A DNA stretch of 51,459 nucleotides from an uncultured Bacilli bacterium (GTDB lineage Bacteria > Bacillota_I > Bacilli_A > RF39 > UBA660), in the NCBI GenBank assembly GCA_944329425.1, contig CALVIG010000003.1, positions 1-51,459 of the forward strand. The letters are read 5' to 3'. Shown here one piece after another: positions 1 through 51,459 of this stretch. The stretch's first letter is position 1. Each line of letters starts with the position of its first letter. Both the position numbers and the translations under genes were made by a program. Under the pieces are notes generated by a model that worked only from the letters and a program-made list of their open reading frames with translations, ran no database searches and was not told the DNA's origin.

Positions 1-26
1 GGCCTGGTGGGCTCTTTTATTGTATC

Positions 27-53
27 AAAAAAACCACACCTTGTGGTGCGGTT
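27..53 (-). terminator. Possible minus-strand intrinsic terminator
   Basis: Read on the minus strand, a 9-position stem (45-53 with 32-40, one A/C mismatch) with a 4-base loop is followed by a run of seven T (27-33 as A on the plus strand). On the plus strand the hairpin is not followed by a clean T run. No minus-strand gene is visible to its right, so the transcript it would end is unknown. Bases 1-26 hold nothing I can name. Confidence 0.35.
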
Positions 54-69
54 GAAATTTTAATTTAGG

Positions 70-97
70 AAAAGAAGAATTTAATCTTCTTTTTTTC
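70..97 (+). terminator. Intrinsic terminator upstream of comK
   Basis: Perfect 9-bp stem (70-78 with 85-93), 6-base loop, then a T run to 96. It would end transcription entering from the left of the window and isolates the comK homologue. The A/T symmetry of the arms means it could also work on the other strand. Confidence 0.65.
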
Positions 98-102
98 ATT
101 AT

Positions 103-134
103 TTGACAATTTTCTTAAAAATACTGTGGATAAT
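103..134 (+). promoter_or_regulatory. Likely comK promoter region
   Basis: A consensus TTGACA lies at 103-108. The best -10 candidates are GATAAT (129-134, 20-base spacing) and TACTGT (123-128, 14-base spacing), neither ideally spaced. Such a poor core would fit an activator-dependent promoter, as known for comK in Bacillus, but that is inference. No convincing AAAA-N5-TTTT ComK box is seen. Confidence 0.4.
125..133 (-). promoter_or_regulatory. DnaA box (perfect 9-mer)
   Basis: TGTGGATAA is the exact complement of the consensus DnaA box TTATCCACA. It sits between the -35-like TTGACA and the comK start and overlaps the GATAAT -10 candidate. A lone box in an AT-rich genome can be chance, but its place in an intergenic region next to recF-gyrB-gyrA, where the origin normally lies nearby, gives it weight. 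Confidence 0.5.
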
Positions 135-165
135 AGACGCTGATGTTTTTAAAGGAGGGTTTTGA

Positions 166-627
166 ATGAAAAATTATGAAATTAATAGAGAAACATTAGC
201 AATTATACCTTGTGGAAAAGGTAAATCTAAGATAATTGAAGAAAATAATGAATTTTATGTTAATTACTCAACAACTAAAATAATTGATTATAGTTGTAAA
301 TTTTTTGGTAGCTCATATGAGGGGAGGTTTAATGGTACTAAAAGTATATTAGGAGTTTCCCACAAGTCACCAATTATAATAGAAGAGAGTAATAAAATTA
401 TTTTTTTTCCTACGACCTCACCAAGATTAGAATGTTGTGCATGGATTGCATTAAATAACATAAGTAAATATTATAAAAGTGGTATCGATACTATAATAGA
501 GTTTAACTGTGGAAAAATAATTAAATTAGAATTATCATATGGTATTGTTGATAATCAAGTTTTAAGAGCAACAAGGTTAAGTGCATTAATAAATAAAAGA
601 ATGAATGAATTAATAAAAAGTATATAA
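166..627 (+). CDS. comK: ComK family competence transcription factor (short form)
   Basis: In Bacillus, ComK is the master activator of competence, binding AT-rich boxes in front of DNA-uptake genes. The 153-residue product shows ComK family signatures in order: YEINRETLAIIP near the N terminus, SKIIEENNEFYVN, IIDYSCKFFGSSYEGR in the middle, VSHKSPIIIEESNKIIFFPT, then LSYGIVDNQVLRATRL near the C terminus. Bacillus ComK is about 192 residues; this protein stops where the C-terminal extension carrying the MecA-recognition motif would begin, so it should lack that proteolytic control (inference). The start is set by GGAGG at 154-158. It has its own upstream terminator, TTGACA element and downstream terminator, so it is a single-gene unit. 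Its place directly before recF, where dnaN/yaaA usually sit, is unusual. Family assignment is firm; a role in competence here is inferred. Confidence 0.85.
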   Translation: MKNYEINRETLAIIPCGKGKSKIIEENNEFYVNYSTTKIIDYSCKFFGSSYEGRFNGTKSILGVSHKSPIIIEESNKIIFFPTTSPRLECCAWIALNNISKYYKSGIDTIIEFNCGKIIKLELSYGIVDNQVLRATRLSALINKRMNELIKSI

Positions 628-644
628 AAATATACTTTTTTTTT
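615..644 (+). terminator. Intrinsic terminator of comK
   Basis: Perfect 10-bp stem (615-624 with 631-640), 6-base loop, followed by T to 644. The comK stop codon (625-627) lies in the loop, an economical arrangement repeated elsewhere in the window. Confidence 0.75.
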
Positions 645-673
645 GAAATAAAGGGTAAATAAGCCTTATTTTG

Positions 674-682
674 TGATATAAT
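674..682 (+). promoter_or_regulatory. Extended -10 promoter for recF-gyrB-gyrA
   Basis: TGA followed by TATAAT (677-682) is a textbook extended -10. No good -35 is present at 16-18 bases upstream. Transcription would begin near 689, about 40 bases before the small leader ORF and 60 before recF. Confidence 0.6.
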
Positions 683-727
683 CATATTGTACGTAGTAGT
701 ATATTAAAAAGTATGTAGGTGGTTTAA

Positions 728-775
728 ATGGGCGTTAAAATAGCAAATAATGTTTTTAAAGAGTTTAGAGTTTAG
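728..775 (+). CDS. 15-codon leader ORF overlapping the start of recF
   Basis: An ATG at 728 preceded by a good ribosome-binding site (AGGTGG, 717-722) opens a 15-codon frame encoding [15 protein letters not shown] and ending at TAG 773-775. It overlaps the first codons of recF in another frame. recF itself (ATG 750) has no recognisable ribosome-binding site and cannot start further upstream because TAG at 741-743 is in frame. Either ribosomes reach recF by reinitiation or coupling from this ORF, or the ORF is a relic of a lost gene such as yaaA that normally precedes recF. The peptide matches nothing I know. Being a made peptide is uncertain; the arrangement itself is directly visible. Confidence 0.4.
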   Translation: MGVKIANNVFKEFRV

Positions 776-1862
776 TAATTTTAGAAATATTTCTAAATTA
801 TCCCTTAATTTTGAAAAAAATATAAATATTTTTGTTGGAAATAACGCCCAGGGAAAAACCAACATTCTTGAAAGTATTTATTTTCTAGCGATAACCAAAT
901 CACATAGAACCCATAATGAACTTCATTTAATAAAAAATGGAGAATTATATACTAAAGTATCGGGTTTATTTATTGATGATCTAAAAAATAATAGATTATT
1001 ATCAATATTATTAAACGAACGAGGTAAAAAAGTATCAGTAGATAATATTACTCAAAAAAAAATTAGTAATTATCTTTCAAGGTTTAACGTTATTATGTTT
1101 TGTCCAGATGATTTAGAAATTATAAAAGGTTCACCTAACGTTAGAAGAAAATTTTTAAATATAGAGCTTTCTCAATATAATAAAAATTATGTTTCTTTAT
1201 TAAAAGAATATAATCAAATATTAAAGCAAAGAAACGAATATTTAAAACAAAAAAACAATGCGAGGTTTGATAAAACATATTTTGATATAATAACTGAAAA
1301 ACTTATTGATAAAAACGTTGAAATTATAACGTTGAGGTATGATTTTATTGATAAAATAAACCAGTTTTTGCACGTTGTATTTAATGACATTACCAATTTT
1401 GGTAAATTAACGATTTTATATAAAAGTTTTATTAATCAAGAAAATCTAAAAAAAACAAATATAAAAGAAATTTTAATGTCTAGATATAATTCTTTGTTTA
1501 CGAATGAATTACTACAAAAAACGACACTTTTAGGTTGTCATAAAGATGATTTTAAAATGTATTTAAATGATTTGGATGTAACTGAATTTTGTTCACAAGG
1601 GCAGCAAAGATTAGCTATATTATGTTTAAAATTAGCTGAAATAGAAGTATTTATTAAGGAAAAGCATACTAAACCCGTAATTTTACTTGATGATATTTTT
1701 AGTGAACTTGATGAGGTTAAGAAAAATAACATAATAAAATATTTCAAAGATGATGTTCAAATATTTATTACTACTACAGATATAAAAGAAATAAAAAAAG
1801 AATTAAAAGAAAAAGCTGATATTTATATTGTCAATAATGGAATTATAACGAAGGAGGAATAA
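750..1862 (+). CDS. recF: DNA replication and repair protein RecF
   Basis: RecF is an SMC-like ATPase that loads RecA with RecO and RecR at single-strand gaps. The 370-residue protein has the N-terminal [14 protein letters not shown] strand, Walker A GNNAQGKT at residues 30-37, the ABC-type signature region FCSQGQQR near residue 278, and Walker [14 protein letters not shown] near residues 308-320. Length is normal for the family. The only in-frame start is ATG 750, which lacks a ribosome-binding site and lies inside a short leader ORF. The end of the gene contains the AAGGAGG that serves gyrB, two bases downstream. Order recF-gyrB-gyrA is as in Bacillus; RecR is also encoded in this window. 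Confidence 0.97.
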
Positions 1863-1864
1863 TT

Positions 1865-3793
1865 ATGAAAGAAAATCAAGAACATTATGATGCCTCTGAT
1901 ATACAAGTATTAGAAGGATTAGAAGCAGTAAGAAAAAGACCTGGTATGTATATTGGTACTACTGATGTAAAAGGATTACATCATTTAGTATGGGAAATAG
2001 TTGATAATTCAATAGATGAAGCTTTAGCAGGTTATTGTAATAACATAGAAATAGTTATTAATAAAGACAATTCTATTACCGTTAAGGATGATGGTCGTGG
2101 TATTCCGGTTGATATTCATCCAAAAACAAAGATTTCTACCGTTGAAACCGTTTATACGGTATTACATGCTGGTGGTAAATTTGGAGGAGGAGGATACAAG
2201 GTATCTGGTGGCCTTCATGGTGTTGGAGCATCAGTTGTTAATGCATTATCTAAGTGGGTTGAAGTAACTGTTTATAAAAATGGAAACATATACAAAATTA
2301 GGTTTGAAAATGGAGGACATACTATTAGGCCACTTGAAATAATAGGAAAATGTGAAGAAAAAAGGACAGGTACATGGGTAACTTTTAAACCAGATCCTGA
2401 TATTTTTGATACTGATATTTATGATTACGAAACTTTAAAAGTTAGGGTAAGAGAACTTGCGTTTTTAAATAAAGGATTGCGTATTACTTTAAGAGATGAT
2501 AGGGACGAAGAAGATACTACTGGTGAAACTTTTCTTTATGAAGGTGGAATTAGAGAATACGTAAAATTTATTAATCAAGGAAAAACTCCTATTCATGATG
2601 ATATTATTCATTTAGAAGGTATCGAAGATAACGTATTTTTTGAAGTTGCGTTACAATACAATACTGGTTATAATGACAATATATATTCTTTTGTTAATAA
2701 TATTAATACCCATGATGGTGGAACACATGAAGAGGGTGTTAGAAGAGCATTAACGAGGGTTATTAATAGTTATGCAAGAAAAACTAATATTTTAAAAGAA
2801 AAAGATGAATCTTTAACGGGTGATGATGTTAAAGAAGGTTTAACGATGATTATATCTTGCAAGCATCCTAATCCTCAGTTTGAAGGGCAAACAAAAGGAA
2901 GACTAGGAAATTCAGAAGTAAGAAAGCTAGCTGATAAAGTCTTTTCTGAAGGTTTTGAAAAATTCTTACTTGAAAACCCAGAAGAAGCTAAAATAATAGT
3001 TAATAAAGCAATGCTTGCATCAAGAGCTCGTAATGCCGCAAAAAAAGCAAGGGAAATAACTCGTAAAAGTGATTTAGCAACAACCAATTTCTTTGGGAAA
3101 TTATCAGATTGTAAGAGTAAAGACCCAAAAGTGTCTGAAATCTTTATAGTCGAGGGTGATTCAGCAGGTGGAAGTGCTAAAAAAGGTAGAGATTCAATGA
3201 CTCAAGCTATTTTACCTTTAAGAGGTAAGATATTAAACGTAGAAAAAGCAAGGTTAGATAAGGCTTTAGGAAATGAAGAAATAAGAACCATTATTACTGC
3301 TTTTGGAACTGGTATAGGAGAAGAATTCAATCTTAGTAAGCTAAGGTATGATAAAATAATAATAATGACCGATGCCGATGTTGATGGTTCTCACATAAGG
3401 GTATTATTATTAACTTTATTTTATAGGTTCTTTAAACCTATCGTAGAAGCAGGACACGTTTATGCAGCACAGCCTCCACTATTTAGGATAATGCATGGTA
3501 AAACCCGTAAATACGTGCTAAATGACGAAGAAAAAGAAGCTTATTTGGCGTCTTTACCAGAAAATGTTCGTCAAAGAGCAGAAATAGCGCGTATGAAAGG
3601 TCTTGGTGAAATGGATGCCGAGGAGTTAAATGAAACAACAATGGACATTGAAAAAAGAACGTTAAGAAAAATAACCGTAGAAGATTGCGTGGTAGCGGAT
3701 GCTATGTTTAACAAACTTATGGGTGAAGAAGTAGAACCTAGAAGAGAGTTTATTGAAAAAAATGCACAATATGTTAAGAATTTGGATATTTAG
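1865..3793 (+). CDS. gyrB: DNA gyrase subunit B
   Basis: ATPase subunit of the type IIA topoisomerase that introduces negative supercoils. The 642-residue product has a GHKL ATPase domain ([37 protein letters not shown]), a transducer domain, and a TOPRIM domain with EGDSAGG starting at Glu430 and the metal-binding DADVDGSH at residues 503-510. The C-terminal [15 protein letters not shown] block is the conserved GyrA-contact region. Length is typical of Gram-positive GyrB. The ribosome-binding site lies in the tail of recF. Three bases separate its stop from the GTG overlapped by the gyrA ribosome-binding site, so the two subunits are co-transcribed. Confidence 0.98.
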
Positions 3794-3805
3794 GAGGTGA
3801 AAAAA

Positions 3806-6310
3806 GTGGAAAATAATAATGAGAAAAAAGAAAATATGGAAGAAATTAATGATAAATTTGGTGGAACCTTTCACGAAAGAGATTCACACGCAGAAAACGA
3901 CATAGTAAAAGAAATCTCAGAATCCTTCCTTGATTATTCAATGAGTGTTATTACGTCTCGTGCAATACCAGACTTAAGAGATGGTTTAAAACCAGTTCAC
4001 AGAAGAATATTATGGTCTATGTTTGAAGAAGGAAACACACCTGATAAACCACATAAAAAATCAGCAACAACGGTTGGTTATGTAATGGGTCATTATCATC
4101 CACATGGTGATTCTTCAATTTATGAAGCAATGGTAAGGCTTGCTCAAGATTTTAACCAAAGATATATGTTAGTAGATGGGCATGGAAACTTTGGTAACAT
4201 TGAAGGTGATGGAGCAGCAGCATATCGTTATACTGAGGCTAGATTATCAAAAATATCATTAGAAATGTTAAGGGATATAAGAAAAAATACCGTTGACATG
4301 ATGCTTAACTTTGATGAAACTAGTCAAGAGCCAGTTGTTTTACCATCAAGAATTCCAAACGTATTAATTAATGGTTCAATGGGAATTGCGGTAGGTATGG
4401 CTACAAATATTCCTCCTCATAATTTATCAGAAGTCATTGATGGTTGTGTAGCATATATTGATAATCCTGAAATAGATACTTTAGGTTTAATGAATTATAT
4501 TAAAGGCCCTGATTTTCCAACAGGTGGCATAATACTAGGAAATTCAGGTATAAAAAGGGCTTACGAAACAGGTCGTGGAAGTATTACGGTGCGTAGTAAG
4601 GCTTATATTGAGGAAGTTGGAAATCATAGTCAAATAGTTATAACTGAAGTTCCATATGGCACAAATACTTTAGATTTAAAAAATAAGGTAGCAGAGTTAG
4701 TTCATAATAAAATCATTGAAGGTATATCAGATTATCACACCGATTTAAAAAATGGCGTTAAAATAACAATAACATTAAAAAAAGATGCTAATCCACAAGT
4801 AGTATTAAATAATTTATATAAACATACTAATTTTCAGATTAATTATGGAATAATTTTCTTAGTAATAGATAATGGAACACCAAAAACTTTAGGTTTAAAG
4901 GATATTATTTCAAAATATATAGATCATCAAAAAGAAGTAATAATAAGAAGAACAAGGTTTGAATTAAATGAAGATGAAAAAAGGGTTCATATATTAGAAG
5001 GCTTAAAAATAGCTTTGGATAATATAGATGAAGTGGTTAAAATTATTAGGGGAGCTTCTGACGATCAAGATGCTAAAGAAAAACTAATAAATAAGTTTGG
5101 TCTTTCTGAAATTCAAAGTAATAGTATTCTTGAAATGAGGTTAAGAAGATTAACTGGTTTGGAAAGAGATAAAATTGAAACCGAATTAACCGAATTATTA
5201 AAAGAAATTGAAGAATTAAAATCAATTTTAGCTTCTGAACAAAAAGTTTTAAACATAATAAAGGAAGAAATGTTAGAAATAAAGAAGAAGTATGGAGATG
5301 AAAGAAGAACTTCTATAGATATGACCGCTATTGATTACATAGAAGATGAATCTTTAATTCCAGAAGAAGATATAGTTATAGCTTTAACTCATAATGGTTA
5401 TATAAAGAGAATGAGAACAGATACTTATAAAATTCAAAATAAAGGTGGAGTAGGAATAAAGGGTATGGCAACAAATGAAGAAGATTTTGTTGATATATTA
5501 AAGTCTGGAACCACCCATAATCACGTATTATTCTTTACTAATAAAGGAAAAGTTTATAGAATAAAAGGATATGAAATTCCAGAGTTTTCAAGACAATCTA
5601 AGGGATTACCAATAATTAATTTGCTTCCAATTGAAAAGGATGAAATAGTTAATAATATTTTATTAGATGATGGTGGCGATGAAAATAAATATTTGGTTGT
5701 TGCAACAAAGAATGGTTTAGTAAAACGTACAAATGTTTGCGAGTTTGAAAACATAAGAAAAAATGGTAAGATTGCAATTACTTTAAAAGAAAACGATGAA
5801 GTTTTATCTGTTTATTTTACAACCGGAAATGATGATATTGTTATTGCATCTAATAATGGTCGAATGGTTAGGTTTAACGAAAATGAGATAAGAGTAATGG
5901 GTAGAACAGCAAGCGGAGTTAAAGGCATCGAATTATCAGAAGGGTGTTATTGTGTTGGCTCTGAAATAGTTAAAGAAAACCAAGATGTTTTAGTTGTAAC
6001 AGAAAAAGGTTATGGTAAGCGTACAAGCATTAATGAATATCGCTTAACTCATAGAGGAAGTAAAGGTGTTAAGACCTTAAACATAACAGAAAAGAACGGA
6101 ACTATAGTTGCATTTAAAGCGGTAGATTTAAATAAAGATTTAATGATAGTAACTAATCAAGGAATAATAATAAGAATTTCATTATCAAACGTTTCTAAGA
6201 TGAGTCGTGTTACTCAAGGGGTTAAGTTGATGAATTTAAGAGAAGGTCAAAGTGTTTCTACGGTATCATTGGTTGAAAAAGACGAGGAAGAACAAGTAAA
6301 AGAAGATTAA
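3806..6310 (+). CDS. gyrA: DNA gyrase subunit A
   Basis: DNA breakage-reunion subunit of gyrase. Start chosen at GTG 3806 because AGGAGGTG (3792-3799) lies seven bases before it; an in-frame GTG at 3797 is part of that ribosome-binding site. From this start the 834-residue protein has its catalytic tyrosine in AAAYRYTEAR at Tyr140, and the quinolone-determining stretch HPHGDSSIYEAM with Ser103, Ser104 and Glu107. Ser and Glu are the residues usual in susceptible Gram-positive bacteria. The C-terminal beta-pinwheel holds YRLTHRGSKGVKT, a degenerate form of the QRRGGKG GyrA box that separates gyrase from topoisomerase IV. Position behind gyrB supports gyrA over parC. Confidence 0.96.
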   Translation: MENNNEKKENMEEINDKFGGTFHERDSHAENDIVKEISESFLDYSMSVITSRAIPDLRDGLKPVHRRILWSMFEEGNTPDKPHKKSATTVGYVMGHYHPHGDSSIYEAMVRLAQDFNQRYMLVDGHGNFGNIEGDGAAAYRYTEARLSKISLEMLRDIRKNTVDMMLNFDETSQEPVVLPSRIPNVLINGSMGIAVGMATNIPPHNLSEVIDGCVAYIDNPEIDTLGLMNYIKGPDFPTGGIILGNSGIKRAYETGRGSITVRSKAYIEEVGNHSQIVITEVPYGTNTLDLKNKVAELVHNKIIEGISDYHTDLKNGVKITITLKKDANPQVVLNNLYKHTNFQINYGIIFLVIDNGTPKTLGLKDIISKYIDHQKEVIIRRTRFELNEDEKRVHILEGLKIALDNIDEVVKIIRGASDDQDAKEKLINKFGLSEIQSNSILEMRLRRLTGLERDKIETELTELLKEIEELKSILASEQKVLNIIKEEMLEIKKKYGDERRTSIDMTAIDYIEDESLIPEEDIVIALTHNGYIKRMRTDTYKIQNKGGVGIKGMATNEEDFVDILKSGTTHNHVLFFTNKGKVYRIKGYEIPEFSRQSKGLPIINLLPIEKDEIVNNILLDDGGDENKYLVVATKNGLVKRTNVCEFENIRKNGKIAITLKENDEVLSVYFTTGNDDIVIASNNGRMVRFNENEIRVMGRTASGVKGIELSEGCYCVGSEIVKENQDVLVVTEKGYGKRTSINEYRLTHRGSKGVKTLNITEKNGTIVAFKAVDLNKDLMIVTNQGIIIRISLSNVSKMSRVTQGVKLMNLREGQSVSTVSLVEKDEEEQVKED

Positions 6311-6332
6311 ATACAAAAAAGTCGTATAAAAC

Positions 6333-6361
6333 TTGATTATTATTTGAATATATAATAAAAT
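6333..6361 (+). promoter_or_regulatory. Promoter of the SRP RNA gene
   Basis: TTGATT (6333-6338) and TAAAAT (6356-6361) are 17 bases apart and place the start of transcription at about 6368, exactly the first base of the terminal helix of the SRP RNA. Confidence 0.6.
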
Positions 6362-6367
6362 AACATT

Positions 6368-6438
6368 GCACAACGAAAATGTTAGAACCAGGTCAGGGTT
6401 GAAAAACAGCAGCCTTAATAACCTCTTTTCGTGTGTGC
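6368..6438 (+). ncRNA. ffs: Small bacterial signal recognition particle RNA (4.5S type)
   Basis: The RNA scaffold of SRP, which with Ffh targets nascent membrane proteins. The core reads GGTCAGG, a short apical loop, then AGCAGCC, the conserved Ffh-binding domain with its symmetric and asymmetric internal loops. The 5' end GCACAACGAAAA pairs with the 3' end TTTTCGTGTGTGC to close one long hairpin of about 71 bases without an Alu domain. A T-rich tail (6439-6450) follows. Location between gyrA and tadA/dnaX matches the Bacillus scr region. Exact ends are inferred from pairing and the promoter. Confidence 0.9.
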
Positions 6439-6465
6439 TTTTATTTTATTTAATAAAGGTGTAAC

Positions 6466-6873
6466 ATGAACGAAAAATATATGGAAATAGCGTATTTAGA
6501 AGCAAAAAAAGCATATAAAAAAATGGAAGTTCCAGTAGGAGCAGTAATAGTAAAAGATAATAAAGTTATTTCTAAAGCGCATAATTTAACGGAAACAAAA
6601 AATGATTGTACTAAACATGCTGAAATTATAGCAATTAAAAAAGCATCGAAAAAATTAAAAAATTGGCGTTTAATAGATTGCGACTTATATGTTACGCTTG
6701 AACCTTGTGAAATGTGCAAAGGAGCAATAAGTTTATCAAGAATAAAAAACGTATATTTTTCTGTTAAAAAAGAAGATAAAAAAACAAAAGATACATGCAA
6801 TTATATTTTTAAAAGTGATAATAATAAATGTTTGGAATTATTAAAAAGTTTTTTTAGCAAATTAAGGCACTGA
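6466..6873 (+). CDS. tadA: tRNA-specific adenosine deaminase TadA
   Basis: Converts A34 to inosine in the anticodon of tRNA-Arg(ACG) so it can read several CGN codons. The 135-residue product has the zinc deaminase motifs: HAE (in CTKHAEIIAI), where His binds zinc and Glu is the proton shuttle, and PCEMC, giving the two zinc cysteines. MEVPVGAVIVKD is the conserved first strand block. Length is slightly short of the usual 150-160 residues, with a trimmed C-terminal helix. AAAGGTG at 6455-6461 is the ribosome-binding site. The gene ends with TGA (6871-6873), evidence that UGA is a stop in this organism, and a parS site begins at the next base. Confidence 0.95.
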   Translation: MNEKYMEIAYLEAKKAYKKMEVPVGAVIVKDNKVISKAHNLTETKNDCTKHAEIIAIKKASKKLKNWRLIDCDLYVTLEPCEMCKGAISLSRIKNVYFSVKKEDKKTKDTCNYIFKSDNNKCLELLKSFFSKLRH

Positions 6874-6889
6874 TGTTTCACGTGAAACA
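6874..6889. promoter_or_regulatory. parS site 1 (ParB/Spo0J binding site)
   Basis: TGTTTCACGTGAAACA is a perfect match to the parS consensus TGTTNCACGTGAAACA bound by ParB/Spo0J, which nucleates the origin-segregation complex and loads SMC. Here the palindrome extends to 24 bases (6870-6893) and begins right after the tadA stop, followed by TTTTG, so it may double as a weak terminator. Two more copies lie 1.1 kb downstream. Confidence 0.93.
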
Positions 6890-6900
6890 TCAGTTTTGTA

Positions 6901-6929
6901 TTTAAAAATAATTAATAAAATGTTATAAT
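6901..6929 (+). promoter_or_regulatory. Extended -10 promoter for dnaX
   Basis: TGT plus TATAAT (6924-6929) forms a consensus extended -10; TTTAAA (6901-6906) sits 17 bases upstream as a weak -35. Transcription would begin near 6936, leaving about a 10-base leader before dnaX. Confidence 0.6.
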
Positions 6930-6945
6930 AAATGTAGGTGGTTAT

Positions 6946-8571
6946 ATGTTATATCAAACTTTATATAGAAAATACAGACCAAATTCATTTCAATTGGTAT
7001 ATGGCCAAGATTCAATTGTTAAAACGTTGAAAAATATTATTAAAATGAACAAATTAGGTCACGCTTATTTGTTTACCGGTCCAAGAGGCACTGGCAAAAC
7101 AACGTGTGCGAAACTATTTGCAAAGGCCATAAATTGCCAAAATAACTGTGATGGGGATTCTTGTAATTGCTGTAAGAATTGTGAAACTTTTAATAAAAAT
7201 TCAAACCCTGATGTTATAGAAATTGATGCAGCCTCAAACAATGGGGTTGATGAAATAAGAGAAATAAAAAGCAAGGTTAATTTAGTACCATCTATGTCAA
7301 AATATAAAGTATACATAATCGATGAGGTACATATGTTATCTATTGGTGCTTTTAATGCATTACTTAAGACTCTTGAAGAGCCTCCAAGCTATGTTGTTTT
7401 TATATTGGCTACTACTGAACCTCAAAAATTACCTGCGACCGTTATTTCAAGATGCCAACGATTTGATTTTAAGAGTATCTCTAAAGAAAATATGAAAAAT
7501 TGTTTAAAAAACATAGTAAAAAGTGAAAATATAAAAATTAACGATGATGCTTTGATGGAAATAATAGATAATTCTAAAGGCGGCATGAGGGATGCTATTA
7601 GTATGTTAGATCAAGCGTCTGTTCTTAGTGACGATATAATAAGTTTAGAAGATATACAAGAATTATCTGGAACAATTTCTAACGCTGACACTTTAGAATT
7701 TATAAAGTATATAATTATTAGTGATTATGGAAATGTGATAGAAAAAATTAAAAATTGGAATGAACACGGAAAAGATTTTTCTTTAATAATTCAAAAAATA
7801 ATTAATTTTATTCGCAGAGGAATATTATATAAAAAAGGAATTACTACAGATGATTTAATTTCAGAAATTATTCAAATATATGATGAGTGTTCTGAACGAA
7901 AAATATATAATATAATGGATAATTTAATTCAAATTCAGCAAAAATTACAATATAGTTATCAAAAAGAGTTGATATTTGAAGTTGAAATTATCAAACTTAT
8001 TGATGATGTTAATGTTTCACGTGAAACATTAACAAATAATATTGAAACAAAAAAAATTATAAAAAATGATGTTCCACGTGAAACATCGACAAAAGAAGAT
8101 GAAAAATTAAATATCAAAATTCAAAAATTAAAAAATATAAGAATAAATAATATTTTAAATGACTCGATGCGAGAAAAACTTAATGTAATTAAAGAACGTT
8201 GGAACAACATGAAAGAATATTTAACTGATGAAAAGTATAAGAAGTGTGTTGGAATTTTACTTAAAGCAACACCAGTTGCAGCGTCAGATGAGGGAATAAT
8301 AATTACTATTCCTTCTGAATCACTGTTACTTAATATAGAAAAAAATTATGATATGAGCAAAAACATATTGATTAAAGTTTTGAATTGTAAATATAAGGTC
8401 GTCTATATTACAGAAGAATATTGGAAAGAAATAAGACCAAAATATGTTGAATTGGTAAAAAATAAGAAGCTAAAAAACGAAAGTGAAATTGAACTAATTA
8501 ATGAAATTAACATGATTAAAAACAAAGATAATGTTAGCGAATTTAGTGAATTGATAGAAATGGAGGAATAA
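6946..8571 (+). CDS. dnaX: DNA polymerase III subunit tau (clamp loader DnaX)
   Basis: AAA+ ATPase of the clamp loader, which opens the beta clamp and links it to polymerase and helicase. The 541-residue product has Walker A GPRGTGKTT from Gly45, a four-cysteine zinc module (CQNNCDGDSCNCCKNC) after it, Walker B/DEVHML from Asp126 and a sensor region ATTEPQKLP. After the collar domain (to about residue 345) comes a linker holding two parS sites that encode NVSRET (356-361) and DVPRET (375-380), then a tau C-terminal domain. AGGTGG at 6934-6939 is the ribosome-binding site. A run of eight A at 8049-8056 lies in the linker, but no stop-producing frameshift product can be asserted. The ybaB start follows two bases after the stop; dnaX-ybaB-recR is the standard operon. 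Confidence 0.96.
   Translation: MLYQTLYRKYRPNSFQLVYGQDSIVKTLKNIIKMNKLGHAYLFTGPRGTGKTTCAKLFAKAINCQNNCDGDSCNCCKNCETFNKNSNPDVIEIDAASNNGVDEIREIKSKVNLVPSMSKYKVYIIDEVHMLSIGAFNALLKTLEEPPSYVVFILATTEPQKLPATVISRCQRFDFKSISKENMKNCLKNIVKSENIKINDDALMEIIDNSKGGMRDAISMLDQASVLSDDIISLEDIQELSGTISNADTLEFIKYIIISDYGNVIEKIKNWNEHGKDFSLIIQKIINFIRRGILYKKGITTDDLISEIIQIYDECSERKIYNIMDNLIQIQQKLQYSYQKELIFEVEIIKLIDDVNVSRETLTNNIETKKIIKNDVPRETSTKEDEKLNIKIQKLKNIRINNILNDSMREKLNVIKERWNNMKEYLTDEKYKKCVGILLKATPVAASDEGIIITIPSESLLLNIEKNYDMSKNILIKVLNCKYKVVYITEEYWKEIRPKYVELVKNKKLKNESEIELINEINMIKNKDNVSEFSELIEMEE
8013..8028. promoter_or_regulatory. parS site 2, inside dnaX
   Basis: TGTTTCACGTGAAACA, identical to site 1 and to the ParB consensus. 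It lies in the DnaX linker coding region and contributes codons for NVSRET. Confidence 0.93.
8070..8085. promoter_or_regulatory. parS site 3, inside dnaX
   Basis: TGTTCCACGTGAAACA fits TGTTNCACGTGAAACA with C at the degenerate position. It starts 57 bases (19 codons) after site 2, so it is read in the same frame as a diverged peptide copy, DVPRET. Confidence 0.9.
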
Positions 8572-8573
8572 AA

Positions 8574-8873
8574 ATGAATTTACAAAATTTAATGAAGCAA
8601 GCGCAAGCAATGCAAAAAAACTTGATGGCGTCTAAAAAAAACATTGAAGAAATGATTTTCGAAGGGAATTCTGAACTAGTAAATGTTAAAATTAATGGAA
8701 AAAGACAGGTGCTTTCTGTAAAAATAAAAGAAGATACTTCTTTTGAAAAAGATGATGTAGAAATATTAGAAGATATGATTACAATCGCTGTTAATGATGC
8801 TTTGAAAAAAGTAGATGACGAAATAAAAAATAAATTAGGTAATCAAGCTGGTGGACTAAGCGATTTTTTATAG
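8574..8873 (+). CDS. ybaB: Nucleoid-associated protein, YbaB/EbfC family
   Basis: Small dimeric DNA-binding protein of the YbaB/EbfC family (YaaK in Bacillus), nearly always encoded between dnaX and recR as here. The 99-residue product begins MNLQNLMKQAQAMQKNLMASK, the helical N-terminal signature, then a beta-rich centre (GNSELVNVKINGKRQVLSVKI) and an acidic helix with VNDALKKVDDEIKNKL. Length is typical. The ribosome-binding site GGAGG lies in the last codons of dnaX. Proposed roles are nucleoid organisation and gene regulation; the exact role here is unknown. Confidence 0.95.
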   Translation: MNLQNLMKQAQAMQKNLMASKKNIEEMIFEGNSELVNVKINGKRQVLSVKIKEDTSFEKDDVEILEDMITIAVNDALKKVDDEIKNKLGNQAGGLSDFL

Positions 8874-8886
8874 GAGCTAAATAAAC

Positions 8887-9486
8887 ATGAATTATCCAAA
8901 AACGTTTCAACAACTTATTGATATGTTTAAATTGTTGCCTGGTGTTGGCACAAAAACTGCTGAAAGATATGCTTTTTCTATTCTTTCATTAAGCCAGGAA
9001 AAATTGGAAGAATTAAGTAAAGTAATAACGGATGTAGGTAATAATATTACTACATGTCCAATATGCGGTTGTATGTGTGAAACGAACAAATGTATGTTTT
9101 GTAATGACGAAACCAGGGACTCATCAATTATATGCGTTGTAGAAAACCAAAAAAATGCTTTTATTTTTGAAAAAATAGGAGCTTTTAAAACAAAATATCA
9201 TGTATTGGGAGGACTTATTTCTCCAATTGATGGTATAAATCCTGATGATTTGTCAATTGAAAAATTAATTAATAGAATAAAAAAAGAAAACATAAAGGAA
9301 ATAATTCTGGCGTTAAGACCTGGAATAGAAGGAAATACTACATCATTGTATATAAGAAAATTATTAGAAGATACTGAGGTAAAAATAACTCAAATGGCTC
9401 AAGGGGTACCAATAGGAGCGGATATTGAGTACTTAGATAAATTAACTTTGGAAATGGCTTTAGAAAACAGAAGCGAAATATCATAA
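8887..9486 (+). CDS. recR: Recombination protein RecR
   Basis: Works with RecF and RecO to load RecA at gaps; forms a ring clamp on DNA. The 199-residue product has an N-terminal helix-hairpin-helix (FKLLPGVGTKTAERYAF), a C4 zinc finger (CPICGCMCETNKCMFC around residues 58-73), a TOPRIM domain (ICVVENQKNAFIFE, YHVLGGLISPIDGI) and a C-terminal Walker B-like stretch. Length matches the family. Order ybaB-recR-bofA is as in Bacillus subtilis. Initiation from ATG 8887 is supported by GGAGC at 8873-8877. Confidence 0.97.
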   Translation: MNYPKTFQQLIDMFKLLPGVGTKTAERYAFSILSLSQEKLEELSKVITDVGNNITTCPICGCMCETNKCMFCNDETRDSSIICVVENQKNAFIFEKIGAFKTKYHVLGGLISPIDGINPDDLSIEKLINRIKKENIKEIILALRPGIEGNTTSLYIRKLLEDTEVKITQMAQGVPIGADIEYLDKLTLEMALENRSEIS

Positions 9487-9524
9487 ATTGTTATTTTGAA
9501 CATATTTTTTAATGAGGTGAAAAC

Positions 9525-9713
9525 ATGTTCAAAATAATGTTTAAAATACTAAAAAAAGTAGTTATAGGAATGGTTCTATTGTTTGGTTATAATACGTTTT
9601 TATCATCACTTAACTTAATTATACCAATAAACGTAATAACTATAATAATAGCAAGTTTTTTTGACGTGCCTGGAATAATAGGTTTAGTACTATTTCTTCT
9701 TTTTAATTACTAA
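9525..9713 (+). CDS. bofA: BofA-family membrane protein
   Basis: In Bacillus, BofA holds the SpoIVFB protease inactive in the outer forespore membrane and so times pro-sigma-K processing. The 62-residue protein is almost wholly hydrophobic, with two membrane segments and the family stretch LIIPINVITIIIASFFDVPGIIGLVLF (PIN and PGI motifs). It is shorter than the 87-residue Bacillus protein at the N terminus. GAGGTG (9514-9519) gives a strong ribosome-binding site. Its position after recR is the one bofA occupies in sporulating Bacilli. Whether SpoIVFB exists in this organism cannot be seen here. Confidence 0.8.
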   Translation: MFKIMFKILKKVVIGMVLLFGYNTFLSSLNLIIPINVITIIIASFFDVPGIIGLVLFLLFNY

Positions 9714-9725
9714 AGAGGTGAGTTT

Positions 9726-10646
9726 ATGAATGATATAGTTATAGAAAATCAACCAATTTTAAGTAAATTATTAAACAAAATAAATAATAGTTTAACTATG
9801 TCTCAAGCTTATATGTTAGTTGGTAATAATAAAGAAGAATTAATTAAAAATTCTATTACTTTTGCCAAGGTGTTGATTTGCCCTGAAAAATATGATCAAA
9901 AATGCTCTAAATGTAATATTTGTTCTAGAATTTCTTCGAATACTTTTGGTGAAATGAAGATAATAAATCCAATAAATGGTGTCATAAAAAAAGATGAAAT
10001 ATTAACTCTTAGAGATTCGTTTCAAATTAAATCAATTGAAGGTAGAAACTTGGTTTATATAATAAATAATGCCGAAACGTTAAACTCTTCAGCTGCAAAT
10101 TCTTTATTGAAATTTTTGGAGGAACCTCAAAGTAATGTTGTAGCTATTTTTACCACAACTAACCTAAACAAGGTTTATAATACAATTTCTTCAAGGTGCC
10201 AAATTATAAAATTAAAGGATTGTAATAAATTACAAATTAATTTTGTTAAAACCGTCTCCGGGTTGGATGAAGAAAAAATAAATATAACGTTAGATTTTTT
10301 GTTTTTAATTGAAAATAATAGCCAAAAAGCGCTTACTTTATTTAAATCAATTTTTCTTAATCATTTTGATTCAAAAGAATTAATTAAATCTAGTTTAACG
10401 GTAATGCTTTTGGCGTACAAAGATGCATTAAATTATAAATTATTTAAAAAAATGGATTATTTCAAAAACGAAACAGGAATTAAGAATATTTCAAATTCAT
10501 ATTCAACTAAGGAATTGGCAAAAAAAGTTAAATTTATCTTAGAAAATATTTCTAAATTAGAGTACAATGTAAATGTATTATTATTTTTATGTAATTTTAT
10601 TGTAGGAATAGGAGAAATAGCGGATGGTAAAGATAATAGGAGTTAA
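9726..10646 (+). CDS. holB: DNA polymerase III subunit delta prime
   Basis: Stator subunit of the clamp loader. The 306-residue product has a RarA/DnaX-like N-terminal AAA+ fold without a working P-loop (YMLVGNNKEELIKN where Walker A would be), a C4 zinc module (CPEKYDQKCSKCNIC), a Walker B-like VYIINNAETLNSSAANSLLKFLEEP, and SRC (TISSRCQIIKL), the arginine finger motif. These features separate delta prime from DnaX. AGAGGTG at 9714-9720 is the ribosome-binding site. The ricT start lies inside the last 23 bases, so the two are translationally coupled; holB-ricT is a conserved pair in Bacillota. Confidence 0.92.
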   Translation: MNDIVIENQPILSKLLNKINNSLTMSQAYMLVGNNKEELIKNSITFAKVLICPEKYDQKCSKCNICSRISSNTFGEMKIINPINGVIKKDEILTLRDSFQIKSIEGRNLVYIINNAETLNSSAANSLLKFLEEPQSNVVAIFTTTNLNKVYNTISSRCQIIKLKDCNKLQINFVKTVSGLDEEKINITLDFLFLIENNSQKALTLFKSIFLNHFDSKELIKSSLTVMLLAYKDALNYKLFKKMDYFKNETGIKNISNSYSTKELAKKVKFILENISKLEYNVNVLLFLCNFIVGIGEIADGKDNRS

Positions 10647-11424
10647 ATTTTTAACTAGTGATAGAATATATTATTTTTCACCGGGGAAGAATGATATTCA
10701 TTTAAATGACTTTGTTATTGTTGAAACGGAAAGAGGAATACAATTTGGCCAATCAGTTACGGAAATTGAGGAAGTAGAAAAAGAAAAAGTCTTTCTACCT
10801 CTTAAGGATGTACTAAGAATAGCAAATTCAGAAGATATAAAAACAAATCAAAAAAACTTAAGTGATTCTAAAAAAGCTTTAGAGTATGCAAAAAAATTGG
10901 TAATAAAAGAAAACTTAGAAATGAAGCTTTTTGAAGCATCATATACGTTTGATAGAAAAAAACTTATTTTTAAGTTTATTGCAGATGAAAGAGTTGATTT
11001 TAGAGAGTTGGCGAAATTATTAGCAGCAAAGTATAAAACTAGAATTGAATTAAGACAAATAGGTGTAAGGGATAAAGCAAAAGAAATAGGTGGACTAGGG
11101 CCTTGTGGTAGACCTTTATGTTGTAGTGAATTTTTAACAAATTTTGATAGTGTTTCAATAAATATGGCTAAAAATCAAGGAATTGCTTTAAATCCGTCAA
11201 AAATAAATGGATCTTGTGGCCGTTTACTTTGCTGTTTGGGATATGAAGATAGTACATACGTTGAATATAAAAAAGAATTGCCCAAAATAGGAGAACTAGT
11301 TACATATGATGATAAAACTGGGCGTGTTTTCGAACTTAATATTTTGAATAAAAGTTATAAATTCAAAACAGATGATGGAGAAGAAATAGAGGTATTGGTG
11401 AATAAAGATGAAGGTAATAAATGA
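10624..11424 (+). CDS. ricT: PSP1-domain protein RicT (YaaT)
   Basis: In Bacillus, RicT joins RlbA/RicA and RicF in an iron-sulphur complex that stimulates RNase Y processing and affects sporulation, competence and biofilm. The 266-residue product has the PSP1 fold (GVKFLTSDRIYYFSPG) and the two cysteine clusters GLGPCGRPLCC (around residues 158-168) and SCGRLLCC (around 198-205) that bind cluster iron. The gene overlaps holB by 23 bases and trmN6 by 17 bases. AGGAGA at 10608-10613 is the ribosome-binding site. Assignment to the family is firm; the RNase Y link is by homology. Confidence 0.92.
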   Translation: MVKIIGVKFLTSDRIYYFSPGKNDIHLNDFVIVETERGIQFGQSVTEIEEVEKEKVFLPLKDVLRIANSEDIKTNQKNLSDSKKALEYAKKLVIKENLEMKLFEASYTFDRKKLIFKFIADERVDFRELAKLLAAKYKTRIELRQIGVRDKAKEIGGLGPCGRPLCCSEFLTNFDSVSINMAKNQGIALNPSKINGSCGRLLCCLGYEDSTYVEYKKELPKIGELVTYDDKTGRVFELNILNKSYKFKTDDGEEIEVLVNKDEGNK

Positions 11425-12142
11425 TCTTTTGAATTATAATGGCTTAAAAATTATTCAGAATCCTCAATGGTTTAGTTTTTCACTAGATTCTGTTTTATTA
11501 GCTAATTTTGTTAGAGTTAGTAATAAAATGAAGATAATTGATTTTTGTACTGGTAATGCACCTATACCACTTTTTTTAAGTACTAAAACAAACTCACCTA
11601 TAATAGGTTTAGAACTTCAAAAAGAAGTGTATGATTTGGCTTTAGAAAGCGTTTTAATAAACGATTTACAAGACCAAATAAAAATATTAAATTTAGATGT
11701 AGATGATGTTGATAAAATATATGATACTGACACGTTTGACTTAATAACGTGTAATCCTCCTTATTTTAAAGTATGCGAGCATTCAAACATAAATGATAAC
11801 AAAACTAAAGCAGTTGCAAGACATGAAATTAGAATTAACTTAGAAACAATTTTTAATAAAGCTAAAAAAATATTAAAGAATAATGGTAAAATAGCCATGG
11901 TGCACCGTACGGATAGATTAATTGATATAATTTATTTGATGAGAAATAATAACATTGAACCAAAAAGGTTAAGGTTCGTTTATCCTTTTAAAGATTCTGA
12001 GTCTAATTTAGTTTTAATAGAAGGCGCTAAAAATGGAAAACCAGGATTTAAAATAGAGCCAGGATTAGTTATCCATAATGGTGATGGGAAATATACGAAA
12101 GAAATAGAAAACATATTTAATGGAGGTAAGGATGAAAATTAA
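11408..12142 (+). CDS. trmN6: tRNA1(Val) adenine-37 N6-methyltransferase family protein
   Basis: Class I SAM-dependent methyltransferase of the TrmN6/YabB family. In the 244-residue product the SAM-binding strand IIDFCTGNAPIPLFLSTK lies around residues 38-55 and the catalytic NPPY motif is present in DLITCNPPYFK. The N terminus NYNGLKIIQNPQWFSFSLDSVLL is the YabB signature. It starts inside ricT and its end overlaps the beginning of pth, so this is one tightly packed operon. In Bacillus this gene sits in the same neighbourhood (yabB). The tRNA target is by homology. Confidence 0.9.
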   Translation: MKVINDLLNYNGLKIIQNPQWFSFSLDSVLLANFVRVSNKMKIIDFCTGNAPIPLFLSTKTNSPIIGLELQKEVYDLALESVLINDLQDQIKILNLDVDDVDKIYDTDTFDLITCNPPYFKVCEHSNINDNKTKAVARHEIRINLETIFNKAKKILKNNGKIAMVHRTDRLIDIIYLMRNNNIEPKRLRFVYPFKDSESNLVLIEGAKNGKPGFKIEPGLVIHNGDGKYTKEIENIFNGGKDEN

Positions 12143-12707
12143 ATTAGTAGTTGGTTTAGGAAATCCAGGTAAGAAATATCAAAATACAAGGCATAACGTT
12201 GGCTTTAAGGTTATGGATGAATTGGCCAAAAGATTAGAAGTTTTTAAGTGGAAAGAAAGAGATGGAGCTCTTTATTTTGATTGCCATTTAGATATGTGCA
12301 GGGTGGTTTTTTTAAAACCACAGGAATATATAAACTTATCTGGGGATGTTATGATAAAGTTTGTTAATTTTCTTGATATAAAATTGGAAGATATTTTAGT
12401 TGTAAGTGATGATTTAGATTTGCCATTAGGTGTTATAAAACTTAAAGAAAAAGGTAGTTCGGGAGGTCATAATGGACTAAAGAACATAGAAAGTCAACTT
12501 AAAACAAATGAATATAAGAGAATAAAAATCGGCATTTCAAATGATAAGACAATCGATACTAAGGATTATGTTTTAGGTAAGTTTAGTAACGAAGAGAAAA
12601 AGAAAATATCATTAGCGGTTCAAAAAGCTGCGGACGCGGTTTTAGATTCAATAGGTCATCCGTTTCAAGAAGTAATGAGTAAGTATAATGTTAAAGTAAA
12701 AGAATAG
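12132..12707 (+). CDS. pth: Peptidyl-tRNA hydrolase
   Basis: Releases tRNA from peptidyl-tRNA that has dropped off ribosomes; essential in most bacteria. The 191-residue product starts MKIKLVVGLGNPGKKYQNTRHNVGF, with the catalytic His in NTRHNVG, then PQEYINLSG, VSDDLDLPLG with the conserved Asp, and GSSGGHNGLKNI. Start chosen at ATG 12132 because the in-frame ATG at 12120 overlaps the ribosome-binding site GGAGGT (12122-12127). Length fits the family. The pth-mfd-spoVT order is that of Bacillus (spoVC-mfd-spoVT). Pth is called SpoVC there, but the role is housekeeping. Confidence 0.96.
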   Translation: MKIKLVVGLGNPGKKYQNTRHNVGFKVMDELAKRLEVFKWKERDGALYFDCHLDMCRVVFLKPQEYINLSGDVMIKFVNFLDIKLEDILVVSDDLDLPLGVIKLKEKGSSGGHNGLKNIESQLKTNEYKRIKIGISNDKTIDTKDYVLGKFSNEEKKKISLAVQKAADAVLDSIGHPFQEVMSKYNVKVKE

Positions 12708-12721
12708 AAATAGGTGATATG

Positions 12722-15700
12722 ATGTTTGAAAATGTTTTTAAACATAAAATATTAAATCAAAATGAGCCGGTTAAAGTAATCGGCGTAAATAAAGGAGTCC
12801 AAGCAAGTTATGTTTGGAATCTTTTTAGTGTTTCAAAGAAAAATATTTTAGTTATTACAGGTACCTTGTATGAGGCGAATAGTCTTTATAAATCTCTATG
12901 TTTTTATGATGAGAGTAGCATTTTATTTTATCCAATGGACGACTTTTTAGTTGGTGAAGCAATCGCGGTATCCCCTGATTTGATGTGTAAACGTTTAGAA
13001 ACATTAAACGAGCTATTAAATAACACTAATAAAAAAATTGTAATTACTAATCTTATGGGGTATTTAAGATTTCTTCCAACAAAAGAGTTGTGGAAGAAAT
13101 CTTCAATAAGCCTTAGTGTATCAACAAATGTTTCCAAAAACAGTATTGTAGAAAAATTAGATAAGATTGGTTATGAAAGAAATGATCTAGTCACAAAAAC
13201 AGGAGAATATGCAAATAGAGGATATATATTAGATGTTTTCCCTTTTGGTTTTGAAAAACCAGTTAGAATAGAGTTTTTTGATGACGAAATAGAAGAAATC
13301 CGTTATTTTGAACCGGATACTCAGCTTTCACTAACAAATCTCTCTTCACTAGAAATTCTACCATTTACCGAATTTATTAACGAGAAAAATGTACCGGACA
13401 TACCTAAAAGGCAAAGTTTGCTTCCGAGGGTTGTTAATAAAATATCTAAACTTTCCGATTATGTAGAAAATAATATTAGTGTTTTTATAGATTTAGAAAG
13501 TTTAAAAATAAGTTATAAAAAAACTATGGAAGAGGTTCTTGAATTTAAGCAAACAGATAAATTTAATATAAGTTTATACATGAATGAACTTGATAAAATA
13601 ATTCCGGATAAATATGTTGACATACTGGGTACTGATAATTTATTAGTAAACGGAATTCAAGAAGTATATACAACGGCAGAAATACCATTATTTAATGGTA
13701 ATTATGCCTTAATAAACGAATATTTATTATCATTGAAACGAAATAGAAAAAAAGTAGTAATTTGTTTAGATAACCAAAAGATGATAAATGATTTTATTGC
13801 TAATATAAAAGAAAGTTGCGTTATAACTAACATTACTGAATTATTTGATAATAGCATTAACGTTATTTGTAAAAAGTTAAAAAATGGATTTATTATAAAT
13901 GATACGGCTTATATATCATCAAATGAAATATATAAAAGGAATGAATTTATTGGTTATAAAAGCAAACTAAAATATGGTTCTAAAATAAAGGATATCAATA
14001 AACTTAGTGTAGGTGATTACGTAGTTCATTCATCTTTCGGAGTAGGAAGATATTTGGGTATTGTCACATTGACTTCAAAGGGATTGAAAAAGGATTATAT
14101 ATATTTACAATATAAAAATAATGATAAACTTTATATTCCTGTAGAAAAGATTGAATACATTTCTAAATTTTCATCAAAAGAAGGTGTTGTTCCAAAATTA
14201 AATAAATTAGGTGGAACCGAATGGGTTAAACAAAAGGCTAAGGTAAAATCAAAGGTAAAGGATATTGCAAAAAAATTATTAGAAGTTTCTGCAAAAAGAA
14301 AGTTATTGCCAGGATTTTCCTTTTTAGCAGATGATAAGGATCAATATGAGTTTGAAGAAAAATTTGAGTTTAAGGAAACTCCAGATCAGTTAAAAGCAAT
14401 TGAAGAAATAAAAAAAGATATGGAGTTACCACATCCTATGGATAGACTTTTATGTGGAGACGTTGGATATGGGAAGACAGAAGTGGCTTTTAGATCAATA
14501 TTTAAAGCAATAAGATCAGGAAAACAAGTTAGTTTTTTATGCCCTACAACAATATTGTCGAAACAACACTATGAAAATGCAAAAGAACGTTTTTATGGAT
14601 TTGGAGTAAATATAGAAGTATTAAATAGATTTGTTACTCAAAAAAAGAAAAATGAAATATTAAAGGATTTGAAGAATGGTAAAATAGATTTGATAATTGG
14701 TACACATAGACTGCTTAGTAAAGATATTGTGTATAAAGATTTAGGTTTGTTAGTAGTTGATGAAGAGCAAAGATTTGGAGTAACGCACAAAGAAAGGATA
14801 AAAGAACTTCAAAAATCGGTTGATGTTTTAACTCTTTCTGCAACACCAATACCCAGGACATTACAAATGTCTTTGTCAGGGATAAGGGGACTTTCTTTAA
14901 TTCAAACGCCGCCTGCATTTAGATATCCAATTCAAACGTATGTTTTAAGAGAAAATGACCAAATAATAAAAGATGCAATATATAAAGAACTTTCTAGAGA
15001 TGGACAAGTATTTATTTTATATAATAATGTTTCAAAAATAGATCAAATGGTTTCTCGTATTAAAAAGCTAATTCCGGAAGCAAAAATAAATTACATCCAT
15101 GGTCAGATGGATAAAAAGAAAATAGAAACAACGATGGAACTTTTTGTTTCGGGAGAATATAATGTTTTAATATGTACCACGATAATAGAAACAGGCATTG
15201 ATATTCAAAACGCTAATACATTAATCGTGTTAGATGCTGATTGTTTTGGCCTTAGCCAGTTATACCAAATAAGGGGTAGAATAGGAAGAGGAAAAAACAT
15301 TGGTTATGCATATTTAATGTATAATAAAAATAAGGAGCTTAATGATGTTGCTAAAAAAAGACTAGATGCTATTAAAGAATTTACTGAACTAGGAAGTGGA
15401 TATGCTTTAGCGGTTCGTGATTTATCCATTAGAGGTGCGGGAGACATATTAGGCTCTGAACAATCTGGTTTTATAGATACCGTTGGATATGATATGTACA
15501 TAAAAATTTTAAATGAGGAAGTTGAAAGGTTACGCAGTAAAGAAATGCCAGAAGAAATGAATGAACTAGTTGATGAAAAACCATTTATTCAGGTATCTAC
15601 GCATATCAGTTCTAAGTATACAAATAGCGAAGAGTTAAAAATTGAAATTCATAAAAAAATAAACACAATTGACTCATATGATAAATTTATAAAGGTTAAA

Positions 15701-16015
15701 AATGAATTAGAAGATAGGTTTGGAAAGCTGGATGAAACCATTACAATATACATGCTAGAGGAACTTTTCCAAGTTCTAGCTAAGAAAAAAGGTGTTACTA
15801 AGGTTGAACAAGGTTTAAAGCAAATAGTGGTTTATTTTTCTCCTTTCGTTTCATCAAAAGTAGATGGTTCTAGTTTGCTAGCAAGATTATTTAAAATTAG
15901 TTCTAATTTTTCTGTTGAATATACTAATCGAGTTTTAAAAATAACTTTGGATATTAAAAATTTGGATAAACATTTTATGTATTATTTAATAAAAATGATA
16001 GAAGTTATTGAATAA
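12722..16015 (+). CDS. mfd: Transcription-repair coupling factor Mfd
   Basis: ATP-driven translocase that removes RNA polymerase stalled at lesions and recruits UvrA. The roughly 1097-residue product has the UvrB-like N-terminal domains (GYILDVFPFGFEKPVRIEFF), the RNA polymerase interaction domain (KLSVGDYVVHSSFGVGRYLGI), helicase motor with Walker A CGDVGYGKTE near residue 578, DEEQRFG near 680, SATPIPRTLQMS, and the RecG-like TRG motif GSGYALAVRDLSIRGAGD. It is somewhat shorter than the usual 1150-1180 residues, mainly in the linkers. ATG 12722 is preferred over the ATG three bases earlier since AGGTG (12712-12716) is then better spaced. Confidence 0.96.
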   Translation: MFENVFKHKILNQNEPVKVIGVNKGVQASYVWNLFSVSKKNILVITGTLYEANSLYKSLCFYDESSILFYPMDDFLVGEAIAVSPDLMCKRLETLNELLNNTNKKIVITNLMGYLRFLPTKELWKKSSISLSVSTNVSKNSIVEKLDKIGYERNDLVTKTGEYANRGYILDVFPFGFEKPVRIEFFDDEIEEIRYFEPDTQLSLTNLSSLEILPFTEFINEKNVPDIPKRQSLLPRVVNKISKLSDYVENNISVFIDLESLKISYKKTMEEVLEFKQTDKFNISLYMNELDKIIPDKYVDILGTDNLLVNGIQEVYTTAEIPLFNGNYALINEYLLSLKRNRKKVVICLDNQKMINDFIANIKESCVITNITELFDNSINVICKKLKNGFIINDTAYISSNEIYKRNEFIGYKSKLKYGSKIKDINKLSVGDYVVHSSFGVGRYLGIVTLTSKGLKKDYIYLQYKNNDKLYIPVEKIEYISKFSSKEGVVPKLNKLGGTEWVKQKAKVKSKVKDIAKKLLEVSAKRKLLPGFSFLADDKDQYEFEEKFEFKETPDQLKAIEEIKKDMELPHPMDRLLCGDVGYGKTEVAFRSIFKAIRSGKQVSFLCPTTILSKQHYENAKERFYGFGVNIEVLNRFVTQKKKNEILKDLKNGKIDLIIGTHRLLSKDIVYKDLGLLVVDEEQRFGVTHKERIKELQKSVDVLTLSATPIPRTLQMSLSGIRGLSLIQTPPAFRYPIQTYVLRENDQIIKDAIYKELSRDGQVFILYNNVSKIDQMVSRIKKLIPEAKINYIHGQMDKKKIETTMELFVSGEYNVLICTTIIETGIDIQNANTLIVLDADCFGLSQLYQIRGRIGRGKNIGYAYLMYNKNKELNDVAKKRLDAIKEFTELGSGYALAVRDLSIRGAGDILGSEQSGFIDTVGYDMYIKILNEEVERLRSKEMPEEMNELVDEKPFIQVSTHISSKYTNSEELKIEIHKKINTIDSYDKFIKVKNELEDRFGKLDETITIYMLEELFQVLAKKKGVTKVEQGLKQIVVYFSPFVSSKVDGSSLLARLFKISSNFSVEYTNRVLKITLDIKNLDKHFMYYLIKMIEVIE

Positions 16016-16017
16016 AA

Positions 16018-16075
16018 ATTCCGGTTTTATGCATTCTAAAAAAGAAGGGAAGAAATGTATGAAAACAACCGGAAT
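16018..16075 (+). repeat. Inverted repeat enclosing the spoVT ribosome-binding site and start codon
   Basis: ATTCCGGTT (16018-16026) and AACCGGAAT (16067-16075) are perfect 9-base inverted copies. The 40-base loop holds the GAAGGGA ribosome-binding site and the ATG of the AbrB-type regulator. The right arm encodes the second to fifth residues. It could hide or present the start in RNA, or be a protein-binding operator. Confidence 0.45.
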
Positions 16076-16565
16076 AACGCGAAGAATTGATGAGCTAGGT
16101 AGAATTGTTATACCAAAAGAAATAAGAAAGAATATGCATATTAAATCTGGAGAGTTGCTTGAAATATTTTTAAATGATTCTGATACTATTTTATTAAAAA
16201 AACATAATGTGATTAATAAAAATAACGAATTTATTGATACTTTTATAAATAATTTAGCAATAAAAATAAGTGCTAATATATTCATTACCAATACTGAAAA
16301 AATAATTTTTTCAACCATTCCAGAACAAAAATTCAAAAATATTTCTGGTTCTTTAGAAAATTATAACCTTAATAATAAAGGTAATAATATTTATTTGAGC
16401 AAAGAACGTCAATTAAAAAAACCATATGATATATTTTTGATTTCCCCAAATGGTGATTTTGTGGGTTATATGATTTTTGAATATATGAAAAACGTGGATA
16501 AAACTACTGAAGATTTAGTTAAATTCTCTTTTGATTTTATTCAAACGTATTTTGAAAACGAATAG
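16059..16565 (+). CDS. spoVT: SpoVT/AbrB-family transcriptional regulator
   Basis: The N terminus MKTTGITRRIDELGRIVIPKEIR is the swapped-hairpin DNA-binding domain of SpoVT and AbrB. In Bacillus, SpoVT regulates late forespore sigma-G genes. The remaining residues (about 55-168) match the place of the SpoVT GAF-like domain (IFLISPNGDFVGYMIFEYM), which AbrB lacks, so SpoVT is the better name. Start set at ATG 16059 by homology and by GAAGGGA at 16045-16051; upstream in-frame codons would add an unrelated extension. Position directly after mfd is the Bacillus position. The gene start lies in the loop of a 9-bp inverted repeat, so autogenous control is possible. Confidence 0.88.
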   Translation: MKTTGITRRIDELGRIVIPKEIRKNMHIKSGELLEIFLNDSDTILLKKHNVINKNNEFIDTFINNLAIKISANIFITNTEKIIFSTIPEQKFKNISGSLENYNLNNKGNNIYLSKERQLKKPYDIFLISPNGDFVGYMIFEYMKNVDKTTEDLVKFSFDFIQTYFENE

Positions 16566-16609
16566 ATTTGTAAAATTTTGTCTAATTGTGAATTTAATTG
16601 TCATAAATG

Positions 16610-16638
16610 TTTACTTGGCCTTTCTTATGTGATATATT
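16610..16638 (+). promoter_or_regulatory. Promoter before the 60-residue membrane protein
   Basis: TTTACT (16610-16615) and TATATT (16633-16638) are 17 bases apart with TG one base before the -10. Transcription would start near 16645 and leave a 40-base leader. Confidence 0.55.
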
Positions 16639-16686
16639 TTTATCGTTGTGCCTGCGGTAAAAATCCTATGAAAGGAAGAAAAAAAT

Positions 16687-16869
16687 ATGCACCATAACAT
16701 GTTAACTGACAATAAAAAAAGTTTTATAGTTAAAGTTATTTTCTTTTTAGCACTACTTTCATGTGTAGCATTAATTTACTTTGAAAGTGGGCTTGTAAAG
16801 GATGCGGTTTATTTTATGCTAGTTTTAGCGTTTTTTATAAAATATTTAATAATAAAATTATACCATTAA
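16687..16869 (+). CDS. Small two-helix membrane protein, unknown
   Basis: I do not recognise this 60-residue protein. After a short polar N terminus with several His, Asp and Lys residues it has two predicted membrane helices (about residues 14-30 and 35-55) separated by ESGLVKDA. GAAAGGA (16670-16676) is a reasonable ribosome-binding site for ATG 16687, and the gene has its own extended -10 promoter and a terminator overlapping its stop, so it looks like a genuine single-gene unit and not a chance ORF. It occupies the gap between spoVT and tatD, where Bacillus carries unrelated sporulation membrane genes. Confidence 0.6.
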   Translation: MHHNMLTDNKKSFIVKVIFFLALLSCVALIYFESGLVKDAVYFMLVLAFFIKYLIIKLYH

Positions 16870-16886
16870 TGTGGTATAATTTTTTT
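16856..16886 (+). terminator. Terminator with an embedded extended -10 for tatD
   Basis: Perfect 10-bp stem (16856-16865 with 16872-16881), 6-base loop and T run to 16886; the upstream stop codon is in the loop. The 3' arm reads TGG plus TATAAT (16875-16880), a consensus extended -10, so the same bases may start the tatD transcript about ten bases before its ATG. Confidence 0.75.
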
Positions 16887-16896
16887 GGTGATATAT

Positions 16897-17649
16897 ATGT
16901 TAATTGATTCTCATTGCCATGTTTTATCTAGTGAATATGATAATGTGGATGAAATAATAAAAGACAGTATTAATTCTGGGGTAGAAAAAATAATTGTAAA
17001 TGGATATGATTTAAAAACTAGTAAAGAAGCGGTAGAATTAGCTAATAAATATGATCATGTGTATGCAGCGGTTGGTATAGGTCCTTCTAACGTAACTGAT
17101 GTAAATGATGAAACGTATGATATTATTAGTAAGCTTGCAAAAGAATCCAAAGTTGTAGCAATTGGCGAAGTTGGACTTGATTATTATTGGACAACCGAAA
17201 ACAAAGAAATGCAATTAAAAGTGTTTAAAACCATGCTTAAAATAGCTAAAACGAATAATTTGCCAGTTATTGTGCACTGCAGAAAATCTTTTTTAGATAC
17301 GTATAATTTGTTAAAAGAATCTGATTTAACGGGTATAATACATTGCTATAGTGGTAGTGTTGATATGGCAAAAAGGTTCATTAAATTGGGTTTTTTATTA
17401 GGAATAGGGGGCGTTATTACTTTTAAAAACGCCAAAGCACTTAAAGACGTAGTAAAAGCAATTGATATTAATAATTTTTCTTTAGAAACTGACAGCCCTT
17501 ACTTAGCTCCCGAACCATATAGAGGTAAGCCTAATACGCCAAAAAACGTTAAGCTTGTAGCAACTGAAATTGCCAATATTAAACAAGTAAATTTAGATGA
17601 AGTCATAAGGGTAACGGGGCGCTCAGTATGCTCAAAATTTGACTTATAG
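16897..17649 (+). CDS. tatD: TatD-family metal-dependent DNase
   Basis: TIM-barrel metallo-hydrolase of the TatD family (YabD in Bacillus), acting as a 3'-5' exonuclease or tRNA/DNA quality-control nuclease. The 250-residue product shows all metal-binding motifs: IDSHCHV at the N terminus, GEVGLDYYW, IVHCRKS, IIHCYSG and ETDSPYLAPEPYRGKPNTP. ATG 16897 is chosen because MLIDSHCHV is the family N terminus and GGTGAT (16887-16892) is its ribosome-binding site; earlier TTG and GTG codons are within that site or the terminator. Position tatD-3D protein-rsmA corresponds to yabD-yabE-ksgA in Bacillus. Confidence 0.94.
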   Translation: MLIDSHCHVLSSEYDNVDEIIKDSINSGVEKIIVNGYDLKTSKEAVELANKYDHVYAAVGIGPSNVTDVNDETYDIISKLAKESKVVAIGEVGLDYYWTTENKEMQLKVFKTMLKIAKTNNLPVIVHCRKSFLDTYNLLKESDLTGIIHCYSGSVDMAKRFIKLGFLLGIGGVITFKNAKALKDVVKAIDINNFSLETDSPYLAPEPYRGKPNTPKNVKLVATEIANIKQVNLDEVIRVTGRSVCSKFDL

Positions 17650-17676
17650 TTATATTTATGCTAATATTAAGTACGA

Positions 17677-17690
17677 ACCCATTAATGGGT
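17677..17690. repeat. 14-base perfect palindrome before the 3D-domain gene
   Basis: ACCCATTAATGGGT ends two bases before the GAGGTG ribosome-binding site of the next gene. It could be an operator or a small RNA hairpin. No T run follows, so it is not a terminator. Confidence 0.4.
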
Positions 17691-17703
17691 GTGAGGTGAA
17701 AAA

Positions 17704-18282
17704 GTGAAACATTTTAATAGAAAAATTAAAAATGCTTTACTCATTTTATTCATATGTTTAATAGCATTTATCGGTTTTTCAAAATCGGGAATATTGTTTT
17801 CTAGTAGTGGGAAAGATATTATAACTGTTTCTACCACGAAGAAGACGTTTGATCCGAATAATTATGTTGCGTCGGTTGCTGCAATAACAACAACTACAAC
17901 CACCACAACAACTACGACCACGACTACGACAACTTCTACAGTTAAATCTGTTGTTTCGAATTATAGTTGGTCAGGAGAGGTTTTGACAAAAAGTAAAGGT
18001 GTTGTAACGGGGCCGTCGGGTAAAGAAACTTATTACAATTTGGATATGACCAAGGTAGTTAGAGCTATGAGAAATGCTGGATATACAGAAGCTGAATATC
18101 CATATTGGATTAGAGAAGATGGCGTTAAAATGCTTGGACAGTACGTCATAGTTGCCGCAAATTACGAAATAAGGCCTAAGGGTACTATAATAGAAAGTTC
18201 TTTAGGAATGGCGATAGTTTGTGATACGGGTGGTTTTGCAAAGAAAAATCCTACTCAAATAGATATAGCGGTTACTTGGTAA
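17704..18282 (+). CDS. Membrane-anchored 3D-domain protein (YabE-like)
   Basis: The 192-residue protein has a basic N terminus and one membrane segment or signal anchor (about residues 12-28), an extracellular linker with 16 consecutive threonines (62-77) written in mixed ACA/ACC/ACG/ACT codons, and a C-terminal domain ending GMAIVCDTGGFAKKNPTQIDIAVTW. That ending, with PKGT before it, matches the double-psi barrel 3D domain (three conserved Asp) of YabE/Rpf-like and MltA-like cell-wall hydrolases. YabE holds this position between yabD and ksgA in Bacillus; here the G5 and DUF348 repeats are missing. GTG 17704 follows GAGGTG (17692-17697). Muralytic function is inferred. The Thr tract could span the wall and be glycosylated. 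Confidence 0.72.
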   Translation: MKHFNRKIKNALLILFICLIAFIGFSKSGILFSSSGKDIITVSTTKKTFDPNNYVASVAAITTTTTTTTTTTTTTTTSTVKSVVSNYSWSGEVLTKSKGVVTGPSGKETYYNLDMTKVVRAMRNAGYTEAEYPYWIREDGVKMLGQYVIVAANYEIRPKGTIIESSLGMAIVCDTGGFAKKNPTQIDIAVTW

Positions 18283-18300
18283 TGATTTTAAAATTAAAAT

Positions 18301-18333
18301 AAAAAACAAATAAATTTACTTTATTTGTTTTTT
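18301..18333 (+). terminator. Intrinsic terminator after the 3D-domain gene
   Basis: Perfect 14-bp stem (18301-18314 with 18320-18333) around a 5-base loop; the 3' arm ends in six T. Confidence 0.8.
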
Positions 18334-18355
18334 AATATAAAGAAAGGCTTTAAGT

Positions 18356-19174
18356 ATGAATATTAAAGACGTTTTAAACAAAAATAACTTTGTTTTTAAA
18401 AAAAAATATGGGCAAAATTTTTTAACTGATAATAATATTTTAAATAATATAATCAACTTTGCTGATATAAAGGAAGATACTTTGGTAATAGAAATAGGTG
18501 TTGGTGGTGCCGCGTTAACACAAAAATTAAGTAAGAAAGCAAAAAACGTTTTGGGATATGAAATAGATGTTTCTTTAAAGGAACCGCTTTCTAAAATTTT
18601 GTGTAATGATAAGAACGTAACGATTATTTATGATGATTTTTTAAAAAGAAACATAAATGAAGATTTAAAAAAATTTAAGTATGGTAACTTAATGGTTGTT
18701 GCTAATTTACCTTATTATATAACAACTCCGATAATTACTAAGTTTATTGATGAAAACGTAAACGTAGATAAAATAATAGTAATGGTTCAAAACGAGGTTG
18801 CGGACAGGTTTTCTGCTTTGCCAGGATCAAAGTCTTATAATTCGTTAACCGTGTTTTTGAATTATTACTTTAATATAAAAAAGGTTTTTAATGTATCTAG
18901 GAACGTTTTTTATCCAAAACCAAACGTTGATTCTGCCGTTGTTATGTTGGAAAGAAAAAAGGAAAAAGTTAAAGTTGATGATGAACAATTATTTTTTAGC
19001 ATTGTTAAGCAAGCTTTTTGTTTTAAAAGAAAGACGTTAAAGAACAACCTAAAAAATTACGATTTAGAAAAAATTGACAAAATAATGAAAACGTTTAATA
19101 AAAACATAAACTATCGTGCTGAGAATATAACGATAGAAGAATTTGCTATAATTTCTAATGAATTAACCAAATAA
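18356..19174 (+). CDS. rsmA: 16S rRNA dimethyladenosine transferase RsmA (KsgA)
   Basis: Dimethylates two adjacent adenosines in the 3' hairpin of 16S rRNA during 30S maturation. The 272-residue product has GQNFLTDNNILNNI (the N-terminal signature), the SAM-binding EIGVGGAALTQKL, the catalytic NLPYYITTPII, and FYPKPNVDSAVVML. Length is typical. AGAAAGG (18341-18347) is the ribosome-binding site. In Bacillus rnmV sits directly upstream; it is absent here. Loss of RsmA gives kasugamycin resistance in other bacteria, and the gene here looks intact. Confidence 0.96.
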   Translation: MNIKDVLNKNNFVFKKKYGQNFLTDNNILNNIINFADIKEDTLVIEIGVGGAALTQKLSKKAKNVLGYEIDVSLKEPLSKILCNDKNVTIIYDDFLKRNINEDLKKFKYGNLMVVANLPYYITTPIITKFIDENVNVDKIIVMVQNEVADRFSALPGSKSYNSLTVFLNYYFNIKKVFNVSRNVFYPKPNVDSAVVMLERKKEKVKVDDEQLFFSIVKQAFCFKRKTLKNNLKNYDLEKIDKIMKTFNKNINYRAENITIEEFAIISNELTK

Positions 19175-19196
19175 TTGAATTTTTGGTTTTTTTTTT
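19165..19196 (+). terminator. Intrinsic terminator of rsmA
   Basis: A 7-bp stem (19165-19171 with 19182-19188), 10-base loop, and a T run to 19196. The stem begins inside the last codons of rsmA. Confidence 0.65.
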
Positions 19197-19220
19197 CATA
19201 TATTTTATTGGGTGATGATA

Positions 19221-19967
19221 TTGTTTAAATCTGGTGATTTGGTAACAAGGATTTCACATGGTAATGATGTTGTGTTTAAAATTGAAAAAATAACTGATGA
19301 TGTTGCTTATCTTAAAGGGGTTAACGTTAGATTATGTGCGGATAGCAACATAAGTGATTTGGTTTTGGTAGAAACTAAAAATAACGAAGATGATAAACGG
19401 TTTTATGAAAAACTAGAAACGATTAGAAATTTCGAGAGAAGTGATTATTTTTACATTCCTGGTAAAATTTTGCACGTGGATGGAGACCGAGAATATCTTA
19501 ACAGATGCTTAGAATTTTATAAAAAAGCTAACGTTTTAGCTTATGGTGTTTTTTCTCCGGAAAACCAAATGGCAGAAAACATCGTAAAATATTTAGAAGA
19601 CATTAACCCGGACATAGTTGTAATAACCGGGCATGATTCTGAAATTAAAAAGAATTCTAAATATTTTTCAGACGCCGTTAAGGCTTGCAGAAAATACCAA
19701 AGGGATTATGATAAACTAATAGTGATAGCGGGTGCTTGTCAATCCGATTATGAGCAGCTAATAAAATCCGGGGCTAACTTTGCTTCAAGCCCCAAAAAAA
19801 TAAACATACACGCTTTAGATCCTGCTATTATTGCACTATCGCTTAGTTTATCAGATAAAAACAAAAACGTTGATTTGCTAACTCTTTTGGAAAAAACAAG
19901 TAACGGAAAAGATGGTATAGGAGGGGTAAATACGAGGGGGGTTATGACTACCGGTTATCCAAGATAG
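19221..19967 (+). CDS. yabG: Sporulation-specific protease YabG
   Basis: In Bacillus, YabG is a sigma-K-dependent protease that trims spore coat proteins, and in Clostridioides it processes pre-proteins for germination. The roughly 248-residue product carries the family blocks GDLVTRISHGNDVVFKI, KILHVDGDREYLNRCLEFYK, DIVVITGHDSEIKKNSKYF, VIAGACQSDYEQLIKSGANFASSPKKINIHALDPA and GIGGVNTRGVM. The Cys in GACQS and the His in TGHD are plausible catalytic residues. TTG 19221 is preferred: the upstream GTG 19212 and ATG 19215 are within GGTGATG, which is the likely ribosome-binding site. Order rsmA-yabG-veg is that of Bacillus. Its presence argues for endospore formation. Confidence 0.92.
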   Translation: MFKSGDLVTRISHGNDVVFKIEKITDDVAYLKGVNVRLCADSNISDLVLVETKNNEDDKRFYEKLETIRNFERSDYFYIPGKILHVDGDREYLNRCLEFYKKANVLAYGVFSPENQMAENIVKYLEDINPDIVVITGHDSEIKKNSKYFSDAVKACRKYQRDYDKLIVIAGACQSDYEQLIKSGANFASSPKKINIHALDPAIIALSLSLSDKNKNVDLLTLLEKTSNGKDGIGGVNTRGVMTTGYPR

Positions 19968-19975
19968 GAGAATAA

Positions 19976-20182
19976 ATGATTGAAGATATAAAACGAAAAA
20001 TAGAAAGCCTTAAAGGAAAAAAAATAAAGCTTTACGTAGATATAGGAAGAAACAAAAGCGAAGTTTATGAAGGGCAAGTTCTTGAAACTTATAAAAACGT
20101 ATGGACTTTTAAAACAAATACCGACGTAAAGAGCTTTGGCTATTCAGATATTTTAATTAATACTGTTATTATAAGTTCATGA
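19976..20182 (+). CDS. veg: Veg family protein
   Basis: Short DUF1021/Veg protein; in Bacillus Veg stimulates biofilm formation by opposing SinR through an unclear mechanism. The 68-residue product has IKRKIESLKGKKIKLYVDIGRNKSEVYEGQVLETYKNVWTF and SFGYSDILINTV, which align with the Veg core (Lys/Arg-rich beta fold, SYSDILT motif). It lacks the C-terminal tail of the 86-residue Bacillus protein. AGGAG (19966-19970) is the ribosome-binding site, eight bases after yabG, so both may be co-transcribed. It ends with TGA inside a terminator hairpin. Confidence 0.88.
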   Translation: MIEDIKRKIESLKGKKIKLYVDIGRNKSEVYEGQVLETYKNVWTFKTNTDVKSFGYSDILINTVIISS

Positions 20183-20198
20183 TATATGAACTTTTTTT
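20173..20198 (+). terminator. Intrinsic terminator of veg
   Basis: Perfect 8-bp stem (20173-20180 with 20186-20193), 5-base loop, T run to 20198; the veg stop codon is inside the hairpin. Confidence 0.75.
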
Positions 20199-20208
20199 AT
20201 TGTGATTA

Positions 20209-20237
20209 TTGCTTTTTGCTCGTATTTATGATTAAAT
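20209..20237 (+). promoter_or_regulatory. Candidate promoter for the surface-protein operon
   Basis: TTGCTT (20209-20214) and TTAAAT (20232-20237) are 17 bases apart, and TG one base before the -10 helps a weak box. TATATT at 20245-20250 is an alternative -10 without a good partner. Confidence 0.4.
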
Positions 20238-20269
20238 TAAAGTGTATATTAAAATGGAGGAACTATACT

Positions 20270-23200
20270 ATGAACATGACTAAAACGGATTTTAAAAAAA
20301 GACTAAAAGATTGGTTTATTATTCAGAGAATAAGATTACTTAATTTTATGAAAGAACATAAATACATTTCTGCGTTTATTGGTGTTTTTTTAATGTCATG
20401 CGTAGTTGCTCTTGTGGTTTATGCATCAAATAATGATGAATATAATGGAAAAGTCAATGTATCTGCAAGTGTTGTTCAAAAAAGTGTATCATCTAATGAT
20501 GAAATAAAAAGCATAAAAAGTTTTAGTACGCTTGTTTATGATTTGTCTTATTCATTAAGCATCTCAGATTTACCGCAAGATGAAACCGAAGTAAGAGATG
20601 AGGTTATAATTGAAGCATCGTTTGATGCCAGTATAGATGCGGATTGGTTTGTTGCGGATCAAGAAGCTAACTATGATATATCGGAAAAAGATGGCAAAAA
20701 AATTCTAACCGTTACCATGTACCAAATAAGGGTAGGAGATACGATTAATAAACAATTATACCTAAAGGTTAAAAACATCCCTAACAATAAAGAGATTACA
20801 ACTAATTTTAAAATAAAAGAAGGTACTAGTGATTCTTTTAAAGACCTTGGAACCAAAACCGTTACTATTGAAAGCCAAAAAGTAGATTTAACGGCTAAGA
20901 TAGTGCCTGGATCAGCGTATAAATCAGACGATTATTCTGGGGGTAGGTATGCTCCTTTTGGAATAATAGTTGGTTTTGATAAATCTAGTTACCAAAGCAT
21001 GGAAGGACTTTACTTTGATGAAAATTTGGAATTAGTTTTGGAACCAATTCAAGAAGTAAATGGTGTCGTTTCTCAAATAGAATTAGAAAACAGTAATTCA
21101 AAGTATTTTGGTTTGTACGATAGAAGTAGTAATCTATTAAATGCTATGCCACATTATAAACAAGATTTTAGTCAATACTCTGTTTATAATTCTGGTACGG
21201 TTGAATCTTTAAATAAGTCTTTAGCAGGTGTTTCTGGAGTTGTTTCAGAGAATAAAAATCCAGACTTATACTTAATTGGAGATAAGGAAATAAGTTTAGA
21301 AGTTGGTGATACTTATACCGAATACGGTGTGGCTACAAAAGAAAATGGTTCGGCAACGTGTAAGAATAGCGATAGTTCTTGCAAAAGGATTATAAAAGAT
21401 GAATCTGGTTCTGAAATAAAAGAGACTGAAATTACTAGCAAAGAAGGAACGTATACTGTTAGTTATGAATATTTCACCCAAACAGGTTCTACTACTATTT
21501 TTAGGACCGTTAAAGTAAGCGCTAAAACGACAAAAGAAGTAAATGGTAATGTTTATGCTCTAAGAGGAAATAATAACATGACTATTTTAAAGGGCAGTGG
21601 GGTTTCTTATAAAGAATTAGGAATTAGTAAAAACGGGAAAATTTTACTAAATTATGATAGTGTAATTACTTATAATGATGAACCTGTTACTGACGTAGAT
21701 GAAAGCAAGGTAGGAGAATATAAGATAACGTATACAATAACTGATGATTCTAAAGAAGAATTACCAGAAGGGGGAACTGAAGAGCCAACAGAAGATGAAA
21801 ATTCTGATGAAACCGGTAATACGGATAACACATTTACTTTAATAAGGACAGTTAAGGTGGTAGATGCTAAATATACTAAAGCCCAAACCCTTAACGCAAA
21901 AACAATATACGCTCCGTCTGACGGTTCATTTAAAACTCCGATAGTATATTTAGATGATGAGGAAGTAGAATGCACAAGTAAAAATAATTGTTCAGTAAAA
22001 TATTATAATCCTACTACTGAAGAGGAAACTAGTATAAACAATAATGTTGCTGGAACTTACGTTGCAAAATATGAAATAAAAGATAAAAATGGTTTTGTAT
22101 TGAGGTCAACAAACACGGTTAATATTCAAACAAAATATAGTTTGGTGATAAAAGGAATAAAATCAGATGGTTCAATGACTCTGTATGGAGATAATTTTAT
22201 TGCACTTGGGTCATACTTTGTTACTGCAAAATCAAATCGTGAAGAAGGAATAACTTCAGACATAATTGTTAAGTTAAAAATAGGTAATGTTATATCTGAC
22301 AGTGTAATTAATGAAAATTATTCTAAGGGTATTAAAGAAAATAAACTAACGTTTAATACTGATACTGATGGCTCTCTTACCGAATTATCTAATTCTGACT
22401 TCTTGGCGTATGGTGAAGAAGCAATCTTAAGGTCAACGTTTAGTTATTCAAGTGATGGTGATGATAACATAAAAACGTTAACTACTACCGTTCCAATTGG
22501 TTTAGCTACAACGACAGCTTTCAATCCAACAGCACCATTTTATATGCTTGAGTATGGTGATGCTCAAAGTGCAGAGCCTTATTACATAAACGAAGAAGTT
22601 AAAGATAAATTAACTGAGGTTAAGTATTATGCGTGTGAAATGGACGAATCGAAAGCAGAATGTAATGAAGGAACAGAAAGGGTTTATGATTCTTTTGCTA
22701 CTTTATCTGATGATTTAAATAAAAATACGAAATTAAAATTAGCATATTTAACTTATACTTTAGAGGATATAAAACCTGGTACTAAAGTTGATTTCAGGGT
22801 TAGAGTAGGAACGAACGTTGGAAATCACGCAGGAGAAGTTAAACTTACATCGACCTCAACTTTTGAAGAAAAACAGGAAAATGGTCAGTATGAGACAAAA
22901 ACTATAACAAATACAAATAATGCTTCTGTTAATGTTACCGCGTTTAAAGCAAGAACAAAATTATTTGTTGATGGAAGTGAACAAGATATCATAATAAATG
23001 GTGCAAACACAAATAAATCAATTTGGTCTATATATCCTACGGTAACTTTACCAGCTGAAAAAGTTAACACTAATGTCGCTGGTATCCATGAACTTTCAGA
23101 AATTAGGATTACGGTAACTTTACCAGAGGGATTAAATTATGTATATAATGAAAACTATGATATTCCAACCGTAAACGGAAAAACTTTAACTTATGTTTTA

Positions 23201-24808
23201 AAAGGAAAGCAAATCAATGAATGGATTGATCCTACATACTTTGAAACAAGTTATGATATAAATATTCCTTCAGGAACGGAAAAAGAGGTAAGTGTTTTAA
23301 TACAAGCAACATCAACAACTGAAATCCAGGATGCCTCAACGGCTAGCTTAAGAACCACAACTAGAAAAATAACGTATCAAAATAACGAAATAATATCACA
23401 CGGTTTATACACTAAGAATACTGCGATTTCAAAAGAAACAAGCTTTGATGTAAATACCAAATTATATAATAATAGCAAAACCGATAAACAAAATCTAGAA
23501 ATTGTTACATTACTTCCTTATAATGACGTAAGTAACGAAGATTCTTATACGGGTTCTTATACAATTTCTAATTTACCGGCGGGAGCTTTATGTAGTACCA
23601 ATTTACCAACGTTAATTGCTGATAATGACAAATTAGTTTCTGACCAAGAGATTTCTTGGGAAGATTGTTCTAAGTATGAATCGGATGGTTATTTGGGAGT
23701 AACCGCAATAAAAGTAAACGGTATAAATTTAAAGAGTGGTCAAATTTATGATCAAAGTATTATTATTACGCCAACTGCTAACAAAACGGGAGACGTTTAT
23801 AACGTTAATTCATACTTAATAATGCCAGTTACTACTGAAGGTGCGTCAAAAAAACAAGTTATTAATTCGAAAAAATTAAAAGTTGAAGTAATTAGTAAGC
23901 AGATAACTGGAACGGTTTGGGAAGACTTTGATTCAAATGGTATTATGGATAATAGCGAAAAGAAAGTGTCTGGTGTAACTTTAAAATTATATGATGCATC
24001 AACTGATGAACTTATAAAAACAACAACGTCTGATGAGAAAGGCAAGTACAGTTTAACTGATTTAGAACCAGGAACTTATTATGTAGTAGCTGAATATAAC
24101 ACCGCAAAGTATGGTATATCTCCTTATCAAGTTACTCTTGATAAGTCAGTTACTTCATCATTTACTACTTTTGATGATAAGACGGAAGAAGACGATAAAG
24201 AAACAAAAGAAGTTGATGAAACTGAAGAAAATGAAGAAGAAAACGCCGAGGAACCAATAAGCGTAATTAGGACCGAAAACATAGAAATAACCGACAATAC
24301 TAGGACGGTTAGAAACATTAACTTAGGATTGGCACTAAGAAAAGTCTATACGGTAAAATTAAGAAAATATGTTACGCGAGCTATAACAACCAATAATTTA
24401 GGTGTTTCAACAATAAAAGAATATGGTAATGCAACTTTAGCTAAATTAGATGTAAAAGATATTAGTAATTTAAGTATAAAAGTTGTGTATACAATAGAAT
24501 TAGAAAATACAGGATATTATCCAGGTTACATATATGCTGTTAAAGATTATGTTCCAGATGGTATGGAGTTTAATCCTGATTATGAAGAAAACGCCGGTTG
24601 GGTGATGACTGATTATGGTTATTTAGAAAACGATTCTTTATTTGATGAATTAGTACAAGCTGGTGAGAAAAAGTATCTTACGGTTGCGTTTGATATTGTA
24701 AGAAAAGAAGCAGGTTCTTTTGTAAATTATGCTGAAGTAGAAGATGATGATTTACAAATCTTAGTTGTAGGTGGAAGTAAGAGCGAAGAAGGTGATAATA
24801 ATGAGTAA
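20270..24808 (+). CDS. Large membrane-anchored surface protein with Ig-like, SdrD_B and DUF11-like domains
   Basis: A 1512-residue extracellular protein. ATG 20270 is chosen for its TGGAGG site (20255-20260); an upstream extension would be unrelated. Residues 1-31 are basic and cytoplasmic, 33-54 form one membrane helix, and the rest is outside. Three DUF5011/Ig-like modules follow (about 328-417, 427-530 and 535-625; VGDTYTEYGV, GTYTVSYE, VGEYKITYTITD and RTVKV motifs), then long beta-rich repeats, an SdrD_B/Cna_B-type domain from about 1212 (GTVWEDFDSNGIMDNSEK, GKYSLTDLEPGTYYVVAEY), an acidic spacer (about 1305-1330) and a DUF11-like domain (ENTGYYPGYIYAVKDYVPDGM). There is no LPXTG. Cysteines come in close pairs. 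The ORF ends inside the next gene (8-base overlap), so both are coupled. A role in adhesion is inferred. Confidence 0.85.
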   Translation: MNMTKTDFKKRLKDWFIIQRIRLLNFMKEHKYISAFIGVFLMSCVVALVVYASNNDEYNGKVNVSASVVQKSVSSNDEIKSIKSFSTLVYDLSYSLSISDLPQDETEVRDEVIIEASFDASIDADWFVADQEANYDISEKDGKKILTVTMYQIRVGDTINKQLYLKVKNIPNNKEITTNFKIKEGTSDSFKDLGTKTVTIESQKVDLTAKIVPGSAYKSDDYSGGRYAPFGIIVGFDKSSYQSMEGLYFDENLELVLEPIQEVNGVVSQIELENSNSKYFGLYDRSSNLLNAMPHYKQDFSQYSVYNSGTVESLNKSLAGVSGVVSENKNPDLYLIGDKEISLEVGDTYTEYGVATKENGSATCKNSDSSCKRIIKDESGSEIKETEITSKEGTYTVSYEYFTQTGSTTIFRTVKVSAKTTKEVNGNVYALRGNNNMTILKGSGVSYKELGISKNGKILLNYDSVITYNDEPVTDVDESKVGEYKITYTITDDSKEELPEGGTEEPTEDENSDETGNTDNTFTLIRTVKVVDAKYTKAQTLNAKTIYAPSDGSFKTPIVYLDDEEVECTSKNNCSVKYYNPTTEEETSINNNVAGTYVAKYEIKDKNGFVLRSTNTVNIQTKYSLVIKGIKSDGSMTLYGDNFIALGSYFVTAKSNREEGITSDIIVKLKIGNVISDSVINENYSKGIKENKLTFNTDTDGSLTELSNSDFLAYGEEAILRSTFSYSSDGDDNIKTLTTTVPIGLATTTAFNPTAPFYMLEYGDAQSAEPYYINEEVKDKLTEVKYYACEMDESKAECNEGTERVYDSFATLSDDLNKNTKLKLAYLTYTLEDIKPGTKVDFRVRVGTNVGNHAGEVKLTSTSTFEEKQENGQYETKTITNTNNASVNVTAFKARTKLFVDGSEQDIIINGANTNKSIWSIYPTVTLPAEKVNTNVAGIHELSEIRITVTLPEGLNYVYNENYDIPTVNGKTLTYVLKGKQINEWIDPTYFETSYDINIPSGTEKEVSVLIQATSTTEIQDASTASLRTTTRKITYQNNEIISHGLYTKNTAISKETSFDVNTKLYNNSKTDKQNLEIVTLLPYNDVSNEDSYTGSYTISNLPAGALCSTNLPTLIADNDKLVSDQEISWEDCSKYESDGYLGVTAIKVNGINLKSGQIYDQSIIITPTANKTGDVYNVNSYLIMPVTTEGASKKQVINSKKLKVEVISKQITGTVWEDFDSNGIMDNSEKKVSGVTLKLYDASTDELIKTTTSDEKGKYSLTDLEPGTYYVVAEYNTAKYGISPYQVTLDKSVTSSFTTFDDKTEEDDKETKEVDETEENEEENAEEPISVIRTENIEITDNTRTVRNINLGLALRKVYTVKLRKYVTRAITTNNLGVSTIKEYGNATLAKLDVKDISNLSIKVVYTIELENTGYYPGYIYAVKDYVPDGMEFNPDYEENAGWVMTDYGYLENDSLFDELVQAGEKKYLTVAFDIVRKEAGSFVNYAEVEDDDLQILVVGGSKSEEGDNNE

Positions 24809-27062
24809 TAAATTAATAAAAAATTTAAGCTTAATTTTCGTAATGTTAATAACCTTCTTTGGTTTTACTAATAATGTCTTAGGTGCTGAAAAAGTTAGAA
24901 CTAGAGCAATTTATCCAAAACCTTACAACGAAATTTACTTTACCATGAATAAAATAAAAAATGGTTCAACAGGAACTCATACTTTGAATACCGGAATTTA
25001 TACAATTAACGGAAGGCATGCTTATTGTATAGAACCAGGAGTTGAGATAAAAGGAACTAGTGGATATATATCAAGCAATGGTAAATCATTAAGTTCATAT
25101 ACCGGTGGTTACTTTACTAAAGACACTGGAAGTTGGCAGTTCGTGGCAAATGATACTGGTACTGATAACGATAGAAGAAAGTTAATATCATATATTTTAA
25201 CATTTGCACAAAACGAGGGTAACATTGCTGAAGGTACTTATAATAATCCTAACTGGTCAAATATTGCAAAAGATATAGCAAAAAGATATCAAACAAGTAA
25301 ATTAAGTAACACGTATAAAATATTTGCGGCTCAAGGGATGATTTGGGAAGTTGTTGTAGGAGAAAGAAAAAGTTTTAACCACGAATGGCCAGAGTATGGT
25401 CCTACTTGTAGCTTTTATAACGTTATAAATGGTAAAAATAATTGTAATAAAGCTAATACAACTGATATAAAAAACGAATATAATCGAATTGTAAGTGCAA
25501 TACAAAATTCTTTTTATAAAGCGCCTGGAGAATCAAGTGGTGGAAAAATATTTAAACCAGGTGGTTCTGAAAACGTTGTACCTTTATCTTGGGATGCTAC
25601 TAAGAAAAAATACACTCTAACAATTTATGATACTAATTTTAAATATTGGGAAGTTATTAAGTCAACAAATGCAACTTCTGCGGGATTAGAAGTTTCAATC
25701 GGCTCAAATTATATAACAATTTCAAGTAGTGACCCTATTAGTCAAGATGCTGCAAAACGTGTTGGAATTAAAATATATAATAAGAATAATAATGATTCAA
25801 CGGTTTACATCGATAGTAATTTGCAAGACGTGGTTGTTCTTGGTGGCGCAACCAGGGAATTATACATAAAAGTATATACTCCTAAATATCAAATTAAGAT
25901 AAATAAAAAAGCAGAATTAGATGGCAAAACATTAAGTGGCGCAAAGTTTAATGTGTGTACTAATAGTTCATGTACCAACGTATTAGGTACCATAACAACG
26001 GGTAGTGATGGTACGGCTGTATATAAAAATATTCCGTCACCTGGAACATATTATGTAAAAGAAATAGAAGCTCCGGACGGATATGAATTAGATCCTACTC
26101 CGCATGCAGTAACTGTTACTTCGTCAAATGTTGCTGGTTCAACTAGTTATGGTTCAATTAATATTAGTGATAAAAACAAAGAATTTAATTTGACAAAATT
26201 GTCTGTGGACGAAGATGGTAATTCCGTAATTTTGGATGATGGTTGTGGTACCGATAATTATACGGGCCCAGAATTTGAAATCAAAGAAAATGGTAATAGT
26301 TTGTATTTCAAGGAATTAAGTCCTGGTGTATATGATTATGCAAGTAAAGAAACTGAAGGTGCGGTAACAAAGTTAAAAACATGTAAAGGTAAACTTAAAG
26401 TTTATACTTTGCCAAATTGTAGTTATACAATTACCGAAACTAAAGCCCCAGAAGGTCTTACTTTACCTTCAAATCCAACTAAAACAATTAACGTATGTGG
26501 TTCCGACAAAAACGTTTCTTTTACCAATGGATTTGCTGGACTTGAATTTCAAAAGAAGGATGAAGATGGAAACTTCATATCTGGAGGTAAATTCTCTTTA
26601 CAAAAGAAAGAAAATAACGTTTATAAAGACGTTTTATTGAAAGAAGTAGGAGAAGGTTCTTACGTTTATGACACAAATTTAAAAGAAACTGATGAAGGTG
26701 CAACATACATAATAACTACTACTGATGGTGAACCGGAAGGTGAGCAAAAAGGAATAGCTAGAATTACTAATCTTCCTCCTGGAGAATATAGAATTTCCGA
26801 AAAGGAAGCTCCAGAAGATTTTGAACTTATAGAAGATAAAGATTCTAAAGCTCTAGTAACCATAAAAGATAGTGATAAAGGTGATTATTATTTAGTTGAA
26901 ATGATCGACCAAAAAATTAATAAAAATGGTAGTGAAGCATCAGCTGAATTAGTTGTAACCATCACTACTGGTAGAAACGTTCCAAACTACGTTTTGATTA
27001 TTTCCGTATTATCAGTATTATTAATAATAGCGATAATATTAAGAAAAAGAATAAAAAAATAG
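24801..27062 (+). CDS. Thioester-domain and Cna_B-domain surface adhesin
   Basis: The 753-residue protein has a signal peptide (cleavage likely after LGA, residue 29), then a thioester (TQXA-like) domain: Cys76 in AYCIEPG and Gln178 in AAQGMIWEV are the residues expected to form the internal Cys-Gln thioester that lets such adhesins bond covalently to host amines. Three Cna_B/SpaA domains follow (about 360-450, 460-578 and 581-705), each with a YVKEIEAPDGY, YTITETKAPEGL or YRISEKEAPEDF motif carrying the isopeptide Glu. A membrane helix (about 729-747) and the tail RKRIKK end the protein, without a canonical LPXTG. ATG 24801 follows GGTGAT (24791-24796) and overlaps the upstream gene by 8 bases. 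Thioester and isopeptide bonds are inferred from the motifs. Confidence 0.86.
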   Translation: MSNKLIKNLSLIFVMLITFFGFTNNVLGAEKVRTRAIYPKPYNEIYFTMNKIKNGSTGTHTLNTGIYTINGRHAYCIEPGVEIKGTSGYISSNGKSLSSYTGGYFTKDTGSWQFVANDTGTDNDRRKLISYILTFAQNEGNIAEGTYNNPNWSNIAKDIAKRYQTSKLSNTYKIFAAQGMIWEVVVGERKSFNHEWPEYGPTCSFYNVINGKNNCNKANTTDIKNEYNRIVSAIQNSFYKAPGESSGGKIFKPGGSENVVPLSWDATKKKYTLTIYDTNFKYWEVIKSTNATSAGLEVSIGSNYITISSSDPISQDAAKRVGIKIYNKNNNDSTVYIDSNLQDVVVLGGATRELYIKVYTPKYQIKINKKAELDGKTLSGAKFNVCTNSSCTNVLGTITTGSDGTAVYKNIPSPGTYYVKEIEAPDGYELDPTPHAVTVTSSNVAGSTSYGSINISDKNKEFNLTKLSVDEDGNSVILDDGCGTDNYTGPEFEIKENGNSLYFKELSPGVYDYASKETEGAVTKLKTCKGKLKVYTLPNCSYTITETKAPEGLTLPSNPTKTINVCGSDKNVSFTNGFAGLEFQKKDEDGNFISGGKFSLQKKENNVYKDVLLKEVGEGSYVYDTNLKETDEGATYIITTTDGEPEGEQKGIARITNLPPGEYRISEKEAPEDFELIEDKDSKALVTIKDSDKGDYYLVEMIDQKINKNGSEASAELVVTITTGRNVPNYVLIISVLSVLLIIAIILRKRIKK

Positions 27063-27083
27063 CAATAAATTTGCTATTTTTTT
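27054..27083 (+). terminator. Intrinsic terminator of the surface-protein operon
   Basis: 12-bp stem (27054-27065 with 27071-27082) and a T-rich 3' arm. The 3' arm also contains the -35-like TTGCTA used by the next promoter. Confidence 0.8.
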
Positions 27084-27100
27084 ATTTAATATGGTAAAAT
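27071..27100 (+). promoter_or_regulatory. Promoter of spoVG
   Basis: TTGCTA (27071-27076) and TAAAAT (27095-27100) are 18 bases apart, with TGG before the -10 (extended -10). The -35 lies in the 3' arm of the preceding terminator. In Bacillus spoVG is a sigma-H target; this looks like a sigma-A-type promoter. Confidence 0.5.
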
Positions 27101-27132
27101 TAAGGTATATTTGTTAATTAAGGAGTGATCTT

Positions 27133-27390
27133 ATGGAAATAACAAGCGTTTCTGTTCAAAAAGAACAAAAGGATAATTCAAGAATGATTGGTTATGCCGA
27201 AATAGTTTTTGATAATTGTTTAAAGGTAAATGGTATTAGAATTATAAAGGGTAATACGAGAATATTTGCAGCAATGCCAAATAAAAAGTTGCAAGATGGA
27301 AAATATAAAGATTATGTACATCCAATAAATTCAGAATTAAGAAGAAAAATCGATGATGCTGTAGAGGAAGCTTATAATAAAGCTGAATAA
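27133..27390 (+). CDS. spoVG: SpoVG family nucleic-acid-binding regulator
   Basis: SpoVG is a small DNA/RNA-binding regulator that affects septation, sporulation and, in staphylococci and Listeria, virulence and cell-wall genes. The 85-residue product has MEITSVSVQKEQKDNSRMIGYAEI, NCLKVNGIRIIKGN, the diagnostic FAAMPNKKLQDGKYKDYVHPIN and a C-terminal helix, in the family order and length. AAGGAGTGATC (27120-27130) is nearly a perfect anti-16S match, predicting high expression. It has its own promoter and is followed by the yabP-yabQ-divIC segment. Confidence 0.95.
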   Translation: MEITSVSVQKEQKDNSRMIGYAEIVFDNCLKVNGIRIIKGNTRIFAAMPNKKLQDGKYKDYVHPINSELRRKIDDAVEEAYNKAE

Positions 27391-27444
27391 CTACAATATA
27401 ATCATATTTTTCTTTTTTTTTTATATACTTTAACAGGAGGACTT

Positions 27445-27735
27445 ATGAATAAAGACACTGATAAAGTAGAATTAATGAATCATAACATAACCATTAACGA
27501 GAGACAAAACCTTTTAATAAGTGGTATAACAAAAATTGATAGTTTTGATAACGAGGAATTTCTTTTGGAAACAAGTGCAGGACCATTAGGAGTAAAGGGG
27601 AAAGATTTAGAAATAATAAAACTTGATACATATGAAGGAACCATAATGATTAAAGGAATTATTGATGGGCTTACCTACCTTGATTCTGGTAAAACAAAAA
27701 AAGAAAATTCAATGATAACAAGGTTGTTTAAATAA
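27445..27735 (+). CDS. yabP: Sporulation protein YabP
   Basis: YabP is a conserved spore-former protein of unclear biochemistry, needed for efficient sporulation in Bacillus. The 96-residue product aligns along its whole length: NHNITINERQNLLISGITKIDSFDNEEFLLETSAGPLGVKG and YEGTIMIKGIIDGLTYLD, ending RLFK. The FDNEEFLLET block is the family hallmark. AGGAGG (27435-27440) precedes ATG 27445. Its stop overlaps the yabQ start (TAATG), and yabP-yabQ-divIC is the Bacillus order. The AT-rich leader (27391-27434) may hold a sporulation promoter that I cannot define. Confidence 0.92.
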   Translation: MNKDTDKVELMNHNITINERQNLLISGITKIDSFDNEEFLLETSAGPLGVKGKDLEIIKLDTYEGTIMIKGIIDGLTYLDSGKTKKENSMITRLFK

Positions 27736-28010
27736 TGGGATTAGAAAATCAGTTTAAAGTTATTTTTTATTCTTTTATATATGGGATGTTTTTTCTCGTG
27801 ACTTTAAGGTTAATGAAATTGATTAAAATAAGAAAAAAGATTTTAAAAATAATAATTGAATTCTTTTTTTGCTTTATACATGTTATTATTTTTTATTTTT
27901 TATTATATAAAATTAATTATGGTAGTCTTAATTATTATATGATTATTTTTTTAATATTTGGTGGTTTATTTTGTCAATTGCTTTACTTTAAAGACAATAA
28001 TCGCTTTTAA
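27735..28010 (+). CDS. yabQ: Spore cortex membrane protein YabQ
   Basis: YabQ is a small multi-pass membrane protein needed for cortex formation in Bacillus. The 91-residue product has about three membrane helices (residues 8-25, 37-56 and 66-83), the first bearing FYSFIYGMFFLVTLRLMKLI, and is rich in Ile, Phe and Tyr. The assignment rests on its coupling to yabP (one-base overlap), its place before divIC, size and topology, and weak sequence resemblance. It is shorter than the Bacillus protein. Confidence 0.78.
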   Translation: MGLENQFKVIFYSFIYGMFFLVTLRLMKLIKIRKKILKIIIEFFFCFIHVIIFYFLLYKINYGSLNYYMIIFLIFGGLFCQLLYFKDNNRF

Positions 28011-28027
28011 AATACAAAAAAAAGTTG

Positions 28028-28033
28028 TATAAT
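28028..28033 (+). promoter_or_regulatory. Candidate -10 for divIC
   Basis: TATAAT (28028-28033) lies about 20 bases before the GGGGTGAT ribosome-binding site of divIC. The sequence 17 bases upstream is a weak -35 (TTTTAA). A 6-bp hairpin overlaps the -10. Confidence 0.4.
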
Positions 28034-28053
28034 ACACATAATGGGGTGATAAG

Positions 28054-28344
28054 ATGGGAAATAAATTAACTTATAAAGAACGTCGAAGGATCGTATTAAT
28101 TTCAATTTTTTGCACGTTTATTATTTCTTTATCAATAATATCATCCGTTAGTAATATATTTAAAATAAGTGAAAAAAACAAAGAAAAAGAGATTTTAACG
28201 GAACAGTTAAAAAGTCTAGAGGAAGAAGAAAAAACATTATCAGATGATGTAGAAAAATTAAAAAATCCTGAATATGCTGCAAGGTATGCTAGAGAAAAAT
28301 ATTTATATTCAAAAAATGGAGAAAAAATTTTAAAAATAGATTAA
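28054..28344 (+). CDS. divIC: Cell division protein DivIC (FtsB-like)
   Basis: Bitopic septum protein that with FtsL and DivIB joins the divisome to septal wall synthesis. The 96-residue product has a basic cytoplasmic start (KLTYKERRR), one membrane helix (about residues 13-32), a coiled coil (about 36-67, SEKNKEKEILTEQLKSLEEEEK) and the family LKNPEYAARYAREKYLYSKNGEKIL end, matching the NPxYxEeyAR motif of DivIC/FtsB. GGGGTGAT (28043-28050) is the ribosome-binding site. In Bacillus it also follows yabQ. Confidence 0.93.
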   Translation: MGNKLTYKERRRIVLISIFCTFIISLSIISSVSNIFKISEKNKEKEILTEQLKSLEEEEKTLSDDVEKLKNPEYAARYAREKYLYSKNGEKILKID

Positions 28345-28366
28345 CAAGGTTTTTCCTTGTTTTTTG
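28343..28366 (+). terminator. Intrinsic terminator of divIC
   Basis: 7-bp stem (28343-28349 with 28355-28361), 5-base loop, T run to 28366. The divIC stop codon is at the base of the stem. Confidence 0.75.
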
Positions 28367-28385
28367 TGTTTTCTTGTGATTTAAT
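28357..28385 (+). promoter_or_regulatory. Promoter of mrnC-rlmB
   Basis: TTGTTT (28357-28362), in the 3' arm of the divIC terminator, is 17 bases from TTTAAT (28380-28385), which has TGA directly before it. The predicted start of transcription, near 28392, lies at the first possible start codon of mrnC. Confidence 0.5.
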
Positions 28386-28389
28386 ACTA

Positions 28390-28779
28390 ATGGATGTGAA
28401 GAAAGTGAATGTTAATGAGATTAATGCGGGAATTTTAGCATATTTAGGTGATGCTGTTTATGAATTACAGGTAAGAAACTATTTAATTACAAAAAATATT
28501 TCACACGTAAATAATTTGGATAAAGAGTCTGTAAACTACGTTAGTGCTGTTTCTCAAGCAAGGATTTTAGAGGAATTAATGAAAAAAAACGTATTTAATG
28601 ATGTGGAGCTTTATACAATAAACAGAGCTAGAAATTATAAACCAAATTCCAAACCAAAGCATACGGATATAAAAACTTATAAAAAGGCAACGGCACTAGA
28701 GGCTTTGTTTGGCATGCTATATTTACAAAATAATTATGAAAGAATAAATTTAATTATGAAAGAAATTTTAGGTGATTAA
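28390..28779 (+). CDS. mrnC: Mini-ribonuclease III
   Basis: RNase III-like enzyme without a dsRNA-binding domain that matures 23S rRNA ends in Bacillota. The 129-residue product has LAYLGDAVYELQVRNYL with the catalytic Asp, SAVSQARILEELM, NRARNYKPNSKPKHTDIKTYKKATALEALFGMLYL with the second acidic motif, as in the family. ATG 28390 lacks a ribosome-binding site and may lie at the transcription start; GTG 28405 (124 residues) is an alternative. It follows a terminator and own promoter, and overlaps the rlmB ribosome-binding site. Bacillus carries mrnC-rlmB-yacP-sigH in this order; yacP is missing here. Confidence 0.93.
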   Translation: MDVKKVNVNEINAGILAYLGDAVYELQVRNYLITKNISHVNNLDKESVNYVSAVSQARILEELMKKNVFNDVELYTINRARNYKPNSKPKHTDIKTYKKATALEALFGMLYLQNNYERINLIMKEILGD

Positions 28780-28780
28780 A

Positions 28781-29485
28781 ATGTATGTATATGGAAAAAA
28801 CGTTGCAAAAGAACTAATAAAGAATCAAAGAAAAATAAAAAAAGCTTATTTATATAAAGGAATGGTAGACTCAGCTTTAGAAAGTGAACTATTATCTTTG
28901 GGGGTAAATATAAATTATTTGGATAAAAATGGTCTTAATAAAATTGCAACCGGAAATCATCAAGGAATTGTTTTAGAAATTTCCGACTTTAAATATTTGA
29001 GCGAAACAGAAATGTTTAATAACTTACCCTTAAAACCTTTTATCATAATACTTGATCACGTAGAAGATCCTCATAATTTTGGAGCAATAATACGAACGTC
29101 AGAAGCTGCGGGAGTTGATTATATTATAATTCCAAAAGATAGAAGTGTGAAAGTTAATTCTACGGTTATGAAAACCAGTGTTGGAGCTCTTGATAACGTA
29201 AAAATAGTAGAAGTTACTAATCTAAATAACACGATAAAAAAACTAAAGAAAAAAAACGTATGGATTGTTGGCACTGATATGGAAAATAGTGTTGCGTATG
29301 ATAGCATAGATTACAAAGTTCCTATAGCTTTGGTGATTGGTAGTGAAGGTTTTGGAATGAGCAACCTTGTTAAAAAAAATTGTGATTTTATTGCACGTAT
29401 TCCAATGTATGGAAAAATAAATAGTTTGAATGCTTCGGTTGCGGCAGGAATAATGATATATGAAGTGGTAAGACAACGCAAATAG
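28781..29485 (+). CDS. rlmB: 23S rRNA 2'-O-methyltransferase, TrmH/RlmB family
   Basis: SPOUT methyltransferase expected to methylate the 2'-O of a guanosine in 23S rRNA. The 234-residue product has the substrate-binding N-terminal domain (YGKNVAKELIKNQRKIKKAYLYKG), and the knotted catalytic domain with LDHVEDPHNFGAIIRTSEAAGVDYII, VIGSEGFGMS and IPMYGKINSLNASVAAGIMIYEV, the three SPOUT motifs. ATG 28781 is preferred over the in-frame GTG 28772, which sits in the GGTGAT ribosome-binding site. It starts one base after the mrnC stop. Substrate is by homology; a tRNA target cannot be excluded. Confidence 0.92.
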   Translation: MYVYGKNVAKELIKNQRKIKKAYLYKGMVDSALESELLSLGVNINYLDKNGLNKIATGNHQGIVLEISDFKYLSETEMFNNLPLKPFIIILDHVEDPHNFGAIIRTSEAAGVDYIIIPKDRSVKVNSTVMKTSVGALDNVKIVEVTNLNNTIKKLKKKNVWIVGTDMENSVAYDSIDYKVPIALVIGSEGFGMSNLVKKNCDFIARIPMYGKINSLNASVAAGIMIYEVVRQRK

Positions 29486-29496
29486 GGGGGAAATTA

Positions 29497-30111
29497 ATGC
29501 AAAAACAGTATGAAGATGATTATGAATTACTGTATATGATTTCAGAAAATAACGAAGAAGCTAGTGAGACAATATTTAAAAAATATGAATCAGTTGTTGA
29601 TTATTATGCAAAAAAATATTCGCCATTAGTTGAAGGAAAAGGTTTGGACTACAACGATTTGTATCAAGAGGGTTTAATTGGACTTGATTCCGCAATTAAA
29701 GGTTATAAAGATCAAAAGGATATAAAGTTTTCTACTTTTGCTTTTATTTGCATAAAAAGAAAAATAATAACTGCTGTTAAGATGGCAAACAGAAAAAAGC
29801 ATAGTATATTAAATGAATCATACTCAATTGATTATCATAATGAAGATGATAAGAATGGTTTTGATAACGTTGTTTATAATAATGGTGAAGGCATAGAAGA
29901 TCTTTTGGTTAGCAAAGAAAACATGGAATATTTTAACAAAAGAACTAAAGAAGAGTTAACGGCGTTTGAAAAACAGGTATATGAACTTCGAATTTATGGA
30001 TTTAATTATGAAGAAATATCAAAGAACCTGGGTAAGACAGTTAAATCCATTGAAAGTGCTTTATTTAGGATAAGAATTAAATTACGAAACATATTAAAAG
30101 AAATAAATTGA
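29497..30111 (+). CDS. sigH: RNA polymerase sigma factor SigH
   Basis: Sigma-70-family alternative factor. In Bacillus sigma-H drives early sporulation and stationary-phase genes; in other Bacilli it drives competence. The 204-residue product has region 2 (ISENNEEASETIFKKYESVVDYYAKKY, DLYQEGLIGLDSAIKGYKDQKDIKFSTFAFICIKR) and region 4 (ELTAFEKQVYELRIYGFNYEEISKNLGKTVKSIESALFRIRIKLR), and no ECF-specific features. Identification as SigH rests on its position between rlmB and secE-nusG, where sigH lies in Bacillus. GGGGGGAAATTA precedes ATG 29497. It ends with TGA at 30109, overlapping the secE promoter -35. Confidence 0.87.
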   Translation: MQKQYEDDYELLYMISENNEEASETIFKKYESVVDYYAKKYSPLVEGKGLDYNDLYQEGLIGLDSAIKGYKDQKDIKFSTFAFICIKRKIITAVKMANRKKHSILNESYSIDYHNEDDKNGFDNVVYNNGEGIEDLLVSKENMEYFNKRTKEELTAFEKQVYELRIYGFNYEEISKNLGKTVKSIESALFRIRIKLRNILKEIN

Positions 30112-30136
30112 CTAATTTAAATGTTTGTGCTACTAT
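30108..30136 (+). promoter_or_regulatory. Strong promoter of secE-nusG
   Basis: TTGACT (30108-30113), overlapping the sigH stop, is 17 bases from TACTAT (30131-30136), with TGC before the -10. Both boxes are near consensus and the extended -10 adds strength. No rpmG (L33) gene lies in the 60-base leader, although Bacillus has it here. Confidence 0.78.
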
Positions 30137-30198
30137 TTAATTAGTAAGCACGTAAGTGTTTTTTATTTTGAAATAATAAGAAGGAAAGGAACGTTGTA

Positions 30199-30417
30199 AT
30201 GTCAAAGACAAAAAAGGTAAGAAAACCATTTGAGGTTATAAAGAATTTCTTTTTGGACGTAAAAAAAGAAGCTAAAAAAGTTATTTGGACATCAAAGAAA
30301 AACTTGTTTAAGTATTCGGTTGTAACATTGGTATTTATGATATTTATATGCTTATTTTTTGTTGGAACCGATTTAATCATTGCACTATTATCATATGTAA
30401 AGGAGCTATTTAATTAA
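30199..30417 (+). CDS. secE: Preprotein translocase subunit SecE
   Basis: Clamp subunit of the SecYEG channel. The 72-residue product shows the single-helix Gram-positive form: an amphipathic cytoplasmic helix (KPFEVIKNFFLDVKKEAKKVIWTSKKNL) with the conserved KKVxWPS-like motif (KKVIWTS, Thr replacing Pro), then one membrane helix (about 37-58). GAAGGAAAGGA (30179-30189) is the ribosome-binding site. The nusG start follows one base after the stop, the standard pair. Confidence 0.95.
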   Translation: MSKTKKVRKPFEVIKNFFLDVKKEAKKVIWTSKKNLFKYSVVTLVFMIFICLFFVGTDLIIALLSYVKELFN

Positions 30418-30418
30418 T

Positions 30419-30970
30419 ATGAAAGACAATATGGAAGAACAAAAAAAATGGTATGTCGTTAACACTTATTCAGGGCATGAAGCAAAGGTAAAAGAAAAAC
30501 TAGACATGAAAATTAACTCCATGGATATGCAGGATAATATCTTTAGGGTAATTGTGCCTGAAAGAAAAGAAGTGGAAATAAAAGACGGAAAAAGGAAAGA
30601 AAAAATAAAAAAATTATTTCCTGGTTATGTATTAGTACAAATGATTATGTCAGATGAATCTTGGTATAACGTTCGTAATACTCCAGGTGTAACAGGTTTT
30701 TTAGGATCTTCAGGAAAGGGTGCAAAACCAGTACCATTATATGATGAAGAAGTTGAAAGAATATTTAAAGAAATAGGTTTAGACAAGGATAACGTTGTTG
30801 TTAACTACGAAGTTGGAGATAAAGTTAAGATAACTGATGGGCCATTTAAAATGTTGGCTGGTCAAATCACTGATATTGACTTAGATAATGGCAAAGCTAA
30901 CGTTCTAATCGATTTATTTGGGCAGGAAACTAACGTAGAGTTAGAGCTTACCCAATTTACAAAGGAATAA
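30419..30970 (+). CDS. nusG: Transcription antitermination/pausing factor NusG
   Basis: Binds the RNA polymerase clamp to modulate pausing and couple transcription with translation. The 183-residue product has the NGN domain (KKWYVVNTYSGHEAKVKEKL, KKLFPGYVLVQMIM, NTPGVTGFLGSSGKGAKPVPL) and the C-terminal KOW domain (GDKVKITDGPFKMLAGQITDID). Length and motif order are typical. AAGGAGCT (30399-30406) is somewhat far from ATG 30419; ATG 30431 is an alternative. Co-transcribed with secE. Confidence 0.96.
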   Translation: MKDNMEEQKKWYVVNTYSGHEAKVKEKLDMKINSMDMQDNIFRVIVPERKEVEIKDGKRKEKIKKLFPGYVLVQMIMSDESWYNVRNTPGVTGFLGSSGKGAKPVPLYDEEVERIFKEIGLDKDNVVVNYEVGDKVKITDGPFKMLAGQITDIDLDNGKANVLIDLFGQETNVELELTQFTKE

Positions 30971-30983
30971 AAGTAAAAAAGTA

Positions 30984-31013
30984 TTGCTTTTATCATATGT
31001 GCTGTGATAAAAT
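30984..31013 (+). promoter_or_regulatory. Promoter of rplK-rplA
   Basis: TTGCTT (30984-30989) and TAAAAT (31008-31013) are 18 bases apart with TGA before the -10 (extended -10). The start of transcription near 31020 gives a roughly 105-base leader before rplK. Confidence 0.62.
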
Positions 31014-31057
31014 TATATGCGCAGCTATATTTTATATATAGATGATGAAAGAAAATT

Positions 31058-31094
31058 AGTGGAAGGCGCGGATTTGAAAAGCTATTTGACCACT
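31058..31094 (+). promoter_or_regulatory. Candidate L1-binding leader element before rplK
   Basis: AGTGGAAGG at 31058-31066 and GCTATTTGACCACT at 31081-31094 share their 5' and 3' blocks with the element before rplA (GTGG-R-AGG ... GCTAT ... CCAC). AGTGG pairs with CCACT to close it. Ribosomal protein L1 is a known autoregulator that binds an mRNA mimic of its 23S site; that this is such a mimic is inference. Confidence 0.5.
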
Positions 31095-31125
31095 CGCGAA
31101 AAAATTATTATAGGAGGTGTTTTTC

Positions 31126-31551
31126 GTGGCAAAGGAATTAGTAAGAAAATTAAAGTTACAATTACCAGCAGGTAAAGCTACACCTGCTCCACCAGTAGGT
31201 ACAGCTCTTGGACCATTAGGAGTTAATTCTGGTGAATTTTGTGTAAAATATAATGATGCAACTAAAGATAAGATGGGGGACATTGTTCCAGTTGAGATAT
31301 CAGTTTACGATGATAGAAGTTTTGAACTTAGGTTCTTAACTCCACCAACTGCATTTTTACTAAAGAAAGTTGCTAAGGTTAAGTCTGGATCAGCAAAAGG
31401 TTCAGCTGAAGTTGTCGGAAGTATTACTTCTGCACAATTAAAAGAGATTGCAGAAATTAAGTTACCTGATTTAAACGCATACACCGTAGAAGAAGCTATG
31501 AAAATAGTTGCTGGTACTGCTAAAAATATGGGTATCGAAATTAAAGATTAA
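31126..31551 (+). CDS. rplK: 50S ribosomal protein L11
   Basis: Ribosomal protein of the GTPase-associated centre, binding 23S rRNA near thiostrepton's site and needed for RelA sensing. The 141-residue product has [34 protein letters not shown] at the N terminus with the conserved PAPPVG prolines, and ends [22 protein letters not shown] 31126 is chosen because AGGAGGTG (31112-31119) is correctly spaced; the earlier GTG is inside this site. First gene of the L11-L1 operon. Confidence 0.97.
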
Positions 31552-31580
31552 TATAAAATAGAGTCATATAGATTTATCTA

Positions 31581-31609
31581 TGTGGGAGGAAAATCCGCTA
31601 TATACCACA
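31581..31609 (+). promoter_or_regulatory. Candidate L1-binding site between rplK and rplA
   Basis: TGTGGGAGG (31581-31589) and GCTATATACCACA (31597-31609) form a compact element closed by TGTGG/CCACA, ending two bases before the rplA AAGGAGG... site. A similar GTGGGAGG...CCACAAGGAGG arrangement is common before rplA in Bacilli. Binding of L1 would mask the ribosome-binding site. Inference from position and resemblance. Confidence 0.6.
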
Positions 31610-31622
31610 AGGAGGTAAGAAA

Positions 31623-32321
31623 ATGAAGAAAAAAAGCAAGAAGTATGAAGAAGCGTTAAACAAGATAGAAAAAGGTAAACTTTATTCTCTTGAAGATGCT
31701 GTAAAATTAGTAAAAGAAACTTCAATTTCTAAATTTGATGGAACTGTTGAAATAGCAGTTAGATTAAATTTGGATACCAAGAAAAATGACCAACAATTAA
31801 GAGGCGCTATTGTATTACCTCACGGAACGGGTAAAACTAAAAAAGTTTTAGTTTTAGCTAAAGGTGATGCAGCTAAAGCGGCAACTGAAGCAGGAGCAGA
31901 TTACGTTGGTGATGTTGATATGATCAACAAAATCGAAAAGGAAAACTGGTTTGATTTTGATGTTATTATAGCAACACCAGAAATGATGCCTTTATTAGGT
32001 AAATTAGGTAAAATTTTAGGACCTAAAGGTTTAATGCCTAATCCTAAAACCGGAACGGTTACCATGGATACAAAAAAGGCTGTTGAAGACGTAAAAAAAG
32101 GTCGTGTTGAGTATCGAACTGATTCTTATGCAAACGTTCATGCAGTTGTTGGAAAAGTTTCGTTTGATGATAATAAACTAGTAGATAATGTTAATGCGTT
32201 TATGGACGTAATAATCAAATCTAAGCCACAGGCTGCTAAAGGTATTTATTTGAAAAACGTATCGTTAGCATCAACTATGGGGCCTGGAGTTAAGGTTGAT
32301 TTAAGTTCATTTGACAAATAA
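31623..32321 (+). CDS. rplA: 50S ribosomal protein L1
   Basis: L1-stalk protein that handles the E-site tRNA and represses its own operon. The 232-residue product has [59 protein letters not shown], and the L1 signature [30 protein letters not shown] (31609-31615) is the ribosome-binding site, directly after a likely L1-binding hairpin. The last codons (FDK stop) contain TTGACA, the -35 of the rplJL promoter. Confidence 0.97.
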
Positions 32322-32339
32322 TAAAAAATAATTTAAAAT
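32311..32339 (+). promoter_or_regulatory. Strong promoter of rplJ-rplL
   Basis: Consensus TTGACA (32311-32316), overlapping the end of rplA, is 17 bases from TAAAAT (32334-32339). The transcript would start near 32346 at the beginning of the L10 leader. Confidence 0.82.
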
Positions 32340-32345
32340 GTTTGT

Positions 32346-32446
32346 AATCACTGTTTTAAACAGGGTTATATAGTACCAAAGACAGTAGGAGCATATATGC
32401 GTAACTTATTCCTACCGAGGGCAATAAATTCATATTATGATTTTAG
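32346..32446 (+). ncRNA. Ribosomal protein L10 leader RNA
   Basis: The leader before rplJ contains GACAGTAGGAGC (32381-32392) and CCTACCGAGG (32411-32420), which pair and carry the conserved L10(L12)4-binding kink of the Bacillota L10 leader. A small CTGTTTTAAACAG hairpin (32351-32363) lies upstream. Binding of L10-L7/L12 should favour the downstream attenuator hairpin, a known form of feedback. Ends are approximate. Confidence 0.75.
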
Positions 32447-32476
32447 GGTCTTCATGTCTTGGTGAAGACCTTTTTA
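32447..32476 (+). terminator. Attenuator in the rplJ leader
   Basis: 8-bp stem GGTCTTCA (32447-32454) with TGAAGACC (32463-32470), 8-base loop, then five T. It lies 33 bases before rplJ, between promoter and gene, so it must be regulated. An alternative GGTCTTCACC pairing within the loop region may act as anti-terminator. Confidence 0.8.
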
Positions 32477-32508
32477 AGGTACTTATTACTAAAGAAGGAG
32501 GGACAAAC

Positions 32509-33003
32509 ATGGCAAATCAAGCAATCATTGCAAAAAAAGAAGAGATAGTTAATGAAATAGCAGAGCGTGTTAAAAACGCTAATAGTGTTGTTTTATTTGA
32601 TTATCGTGGTTTAACCGATGAAGAAATAGTTAGTCTTCGTCGTAAGTTGCGTGAATCAGAATCTTCTTATAAAGTATATAAAAATACTTTAACAAAAAGA
32701 GCTTTTGATAAATTGTCTATAAAATTAGACGATTGTTTAGAAGGTCCATCTGCAATAGCAACATCTAGTGATGCTATTGCACCAATTAAAGTTTTAGCTG
32801 ATTTCGCAAAAGATCACCCAGCCTTAGAGTTAAAGGGTGGATACATTGATGGTAAAGAAACATCATTGGAAGAATTAAAGAAATTAGCAACTATTCCATC
32901 AAGGGATGGATTGCTTACTATGTTTGCAGCAGGCTTAATGGAACATGTTAAGAACGTTGCAATATGTCTTGACTTACATAGTCAAAATCTAGAAGAAAAA
33001 TAA
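32509..33003 (+). CDS. rplJ: 50S ribosomal protein L10
   Basis: Base of the L10-L7/L12 stalk that recruits translation factors. The 164-residue product has NQAIIAKKEEIVNEIAERVKNANSVVLFDYRGLTDEEIVSLRRKLRES, the family N terminus, and a C-terminal helix for L7/L12 dimers (LLTMFAAGLMEHVKNVAICLDLHSQ). ATG 32509 follows AAGGAGG (32495-32501); an open upstream extension through the attenuator is not coding. Controlled by the L10 leader and attenuator. Confidence 0.97.
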   Translation: MANQAIIAKKEEIVNEIAERVKNANSVVLFDYRGLTDEEIVSLRRKLRESESSYKVYKNTLTKRAFDKLSIKLDDCLEGPSAIATSSDAIAPIKVLADFAKDHPALELKGGYIDGKETSLEELKKLATIPSRDGLLTMFAAGLMEHVKNVAICLDLHSQNLEEK

Positions 33004-33023
33004 TTAAATAGGAGGAAAATAAA

Positions 33024-33392
33024 ATGGCAAAATTAAGTACACAAGAAATTATTGATGCAATAAAGGAAATGAAAATTCTAGAAGTAAAAGAATTAGTAGA
33101 TGCAATGAAAGAAGAGTTTGGTGTTGATCCAAGTGCTGTAGCAGTAGCAGCAGCTCCAGCAGCTGCAGCAGCAGCTGAAGAAAAAACTTCTGCAACAGTA
33201 GTATTAAAGGATGCAGGAGCAACAAAAATCCAAGTAATTAAGGTAATTAAAGAAATAGCTGGTTTAGGATTAATGGAAGCTAAAAAATTAGCAGATGAAG
33301 GTGGAAACGTTAAGGAAAACGTTCCAATGGAAGAAGCTAACGACATTAAGGCTAAGTTAGAAGAAGCTGGCGCAACAGTTGAACTTGTTTAG
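33024..33392 (+). CDS. rplL: 50S ribosomal protein L7/L12
   Basis: Multi-copy stalk protein that stimulates GTP hydrolysis by EF-G and EF-Tu. The 122-residue product has the N-terminal dimerisation helices ([31 protein letters not shown]), an alanine-rich hinge (about residues 38-54) and the C-terminal domain with [22 protein letters not shown], the factor-binding helix. AGGAGG (33010-33015) serves ATG 33024, 20 bases after rplJ. Confidence 0.98.
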
Positions 33393-33407
33393 TTTAAATA
33401 AGTACTT

Positions 33408-33435
33408 AAAGAGCTACAAATAGTAGCTCTTTTTT
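33408..33435 (+). terminator. Intrinsic terminator of rplJ-rplL
   Basis: Perfect 10-bp stem (33408-33417 with 33423-33432), 5-base loop, T run to 33435. Confidence 0.85.
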
Positions 33436-33443
33436 GTTATAAT
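33435..33443 (+). promoter_or_regulatory. Extended -10 promoter for the ybxB homologue
   Basis: TGT plus TATAAT (33438-33443) follows directly on the T run of the terminator. No -35 match. Transcription near 33450 would give a leader of about ten bases. Confidence 0.5.
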
Positions 33444-33459
33444 AAACTTGGTGATGAAA

Positions 33460-34062
33460 ATGGAACACTATTTTACTAATAATGAAAATTTGGTTTCTGA
33501 AATAAAAAGGGTTGATTGTAGTATTAATAACGTTGATTTTTTCTTTTATACTGATAATGGTGTATTTTCTAAAGGGAAATTGAATTTTGGAACTGAATTA
33601 CTGTTGAAAACTTTTGAATATAAAAGTAATCCACAGGGGAAGAATGTTTTAGATATTGGTTGTGGTTGTGGACCTATTGGCATATATTCGGCTAAATTAG
33701 GCTTTTTAGTGGATATGACTGACGTTAATAAAAGAGCACTTCATTTAGCTAAAATGGCTTCAAAAGGACAAAATTTAAAATCAAATGTATTTGAGTCAGA
33801 CGCTTATGAAAATATAGATAATAAGTATGATTATATAATTTCTAATCCACCTATTAGAGTAGGAAAAGAAAAATTATATGAAATAGTAATGAATGCCCAT
33901 GATTATTTAAAAAAACAAGGTGAGTTATGGATAGTAGTAAGAAAAAAACAAGGCGCTGAATCATTAATTAAAGATATGATACAAATATATTCTGATGTAA
34001 AAGTAATAACTAAAAAAAAGGGTTATTACATAATAACTGCTAAAACAAACGCAAATAAATAA
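33460..34062 (+). CDS. ybxB: Class I SAM-dependent methyltransferase, YbxB/RsmC-like
   Basis: The 200-residue product aligns with Bacillus YbxB, encoded at the same place between rplL and rpoB. It has MEHYFTNN at the N terminus, TDNGVFSKGKLNFGTELLL, the SAM-binding motif NVLDIGCGCGPIGIYSAKLG, the catalytic NPPIRVGKEKLYEI and RKKQGAESLIKDM, ending KKKGYYIITAK. NPPIR is the motif of RsmC-type 16S rRNA guanine N2-methyltransferases; a 16S rRNA target is inferred. ATG 33460 follows GGTGATG (33450-33456), which takes in an earlier in-frame start. Confidence 0.9.
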   Translation: MEHYFTNNENLVSEIKRVDCSINNVDFFFYTDNGVFSKGKLNFGTELLLKTFEYKSNPQGKNVLDIGCGCGPIGIYSAKLGFLVDMTDVNKRALHLAKMASKGQNLKSNVFESDAYENIDNKYDYIISNPPIRVGKEKLYEIVMNAHDYLKKQGELWIVVRKKQGAESLIKDMIQIYSDVKVITKKKGYYIITAKTNANK

Positions 34063-34079
34063 AATATTTGCGTTTTTTT
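34047..34079 (+). terminator. Intrinsic terminator of the ybxB homologue
   Basis: 11-bp stem (34047-34057 with 34065-34075), 7-base loop holding the stop codon, T run to 34079. Confidence 0.8.
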
Positions 34080-34089
34080 GTAAAATGTA

Positions 34090-34118
34090 TTGACAATACT
34101 GGCATTTTCTTGTAATAT
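34090..34118 (+). promoter_or_regulatory. Promoter of rpoB-rpoC
   Basis: Consensus TTGACA (34090-34095) is 17 bases from TAATAT (34113-34118). The roughly 65-base leader contains a small TGTCT/AGACA hairpin before the ribosome-binding site. Confidence 0.65.
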
Positions 34119-34189
34119 TTTAAATTGGTACTGTGTCTTTAATTTTAGACATGTTCTTTAAAAATTTTATAGTTTAGGGGTGGAATTGC

Positions 34190-37100
34190 GTGGCTTATAA
34201 AATAAAGAAAGTAAACGAATACCGTGAAAGAAGAGACTTTTCAAGAGTTAATAATTCATTAGAACTAAGTGATTTATTAGAAATTCAAACTAAGTCTTAT
34301 AATTGGTTTATTCAAGAAGGAATAAAAGAAGTGTTGGAGGAAATAAGCCCAGTAGAAAATTTCTCTGGAACATTATCTTTAGAATTTGGTGAATATTCTT
34401 TTGATGAAACAAGACATACCATAAAGGAGTGCAAGGAGAAGAAAACAACATATGCTGCCCCTTTAAAGGTTCAGACTCGTTTGTTTAATAACGAAACAGG
34501 GGAAGTTAAAGAACAAGAAATATTCTTGGGCGATATGCCTTTAATGACTGACTCTGGTTCATTTATATTTAATGGTTCAGAACGTGTTATAGTATCTCAG
34601 TTAGTGCGTTCACCAAGCGTTTATTATGGTAGAGAAATCGACAAAAATGGACGTTCAATCATATCTTCCCAAATCATACCTACAAGAGGTACTTGGCTTG
34701 AATATAAGCTAAATAGCAAGGATGTTGTTGACGTAAGAATAGATAGAAATCGTAAAGTTGTTATTACTGCGTTCTTACGTGCTTTTGGTCTTTCAAGCGA
34801 TGAGGATATATTAAAATTATTCGGTCAAGACGAATATTTAATAAATACACTAGCTAAGGATTCTACTAAAAATACTGATGAAGCCTTACTTGAAATGTAT
34901 GAAAAATTAAAGCCTGGTGAACCAGCAACATTAGATAGTGCTAAAAACCAATTAATAACTAGATTTTTTGATAATTTCAGATATGATTTAGCAAAAGTTG
35001 GGCGTTATAAATTTAATAAAAAGCTTAATGTTTGTGATAGGCTATTAAACCAAACCATTGCACAAGATGTTATAGTTGATGATCAAGTAGTTATAAAATC
35101 TGGTACAAAGTTAACCAAAGATGTTATGGAGACCTTTAAGCCAATATTGGAAAATGGTTATGGTTTGGTTGATGCTACGATGGATAAAGAACTTGATGAT
35201 CATACAATGGTTCAAATTGTAAGTATTTATTCACCGGTTGAACCTGATAAAATCATAAAGGTAGTAGGTAACGATCAGTCTATTGATGTAAAAACTCTTA
35301 CTATATCTGATATTTATGCATCTGTTTCATACTATTTAAATCTTTTGCAAAACGTAGGATCAATTGATGAAATAGATCATTTGTCTAACAGACGTTTAAA
35401 ACAAGTAGGAGAATTATTGCAAAATCAATTTAGAGTTGGTGTTGCAAGAATGGAAAGGGTTATTCGTGAAAGAATGACAACTTTAGATGTAGAAACTGCT
35501 ACACCTAAGACTTTAATAAACATAAGGCCAATAACGGCTGTTATTAAGGAATTTTTTGGTTCAAGTCCATTATCACAATTTATGGATCAAATAAACCCAT
35601 TATCAGAGTTAAACAATAAAAGACGTTTATCAGCTTTAGGTCCTGGTGGTTTATCAAGGGATAGAGCAGCTATGGAAGTGCGTGACGTTAACGTATCACA
35701 CTATGGTAGGATTTGTCCTATTGAATCTCCAGAAGGCGCAAACATAGGTCTTATTACATCATTAGCAAATTACGCAAAAGTTAATGATTATGGATTTATA
35801 ATGACACCTTATAGACGGGTTAAAGATGGTAAACTACTAGATCAAATTGATTATTTAACCGCAGATGAGGAAAACGGACACATAATATCTCAAGCTAAGG
35901 TTGAAATGGACGGTAATACAATTATCCAAGAACATTGCCCAGCACGTCAAAACGGTGAAAACATACTTGCAAAACCAAGTGAGATTGATTATATAGACGT
36001 TGCCCCACAACAAATAGTGTCTGTAACGACAAGTTGCATACCTTTCTTGGATCATGATGATGCTCACCGTGCACTTATGGGTTCAAACATGCAACGTCAA
36101 GCACTTCCACTTTTAAAACCAGAAGCACCACTTGTTGCTACTGGCGTTGAAGCTCAAGCTGCAAAAGATAGCGGAGTTGCAATAACCGCTAAGGCAGATG
36201 GTGTTGTGGAATACGTTGATGGAAAGAAAATAGTAGTTAAAACAACTAAAGCAAAAGATATTTATATTCTTAAAAATTTCGAGGGATCAAACGCAGGAAC
36301 TTGTTATCATCAAAGACCAATTGTCCGTGTTGGTGATAAAGTAAGCCGTGGTCAGATAATAGCGGATGGACCTTCAACGGATAAAGGTGAAGTTGCGTTA
36401 GGTAAGAACTTAGTTGTAGCATTTATGACATATAATGGTTATAACTATGAGGATGCTGTTATACTAAACGAAAGAATGGTAAAAGATGACGTATTAACAT
36501 CAATATACATTGAAGATTATGAAATACAATGCCGTGATACGAAGTTAGGGCCTGAAGAAATCACTCGTGACATTCCAAACGTAAGTGAAGAGGCGCGTAA
36601 GAATTTGGATGCTAATGGTATTATAAGAATTGGTACAGAAGTAAAAGAAGGGGATATTCTTGTAGGTAAAGTAACTCCAAAAGGCATGGTAGAGCTTACA
36701 TCAGAAGAAAAATTATTACACGCGATTTTTGGTGAAAAAACTCGTGAAGTAAGGGATACTTCATTACGTGTTCCACATGGTGGTGCAGGAATCGTTCATG
36801 ATATAAAAATATATACTAAGAAAGATTCAGATGAACTTCCTAGCGGAGTAAGTAAAGAAATTCGTGTATATATAGTTCAAAAACGTAAAATTCAAGTTGG
36901 TGACAAGATGGCTGGTCGTCACGGTAACAAGGGTGTTATTTCACTTGTTGCACCACAAGAGGACATGCCATATCTACCAGATGGTACTCCAGTAGATATT
37001 TTGCTTAACCCACTTGGTGTTCCTTCTCGTATGAACCCAGGTCAAATTCTTGAAATGCACTTAGGTATGGCTGCTAAAAAACTTGGCGTTTATACATCAA

Positions 37101-37825
37101 CACCAGTATTTGATGGTGCAACTTGGGAAGATATTCAAGAGATGATGGCTGAAGCTGGAATGGATCCGGATGGAAAAACCATTTTATATAATGGTAAAAC
37201 TGGTGAACCATTTGATAACCGAGTTGCGGTTGGTGTTATGTACATGATTAAACTTGACCACATGGTTGATGATAAGTTACATGCTCGTGCAACTGGACCA
37301 TATTCATTGGTTACTCAGCAACCTTTGGGTGGTAAAGCTCAATTTGGTGGACAAAGGTTTGGTGAAATGGAAGTTTGGGCACTTTATGCGTATGGTGCTG
37401 CTCACGTACTTCAAGAAATATTAACCGTAAAATCTGATGACGTTGTAGGACGTGTAAAGGTATACGAATCAATAGTTAAAGGTAAACCAATTAATCAAGC
37501 TGGTGTTCCAGAAAGCTTCCGTGTTCTTGTTAAGGAATTCCAAGCATTGGGATTAAACATTGCAATGATTACTGAGGACGGAAAAGAAGTTGATGTAAAA
37601 ACTTTAGAGGAAGAAGAAGAAAACGAAGTGTCACCTTTATCAATTGAAGAAATAGATAACGTATCAATGGTAAAACCAAAAGAAACAACAAGTGTTATCA
37701 CAAAGGAAGAGGCACTAGAGGAATCAGATGAAATAAGTGAAGAAGAACAAGATGATTATGAAGCTGAAATTGAAGATGAATTAGATGAGCTCGATGATGC
37801 TTTAATGGAAGGGGATGAAAAATAA
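34190..37825 (+). CDS. rpoB: DNA-directed RNA polymerase subunit beta
   Basis: Catalytic beta subunit. The 1211-residue product has the complete set of conserved blocks, among them the rifampicin pocket [26 protein letters not shown] (around residues 462-487), [38 protein letters not shown] and the C-terminal [21 protein letters not shown]. At the position of E. coli His526 it has Asn476, with Asn475 and Ile468 also unusual, a pattern known from naturally rifampicin-insensitive mollicutes. The C terminus is a long acidic tail. GTG 34190 follows GGGGTGG (34177-34183). It overlaps rpoC by one base (TAATG). Confidence 0.98.
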
Positions 37826-40800
37826 TGTTAGATGCAAATAGATTTGATGGAATAAAGATATCTATAGCTTCCCCTGAACAAATTCGTGAGTGGTCTCATG
37901 GTGAGGTTAAAAAACCAGAAACCATAAATTATCGTACGTTAAAGCCTGAAAGAGATGGATTATTTTGTGAAAAAATCTTCGGACCAACCAAGGACTATGA
38001 ATGTTCATGCGGTAAGTATAAAAGATTAAGATATAAAAACATAATTTGTGATAGATGTGGAGTAGAGGTAACTAAAGCTAAAGTTCGTCGTGAACGTATG
38101 GGTCACATTGAGCTTGCTACTCCAGTATCGCACATTTGGTTTTTTAAGGGTGTACCATCACGTATGGGACTGGTACTTGACATGTCTCCAAGGGATTTAG
38201 AAGAGGTATTGTATTTCGTATCATACGTTGTTATAAATCCAGGTAGTGCACCTTTAGAAAAGAAACAAACCTTATCAGATAAAGAATATCGTGCTTATTA
38301 TGAAAAATATGGTAATACTTTTGAAGTTGGTATGGGTGCTGAAGCTATTTTAAAATTACTTAAGGAAATAGATGTAAAAGAAGAAATAAGAAAAATAGAA
38401 GAAGAGTTAGAGGGTGCTCAAGAGCAAAAAAGAACTCGTCTATTAAAAAGATTAGATATATTAGATTCTTTTGATAAATCTGGTAATAAACCAGAGTGGA
38501 TGATTTTAACAGCACTTCCTGTTATTCCACCTGAATTAAGACCGATGATTCAGTTGGATGGAGGACGTTTTGCAACGAGTGATTTAAATGATTTATATAG
38601 ACGTGTAATAAACCGTAATAACCGTTTAAAGAAATTACTTGAATTAAATGCTCCTTCGATAATCGTTCAAAATGAAAAAAGAATGCTTCAAGAAGCGGTT
38701 GATGCGTTGTTTGATAACGGAAGACGTGGTAGAAACGTAACTGGACCATCAAACAGACCATTAAAGTCAATTTCAAGCATGTTAAAGGGTAAACAAGGAC
38801 GTTTCCGTCAAAATTTGCTTGGTAAACGTGTTGACTATTCAGGACGTAGTGTTATCGCTGTTGGACCAACTCTTAAAATGTATCAATGTGGTATACCAAA
38901 AGAAATGGCTTTGGAACTATTTAAACCACATGTTATTCATGGATTAGTAGAAAGAGATATAGTTCATAATATTAAGTCTGCAAAAAAATTAATAGATAAT
39001 CAAGATGAAAGGGTATGGGATGTTGTTGAAGACGTAATAAAAGAACATCCAGTTATGTTAAACCGTGCTCCTACACTTCACAGACTAGGTATTCAAGCTT
39101 TTGAACCTAAGTTAGTTAGTGGTAAAGCAATTAGGTTACATCCATTAGTTTGTGCTGCGTTTAACGCTGACTTTGATGGTGACCAAATGGCGGTTCACGT
39201 ACCTTTATCTGATGCAGCGCAAGCAGAAGCTAGAATATTAATGCTTGGTGCTAATAACATTTTATCTCCAAAAGATGGTAAACCTATTGTTACTCCATCA
39301 CAAGATATGGTATTAGGTAATTACTATATCACAATGGAAAAAGCTGGTATTGAAGGTGAAGGAAGAATATTTAAAGATCCTAACGAAGCAATAGAGGCTT
39401 ATGAAAGAAGAGAATTAACTCTTCATGCTAGAATAGCTTTACCAGCAAGATCTTTAAAATATAAGATGTTTACTGACGAACAAAAGGAAATGTATTTAGT
39501 TACTACCGTTGGTAAGTTAATCTTTAACGAAGTATTACCAGATGGTTTCCAATATATAAATGAACCAACTGATGATAATTTTGAAAATTTAACACCTATG
39601 AAATTCTTCTTAAAAAGAGGAACAAATATACCAGAAGCTATTAAGAGCATGGATTTAGTAAAGCCGTTCCCACAAGGAGCTTTAAAAAGTATCATTGCTC
39701 AAATATTTAAAAGGTATAAAACTACTGAAACTTCAATAATGCTAGATCGTTTAAAGGACTTAGGATTTAAATATTCTACTTTATCTGGAATTTCAATATC
39801 TATAGCTGACGTTGAAACAAGTGAGCATAAACATGAAATTGTTGAGGAATCACAAAAGGTAGTTGATACTATAAACAAACAATATAAGCGTGGTCTAATA
39901 ACTGATAGAGAACGTTATGAAAAAGTATGTGCTGTTTGGAATGAAGCTACCAACAAAGTACAAGCCGAATTAAAGGCAAAGGTAGAAGCTCCATCTGATA
40001 ATCCAATAATGATGATGATAAATTCAAAAGCACGTGGTAATATTTCTCAGTTTACCCAATTAGCTGGTATGCGTGGATTACTTGCTAAACCCAATGGTGA
40101 AGCGGTTGAAATCCCAGTTACATCTTCATTTATAGATGGTTTATCAGTTTCTGAATTCTTTATCTCTACGCATGGTGCTCGTAAAGGTAACGCTGATACC
40201 GCTCTTAAAACAGCAGATTCTGGTTATTTAACAAGACGTTTAGTAGACGTTGTACAAGATGTGATTGTAAAAGAAGAAGATTGTGGAACAATCCAAGGTG
40301 TAACCGTATCTGCATTCATAGATGAAAACGCAGGAACAGTTATAGAAACTTTACACGAACGTATCGTTGGACGTTATACTAACAAGAAAGTTATTAACCC
40401 TGAAACAAAAGAAGTAATCATTGATAAAAATCAATTAATTACTGAACCTATAGCTGATAAAATAGATAAAGCAGGTATTAAGGAAGTTGAAATAAGAACA
40501 ACTTTAACTTGTAAAACTGAAAATGGTGTATGTAGGCATTGTTATGGTACTAACTTAGCTACTGGTAACGTTGTAGAAATTGGTGAAGCTGTTGGTATTA
40601 TGGCAGCCCAATCAATCGGTGAACCAGGAACTCAGCTTACAATGCGTACGTTCCATACTGGTGGAATCGCTTCAGGTGAAGATATAACACAAGGTTTACC
40701 TCGTGTTCAAGAGTTGTTTGAAGCTAGAATTCCAAAAGCTAAATCAACAATTGCTGAAATAAATGGTAAGATTACTAAAATAGAAGACTTAAACGGAAAA

Positions 40801-41457
40801 TATAAAATAGAAATTACAAATGACGTTGAGTCAAGGGAACATACAACTAATTACGGAGTTAAACTTTGTGTTGAACTTGGTCAAGAAGTTAAAGCAGGAG
40901 ACAAACTTAACGTTGGTTCAATAAACCCTAAGGAGTTACTTGCTGTTACTGACCCTATTACTGCTCAAAATTATATTTTATCAGAAGTACAAAAAGTTTA
41001 TAAATCTCAAGGTGTTGACGTTTCTGATAAACACATTGAAATACTTGCTCGTAGAATGATTGCTCGTATAAAAATCATTGATGGTGGTGAAACTGAATTA
41101 GTATCTGGTAAGTTAGTATCAATGCACGAATTTACTAGAATTAATAAGGAAGCTATTATTCAAGGTAAAAAACCAGCAACAGGTCGTCCTATTATGCTTG
41201 GTATTACTAAAGCATCACTTGAAACTGATTCATTCTTATCTGCAGCATCATTCCAGGAAACTACTAGAATATTAACTGATGCCGCTATAAAAGGTAAAGT
41301 TGACCATTTAACTGGTTTGAAAGAAAACGTTATAATTGGTAAATTAATACCAGCAGGAACGGGGTCTAAGTATTATTCAAACGTTAAATATTCGTTAGAA
41401 AGTGAACAAGTTGAGACAGATGCACTTGATGTATTAGAGGATCAATTAACTGATTAA
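37825..41457 (+). CDS. rpoC: DNA-directed RNA polymerase subunit beta prime
   Basis: Catalytic beta prime subunit. The 1210-residue product has the N-terminal zinc ribbon ([20 protein letters not shown]), the active-site NADFDGDQ with the three Mg-binding Asp at residues 449, 451 and 453, the bridge helix and trigger loop region ([22 protein letters not shown]-type block), and the second zinc site with [41 protein letters not shown] is the conserved C-terminal block. Length is typical of Bacilli. The start overlaps the rpoB stop, so stoichiometry is kept by coupling. Confidence 0.98.
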
Positions 41458-41482
41458 AGAAGCCTATAAAGCTTCTTTTTTT
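41456..41482 (+). terminator. Intrinsic terminator of rpoB-rpoC
   Basis: 8-bp stem (41456-41463 with 41471-41478), 7-base loop, T run to 41482. The rpoC stop is at its foot. Confidence 0.8.
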
Positions 41483-41483
41483 G

Positions 41484-41512
41484 TTGACAAACTTTCTTTT
41501 TTGGTATACTAT
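41484..41512 (+). promoter_or_regulatory. Strong promoter of the unknown gene pair
   Basis: TTGACA (41484-41489) begins one base after the terminator T run. TACTAT (41507-41512) lies 17 bases away, and an overlapping extended TATACT (41505-41510, TGG before it) 15 bases away. Near consensus in all parts. Confidence 0.72.
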
Positions 41513-41538
41513 ATTGAACATTAATTTGGGGTGGTAGT

Positions 41539-41928
41539 ATGTATAAAAAAAGAAAGAGATATACTAAAAAAACGTATGATAATAAAATTGCTTTACTTTG
41601 TGATCAAATTATTGAACAAAACCCAGAAGTGTATTTTGCAGTTTCAAAAAAGTTTATAGAAAACGCAGACGGATCATTAGGTGATGAAATCGAAAAATTA
41701 CCAATTATAATTTCTTCCGTTTCTTTAGATAAGCTTAAAATTCCAAGTTCGTTTAATTTGTTATACGGAAGTTATTTAACTAACTGGTGTGATAACGAAC
41801 CATTAGCAAGATTGACTCAAGGCTCATTTAAGTTTGTTGATGGTGAGATCAAGGGTAAAAAAGTTGAACGTTTGTATTTAGACTTAAATTATGACATGAA
41901 ATCAGGTGAAAAAAATCATGTTAAATAA
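41539..41928 (+). CDS. Conserved-looking protein of unknown function
   Basis: I do not recognise this 129-residue protein. It has a very basic N terminus (MYKKRKRYTKKTYDNK), a helical segment (IALLCDQIIEQNPEVYFAVSKKFIE), then a mixed beta part with LPIIISSVSLDKLKIPSSFNLLYGSY and a C-terminal VDGEIKGKKVERLYLDLNYDMKSGEKNHVK. No signal peptide or membrane helix is seen, so it is probably cytosolic. The basic start would suit nucleic-acid contact (inference only). It has a strong consensus promoter, a GGGGTGG site (41528-41534), and overlaps the next gene by 11 bases. Bacillus has ribosomal genes after rpoC; this pair replaces them. Confidence 0.75.
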   Translation: MYKKRKRYTKKTYDNKIALLCDQIIEQNPEVYFAVSKKFIENADGSLGDEIEKLPIIISSVSLDKLKIPSSFNLLYGSYLTNWCDNEPLARLTQGSFKFVDGEIKGKKVERLYLDLNYDMKSGEKNHVK

Positions 41929-42508
41929 ATGTAAGTTGTGCATGAATGATATTTTAAAATGTATTTACAATTATGGCGTATCAGAAGATCAATTTTACTT
42001 TATTGTTAGATTAATAAAATACCTTTATTCTAAAACCAATTTTTTTAAATGTTTTGATACATATGAAAAAAATAAAGAAGAATTAAGTTTAAAATATAAC
42101 GATGTTAAACCCAAGTTAGAAATATGTTATAAAAAAAAGTATTTTGATATTACGATATCAAGCAATAATTTCATTTGCAACATATCAAAACTTCATGCTG
42201 GTAATGAAGTCTTAATAAATTTATGCAGTATTTCAGATAAAGAAAATTTTTTTTATCAAATAGGGAAGAATGATGGTGTATTATATTACTATGATAAAGT
42301 TACTTTTAGTAAAGCGTATTTATTGTTAGGAAATTATTTTTTATTTAAGCCTAGAAAGCCAAAAGAAGTTGATCCTAAGACCACGTATTATTTTTCATTA
42401 AATGATACGTTTGATGATATATTAAAAGCTTCTAAATGCATTAAAAACTCTAGTTTAAAAATAGCTGTAACATATATTGATGATACAGGCGAAATGAAAG
42501 CATTATAA
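41918..42508 (+). CDS. Protein of unknown function, coupled to the gene before it
   Basis: I do not recognise this 196-residue protein. ATG 41918 is chosen by AGGTGA (41904-41909); an in-frame GTG is inside that site. The N terminus MLNKCKLCMNDILKC carries three close cysteines (CKLC and one more), followed by a helical region rich in Tyr and Lys, a beta-rich middle (YFDITISSNNFICNISKLHAG) and a C-terminal LKIAVTYIDDTGEMKAL. No membrane segment is evident. Cysteines could bind a metal, but no full zinc motif is present. It shares promoter and terminator with the preceding gene, so they may form a functional pair. Confidence 0.72.
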   Translation: MLNKCKLCMNDILKCIYNYGVSEDQFYFIVRLIKYLYSKTNFFKCFDTYEKNKEELSLKYNDVKPKLEICYKKKYFDITISSNNFICNISKLHAGNEVLINLCSISDKENFFYQIGKNDGVLYYYDKVTFSKAYLLLGNYFLFKPRKPKEVDPKTTYYFSLNDTFDDILKASKCIKNSSLKIAVTYIDDTGEMKAL

Positions 42509-42524
42509 TAGGTTAAAAATTATT

Positions 42525-42553
42525 AAAACACCATAATAATTATGGTGTTTTTT
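42525..42553 (+). terminator. Intrinsic terminator of the unknown gene pair
   Basis: 12-bp stem (42525-42536 with 42540-42551) with a 3-base loop and T run to 42553. Confidence 0.82.
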
Positions 42554-42561
42554 AAAATTTA

Positions 42562-42570
42562 TGTTAAAAT
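42562..42570 (+). promoter_or_regulatory. Extended -10 promoter for tilS-ftsH
   Basis: TGT plus TAAAAT (42565-42570), nine bases after the terminator. No good -35. Transcription near 42577 leaves about 12 bases of leader. Confidence 0.45.
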
Positions 42571-42588
42571 ATACTTTAAGGTGATTTT

Positions 42589-43932
42589 ATGGAATCAGTA
42601 TATGAATTTTTAAAAAGTTTAAATATTATTAATTCTGATACTTTAGTTGTGGCGGTGTCGTATGGTCCGGACTCCATGACTTTGTTAAACGTAATAAAAA
42701 AAATATTTTTTAAAAATAAAATTGTCTGTGCACACGTTCATCATAACCATAGAAAAGAAAGTGATAATGAGTTTGTTCTTTTAAAAAAAACGTGTGAAGA
42801 CAACAACATAGTTTTTGAGTATATGAAAATTGAAAATTATACTAATAATAAGTTTACTGAAGGCGAAGCTAGAAATAAAAGATACGTATTTTTTGATGAA
42901 GTTATGAAAAAGTACGATGCTAAGTATTTATTTACCGCCCATCATGGTGATGATCTTGTTGAAACCGTTTTAATGAGGCTTGTAAGGGGTTCTACAATGA
43001 GTGGCTATGCGGGAATTCCTTTAATCAGCGAACGATCAAATTATAAACTTATTAGACCGTTTCTTTATGTAACTAAGAATGATATTTTATGTTATTGTGA
43101 ATTGAATAATATAAAATATGCTGTGGATAACTCTAATTTTAATGATGATTATACTAGAAATAGGTATAGAAAGTATATTTTACCACAGTTAAAAAAAGAA
43201 AATAAGAATGTTCATAAGAAGTTTTTGAAGTTTTCCACAGTATTATTAGAATATGAAAATTACATAAAAAGAATTATTGATAACGAATATAAAAACGTCG
43301 TAACTAAAAACATTATTGATTGCAAAGAAATAATGTTAAAAGATGATTTAATAAAAAAAAGAATAATAATGAAATATTTATTAAATTACTATGATTTACA
43401 CGTAAGTGAAATAAATAACCATCATATTGAGGCAGTGCTTAGACTTATTAAAAGTAGTAAACCAAATGGTTTTATTTGCTTGCCAAATAAAAAAAAGCTA
43501 GTTAAGTCTTATAATAAGATATATTTCGATAATTCATACGTATATAATGATTATTGCGTTATTTTGGATAAACTCATTAATTTACCTAATAATTACGTAA
43601 TTGAAACAATAGATAAATTAGAAAATACAACAAATTATGTTACGGCTTTTAACAAGAAAGATTTAGTCTTTCCTTTAGTCGTTAGAAACGTCCGTGATGG
43701 GGATAAAATAGAGGTTTTGGGTCTTAATGGTTCAAAAAAAATACATGATATTTTTATTAATGAAAAGGTGCCTAAAGAATTAAGAAATAGTTATCCTGTT
43801 TTGACGGATGGTAATGACAATATAATTTGGCTTCCAGGACTTAAGAAATCTAAATATGATAAGTCAAAAACCGGGAATTATGATATAATATTAAAGTATT
43901 ACAAGGAGGAAAAAAATGACAATACAAAGTAA
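42589..43932 (+). CDS. tilS: tRNA(Ile) lysidine synthetase TilS
   Basis: Converts C34 of tRNA-Ile(CAU) to lysidine so it reads AUA; essential in bacteria using AUA, which is common in this genome. The 447-residue product has the PP-loop VAVSYGPDSMTL near residues 21-32, HVHHNHRKESDNE, the tRNA-binding FTAHHGDDLVETVLMRLVRGS and a complete C-terminal TilS domain (FPLVVRNVRDGDKIEVLGLNGSKKIHDIFIN). The PP-loop is usually SGGxDS; here Tyr25 replaces the first Gly. GGTGAT (42580-42585) precedes ATG 42589. It overlaps ftsH by 17 bases; the usual hpt gene between them is absent. Confidence 0.95.
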   Translation: MESVYEFLKSLNIINSDTLVVAVSYGPDSMTLLNVIKKIFFKNKIVCAHVHHNHRKESDNEFVLLKKTCEDNNIVFEYMKIENYTNNKFTEGEARNKRYVFFDEVMKKYDAKYLFTAHHGDDLVETVLMRLVRGSTMSGYAGIPLISERSNYKLIRPFLYVTKNDILCYCELNNIKYAVDNSNFNDDYTRNRYRKYILPQLKKENKNVHKKFLKFSTVLLEYENYIKRIIDNEYKNVVTKNIIDCKEIMLKDDLIKKRIIMKYLLNYYDLHVSEINNHHIEAVLRLIKSSKPNGFICLPNKKKLVKSYNKIYFDNSYVYNDYCVILDKLINLPNNYVIETIDKLENTTNYVTAFNKKDLVFPLVVRNVRDGDKIEVLGLNGSKKIHDIFINEKVPKELRNSYPVLTDGNDNIIWLPGLKKSKYDKSKTGNYDIILKYYKEEKNDNTK

Positions 43933-45910
43933 TCAGAATATGAAAAAGGGAATGTTTCCTTATGTTTTATTACTAGTTATTGGTTTATCTATACTATTCT
44001 TTTATAGTATGACTAGTGGTACTAACAAGGAATTAACTTATAACGAATTTAATAAAGCTTTATCTAATAATAACGTTGAAGAAGTCGTTATTACTCCTTC
44101 TACTTCAGCATATACTTACCAAATTACCGGTAAGTTAAAAGATGCTAAGGAGGGGGAAACGTTTAGCGTAAAAACGCCATTATCTGATACCGTTATTAAT
44201 AAGATAGTTGCAGCGAGTGAGGAAAAAGATTTTAAAATAGTTTCTAAATCTGATCCTTCTGCAAGTACGTGGTACGTATTTTTGTTAAACGTTGCTCCGT
44301 ATTTATTATTAATTGGTGTTGCGTTTTGGTTTTTTACAAAACAACTTAATAGTCAAAAAGGATCAATGGATTTTGGGCGTAGTAAGGCAAAATTAAATCC
44401 TGATAACGGAAAAATAACGTTTAAGGACGTTGCCGGCTTGCCAGAAGAAAAAGAGGAATTACAAGAGTTAATAGACTTTTTAAAGTCGCCTAAAAAATTC
44501 CAAAAACTAGGAGCAAGAATTCCTAAAGGAGTACTTTTAGTAGGCCCTCCAGGAACAGGTAAAACTTTACTTGCAAAGGCGGTAGCGGGAGAAGCTAACG
44601 CACCATTTTATTTCATATCAGGTTCTGATTTCGTGGAATTATACGTTGGTGTTGGTGCATCAAGGGTAAGGGATATGTTCAAGCAAGCTAAGCAAAACGC
44701 TCCATGTTTAATTTTTATTGATGAAATAGACGCGGTTGGGCGTCAACGTGGAACTGGTATTGGTGGTGGTCATGACGAAAGAGAGCAAACCCTTAACCAG
44801 TTATTAACTGAAATGGATGGTTTTGGTGCAAATGAGGGAATAATAATTATTGCTGCAACTAATAGACCAGATGTTTTGGACCCTGCTTTATTAAGACCTG
44901 GTAGGTTTGATAGACAAGTTACGGTTGCTTTACCTGATGCAAAGGCAAGGGAAGACATATTAAAGGTTCACGCAAGAAATAAAGTTTTATCTAAAAACGT
45001 ACACTTAGATAGCATTGCTAAAAGAACCGTTGGTTTTTCGGGGGCAGATTTAGAAAACTTGCTTAATGAAGCTGCTTTACTTGCGGTAAGAAGAGAAAAA
45101 TCCGCTATTACGATGTCTGAAATAGATGAAGCAATAGATAGGGTTATCATGGGACCTGCTAAGGTAACTAAAAAGTATACCGCAAAGGAAAAGAAACTTG
45201 TTGCTTATCACGAAGCAGGACATGCGGTACTTGGCATTAAATTAGATGATGCTGATGACGTACAAAAGGTAACCATAATACCAAGAGGCCAAGCTGGTGG
45301 ATATAACCTAATGCTTCCTAAAGAAGAAAAATATACCGCTACTAAAACCGAATTATTAGAAGAAATAATGGGATTATTAGGAGGTCGTGTTGCAGAAGAA
45401 GTAGTGTTTGGTGAAATAACTACTGGTGCACACAATGATTTTTCTAAGGCTACTAAAATAGCTCGTAGCATGGTAACGGAGTATGGTATGTCTTCTTTAG
45501 GACCGGTTCAATTAGAAACGCCAGAAGGAAGCTCTTTCTTGGGAAGAGATTATAATAAAAACAGAAACTTCTCTGATCAAGTTGCTTTAGAAATAGATAA
45601 CGAAGTAAGAAAAATCATTAACGAATGTTATGATAAGGCTAAAAAAATAATAGAAAAAAATAGGGATTTACTTGACTTAATAGCTACTAACTTAATTGAA
45701 CATGAAACTTTAACCAAGGAGCAGATTGATTATTTAGCTGAAAACGGCAAGATGCCAGATGAAGAAATGTTAGATGATGTTAGTTTGTCAAAACTTAAAG
45801 AAATGGCTAAAGAAAAGAAAATAAAAGGTTATAGTTCGATGAGTAAAGAAGAACTTAAAAAAGTTTTATCAGAAGAGGTAAAAGAAGAAAAACAAGAGAA
45901 AAACGACTAA
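43916..45910 (+). CDS. ftsH: ATP-dependent membrane zinc protease FtsH with a Rho_N-like C-terminal tail
   Basis: AAA+ membrane protease degrading misfolded membrane and regulatory proteins. The 664-residue product has two N-terminal membrane helices (about 13-30 and 117-138) with an extracytoplasmic domain between, Walker A GPPGTGKT from Gly210, Walker [11 protein letters not shown], the second region of homology ([18 protein letters not shown]) and the zinc site HEAGH at residues 432-436. After the protease domain comes a linker and a stretch of about 34 residues (622-655): [16 protein letters not shown]...SKEELKKVL, which fits the Rho_N/SAP-like helix-extended-loop-helix. Such an ending is not usual for FtsH. 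AAGGAGG (43903-43909) serves ATG 43916. The stop lies in a bidirectional terminator shared with the convergent PBP gene. Confidence 0.95.
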
Positions 45911-45925
45911 TTGTTAGTCGTTTTT
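45899..45925. terminator. Bidirectional terminator between ftsH and the PBP gene
   Basis: Perfect 12-bp stem (45899-45910 with 45914-45925) with a 3-base loop, A run on the left and T run on the right, so it works on both strands. The two genes meet tail to tail and their stop codons overlap inside it (45907-45910). Confidence 0.85.
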
Positions 45926-47847
45926 TTGTAACCTGGTTCGGTTCCTTTGATGTAATACAAAATCTTTTTTATTTTTGAATCATTTGTTGCAACTTCTCCA
46001 GTATTAACATCAGTTAATACACCTACAACGTTATCAGGTTTTTCGTACCAGCTTTGTTTTTTATCTCTTAGGTAGTTTTCAATTGCATCAGCCCATATGT
46101 TTTTTGAATATTTGTATTCCTTACTTGATAATTTTCTATTATCATCATAACCAGTCCAAACACCTACTACGATATCTGGATTATATCCTACCGTCCATAA
46201 GTCATAATCGGTTGTACCACTTTTAACAGCGTATTTTTTGGTTATTTTAGTCGCTATGGAAGCACATGTTGGTGATGTGTAGCTAACCAAGGATGTATCG
46301 TAAGTATTAGAAAGAAGCTCACTTAGTATGTAAGTGTCTGATTTATTTAATATTCTGTCTTTTTTATCTTTATATTCGTAGATTGTTTCTCCTTTTCCAT
46401 TTTCTATTTTTCTAATTAAGTGCCCTTGAACACTATACCCCGTGTTTGCAAGGGTTGCATAAGCTGTTACAAATTCTTTTATGGTAAGTTCATTAGTGCC
46501 TAGCGGCAGTGAGGCATTAGCCTCTAGTTTGCTATTTATTCCCATTTTTTTTGCGTATTTCACTAACGTTTCTTCACCTAAAAAAAGATGGGTTTTAATG
46601 GCGTATATGTTATCTGAGTAAGCGATGGCAAGAGCCATTGTTATTTTATCGTTAGGATAGATATCTCCATAATTACTTGGGGAGTAAGTAAGACCATCTC
46701 CCAATGAAAAAGTAGTTGGTTTACTTAAAAAAGTGGTTGATGCGGTAAGACCGTTTTCTAAAGCAGCATAATATAAGATTGGTTTCATCGTAGATCCTAC
46801 TTGTCTTTTTGATTGTATTGCTCTGTTATATTGTGATTTTGAATAGTCCTTTCCGCCTGCTAAAGCAATTATTTCACCGTTATTAGGATTCATCATGATT
46901 GCTGAAGTTTGCATTTCTTCTTTTTCTTCTAAATTATTTTTTATGCTATCTTCTAACTTCGTTTGTGCATCTATATCTAAAGCAGTATATATTTTTAACC
47001 CTTCTTCTCTAATTGAATCATCACTTATAACTTTTAGGGATTCCAACTCTCTTATTACCGCATCTTGATAGTACATGATGGTGGATAAATTTAAGTTTTC
47101 TTTTTTACCATAATAAGTTAGTTTGACGTTTATTGCCTCTTCCATTTCATTTTTAGAAATAATATCATTATTAACCATGGCTTGAAGTATTTGTTTTTGC
47201 CTTTTTTTAGCGGCGGTTTCATCATTTAATGGGGAATAATTATTGGGTGATTTAGGTATTCCTGCGAGCATTGAGGCTTCTGCTAAACTTAGGTTTTTAG
47301 CGGATTTATTAAAATAGTATAATGACGCGTTTTCTATTCCTAATATTCCGTTTCCATAATTTATCGTGTTTAAGTAACCTTCTAATATTTCATCTTTTGA
47401 ATACTGTGTTTCAAGTTTAAAAGCGTACCATGCTTCTTTAATTTTCCTTTTCCAGGTTTTTTCAAAGGTTAAGAACAAGTTTCTAGCGTACTGCTGAGTA
47501 ATTGTTGAAGCACCTTCCTTTAAGTTTTTTGATTTTATGTTAACTAAAGTAGATTTTATTATTCTTGGCACATCAAAACCAGAATGACTATAGAAATTTT
47601 TATCTTCTGAGTAGATCGTAGCGTTTATTAAGTCTTTCGATATATCTTCTAATTTAATCCATTTTTTGGTACCATTATTACCTTCGTAAAAACTTTTTCC
47701 ATCATTATCATACATATATATACAGTTTGAATTTTGTATATCTATTTTGCTTCCGTATTTAGCACAAATAAAAAGTAACGAGTATAATAAACAAAAAATA
47801 AGCATTAGGGCGATAATTATTTTAACGGCTATTTTAAGTTTTTTCAT
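45907..47847 (-). CDS. Class A penicillin-binding protein (PBP1A family)
   Basis: Bifunctional peptidoglycan synthase at the outer membrane face. The 646-residue product has one N-terminal membrane helix (about 8-29), a GT51 glycosyltransferase domain with the catalytic Glu81 in SEDKNFYSH, GASTITQQYARN and KIKEAWYAFKLE, and a transpeptidase domain with STMK (Ser352 nucleophile, Lys355), SDN (411-413) and KSGTT from Lys542. This shows that the organism makes peptidoglycan, unlike true mollicutes. It is the only minus-strand gene in the window and diverges from the ywiB homologue. AAGGCGAT (revcomp of about 47850-47858) is its ribosome-binding site. Bacillus ponA and pbpD are relatives; the exact symbol is uncertain. 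Confidence 0.94.
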   Translation of the reverse strand: MKKLKIAVKIIIALMLIFCLLYSLLFICAKYGSKIDIQNSNCIYMYDNDGKSFYEGNNGTKKWIKLEDISKDLINATIYSEDKNFYSHSGFDVPRIIKSTLVNIKSKNLKEGASTITQQYARNLFLTFEKTWKRKIKEAWYAFKLETQYSKDEILEGYLNTINYGNGILGIENASLYYFNKSAKNLSLAEASMLAGIPKSPNNYSPLNDETAAKKRQKQILQAMVNNDIISKNEMEEAINVKLTYYGKKENLNLSTIMYYQDAVIRELESLKVISDDSIREEGLKIYTALDIDAQTKLEDSIKNNLEEKEEMQTSAIMMNPNNGEIIALAGGKDYSKSQYNRAIQSKRQVGSTMKPILYYAALENGLTASTTFLSKPTTFSLGDGLTYSPSNYGDIYPNDKITMALAIAYSDNIYAIKTHLFLGEETLVKYAKKMGINSKLEANASLPLGTNELTIKEFVTAYATLANTGYSVQGHLIRKIENGKGETIYEYKDKKDRILNKSDTYILSELLSNTYDTSLVSYTSPTCASIATKITKKYAVKSGTTDYDLWTVGYNPDIVVGVWTGYDDNRKLSSKEYKYSKNIWADAIENYLRDKKQSWYEKPDNVVGVLTDVNTGEVATNDSKIKKILYYIKGTEPGYKKTTNN

Positions 47848-47906
47848 TTCATCGCCTTCTTTCTAATCATATTATTTGTAAAAAGATATAAAATATAAGT
47901 ATTTTG

Positions 47907-47935
47907 TTGACCTTTTTTACTTTCTATGCTATATT
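47907..47935 (+). promoter_or_regulatory. Promoter of the ywiB homologue-argS
   Basis: TTGACC (47907-47912) is 17 bases from TATATT (47930-47935), with TGC before the -10. The rest of the 47848-47906 stretch is AT-rich and must also hold the divergent PBP promoter, which I cannot place with confidence. Confidence 0.7.
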
Positions 47936-47964
47936 GTCACTAGAATTTTTTAAAGGGATGTTTT

Positions 47965-48342
47965 ATGTCTAAGATTATTGTTAATCACAAGGTAATTTCA
48001 AGCCAAGAAAAATCGTTATTAACAGACAAAATTGGGTTAATAAAAGATAACTTAATTCATTACCATGATGATGATGTTTACGTGTTAGTAAAGATTTTAA
48101 AAGGTAAAGTATTACTTACAAGAGAAAATAATGAATTTAAAATAAGTTTAAATTTTGATAAAAACAAAGCTTCTGTAACGGAGTATGTTATTAAAAATTT
48201 AGGTAAAACATTAGAATTAAAAACGATAACTAAAGAGCTTATTATAAAAGATAATTATGTTCATGTTTCGTATGATCTTTTTATAAATGGTTCATTTAGT
48301 GATAGTTTTATTTATGAGTTAGAATGGAGATGTTTGCAATGA
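47965..48342 (+). CDS. ywiB: DUF1934 beta-barrel protein (YwiB-like)
   Basis: The 125-residue product resembles Bacillus YwiB, a small lipocalin-like beta-barrel of unknown function. It shows alternating hydrophobic strands (DDVYVLVKILKGKVLLTRENNEFKISLNF) and ends YVHVSYDLFINGSFSDSFIYELEW. No signal peptide. It is coupled to argS: its TGA overlaps the argS ATG (ATGA), and ywiB-argS is a conserved pair in Bacilli. The family assignment relies largely on this context and on fold-like sequence pattern. Confidence 0.75.
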   Translation: MSKIIVNHKVISSQEKSLLTDKIGLIKDNLIHYHDDDVYVLVKILKGKVLLTRENNEFKISLNFDKNKASVTEYVIKNLGKTLELKTITKELIIKDNYVHVSYDLFINGSFSDSFIYELEWRCLQ

Positions 48343-50090
48343 GCGTTATAAATGACATTGAAAATCAAATAACAAAATTAATTAATGGTTTAAGTTATGA
48401 TGTTGAACATGTGGTTTTAAAACCTTCAAGCAGACCTGATTTAGGAGATTATCAAATTAATGAAGCTATGATGTTAGGTAAAAAATATCATAAATTACCA
48501 AGGGATATAGCAACCGAAATATCAGATTTACTATCTAAAAGTGATAACTTTGTAAATGTTAATATAGCTGGGCCTGGATTTATAAACATAACTTTTTCTG
48601 ATAAGTTTTTAATTAACTCTTTAAATAAAATAGCAAAGTTAAAGGAAAATAATATTGATTATCCCGAAAAACGCAAAATTCTAATAGATTATGGTGGTGC
48701 TAATGTTGCCAAAGAACTTCATGTAGGTCACTTAAGGTCAGCAAATATAGGGGAGGCTCTTAAAAGATTATCTAAATTATTAAAAAATACTGTTATTGGG
48801 GATGTTCATTTAGGAGATTGGGGACTACCTTTAGGTTTGGTTTTAAAGCAAATTAAAGAGGAACAACCAAATTTAATATATTTTGATGAAACGTATAAAG
48901 GACCATACCCTAATGTTTCTCCAGTAACTCCCAAAGATTTAGCTAGAATTTATCCTTTAGCATCTAAGAAAAAATCAGAAGACCCAGATTATTTGGCAGA
49001 TGCACAAGAAATAACTAATAAAATACAAACTGGTGTTCCAGGTTATAGAGCCTTATGGAAACATGTTGTTGAAACTAGTAAGGCTGATATTAAGGAAGTA
49101 TATGATGAATTGAATACCAATTTTGATTTATGGTTAGGAGAAAGTGATGCAGCCGTTTCCGTTCCAAAGGTTGTTGATATTTTTAAGAAAAAAGATATAG
49201 CGAAATTAGATGATGGGGCATTAATTGTAGATGTAAAAAAAGAAAATGATAAGATTGAAATCCCACCAATTCTTTTAGTAAAATCAAATGGTACTGCAGG
49301 TTATCAAACAACTGAAATAGCAACTTTATATAATAGAATGTGTGACTATGATTTGACGGATGTTTGGTATTTAACCGACTCAAGGCAATCATTACATTTC
49401 TTGCAGTCTTTTAGGGCTGCTAAAATGTCGGATATAGTTCCTGCAGATGTTAATCTAGAACACTTGCCTTTTGGAACTATAAATGGTAAAGATGGCAAAC
49501 CTTTTAAAACAAGGGATGGTAATGTTATGTCTCTTAGAAACCTAATAGATATTGTTTACCAAGCAACTTTAAAGAAAATGAACAAGGATATAGTAGGGAA
49601 AAATGACTTGGAGAAAACCGCTCGAGTAATAGCTATAGATTCAATAAAATATGCCGATTTATTACCGTTTAGAACCACTGACTACATATTTGAACCCGAA
49701 AAATTTAGTGATTTAGAAGGTAAAACAGCTCCATATATTTTATATTCTACGATTAGAGTAAGATCATTATTAAATAAAGCTAGAGAAAATAATATTAATT
49801 TTAGTGAATATGTTAATTTAACGACTGAAACAGAAAAACAAATAATCATTAAGCTATTAGATTTACCTAAGGTATTATTGAATTCGTATAATTCAAGAAG
49901 TTTAAATGATGTTTCAGAATATATATATAATGTAATAAGTTTATACAACAAGTTTTATTCAGAAAACAAGATATTATCTTGCGATGATGAGAATACAAGA
50001 AAATCATGGTTATTTATATCAAATGTTGTGTATAATGTTAATATGTTATTATTAGATGTGATGGGACTTAGCGTTCCTGAAAAAATGTAA
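48339..50090 (+). CDS. argS: Arginyl-tRNA synthetase
   Basis: Class I synthetase that charges tRNA-Arg. The 583-residue product has the N-terminal additional domain (about 1-110, tRNA D-loop contact), the nucleotide-binding DYGGANVAKELHVGHLRSANIGEALKR with HVGH as the HIGH motif, GDVHLGDWGLPLGL, and the C-terminal anticodon-binding DALR domain with LYNKFYSENKIL and the end LLDVMGLSVPEKM that is the family hallmark. No KMSK motif is expected in this group. ATG 48339 overlaps the stop of the gene before; GGAG (48326-48329) is the ribosome-binding site, so earlier ATGs are unlikely. CG-containing codon pairs are rarer than in neighbours such as ftsH. Confidence 0.96.
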   Translation: MSVINDIENQITKLINGLSYDVEHVVLKPSSRPDLGDYQINEAMMLGKKYHKLPRDIATEISDLLSKSDNFVNVNIAGPGFINITFSDKFLINSLNKIAKLKENNIDYPEKRKILIDYGGANVAKELHVGHLRSANIGEALKRLSKLLKNTVIGDVHLGDWGLPLGLVLKQIKEEQPNLIYFDETYKGPYPNVSPVTPKDLARIYPLASKKKSEDPDYLADAQEITNKIQTGVPGYRALWKHVVETSKADIKEVYDELNTNFDLWLGESDAAVSVPKVVDIFKKKDIAKLDDGALIVDVKKENDKIEIPPILLVKSNGTAGYQTTEIATLYNRMCDYDLTDVWYLTDSRQSLHFLQSFRAAKMSDIVPADVNLEHLPFGTINGKDGKPFKTRDGNVMSLRNLIDIVYQATLKKMNKDIVGKNDLEKTARVIAIDSIKYADLLPFRTTDYIFEPEKFSDLEGKTAPYILYSTIRVRSLLNKARENNINFSEYVNLTTETEKQIIIKLLDLPKVLLNSYNSRSLNDVSEYIYNVISLYNKFYSENKILSCDDENTRKSWLFISNVVYNVNMLLLDVMGLSVPEKM

Positions 50091-50095
50091 ATATA

Positions 50096-50123
50096 TTGCA
50101 AATTTAAATAAAAGGCATATAAT
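50096..50123 (+). promoter_or_regulatory. Promoter of rpoE-prfA
   Basis: TTGCAA (50096-50101) and a perfect TATAAT (50118-50123) are 16 bases apart, followed by a short leader and AGGAGG at 50136-50141. Confidence 0.65.
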
Positions 50124-50147
50124 TATTATGTTTTAGGAGGAATAAAA

Positions 50148-50588
50148 ATGAACGTTAGACAAATGCCATTAGATGAATTGGAATTATTATCGTATGCTGA
50201 TATTGCATATGAATTGTTAAAATTAGATAAAAAGCCAAAAACAACTCCAGTATTATTTGGTGAGGTTTGTGGTTTGTTAGATATAAATGAAGATAACATG
50301 ATGGATATGATAGGGGATTTTTATACTTCATTAACAACTGATAAAAGGTTTGTGTTATTAGATAACGCAGAGTGGGATTTAAAAGAATTTCATATTATAA
50401 AACCAATAGTTGACGATGAAGATGAAGAAGAAGAGGATTCTTTAGAAGAGCAAAGTGAAGATGAAGTATCAGATGAAACAGAAGACGAAGCGGTAACGGA
50501 TGATTCTGATGATTATGATGATGGTGATGAAATAACTGATGATTTAGAGGATTTAGCAATAGTTAATGAAGAGGATTTAGAGGAATAA
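50148..50588 (+). CDS. rpoE: RNA polymerase delta subunit RpoE
   Basis: Gram-positive-specific subunit that speeds recycling of RNA polymerase and sharpens promoter choice. The 146-residue product has the N-terminal HARE-HTH winged domain (LDELELLSYADIAYELLKLDKKPKTTPVLFGEV, FYTSLTTDKRFVLLDNAEWDLKEFH, about residues 1-85) followed by a highly acidic, disordered tail of Glu and Asp (about 92-146), which is the delta hallmark. AGGAGG (50136-50141) precedes ATG 50148. The gene after it, prfA, starts one base after the stop. Confidence 0.95.
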   Translation: MNVRQMPLDELELLSYADIAYELLKLDKKPKTTPVLFGEVCGLLDINEDNMMDMIGDFYTSLTTDKRFVLLDNAEWDLKEFHIIKPIVDDEDEEEEDSLEEQSEDEVSDETEDEAVTDDSDDYDDGDEITDDLEDLAIVNEEDLEE

Positions 50589-50589
50589 T

Positions 50590-51459
50590 ATGTTTGAAAG
50601 ATTAGAAGTAATAAAACAAAGAAATGATTTCATAACTAATGAATTAACTAAACCTGAAGTAATAAACGATGTTGCTAAAACAGCTAAATTATCAAAGGAA
50701 CAATCAGACTTATCAGAAATAATAGAATGCTATAATGAATATTTAAAAGCAAAGAACGATTATGAAGAAGCTAAAGAATTGGCAAATGATCCAGAACTTG
50801 GGGATATTGCTAGAGAAGAAGAATCGAAGCAGGAAGCAAGACAAAAAGAGCTAGAAAAACAACTTGAGATTTTACTTTTGCCTAAAGATCCAAATGACGG
50901 AAAAAACATTATCGTTGAAATTCGTGGAGCGGCAGGAGGAGACGAAGCTAATATTTTTGCTGGAGATCTTTATAACATGTACGTTAAGTATGCGGAATCA
51001 CAAGGTTTTAAAGTTGAAAATTTGGAGAGCACTCCTGGTACTAGTGGAGGTTATTCTGAAATTTCATTTATGGTAAAAGGAAAAGGTGCATATTCAAAAT
51101 TAAAATATGAGTCTGGTGCTCATAGGGTTCAAAGGGTTCCAGCTACTGAATCTCAAGGTAGGGTTCATACGTCAACGGCAACGGTTCTTGTAATGCCTGA
51201 AATAGATGATGTTGATTATAAATTAGACATGAATGATGTAAGGGTCGATATAACAAGAAGTAGTGGTTGTGGTGGCCAAGGCGTAAATACTACGGATAGT
51301 GCTGTCCGCTTAACCCATATACCTACAGGTATTGTGGTATATTCTCAAACAGAGCGAAGTCAAATTAAAAACAAAGAAATGGGAATGAAAATACTGCAAT
51401 CTAGGGTTTATGATTTAATGATGAGAAAGCAAGAAGAAGAAGTTGGTGCAGAAAGACGT
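50590..51459 (+). CDS. prfA: Peptide chain release factor 1 (5' part; runs off the window)
   Basis: RF1 reads UAA and UAG and releases the nascent chain. From ATG 50590 the frame stays open for 290 codons to the last base of the window, so the 3' end (about 65 codons in a normal RF1) is missing only because of the cut. It has the N-terminal helical domain, the stop-recognition RVPATESQGRVHTST (PAT, the RF1 form of the PxT motif), and the catalytic SGCGGQGVNTTDSAVRLTHIPTGIVV with GGQ. Gly follows GGQ where His or Ser is usual, and Cys replaces Ala before it. GAGGA (50578-50582) is the ribosome-binding site inside rpoE. Confidence 0.95.
   Translation, partial: MFERLEVIKQRNDFITNELTKPEVINDVAKTAKLSKEQSDLSEIIECYNEYLKAKNDYEEAKELANDPELGDIAREEESKQEARQKELEKQLEILLLPKDPNDGKNIIVEIRGAAGGDEANIFAGDLYNMYVKYAESQGFKVENLESTPGTSGGYSEISFMVKGKGAYSKLKYESGAHRVQRVPATESQGRVHTSTATVLVMPEIDDVDYKLDMNDVRVDITRSSGCGGQGVNTTDSAVRLTHIPTGIVVYSQTERSQIKNKEMGMKILQSRVYDLMMRKQEEEVGAERR

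Follow-up and report, generated by a model that had tools for sequence, protein, structure and literature searches.

A core-only ComK encoded in the replication cluster of an uncultured Bacilli family, with Spo0A-type boxes before its gene

The published degron of Bacillus subtilis ComK starts with the residues FMLYPK (PMC8138137), and in the same organism Spo0A~P is reported to bind the comK promoter directly (PMC3297582). A B. subtilis ComK shortened by 25 C-terminal residues is described as keeping its DNA binding and losing activation of comG, and the tail-less ComK2 of Bacillus cereus as reducing comG expression (PMC3128618, PMC3536758). ComK2 of Staphylococcus aureus, which has no counterpart of the extra C-terminal helix of ComK1, is reported to be able to repress transformation genes (PMC12491500). 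The core of the Spo0A box (0A box) is given as TGTCGAA, with TTCGACA as its reverse complement (PMC3485338). For the order RF39, to which the bacterium studied here belongs, sporulation in a different manner has been predicted (PMC10868615), so that the retention of Spo0A described below is not surprising; among the matches listed, no literature connected RF39 with competence or ComK, and none concerned the family UBA660.

The window analysed here (the whole stretch of 51,459 nucleotides) carries a comK gene near its beginning, with the following features:

166-627, + strand: comK, encoding a core-only ComK of 153 amino acids (PF06338, alignment A1, AlphaFold2 model)
151-159, + strand: ribosome-binding sequence AAAGGAGGG, read from the sequence
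750-1862, + strand: recF, the next gene

The gene starts with ATG, and the ribosome-binding sequence lies directly 5' of it. Its product matches the Pfam ComK family (PF06338) with an E-value of 1.2e-42 and 145.7 bits (cut-off 22.3) over residues 2-146, aligned to profile positions 2-151 of 152, and this whole-domain match bears out the preliminary description of the protein as a ComK homologue. The three core motifs named there (KFFGSSYEGR, SHKSPII and DNQVLRA) are all present, and recF does adjoin the gene as stated. No other Pfam family and no NCBIfam model matched the product at E ≤ 1, and a profile search gave a single ComK match across the 1.11 Mb genome.

The protein extends 24 residues beyond its NQ motif and has no LYP, and thus it stops before the MecA-recognition tail, as had been noticed at first sight. 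The same end is found in its relatives, with 16-31 residues after NQ in 95 of the 96 aligned ComK rows of the family and class, which are not de-duplicated (several genomes stand in two collections, and the window's own gene is counted twice, as P0001 and L001). These rows were drawn from at most 30 listed places per large search and go back to 97 loci with ComK, from which copies cut by contig ends were excluded and to which P0001 was added. The one exception, L130, has a Lys-rich end of 46 residues after NQ, and LYP is absent from all 96 copies. From NQ to the end, the tailed references, taken from plasmid and phage records, have 50 residues (S. aureus), 62 (Listeria) or 64 (S. pseudintermedius; this one is a phage record, and its junction could have contributed residues); a Priestia plasmid ComK is likewise short, with 21 residues. 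Other families of the class supplied 19 further loci, one of which repeats the gene of L158, with a ComK of 130-170 amino acids. Alignment A1 of 24 family members contains 31 invariant columns, and the longer versions that would have spoken for a truncated copy were absent from the aligned relatives. Within the family, 220 of 243 genomes have a ComK, or 161 of 172 when good genomes alone are counted, and in the class 165 of 395 do; its presence is hence less unexpected than had been supposed for an apparently reduced lineage. By sequence comparison, then, ComK is normally short in this family and likewise in the other sampled families of the class.

The AlphaFold2 model of the protein (pLDDT 91.9, pTM 0.87) closes with a helix at residues 125-152, and as modelled the ComK domain is complete without the tail. 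The best Foldseek match of this model was a LytTR domain (E 3e-3). In the VIA comparison the six best rows were all LytTR domains, headed by B. cereus 3d6w (Z 8.4), with Z-scores of 7.8-8.4, which lie at the edge of the range where chance arrangements occur; the next unrelated row had 5.1. No LytTR sequence profile was detected in ComK, the Pfam scan at E ≤ 1 giving ComK alone, and no solved structure of a relative was found by sequence at E ≤ 1. Since one family fills the first six places, a LytTR-like fold is probable for the model despite the edge-level Z-scores, and it would assign ComK to an already known class of DNA-binding fold.

The uptake genes that a ComK might regulate are widely retained, with ComEC in 58 and a T2SSE ATPase in 60 of 61 family genomes. 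The genome of the window contains:

L100, 2215-4940: comEA-comEC, read and Pfam-checked
L098, 6319-7620, - strand: comG-like ATPase gene, read and Pfam-checked

The comG-like set also includes a T2SSF protein, an A24 peptidase and a protein with an N-methylation motif, and a Tad-like locus was recognised by reading on L099. Of the ten good genomes in the set that have no ComK, eight keep ComEC, which indicates that the link between ComK and the uptake genes is not a strict one; loss of ComK does not at once remove the uptake machinery. Paired AAAA-N5-TTTT boxes (K-boxes), counted at spacings of 8, 18 and 31 and five others in this AT-rich DNA, showed no clear enrichment in 33 comEA and 39 comGA upstreams compared with shuffled sequences and 177 controls; a slight excess of pairs was seen at comK upstreams. 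Of the partners initially proposed as worth looking for, comEA-comEC, comG-like and ClpC-like genes are present, K-boxes gave no clear signal and MecA was not found.

In 28 of 39 genomes, comGA and the gene diverging from it are separated by a conserved, palindromic divergent promoter of about 50 bp with a common TATTATATAATA core and CTAAA arms (L098 7621-7759 on C7 of the window's genome). It was considered as a ComK site and rejected, being absent at comEA and comK. Genomes with a divergent ComK (G045, G088, G212, G097) are without it. The comEA leaders form hairpins with varying arms that bury the ribosome-binding sequence (L174, L175, L170, L111, L162); their folding z-scores averaged -2.17 over 33 leaders, the 177 controls averaging -0.58, and the ribosome-binding sequence was paired in 16 of 22 leaders against 24 of 66 controls.

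Since short Bacillus forms of ComK fail at comG, activation by a short ComK is not to be presumed, and the earlier assumption of a working activator is not supported by the B. subtilis and B. cereus precedents, in which short ComK fails at comG or lowers its expression. By analogy, the protein may be a repressor, or it may activate in some other way. We favour ComK as a regulator of the uptake genes, of either sign. A narrower alternative, which we regard as possible if doubtful, is that the short ComK represses or tunes genes like the tail-less ComK2 proteins of B. cereus and S. aureus and activates no com genes at all. The reported loss of comG activation on C-terminal truncation in B. subtilis (PMC3128618, PMC3536758), the reported repression of transformation genes by S. 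aureus ComK2 (PMC12491500) and the failure to find K-boxes at com promoters would fit such a role, but every listed genome with a match has a sole ComK, except G074 and G100 (two matches each), and a single copy generally has no longer ComK beside it to oppose. The retention of ComK in 220 of 243 genomes likewise argues against it.

MecA is missing together with the tail that it reads. The Pfam model stayed below its cut-off throughout the 61 family genomes, the sole match being a weak one (G144, E 5e-4); it found nothing in 70 ComK-carrying genomes of other families and nothing in the window's own genome, which is 95.8% complete; the same model detected both positive controls, B. subtilis and Lactococcus. 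The listed rows of the phylum-wide draw all belong to the same class, and the joint lack of tail and MecA thus refers to these sampled genomes, Bacillales not being among them. A short ComK had been expected to escape the main post-translational brake, an expectation that falls away with MecA, since there is no MecA brake to escape. Taken together, the short form and the lack of detectable MecA indicate that MecA/ClpCP proteolysis is not part of this system. This points to the MecA degron as something added (or jointly lost) along with MecA itself and as no element of the basic design of ComK.

A ClpC-like gene (Clp_N) was identified in 29 of 31 genomes. The copy in the window's own genome is as follows:

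L216 (C4), 835-3093: ClpC-like gene, 752 amino acids; Clp_N repeat present twice, AAA lid (Pfam)

By reading, its AAA lid holds a UVR-like stretch. The second Walker A motif is degenerate (GKKNSGKK), and judged from this motif the second nucleotide site is possibly unable to bind or split ATP. Retention of this gene is compatible with another route of proteolysis, directly by ClpC or through arginine-phosphate tagging, which would still limit ComK. We hold this idea only tentatively, given the degenerate motif of the window's copy and the failure to find an adaptor, MecA being the sole adaptor sought.

In the window, recF is followed by gyrB and then gyrA (names by reading; recF was confirmed when it served as a query). 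The gene is the neighbour of comK in 47 of the 52 loci in which a downstream gene is visible, out of 56 loci that were not de-duplicated. The upstream gene is dnaN in relatives (372-378 amino acids, Pfam-checked in L033), where it follows dnaA; dnaN is not visible here because the contig itself begins where the window does. The family order dnaN-comK-recF-gyrB-gyrA is that of a replication cluster. Within it, comK is flanked by two hairpins:

67-96, + strand: terminator-like hairpin between the upstream gene (dnaN in relatives) and comK, -9.9 kcal/mol, z -2.45
615-644, + strand: terminator-like hairpin over the comK stop codon, before recF, -8.1 kcal/mol, z -3.42

Of the related loci tested, 20 of 22 have a terminator-like hairpin before comK, following dnaN, and 21 of 21 have one after comK, compared with 18 of 94 control windows inside genes; a generic terminator scan, which demands three G-C pairs, reported neither of the hairpins in the window. 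With hairpins on both sides, comK is probably its own transcription unit inside the replication cluster. Outside the family, the usual place of comK is between pgk and a gene for an MsmX-like ABC ATPase, or next to ridA and rmuC (names by reading, RmuC alone being Pfam-checked), as in the class members L145, L150 and L154. The rmuC neighbourhood, as read from gene order, suggests a link to DNA metabolism. Elsewhere in the window are two large predicted surface proteins of 1540 and 763 amino acids (20186-27062), the second ending in a membrane anchor, and a secreted-type protein of 192 amino acids with a long threonine run (17704-18282).

The words most enriched in 76 comK upstreams of the family over controls contain TCGACA. 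These upstreams were de-duplicated by sequence, and 54 of them with a genus code represent 44 genera. Of 51 exact 0A boxes in the 76 loci, 43 fall within the 150 bp before comK, which make up 3.6% of the bases, corresponding to 3.77 boxes per kb against 0.026 elsewhere in the same loci. An exact box stands at comK in 32 loci and is lacking in 44; none of 60 shuffled motifs occurred in more than 6 loci. P-values for the boxes ignore kinship, and the spread of exact boxes over 22 of the 44 coded genera is the better guide. A matrix built from 15 boxes of spo0A promoters, and hence independent of comK, scored at least 9 in 67% of the 76 comK upstreams, 4% of 208 controls, 6% of comEA upstreams, 8% of comGA upstreams and 4% of shuffled comK upstreams. 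The two-box scores of comK and controls differed with p 2e-34 (Mann-Whitney), in a comparison in which the two sets come from different genomes and relatives are not independent. Pairs of boxes with scores of at least 5 are spaced at comK by 10 bp (29 cases), 20 bp (20) or other distances (6), and no such pair was found in the control upstreams. The boxes lie mostly 60-100 bp before the start codon in a fixed orientation, and a typical comK promoter has a single strong box with weaker phased neighbours.

The pattern TTYGACA-N3-TTYGACA matched in 33 of 61 genomes, whereas its reversed form gave two matches in all. Several of these tandem matches precede spo0A, and none of those compared by coordinates lay at comK; such pairs do stand at comK in L027, L130, L131, L133 and L135. 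Genome G097 has 17 tandem boxes in 1.3 Mb, against 0-6 in the other searched genomes, which reflects either a much enlarged Spo0A regulon or a box-bearing repeat family.

The protein that would read these boxes is retained. Spo0A_C was detected in 58 of 61 genomes, including that of the window (E 3.4e-41), where both the recognition region SRVERAIRHAIEVSWNRG and the box in the spo0A promoter are intact; spo0A promoters of the family carry a TTCGACA/TGTCGAA box. In 20 Spo0A proteins that were read, the recognition region is kept except in G005, G036 and G059, and those of G045, G058 and G129 show a few changes in it. The three exceptions (L288-L290) have degenerate recognition or receiver regions; the box is lost from the comK upstream of G005 (L118), and two ATCGACA at 10 bp are kept in that of G036 (L122). 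Outside the family, a box was found in 2 of 30 comK upstreams (two of the 30 being the same gene), and the wiring therefore appears, from these promoter sequences, to be a family trait.

Spo0A acts on B. subtilis replication at oriC. The boxes might thus serve chromosome replication and stand before comK by chance, an idea favoured by the position of comK next to dnaA-dnaN and by 0A-like boxes that also precede dnaA in some loci. Regulation of B. subtilis DNA replication by Spo0A is also stated in passing in PMC3485338. We consider this explanation improbable, since the box stays with comK where the gene has moved: among four genomes with comK away from recF, three (G026, G130, G146; not G072) have a box of at least 9 at comK, and none has one just before recF, which has itself left dnaN. 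That the boxes keep one orientation, stand at a similar distance from the start codon and are phased by 10 bp also speaks against it. A local truncation or pseudogene, which the short product compared with Bacillales ComK might bring to mind, was rejected as hardly credible, since the same end is common to the family, the frame is open, 31 columns of A1 are invariant and the model is good.

The promoter of the window's own gene departs from the family pattern and contains the following elements:

102-108, + strand: TTTGACA, a 0A box with one mismatch to the consensus TTCGACA, also -35-like, matrix score 8.5
125-133, - strand: TGTGGATAA, reverse complement of the DnaA box TTATCCACA; overlaps GATAAT
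129-134: -10-like GATAAT

This promoter has no exact 0A box. The score of TTTGACA lies under the value of 9 used for strong boxes and is reached by 12 of 208 controls, whereas the two-box score of the promoter was matched by no control upstream. TGTGGATAA is shared by 8 of the 76 comK upstreams and by no control among 177; six of the eight upstreams lack an exact 0A box. Read against TGTCGAA, TTTGACA carries the G5A change, which puts its one mismatch on a contacted base, and such a change is reported to have lowered the affinity of Clostridioides difficile Spo0A about tenfold (PMC3485338). In the close relatives L034, L035 and L056 no box of at least 5 was found at comK. With the 0A box degraded to TTTGACA and a DnaA box over the -10 element, the control of comK may, to judge from the promoter sequence, have shifted in the genus of the window. 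The box pattern thus argues well for predicted Spo0A control of comK in the family, and weakly for the window's own gene.

We propose that the gene encodes a functional core-only ComK, free of MecA control and expressed from its own unit, with a promoter targeted by Spo0A and with the uptake genes under its regulation, a joint reading that we judge rather probable. ComK would bind DNA as a transcription factor of LytTR-like fold that closes with a C-terminal helix and carries no degron tail. From the enrichment and phasing of the boxes and the retention of Spo0A and the uptake genes, we infer that Spo0A most likely acts directly on the comK promoter through 0A boxes phased by 10 or 20 bp, that Spo0A~P would switch on (or gate) comK when growth slows, and that ComK would then regulate the kept DNA-uptake genes, comEA-comEC and the comG-type pilus. 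Spo0A is accordingly a candidate for a direct regulatory input to competence in a large uncultured gut lineage with uptake genes. A bolder idea, which we think rather unlikely, is that a core-only LytTR-type ComK encoded at the origin, between dnaN and recF, is switched by Spo0A through phased 0A boxes, with DnaA added in the window's own genus through the box over the -10 element, and that transcriptional control by these regulators of starvation and replication replaces proteolytic control. If true, the origin would be the place where competence is coupled to growth and to the state of the chromosome, and the LytTR-type ComK would be a distant cousin of the ComE and AgrA regulators.

Compared with known systems, the protein belongs to the same Pfam family as B. 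subtilis ComK and matches the whole profile, but it is without the degron tail, is encoded between dnaN and recF in the family order, and comes from a genome in which MecA was not found; K-boxes were not recognised at the com promoters here. The short form is shared with ComK2 of B. cereus and S. aureus, described as being without the C-terminal region or helix (PMC3128618, PMC3536758, PMC12491500). In those species, however, it is a second copy beside a longer ComK1, whereas the present genome has a single copy. In its model, ComK resembles the LytTR domains of pneumococcal ComE (4cbv, Z 8.2, 102 residues, 3.0 Å) and AgrA (3bs1, Z 8.2, 88 residues, 2.7 Å) and differs from them in having no sequence match, no receiver domain and an extra C-terminal helix. 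The new element is the Spo0A-comK link in this family, for which the direct action of Spo0A~P on B. subtilis comK is the reported precedent (PMC3297582). Five sites, A1-A3 and R1-R2, are described for the B. subtilis promoter (PMC3297582), whereas the boxes of the family are phased by 10 or 20 bp. The family shares the TGTCGAA (TTCGACA) core with the 0A regulons of Bacillus and Clostridioides, also in its own spo0A promoters, and differs from them in that comK, with its phased boxes, is a predicted target in an uncultured lineage.

Follow-up and report, generated by a model that had tools for sequence, protein, structure and literature searches.

Among described surface proteins, those closest to the locus reported here are TIE adhesins, staphylococcal MSCRAMM proteins and sortase-assembled pili. 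In solved thioester domains (TEDs), the glutamine of the helical TQxxPhiW motif adjoins the thioester without forming the bond. Three TED motifs have been described, namely [YFL]C followed by a hydrophobic and a hydrophilic residue, a weak hydrophobic-Q-hydrophilic-hydrophobic-hydrophobic motif whose glutamine forms the bond, and the helical TQxxPhiW, whose glutamine and tryptophan are dispensable for it (PMC4450167, PMC6194298). The TIE protein p34 of plasmid pLS20 from Bacillus subtilis combines a class II TED (YCID) with three CnaB domains and no LPXTG signal, and its cysteine is needed for conjugation (PMC8092201). BaTIE of Bacillus anthracis (PDB 6fwv) has a signal peptide, a class II TED and three CnaB domains, and carries an LPATG signal. 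In SdrD and UafA, the staphylococcal MSCRAMM proteins, Ig-like N2 and N3 domains are followed by B domains, whereas CnaB/SpaA domains are also found in sortase-assembled pili of the SpaA/EbpB type. We analysed a window of 51,459 nucleotides from an uncultured Bacilli bacterium (GCA_944329425.1 CALVIG010000003.1:1-51459), whose genome comprises 1.1 Mb in 18 contigs. Records of the same genus include 'Candidatus Aphodocola excrementigallinarum' and gut MAGs, and we take the genus to correspond to GTDB order RF39, family UBA660.

We found that the plus strand of the window carries two open reading frames, P1 (20270-24808; 1512 aa, a predicted all-beta surface protein) and P2 (24801-27062; 753 aa, a predicted class II TIE adhesin), which overlap by 8 bases (ATGAGTAA, 24801-24808); six bases 5' of the P2 start, GAAGGTG (24788-24794) resembles a Shine-Dalgarno sequence. 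The two genes lie between veg and spoVG as an operon with coupled translation; Pfam identified YabG, VEG, SpoVG, YabP and YabQ as neighbours, and we thus recover the positions and lengths of both frames, their coupling and their placement as given in a preliminary description of this DNA. A phage origin of the pair was rejected, as there was no PHROGs match.

Upon examining the flanks, we observed a terminator-like hairpin at the veg stop codon (20173-20193, plus strand; −6.8 kcal/mol, z −3.1) followed by a T run; it is seen in all 10 genus sequences that were folded, with slight covariation, and falls under the terminator GC threshold of the consensus scan. Further downstream lies a SigA-like promoter candidate (TTGCTT at 20209-20214, a 17 nt spacer and TTAAAT at 20232-20237, preceded by TG), and this element (TTG..., 17 nt, TTAAAT) is kept in 14 aligned genus sequences, counted by species. 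A second terminator-like hairpin is found 3' of P2 (27053-27083; −12 kcal/mol, z −4.5). The consensus scan for promoters and terminators listed neither the SigA-like element nor the two hairpins, which are identified by conservation and folding, and transcription of the pair independently of the flanking genes is therefore likely, short of proof. These signals bear on whether the pair could belong to the spore surface, as its position among yabG, veg, spoVG, yabP and yabQ and the presence of Spo0A in 18/18 genus genomes might suggest. We consider this highly improbable, since the conserved element ahead of P1 is SigA-like, hairpins stand on both sides of the pair, other genera retain the same neighbours without it, and similar pairs occur elsewhere among unrelated genes.

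Next, we investigated the architecture of P2, which consists of a signal peptide, a thioester domain, three CnaB domains and a C-terminal transmembrane segment, with one N-terminal and one C-terminal hydrophobic segment. Residues 30-360 (24888-25880) match Pfam TED with an E-value of 4e-6, above the Pfam cut-off, and residues 361-706 (25881-26918) contain three Pfam SpaA matches, in which the Lys, Glu and Asn/Asp residues typical of CnaB isopeptide domains are present and invariant (Lys369/466/585, Glu421/546/667 and Asn576). A profile search of PDB sequences with P2 retrieved BaTIE 6fwv (E 4.6e-17) and SaTIE-TED 6fx6 (E 9e-6; listed for the TED at E 1.4e-5), whereas a single-sequence PDB search with the P2 TED returned nothing. 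The structural model (mean pLDDT 77.8, with TED residues 108-122 and 141-167 under 50) places a strand at 72-76, helices at 168-185 and 221-238, a beta region at 258-325 and strands at 334-338 and 344-347, the order that marks class II TEDs, in which a beta-sandwich is inserted after helix alpha3 and ahead of the final pair of strands. BaTIE was also the top Foldseek match (E 4e-24), and the VIA comparison gave Z 14.1 and rmsd 14.6 over 459 aligned residues (model residues 32-705), a large rmsd that is expected because P2 would be a flexible multi-domain rod. By family, motifs and fold, the assignment of P2 to the class II TIE proteins, with a predicted thioester, is well supported, and both the thioester domain and the three Cna_B domains of the preliminary description are borne out.

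The three TED motifs are present in 17/17 intact P2 homologues. The first reads YCIE in P2 and contains Cys76 (codon 25026-25028, in YCIEPG). The second, of the PhiQzPhiPhi type, reads LQDVV (within NLQDVV) and contains Gln342 (codon 25824-25826), 266 residues from Cys76 and, in the model, directly ahead of strand 344-347; an equivalent glutamine was found by pattern search in 16 of the 17 sequences and by eye, as YPQATARG, in the remaining one (L069). The central helical motif is AAQGMIW, an [AT]Q variant of TQxxPhiW containing Gln178 (codon 25332-25334), and it falls in the modelled helix 168-185. Cys76, Gln178 and Trp182 are invariant across the 17 homologues, and Gln342 is missing from the listed invariant columns because automatic alignments displace it by one residue in some rows. 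The preliminary description had proposed a thioester between Cys76 and Gln178. Its cysteine stands and both residues are conserved, but Gln178 was ruled out as the bond partner by its motif class and its placement in the helix, and from the motifs Gln342 is the likely partner of Cys76. The closeness of Cys76 and Gln178 that had been suggested as a test would be expected whichever glutamine bonds, since the TQxxPhiW glutamine lies beside the thioester in solved TEDs, and the test does not discriminate; the residue to mutate is corrected to Gln342, with Gln178 as a control. The TED is also the least conserved region of P2 (mean identity 0.30), as might be the case if the chemistry had been lost and P2 served only as a structural stalk. 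We give this reading very little credence, as Cys76, Gln178 and Trp182 are invariant and every sequence has a glutamine at the Gln342 position while the remainder of the domain is down to 17% identical. On contig C5, this genome encodes a second TED protein of 482 aa, whose TED also scores above the Pfam cut-off; unlike P2, it has an LPNTG tail and an adjoining sortase gene.

The C-terminus of P2 sets it apart from BaTIE and from p34, which shares the lack of LPXTG but has a single predicted transmembrane helix, at its N-terminus. Residues 715-753 (26943-27059) comprise AELVVTITTGRNVPNY, a transmembrane helix and a basic end, and across 22 P2-type tails from three genera we observed the signature AEL(I/V)xxIxTG(R/Q)x4Y in place of LPXTG, with A, E, I, T, G and Y invariant. 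L-P is absent from all 22 tails, P2 reading TITTGR, which is neither LPXTG nor a known variant; a hydrophobic segment and a basic end follow the conserved T-G, as in sortase substrates. The tail thus looks like a sorting signal that lacks L-P, and it may also act as a plain membrane anchor; in either case the C-terminal membrane segment would keep P2 in the envelope. Strong tail matches are confined to three genera among 193 family genomes, with a weaker match in a fourth (G172, E 3.5e-6), and searches across the class and the phylum detected nothing strong beyond the family (E 1e-4 or weaker), the 392 genomes drawn from the phylum containing no match with an E-value of 1e-4 or better. A match within the same genome, on contig C5 (724 aa, E 9e-4), ends in NPNTSDD and hence has a different tail.

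The genome encodes three sortases, all on contigs other than that of P1 and P2, and no sortase gene adjoins the pair at the locus, in contrast to sortase-assembled pili with their dedicated enzymes. A class-B-like sortase occurs in 156/193 family genomes; it was rejected as the dedicated enzyme of a tail found in few of them, and its being so common means that its presence says little about tail cleavage. The NVQTG sequence of C. difficile CbpA was also ruled out as a precedent, because peptides with this sequence are not cleaved by C. difficile SrtB (PMC4155245).

P1 contains three Pfam Bact_surface_Ig-like stretches and an SdrD_B domain (residues 1212-1317, 23903-24220; PF17210, E 1.1e-16), in agreement with the domain classes previously assigned to it, and residues 330-1512 are all beta in the model. 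Residues 893-1210 (22946-23899) are modelled as two Ig-like domains arranged as N2-N3 of SdrD (10ps; Z 15.6, rmsd 10.7 over 321 residues) and UafA (3irp; Z 15.4, rmsd 13.4 over 332 residues), and residues 893-1359 follow the N2-N3-B order of these proteins (Z 14.3-15.6, rmsd 10.7-13.4 over 321-339 residues; also by Foldseek), the pair of Ig-like domains followed by B domains being that of MSCRAMM proteins, though the rmsd is large. Sequence identity to SdrD and UafA is, in contrast, very low, no match to a TYTFTDYVD-like MSCRAMM motif was found anywhere in P1, and P1 has no C-terminal hydrophobic segment and hence lacks the C-terminal wall anchor of MSCRAMM proteins. In its modelled domain order P1 therefore resembles SdrD without the MSCRAMM motif. 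Its best-conserved domain, residues 1330-1502 (24257-24775; mean pairwise identity 0.68), had no match in the Pfam search. The sole hydrophobic segment of P1 spans residues 30-55 (20357-20434; hydropathy 2.5) and could be a membrane segment or a long signal peptide; it ends in V-Y-A, a V-x-A pattern that is conserved across the genus and that signal peptidase could cut, and P1-type proteins in other genera resemble proteins with ordinary signal peptides. P1 may thus be anchored at its N-terminus, as had been proposed, or may be released by cleavage of a signal peptide.

We also examined the distribution of the pair across genomes. It lies between veg and spoVG/yabP in 18/18 genus genomes, as far as contigs reach (in the 17 related genomes we counted the pair, or whatever part of it the contig contains, at this site), which is more than chance. 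A spoVG match was obtained in eleven other family genera, and the veg/spoVG site could be inspected in nine of them. Seven have yabG-veg-spoVG with veg and spoVG adjacent and no P1-P2 pair; in the other two, the upstream neighbour differs (L184) or veg and yabG are missing (L190). In two further genera, TED proteins with the P2-type tail adjoin P1-type proteins at unrelated loci, the genes being directly adjacent in L109 and L110 and separated by one small gene in L105; the part of P1 common to the P1-type proteins of other genera is the C-terminal half, residues about 950-1520. To our knowledge, a coupled SdrD-like partner gene has not been described for BaTIE.

Furthermore, P1 and P2 each split into two long-separated types, with the deep branch fully supported in both trees, and the two proteins conflict with their flanks in the same way. 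Both the P1 and the P2 tree group L048 with L049, a grouping rejected by the upstream flank (ksgA, yabG and tatD; AU p-value 2.7e-5) and by the downstream flank (yabP to sigH; AU p-value 6.7e-6), whereas both flanks group L047 with L049 with full support, which is rejected by P1 (p-value 4e-44) and by P2 (p-value 1.4e-5). The tested clades were picked after viewing the trees, which weakens the p-values and leaves the agreement of the flanks unaffected. After removal of flank distances, P1 and P2 distances correlate within the two types, with partial r of 0.81 and 0.96. Since both trees conflict with both flanks alike, the simplest reading seems to be that P1 and P2 were swapped between species as one cassette at a fixed site, and this probable joint exchange suggests that the two proteins work together. 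Together with the genus-wide co-occurrence and the similar pairs in two other genera, it sustains the earlier view of the two genes as a coupled unit.

We therefore consider it probable, with some reserve, that the locus is a bicistronic surface-attachment cassette in which the P2 thioester rod and P1 form one functional unit. P2 would be exported and would fold into a BaTIE-like rod with the class II thioester domain atop three CnaB domains; its internal thioester would form between Cys76 and Gln342 and would bond covalently to an amine on a gut target, which may be the host, mucus or a neighbouring cell. P1 would be translated from the shared mRNA as a giant, SdrD-like multi-Ig surface protein and would act with P2 as one unit. 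Such a unit may, but need not, be the two-part appendage or attachment complex suggested in the preliminary description, as the anchor of P1 may be a cleavable signal peptide. A fairly unlikely alternative is that P1 and P2 are two independent adhesins that are transcribed from a common promoter for reasons of dosage or regulation only, never touch and have different targets. Each resembles a complete known adhesin by fold (BaTIE for P2, SdrD/UafA for P1) and co-inheritance is possible without contact; however, joint exchange, the tight distance correlation and the recurrence of adjacent P1- and TED-type genes in other genera fit cooperation, even though they do not require contact.

The target itself could lie on other bacteria (sister cells or partners) instead of on the host or in mucus, as with the class II pLS20 TIE protein in mating, which matches P2 in its three CnaB domains and its lack of LPXTG and whose cysteine is required for conjugation (PMC8092201). 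We regard this as unlikely, as p34 is encoded by a plasmid-borne conjugation gene, whereas P1 and P2 lie in a conserved chromosomal block of the window and not in a conjugation operon. Additionally, we consider it very unlikely that P1 and P2, on one cell or on neighbouring cells, become covalently linked by the P2 thioester, or by a sortase acting on the AELxxxIxTG(R/Q) tail, into a self-crosslinked two-protein attachment structure; if they did, matching between partners would account for the correlated divergence of the TED and P1 and for the apparent exchange of both genes together.

That a gut Firmicute has a TIE adhesin is in itself ordinary; less ordinary are the genus-wide fixation at one site, the apparent exchange of a two-gene cassette, the new tail and the recurrent pairing with an SdrD-like giant. 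Overall, these findings extend covalent thioester adhesins, as predicted here, to tiny-genome, uncultured gut Bacilli, identify a conserved non-LPXTG C-terminal signature, and describe a thioester adhesin that is retained at one site throughout a genus and that species appear to have traded together with its partner gene, as a single cassette. If P1 and P2 cooperate, the pair would offer a compact, testable model for covalent hold by a gut commensal.

We observed that two members of the genus (L051, genome G006, and L053, genome G008) lack spoVG and have yabP directly after P2, the thioester adhesin gene of the pair, and that genome G014 contains a second spoVG copy at another place. Elsewhere in the window, an extracellular protein encoded upstream of ksgA (17704-18282), whose gene is a neighbour kept across the genus, has a stretch of some 17 threonines in a row behind its membrane segment. 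Rfam places the small SRP RNA at 6358-6454 and a ribosomal protein L10 leader at 32358-32486, and no tRNA was found in the 51,459-nt window.

The window's genome, G000, encodes a second protein with a thioester domain, of 482 aa and with an LPNTG tail, whose gene is overlapped by that of a small sortase, with HU adjoining (C5:2357-4298, locus L036). A further sortase-like reading frame in this genome (C4:28072-28881) is broken by two TAA stops and is probably a pseudogene.

In two further genera of the family, we find several giant surface proteins, of up to about 4,800 aa, that bear the P2-type C-terminal tail (G078, loci L110 and L153; G211, L151; G144, L154 and L155), often adjoined by a small protein of 200-250 aa. 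In genus g125, one protein of the same type as P1, the giant partner of the pair, has a ChW (clostridial hydrophobic W) domain close to its C-terminus (L105:4740-10415). Within the window's own genus, the P1 of one species (genome G001) has an insertion after SdrD_B and before the last domain, at residues 1288-1341 (approximately L060:9160-9324), which Pfam assigns to the type I dockerins (E = 7e-12). This insertion suggests docking through a cohesin.
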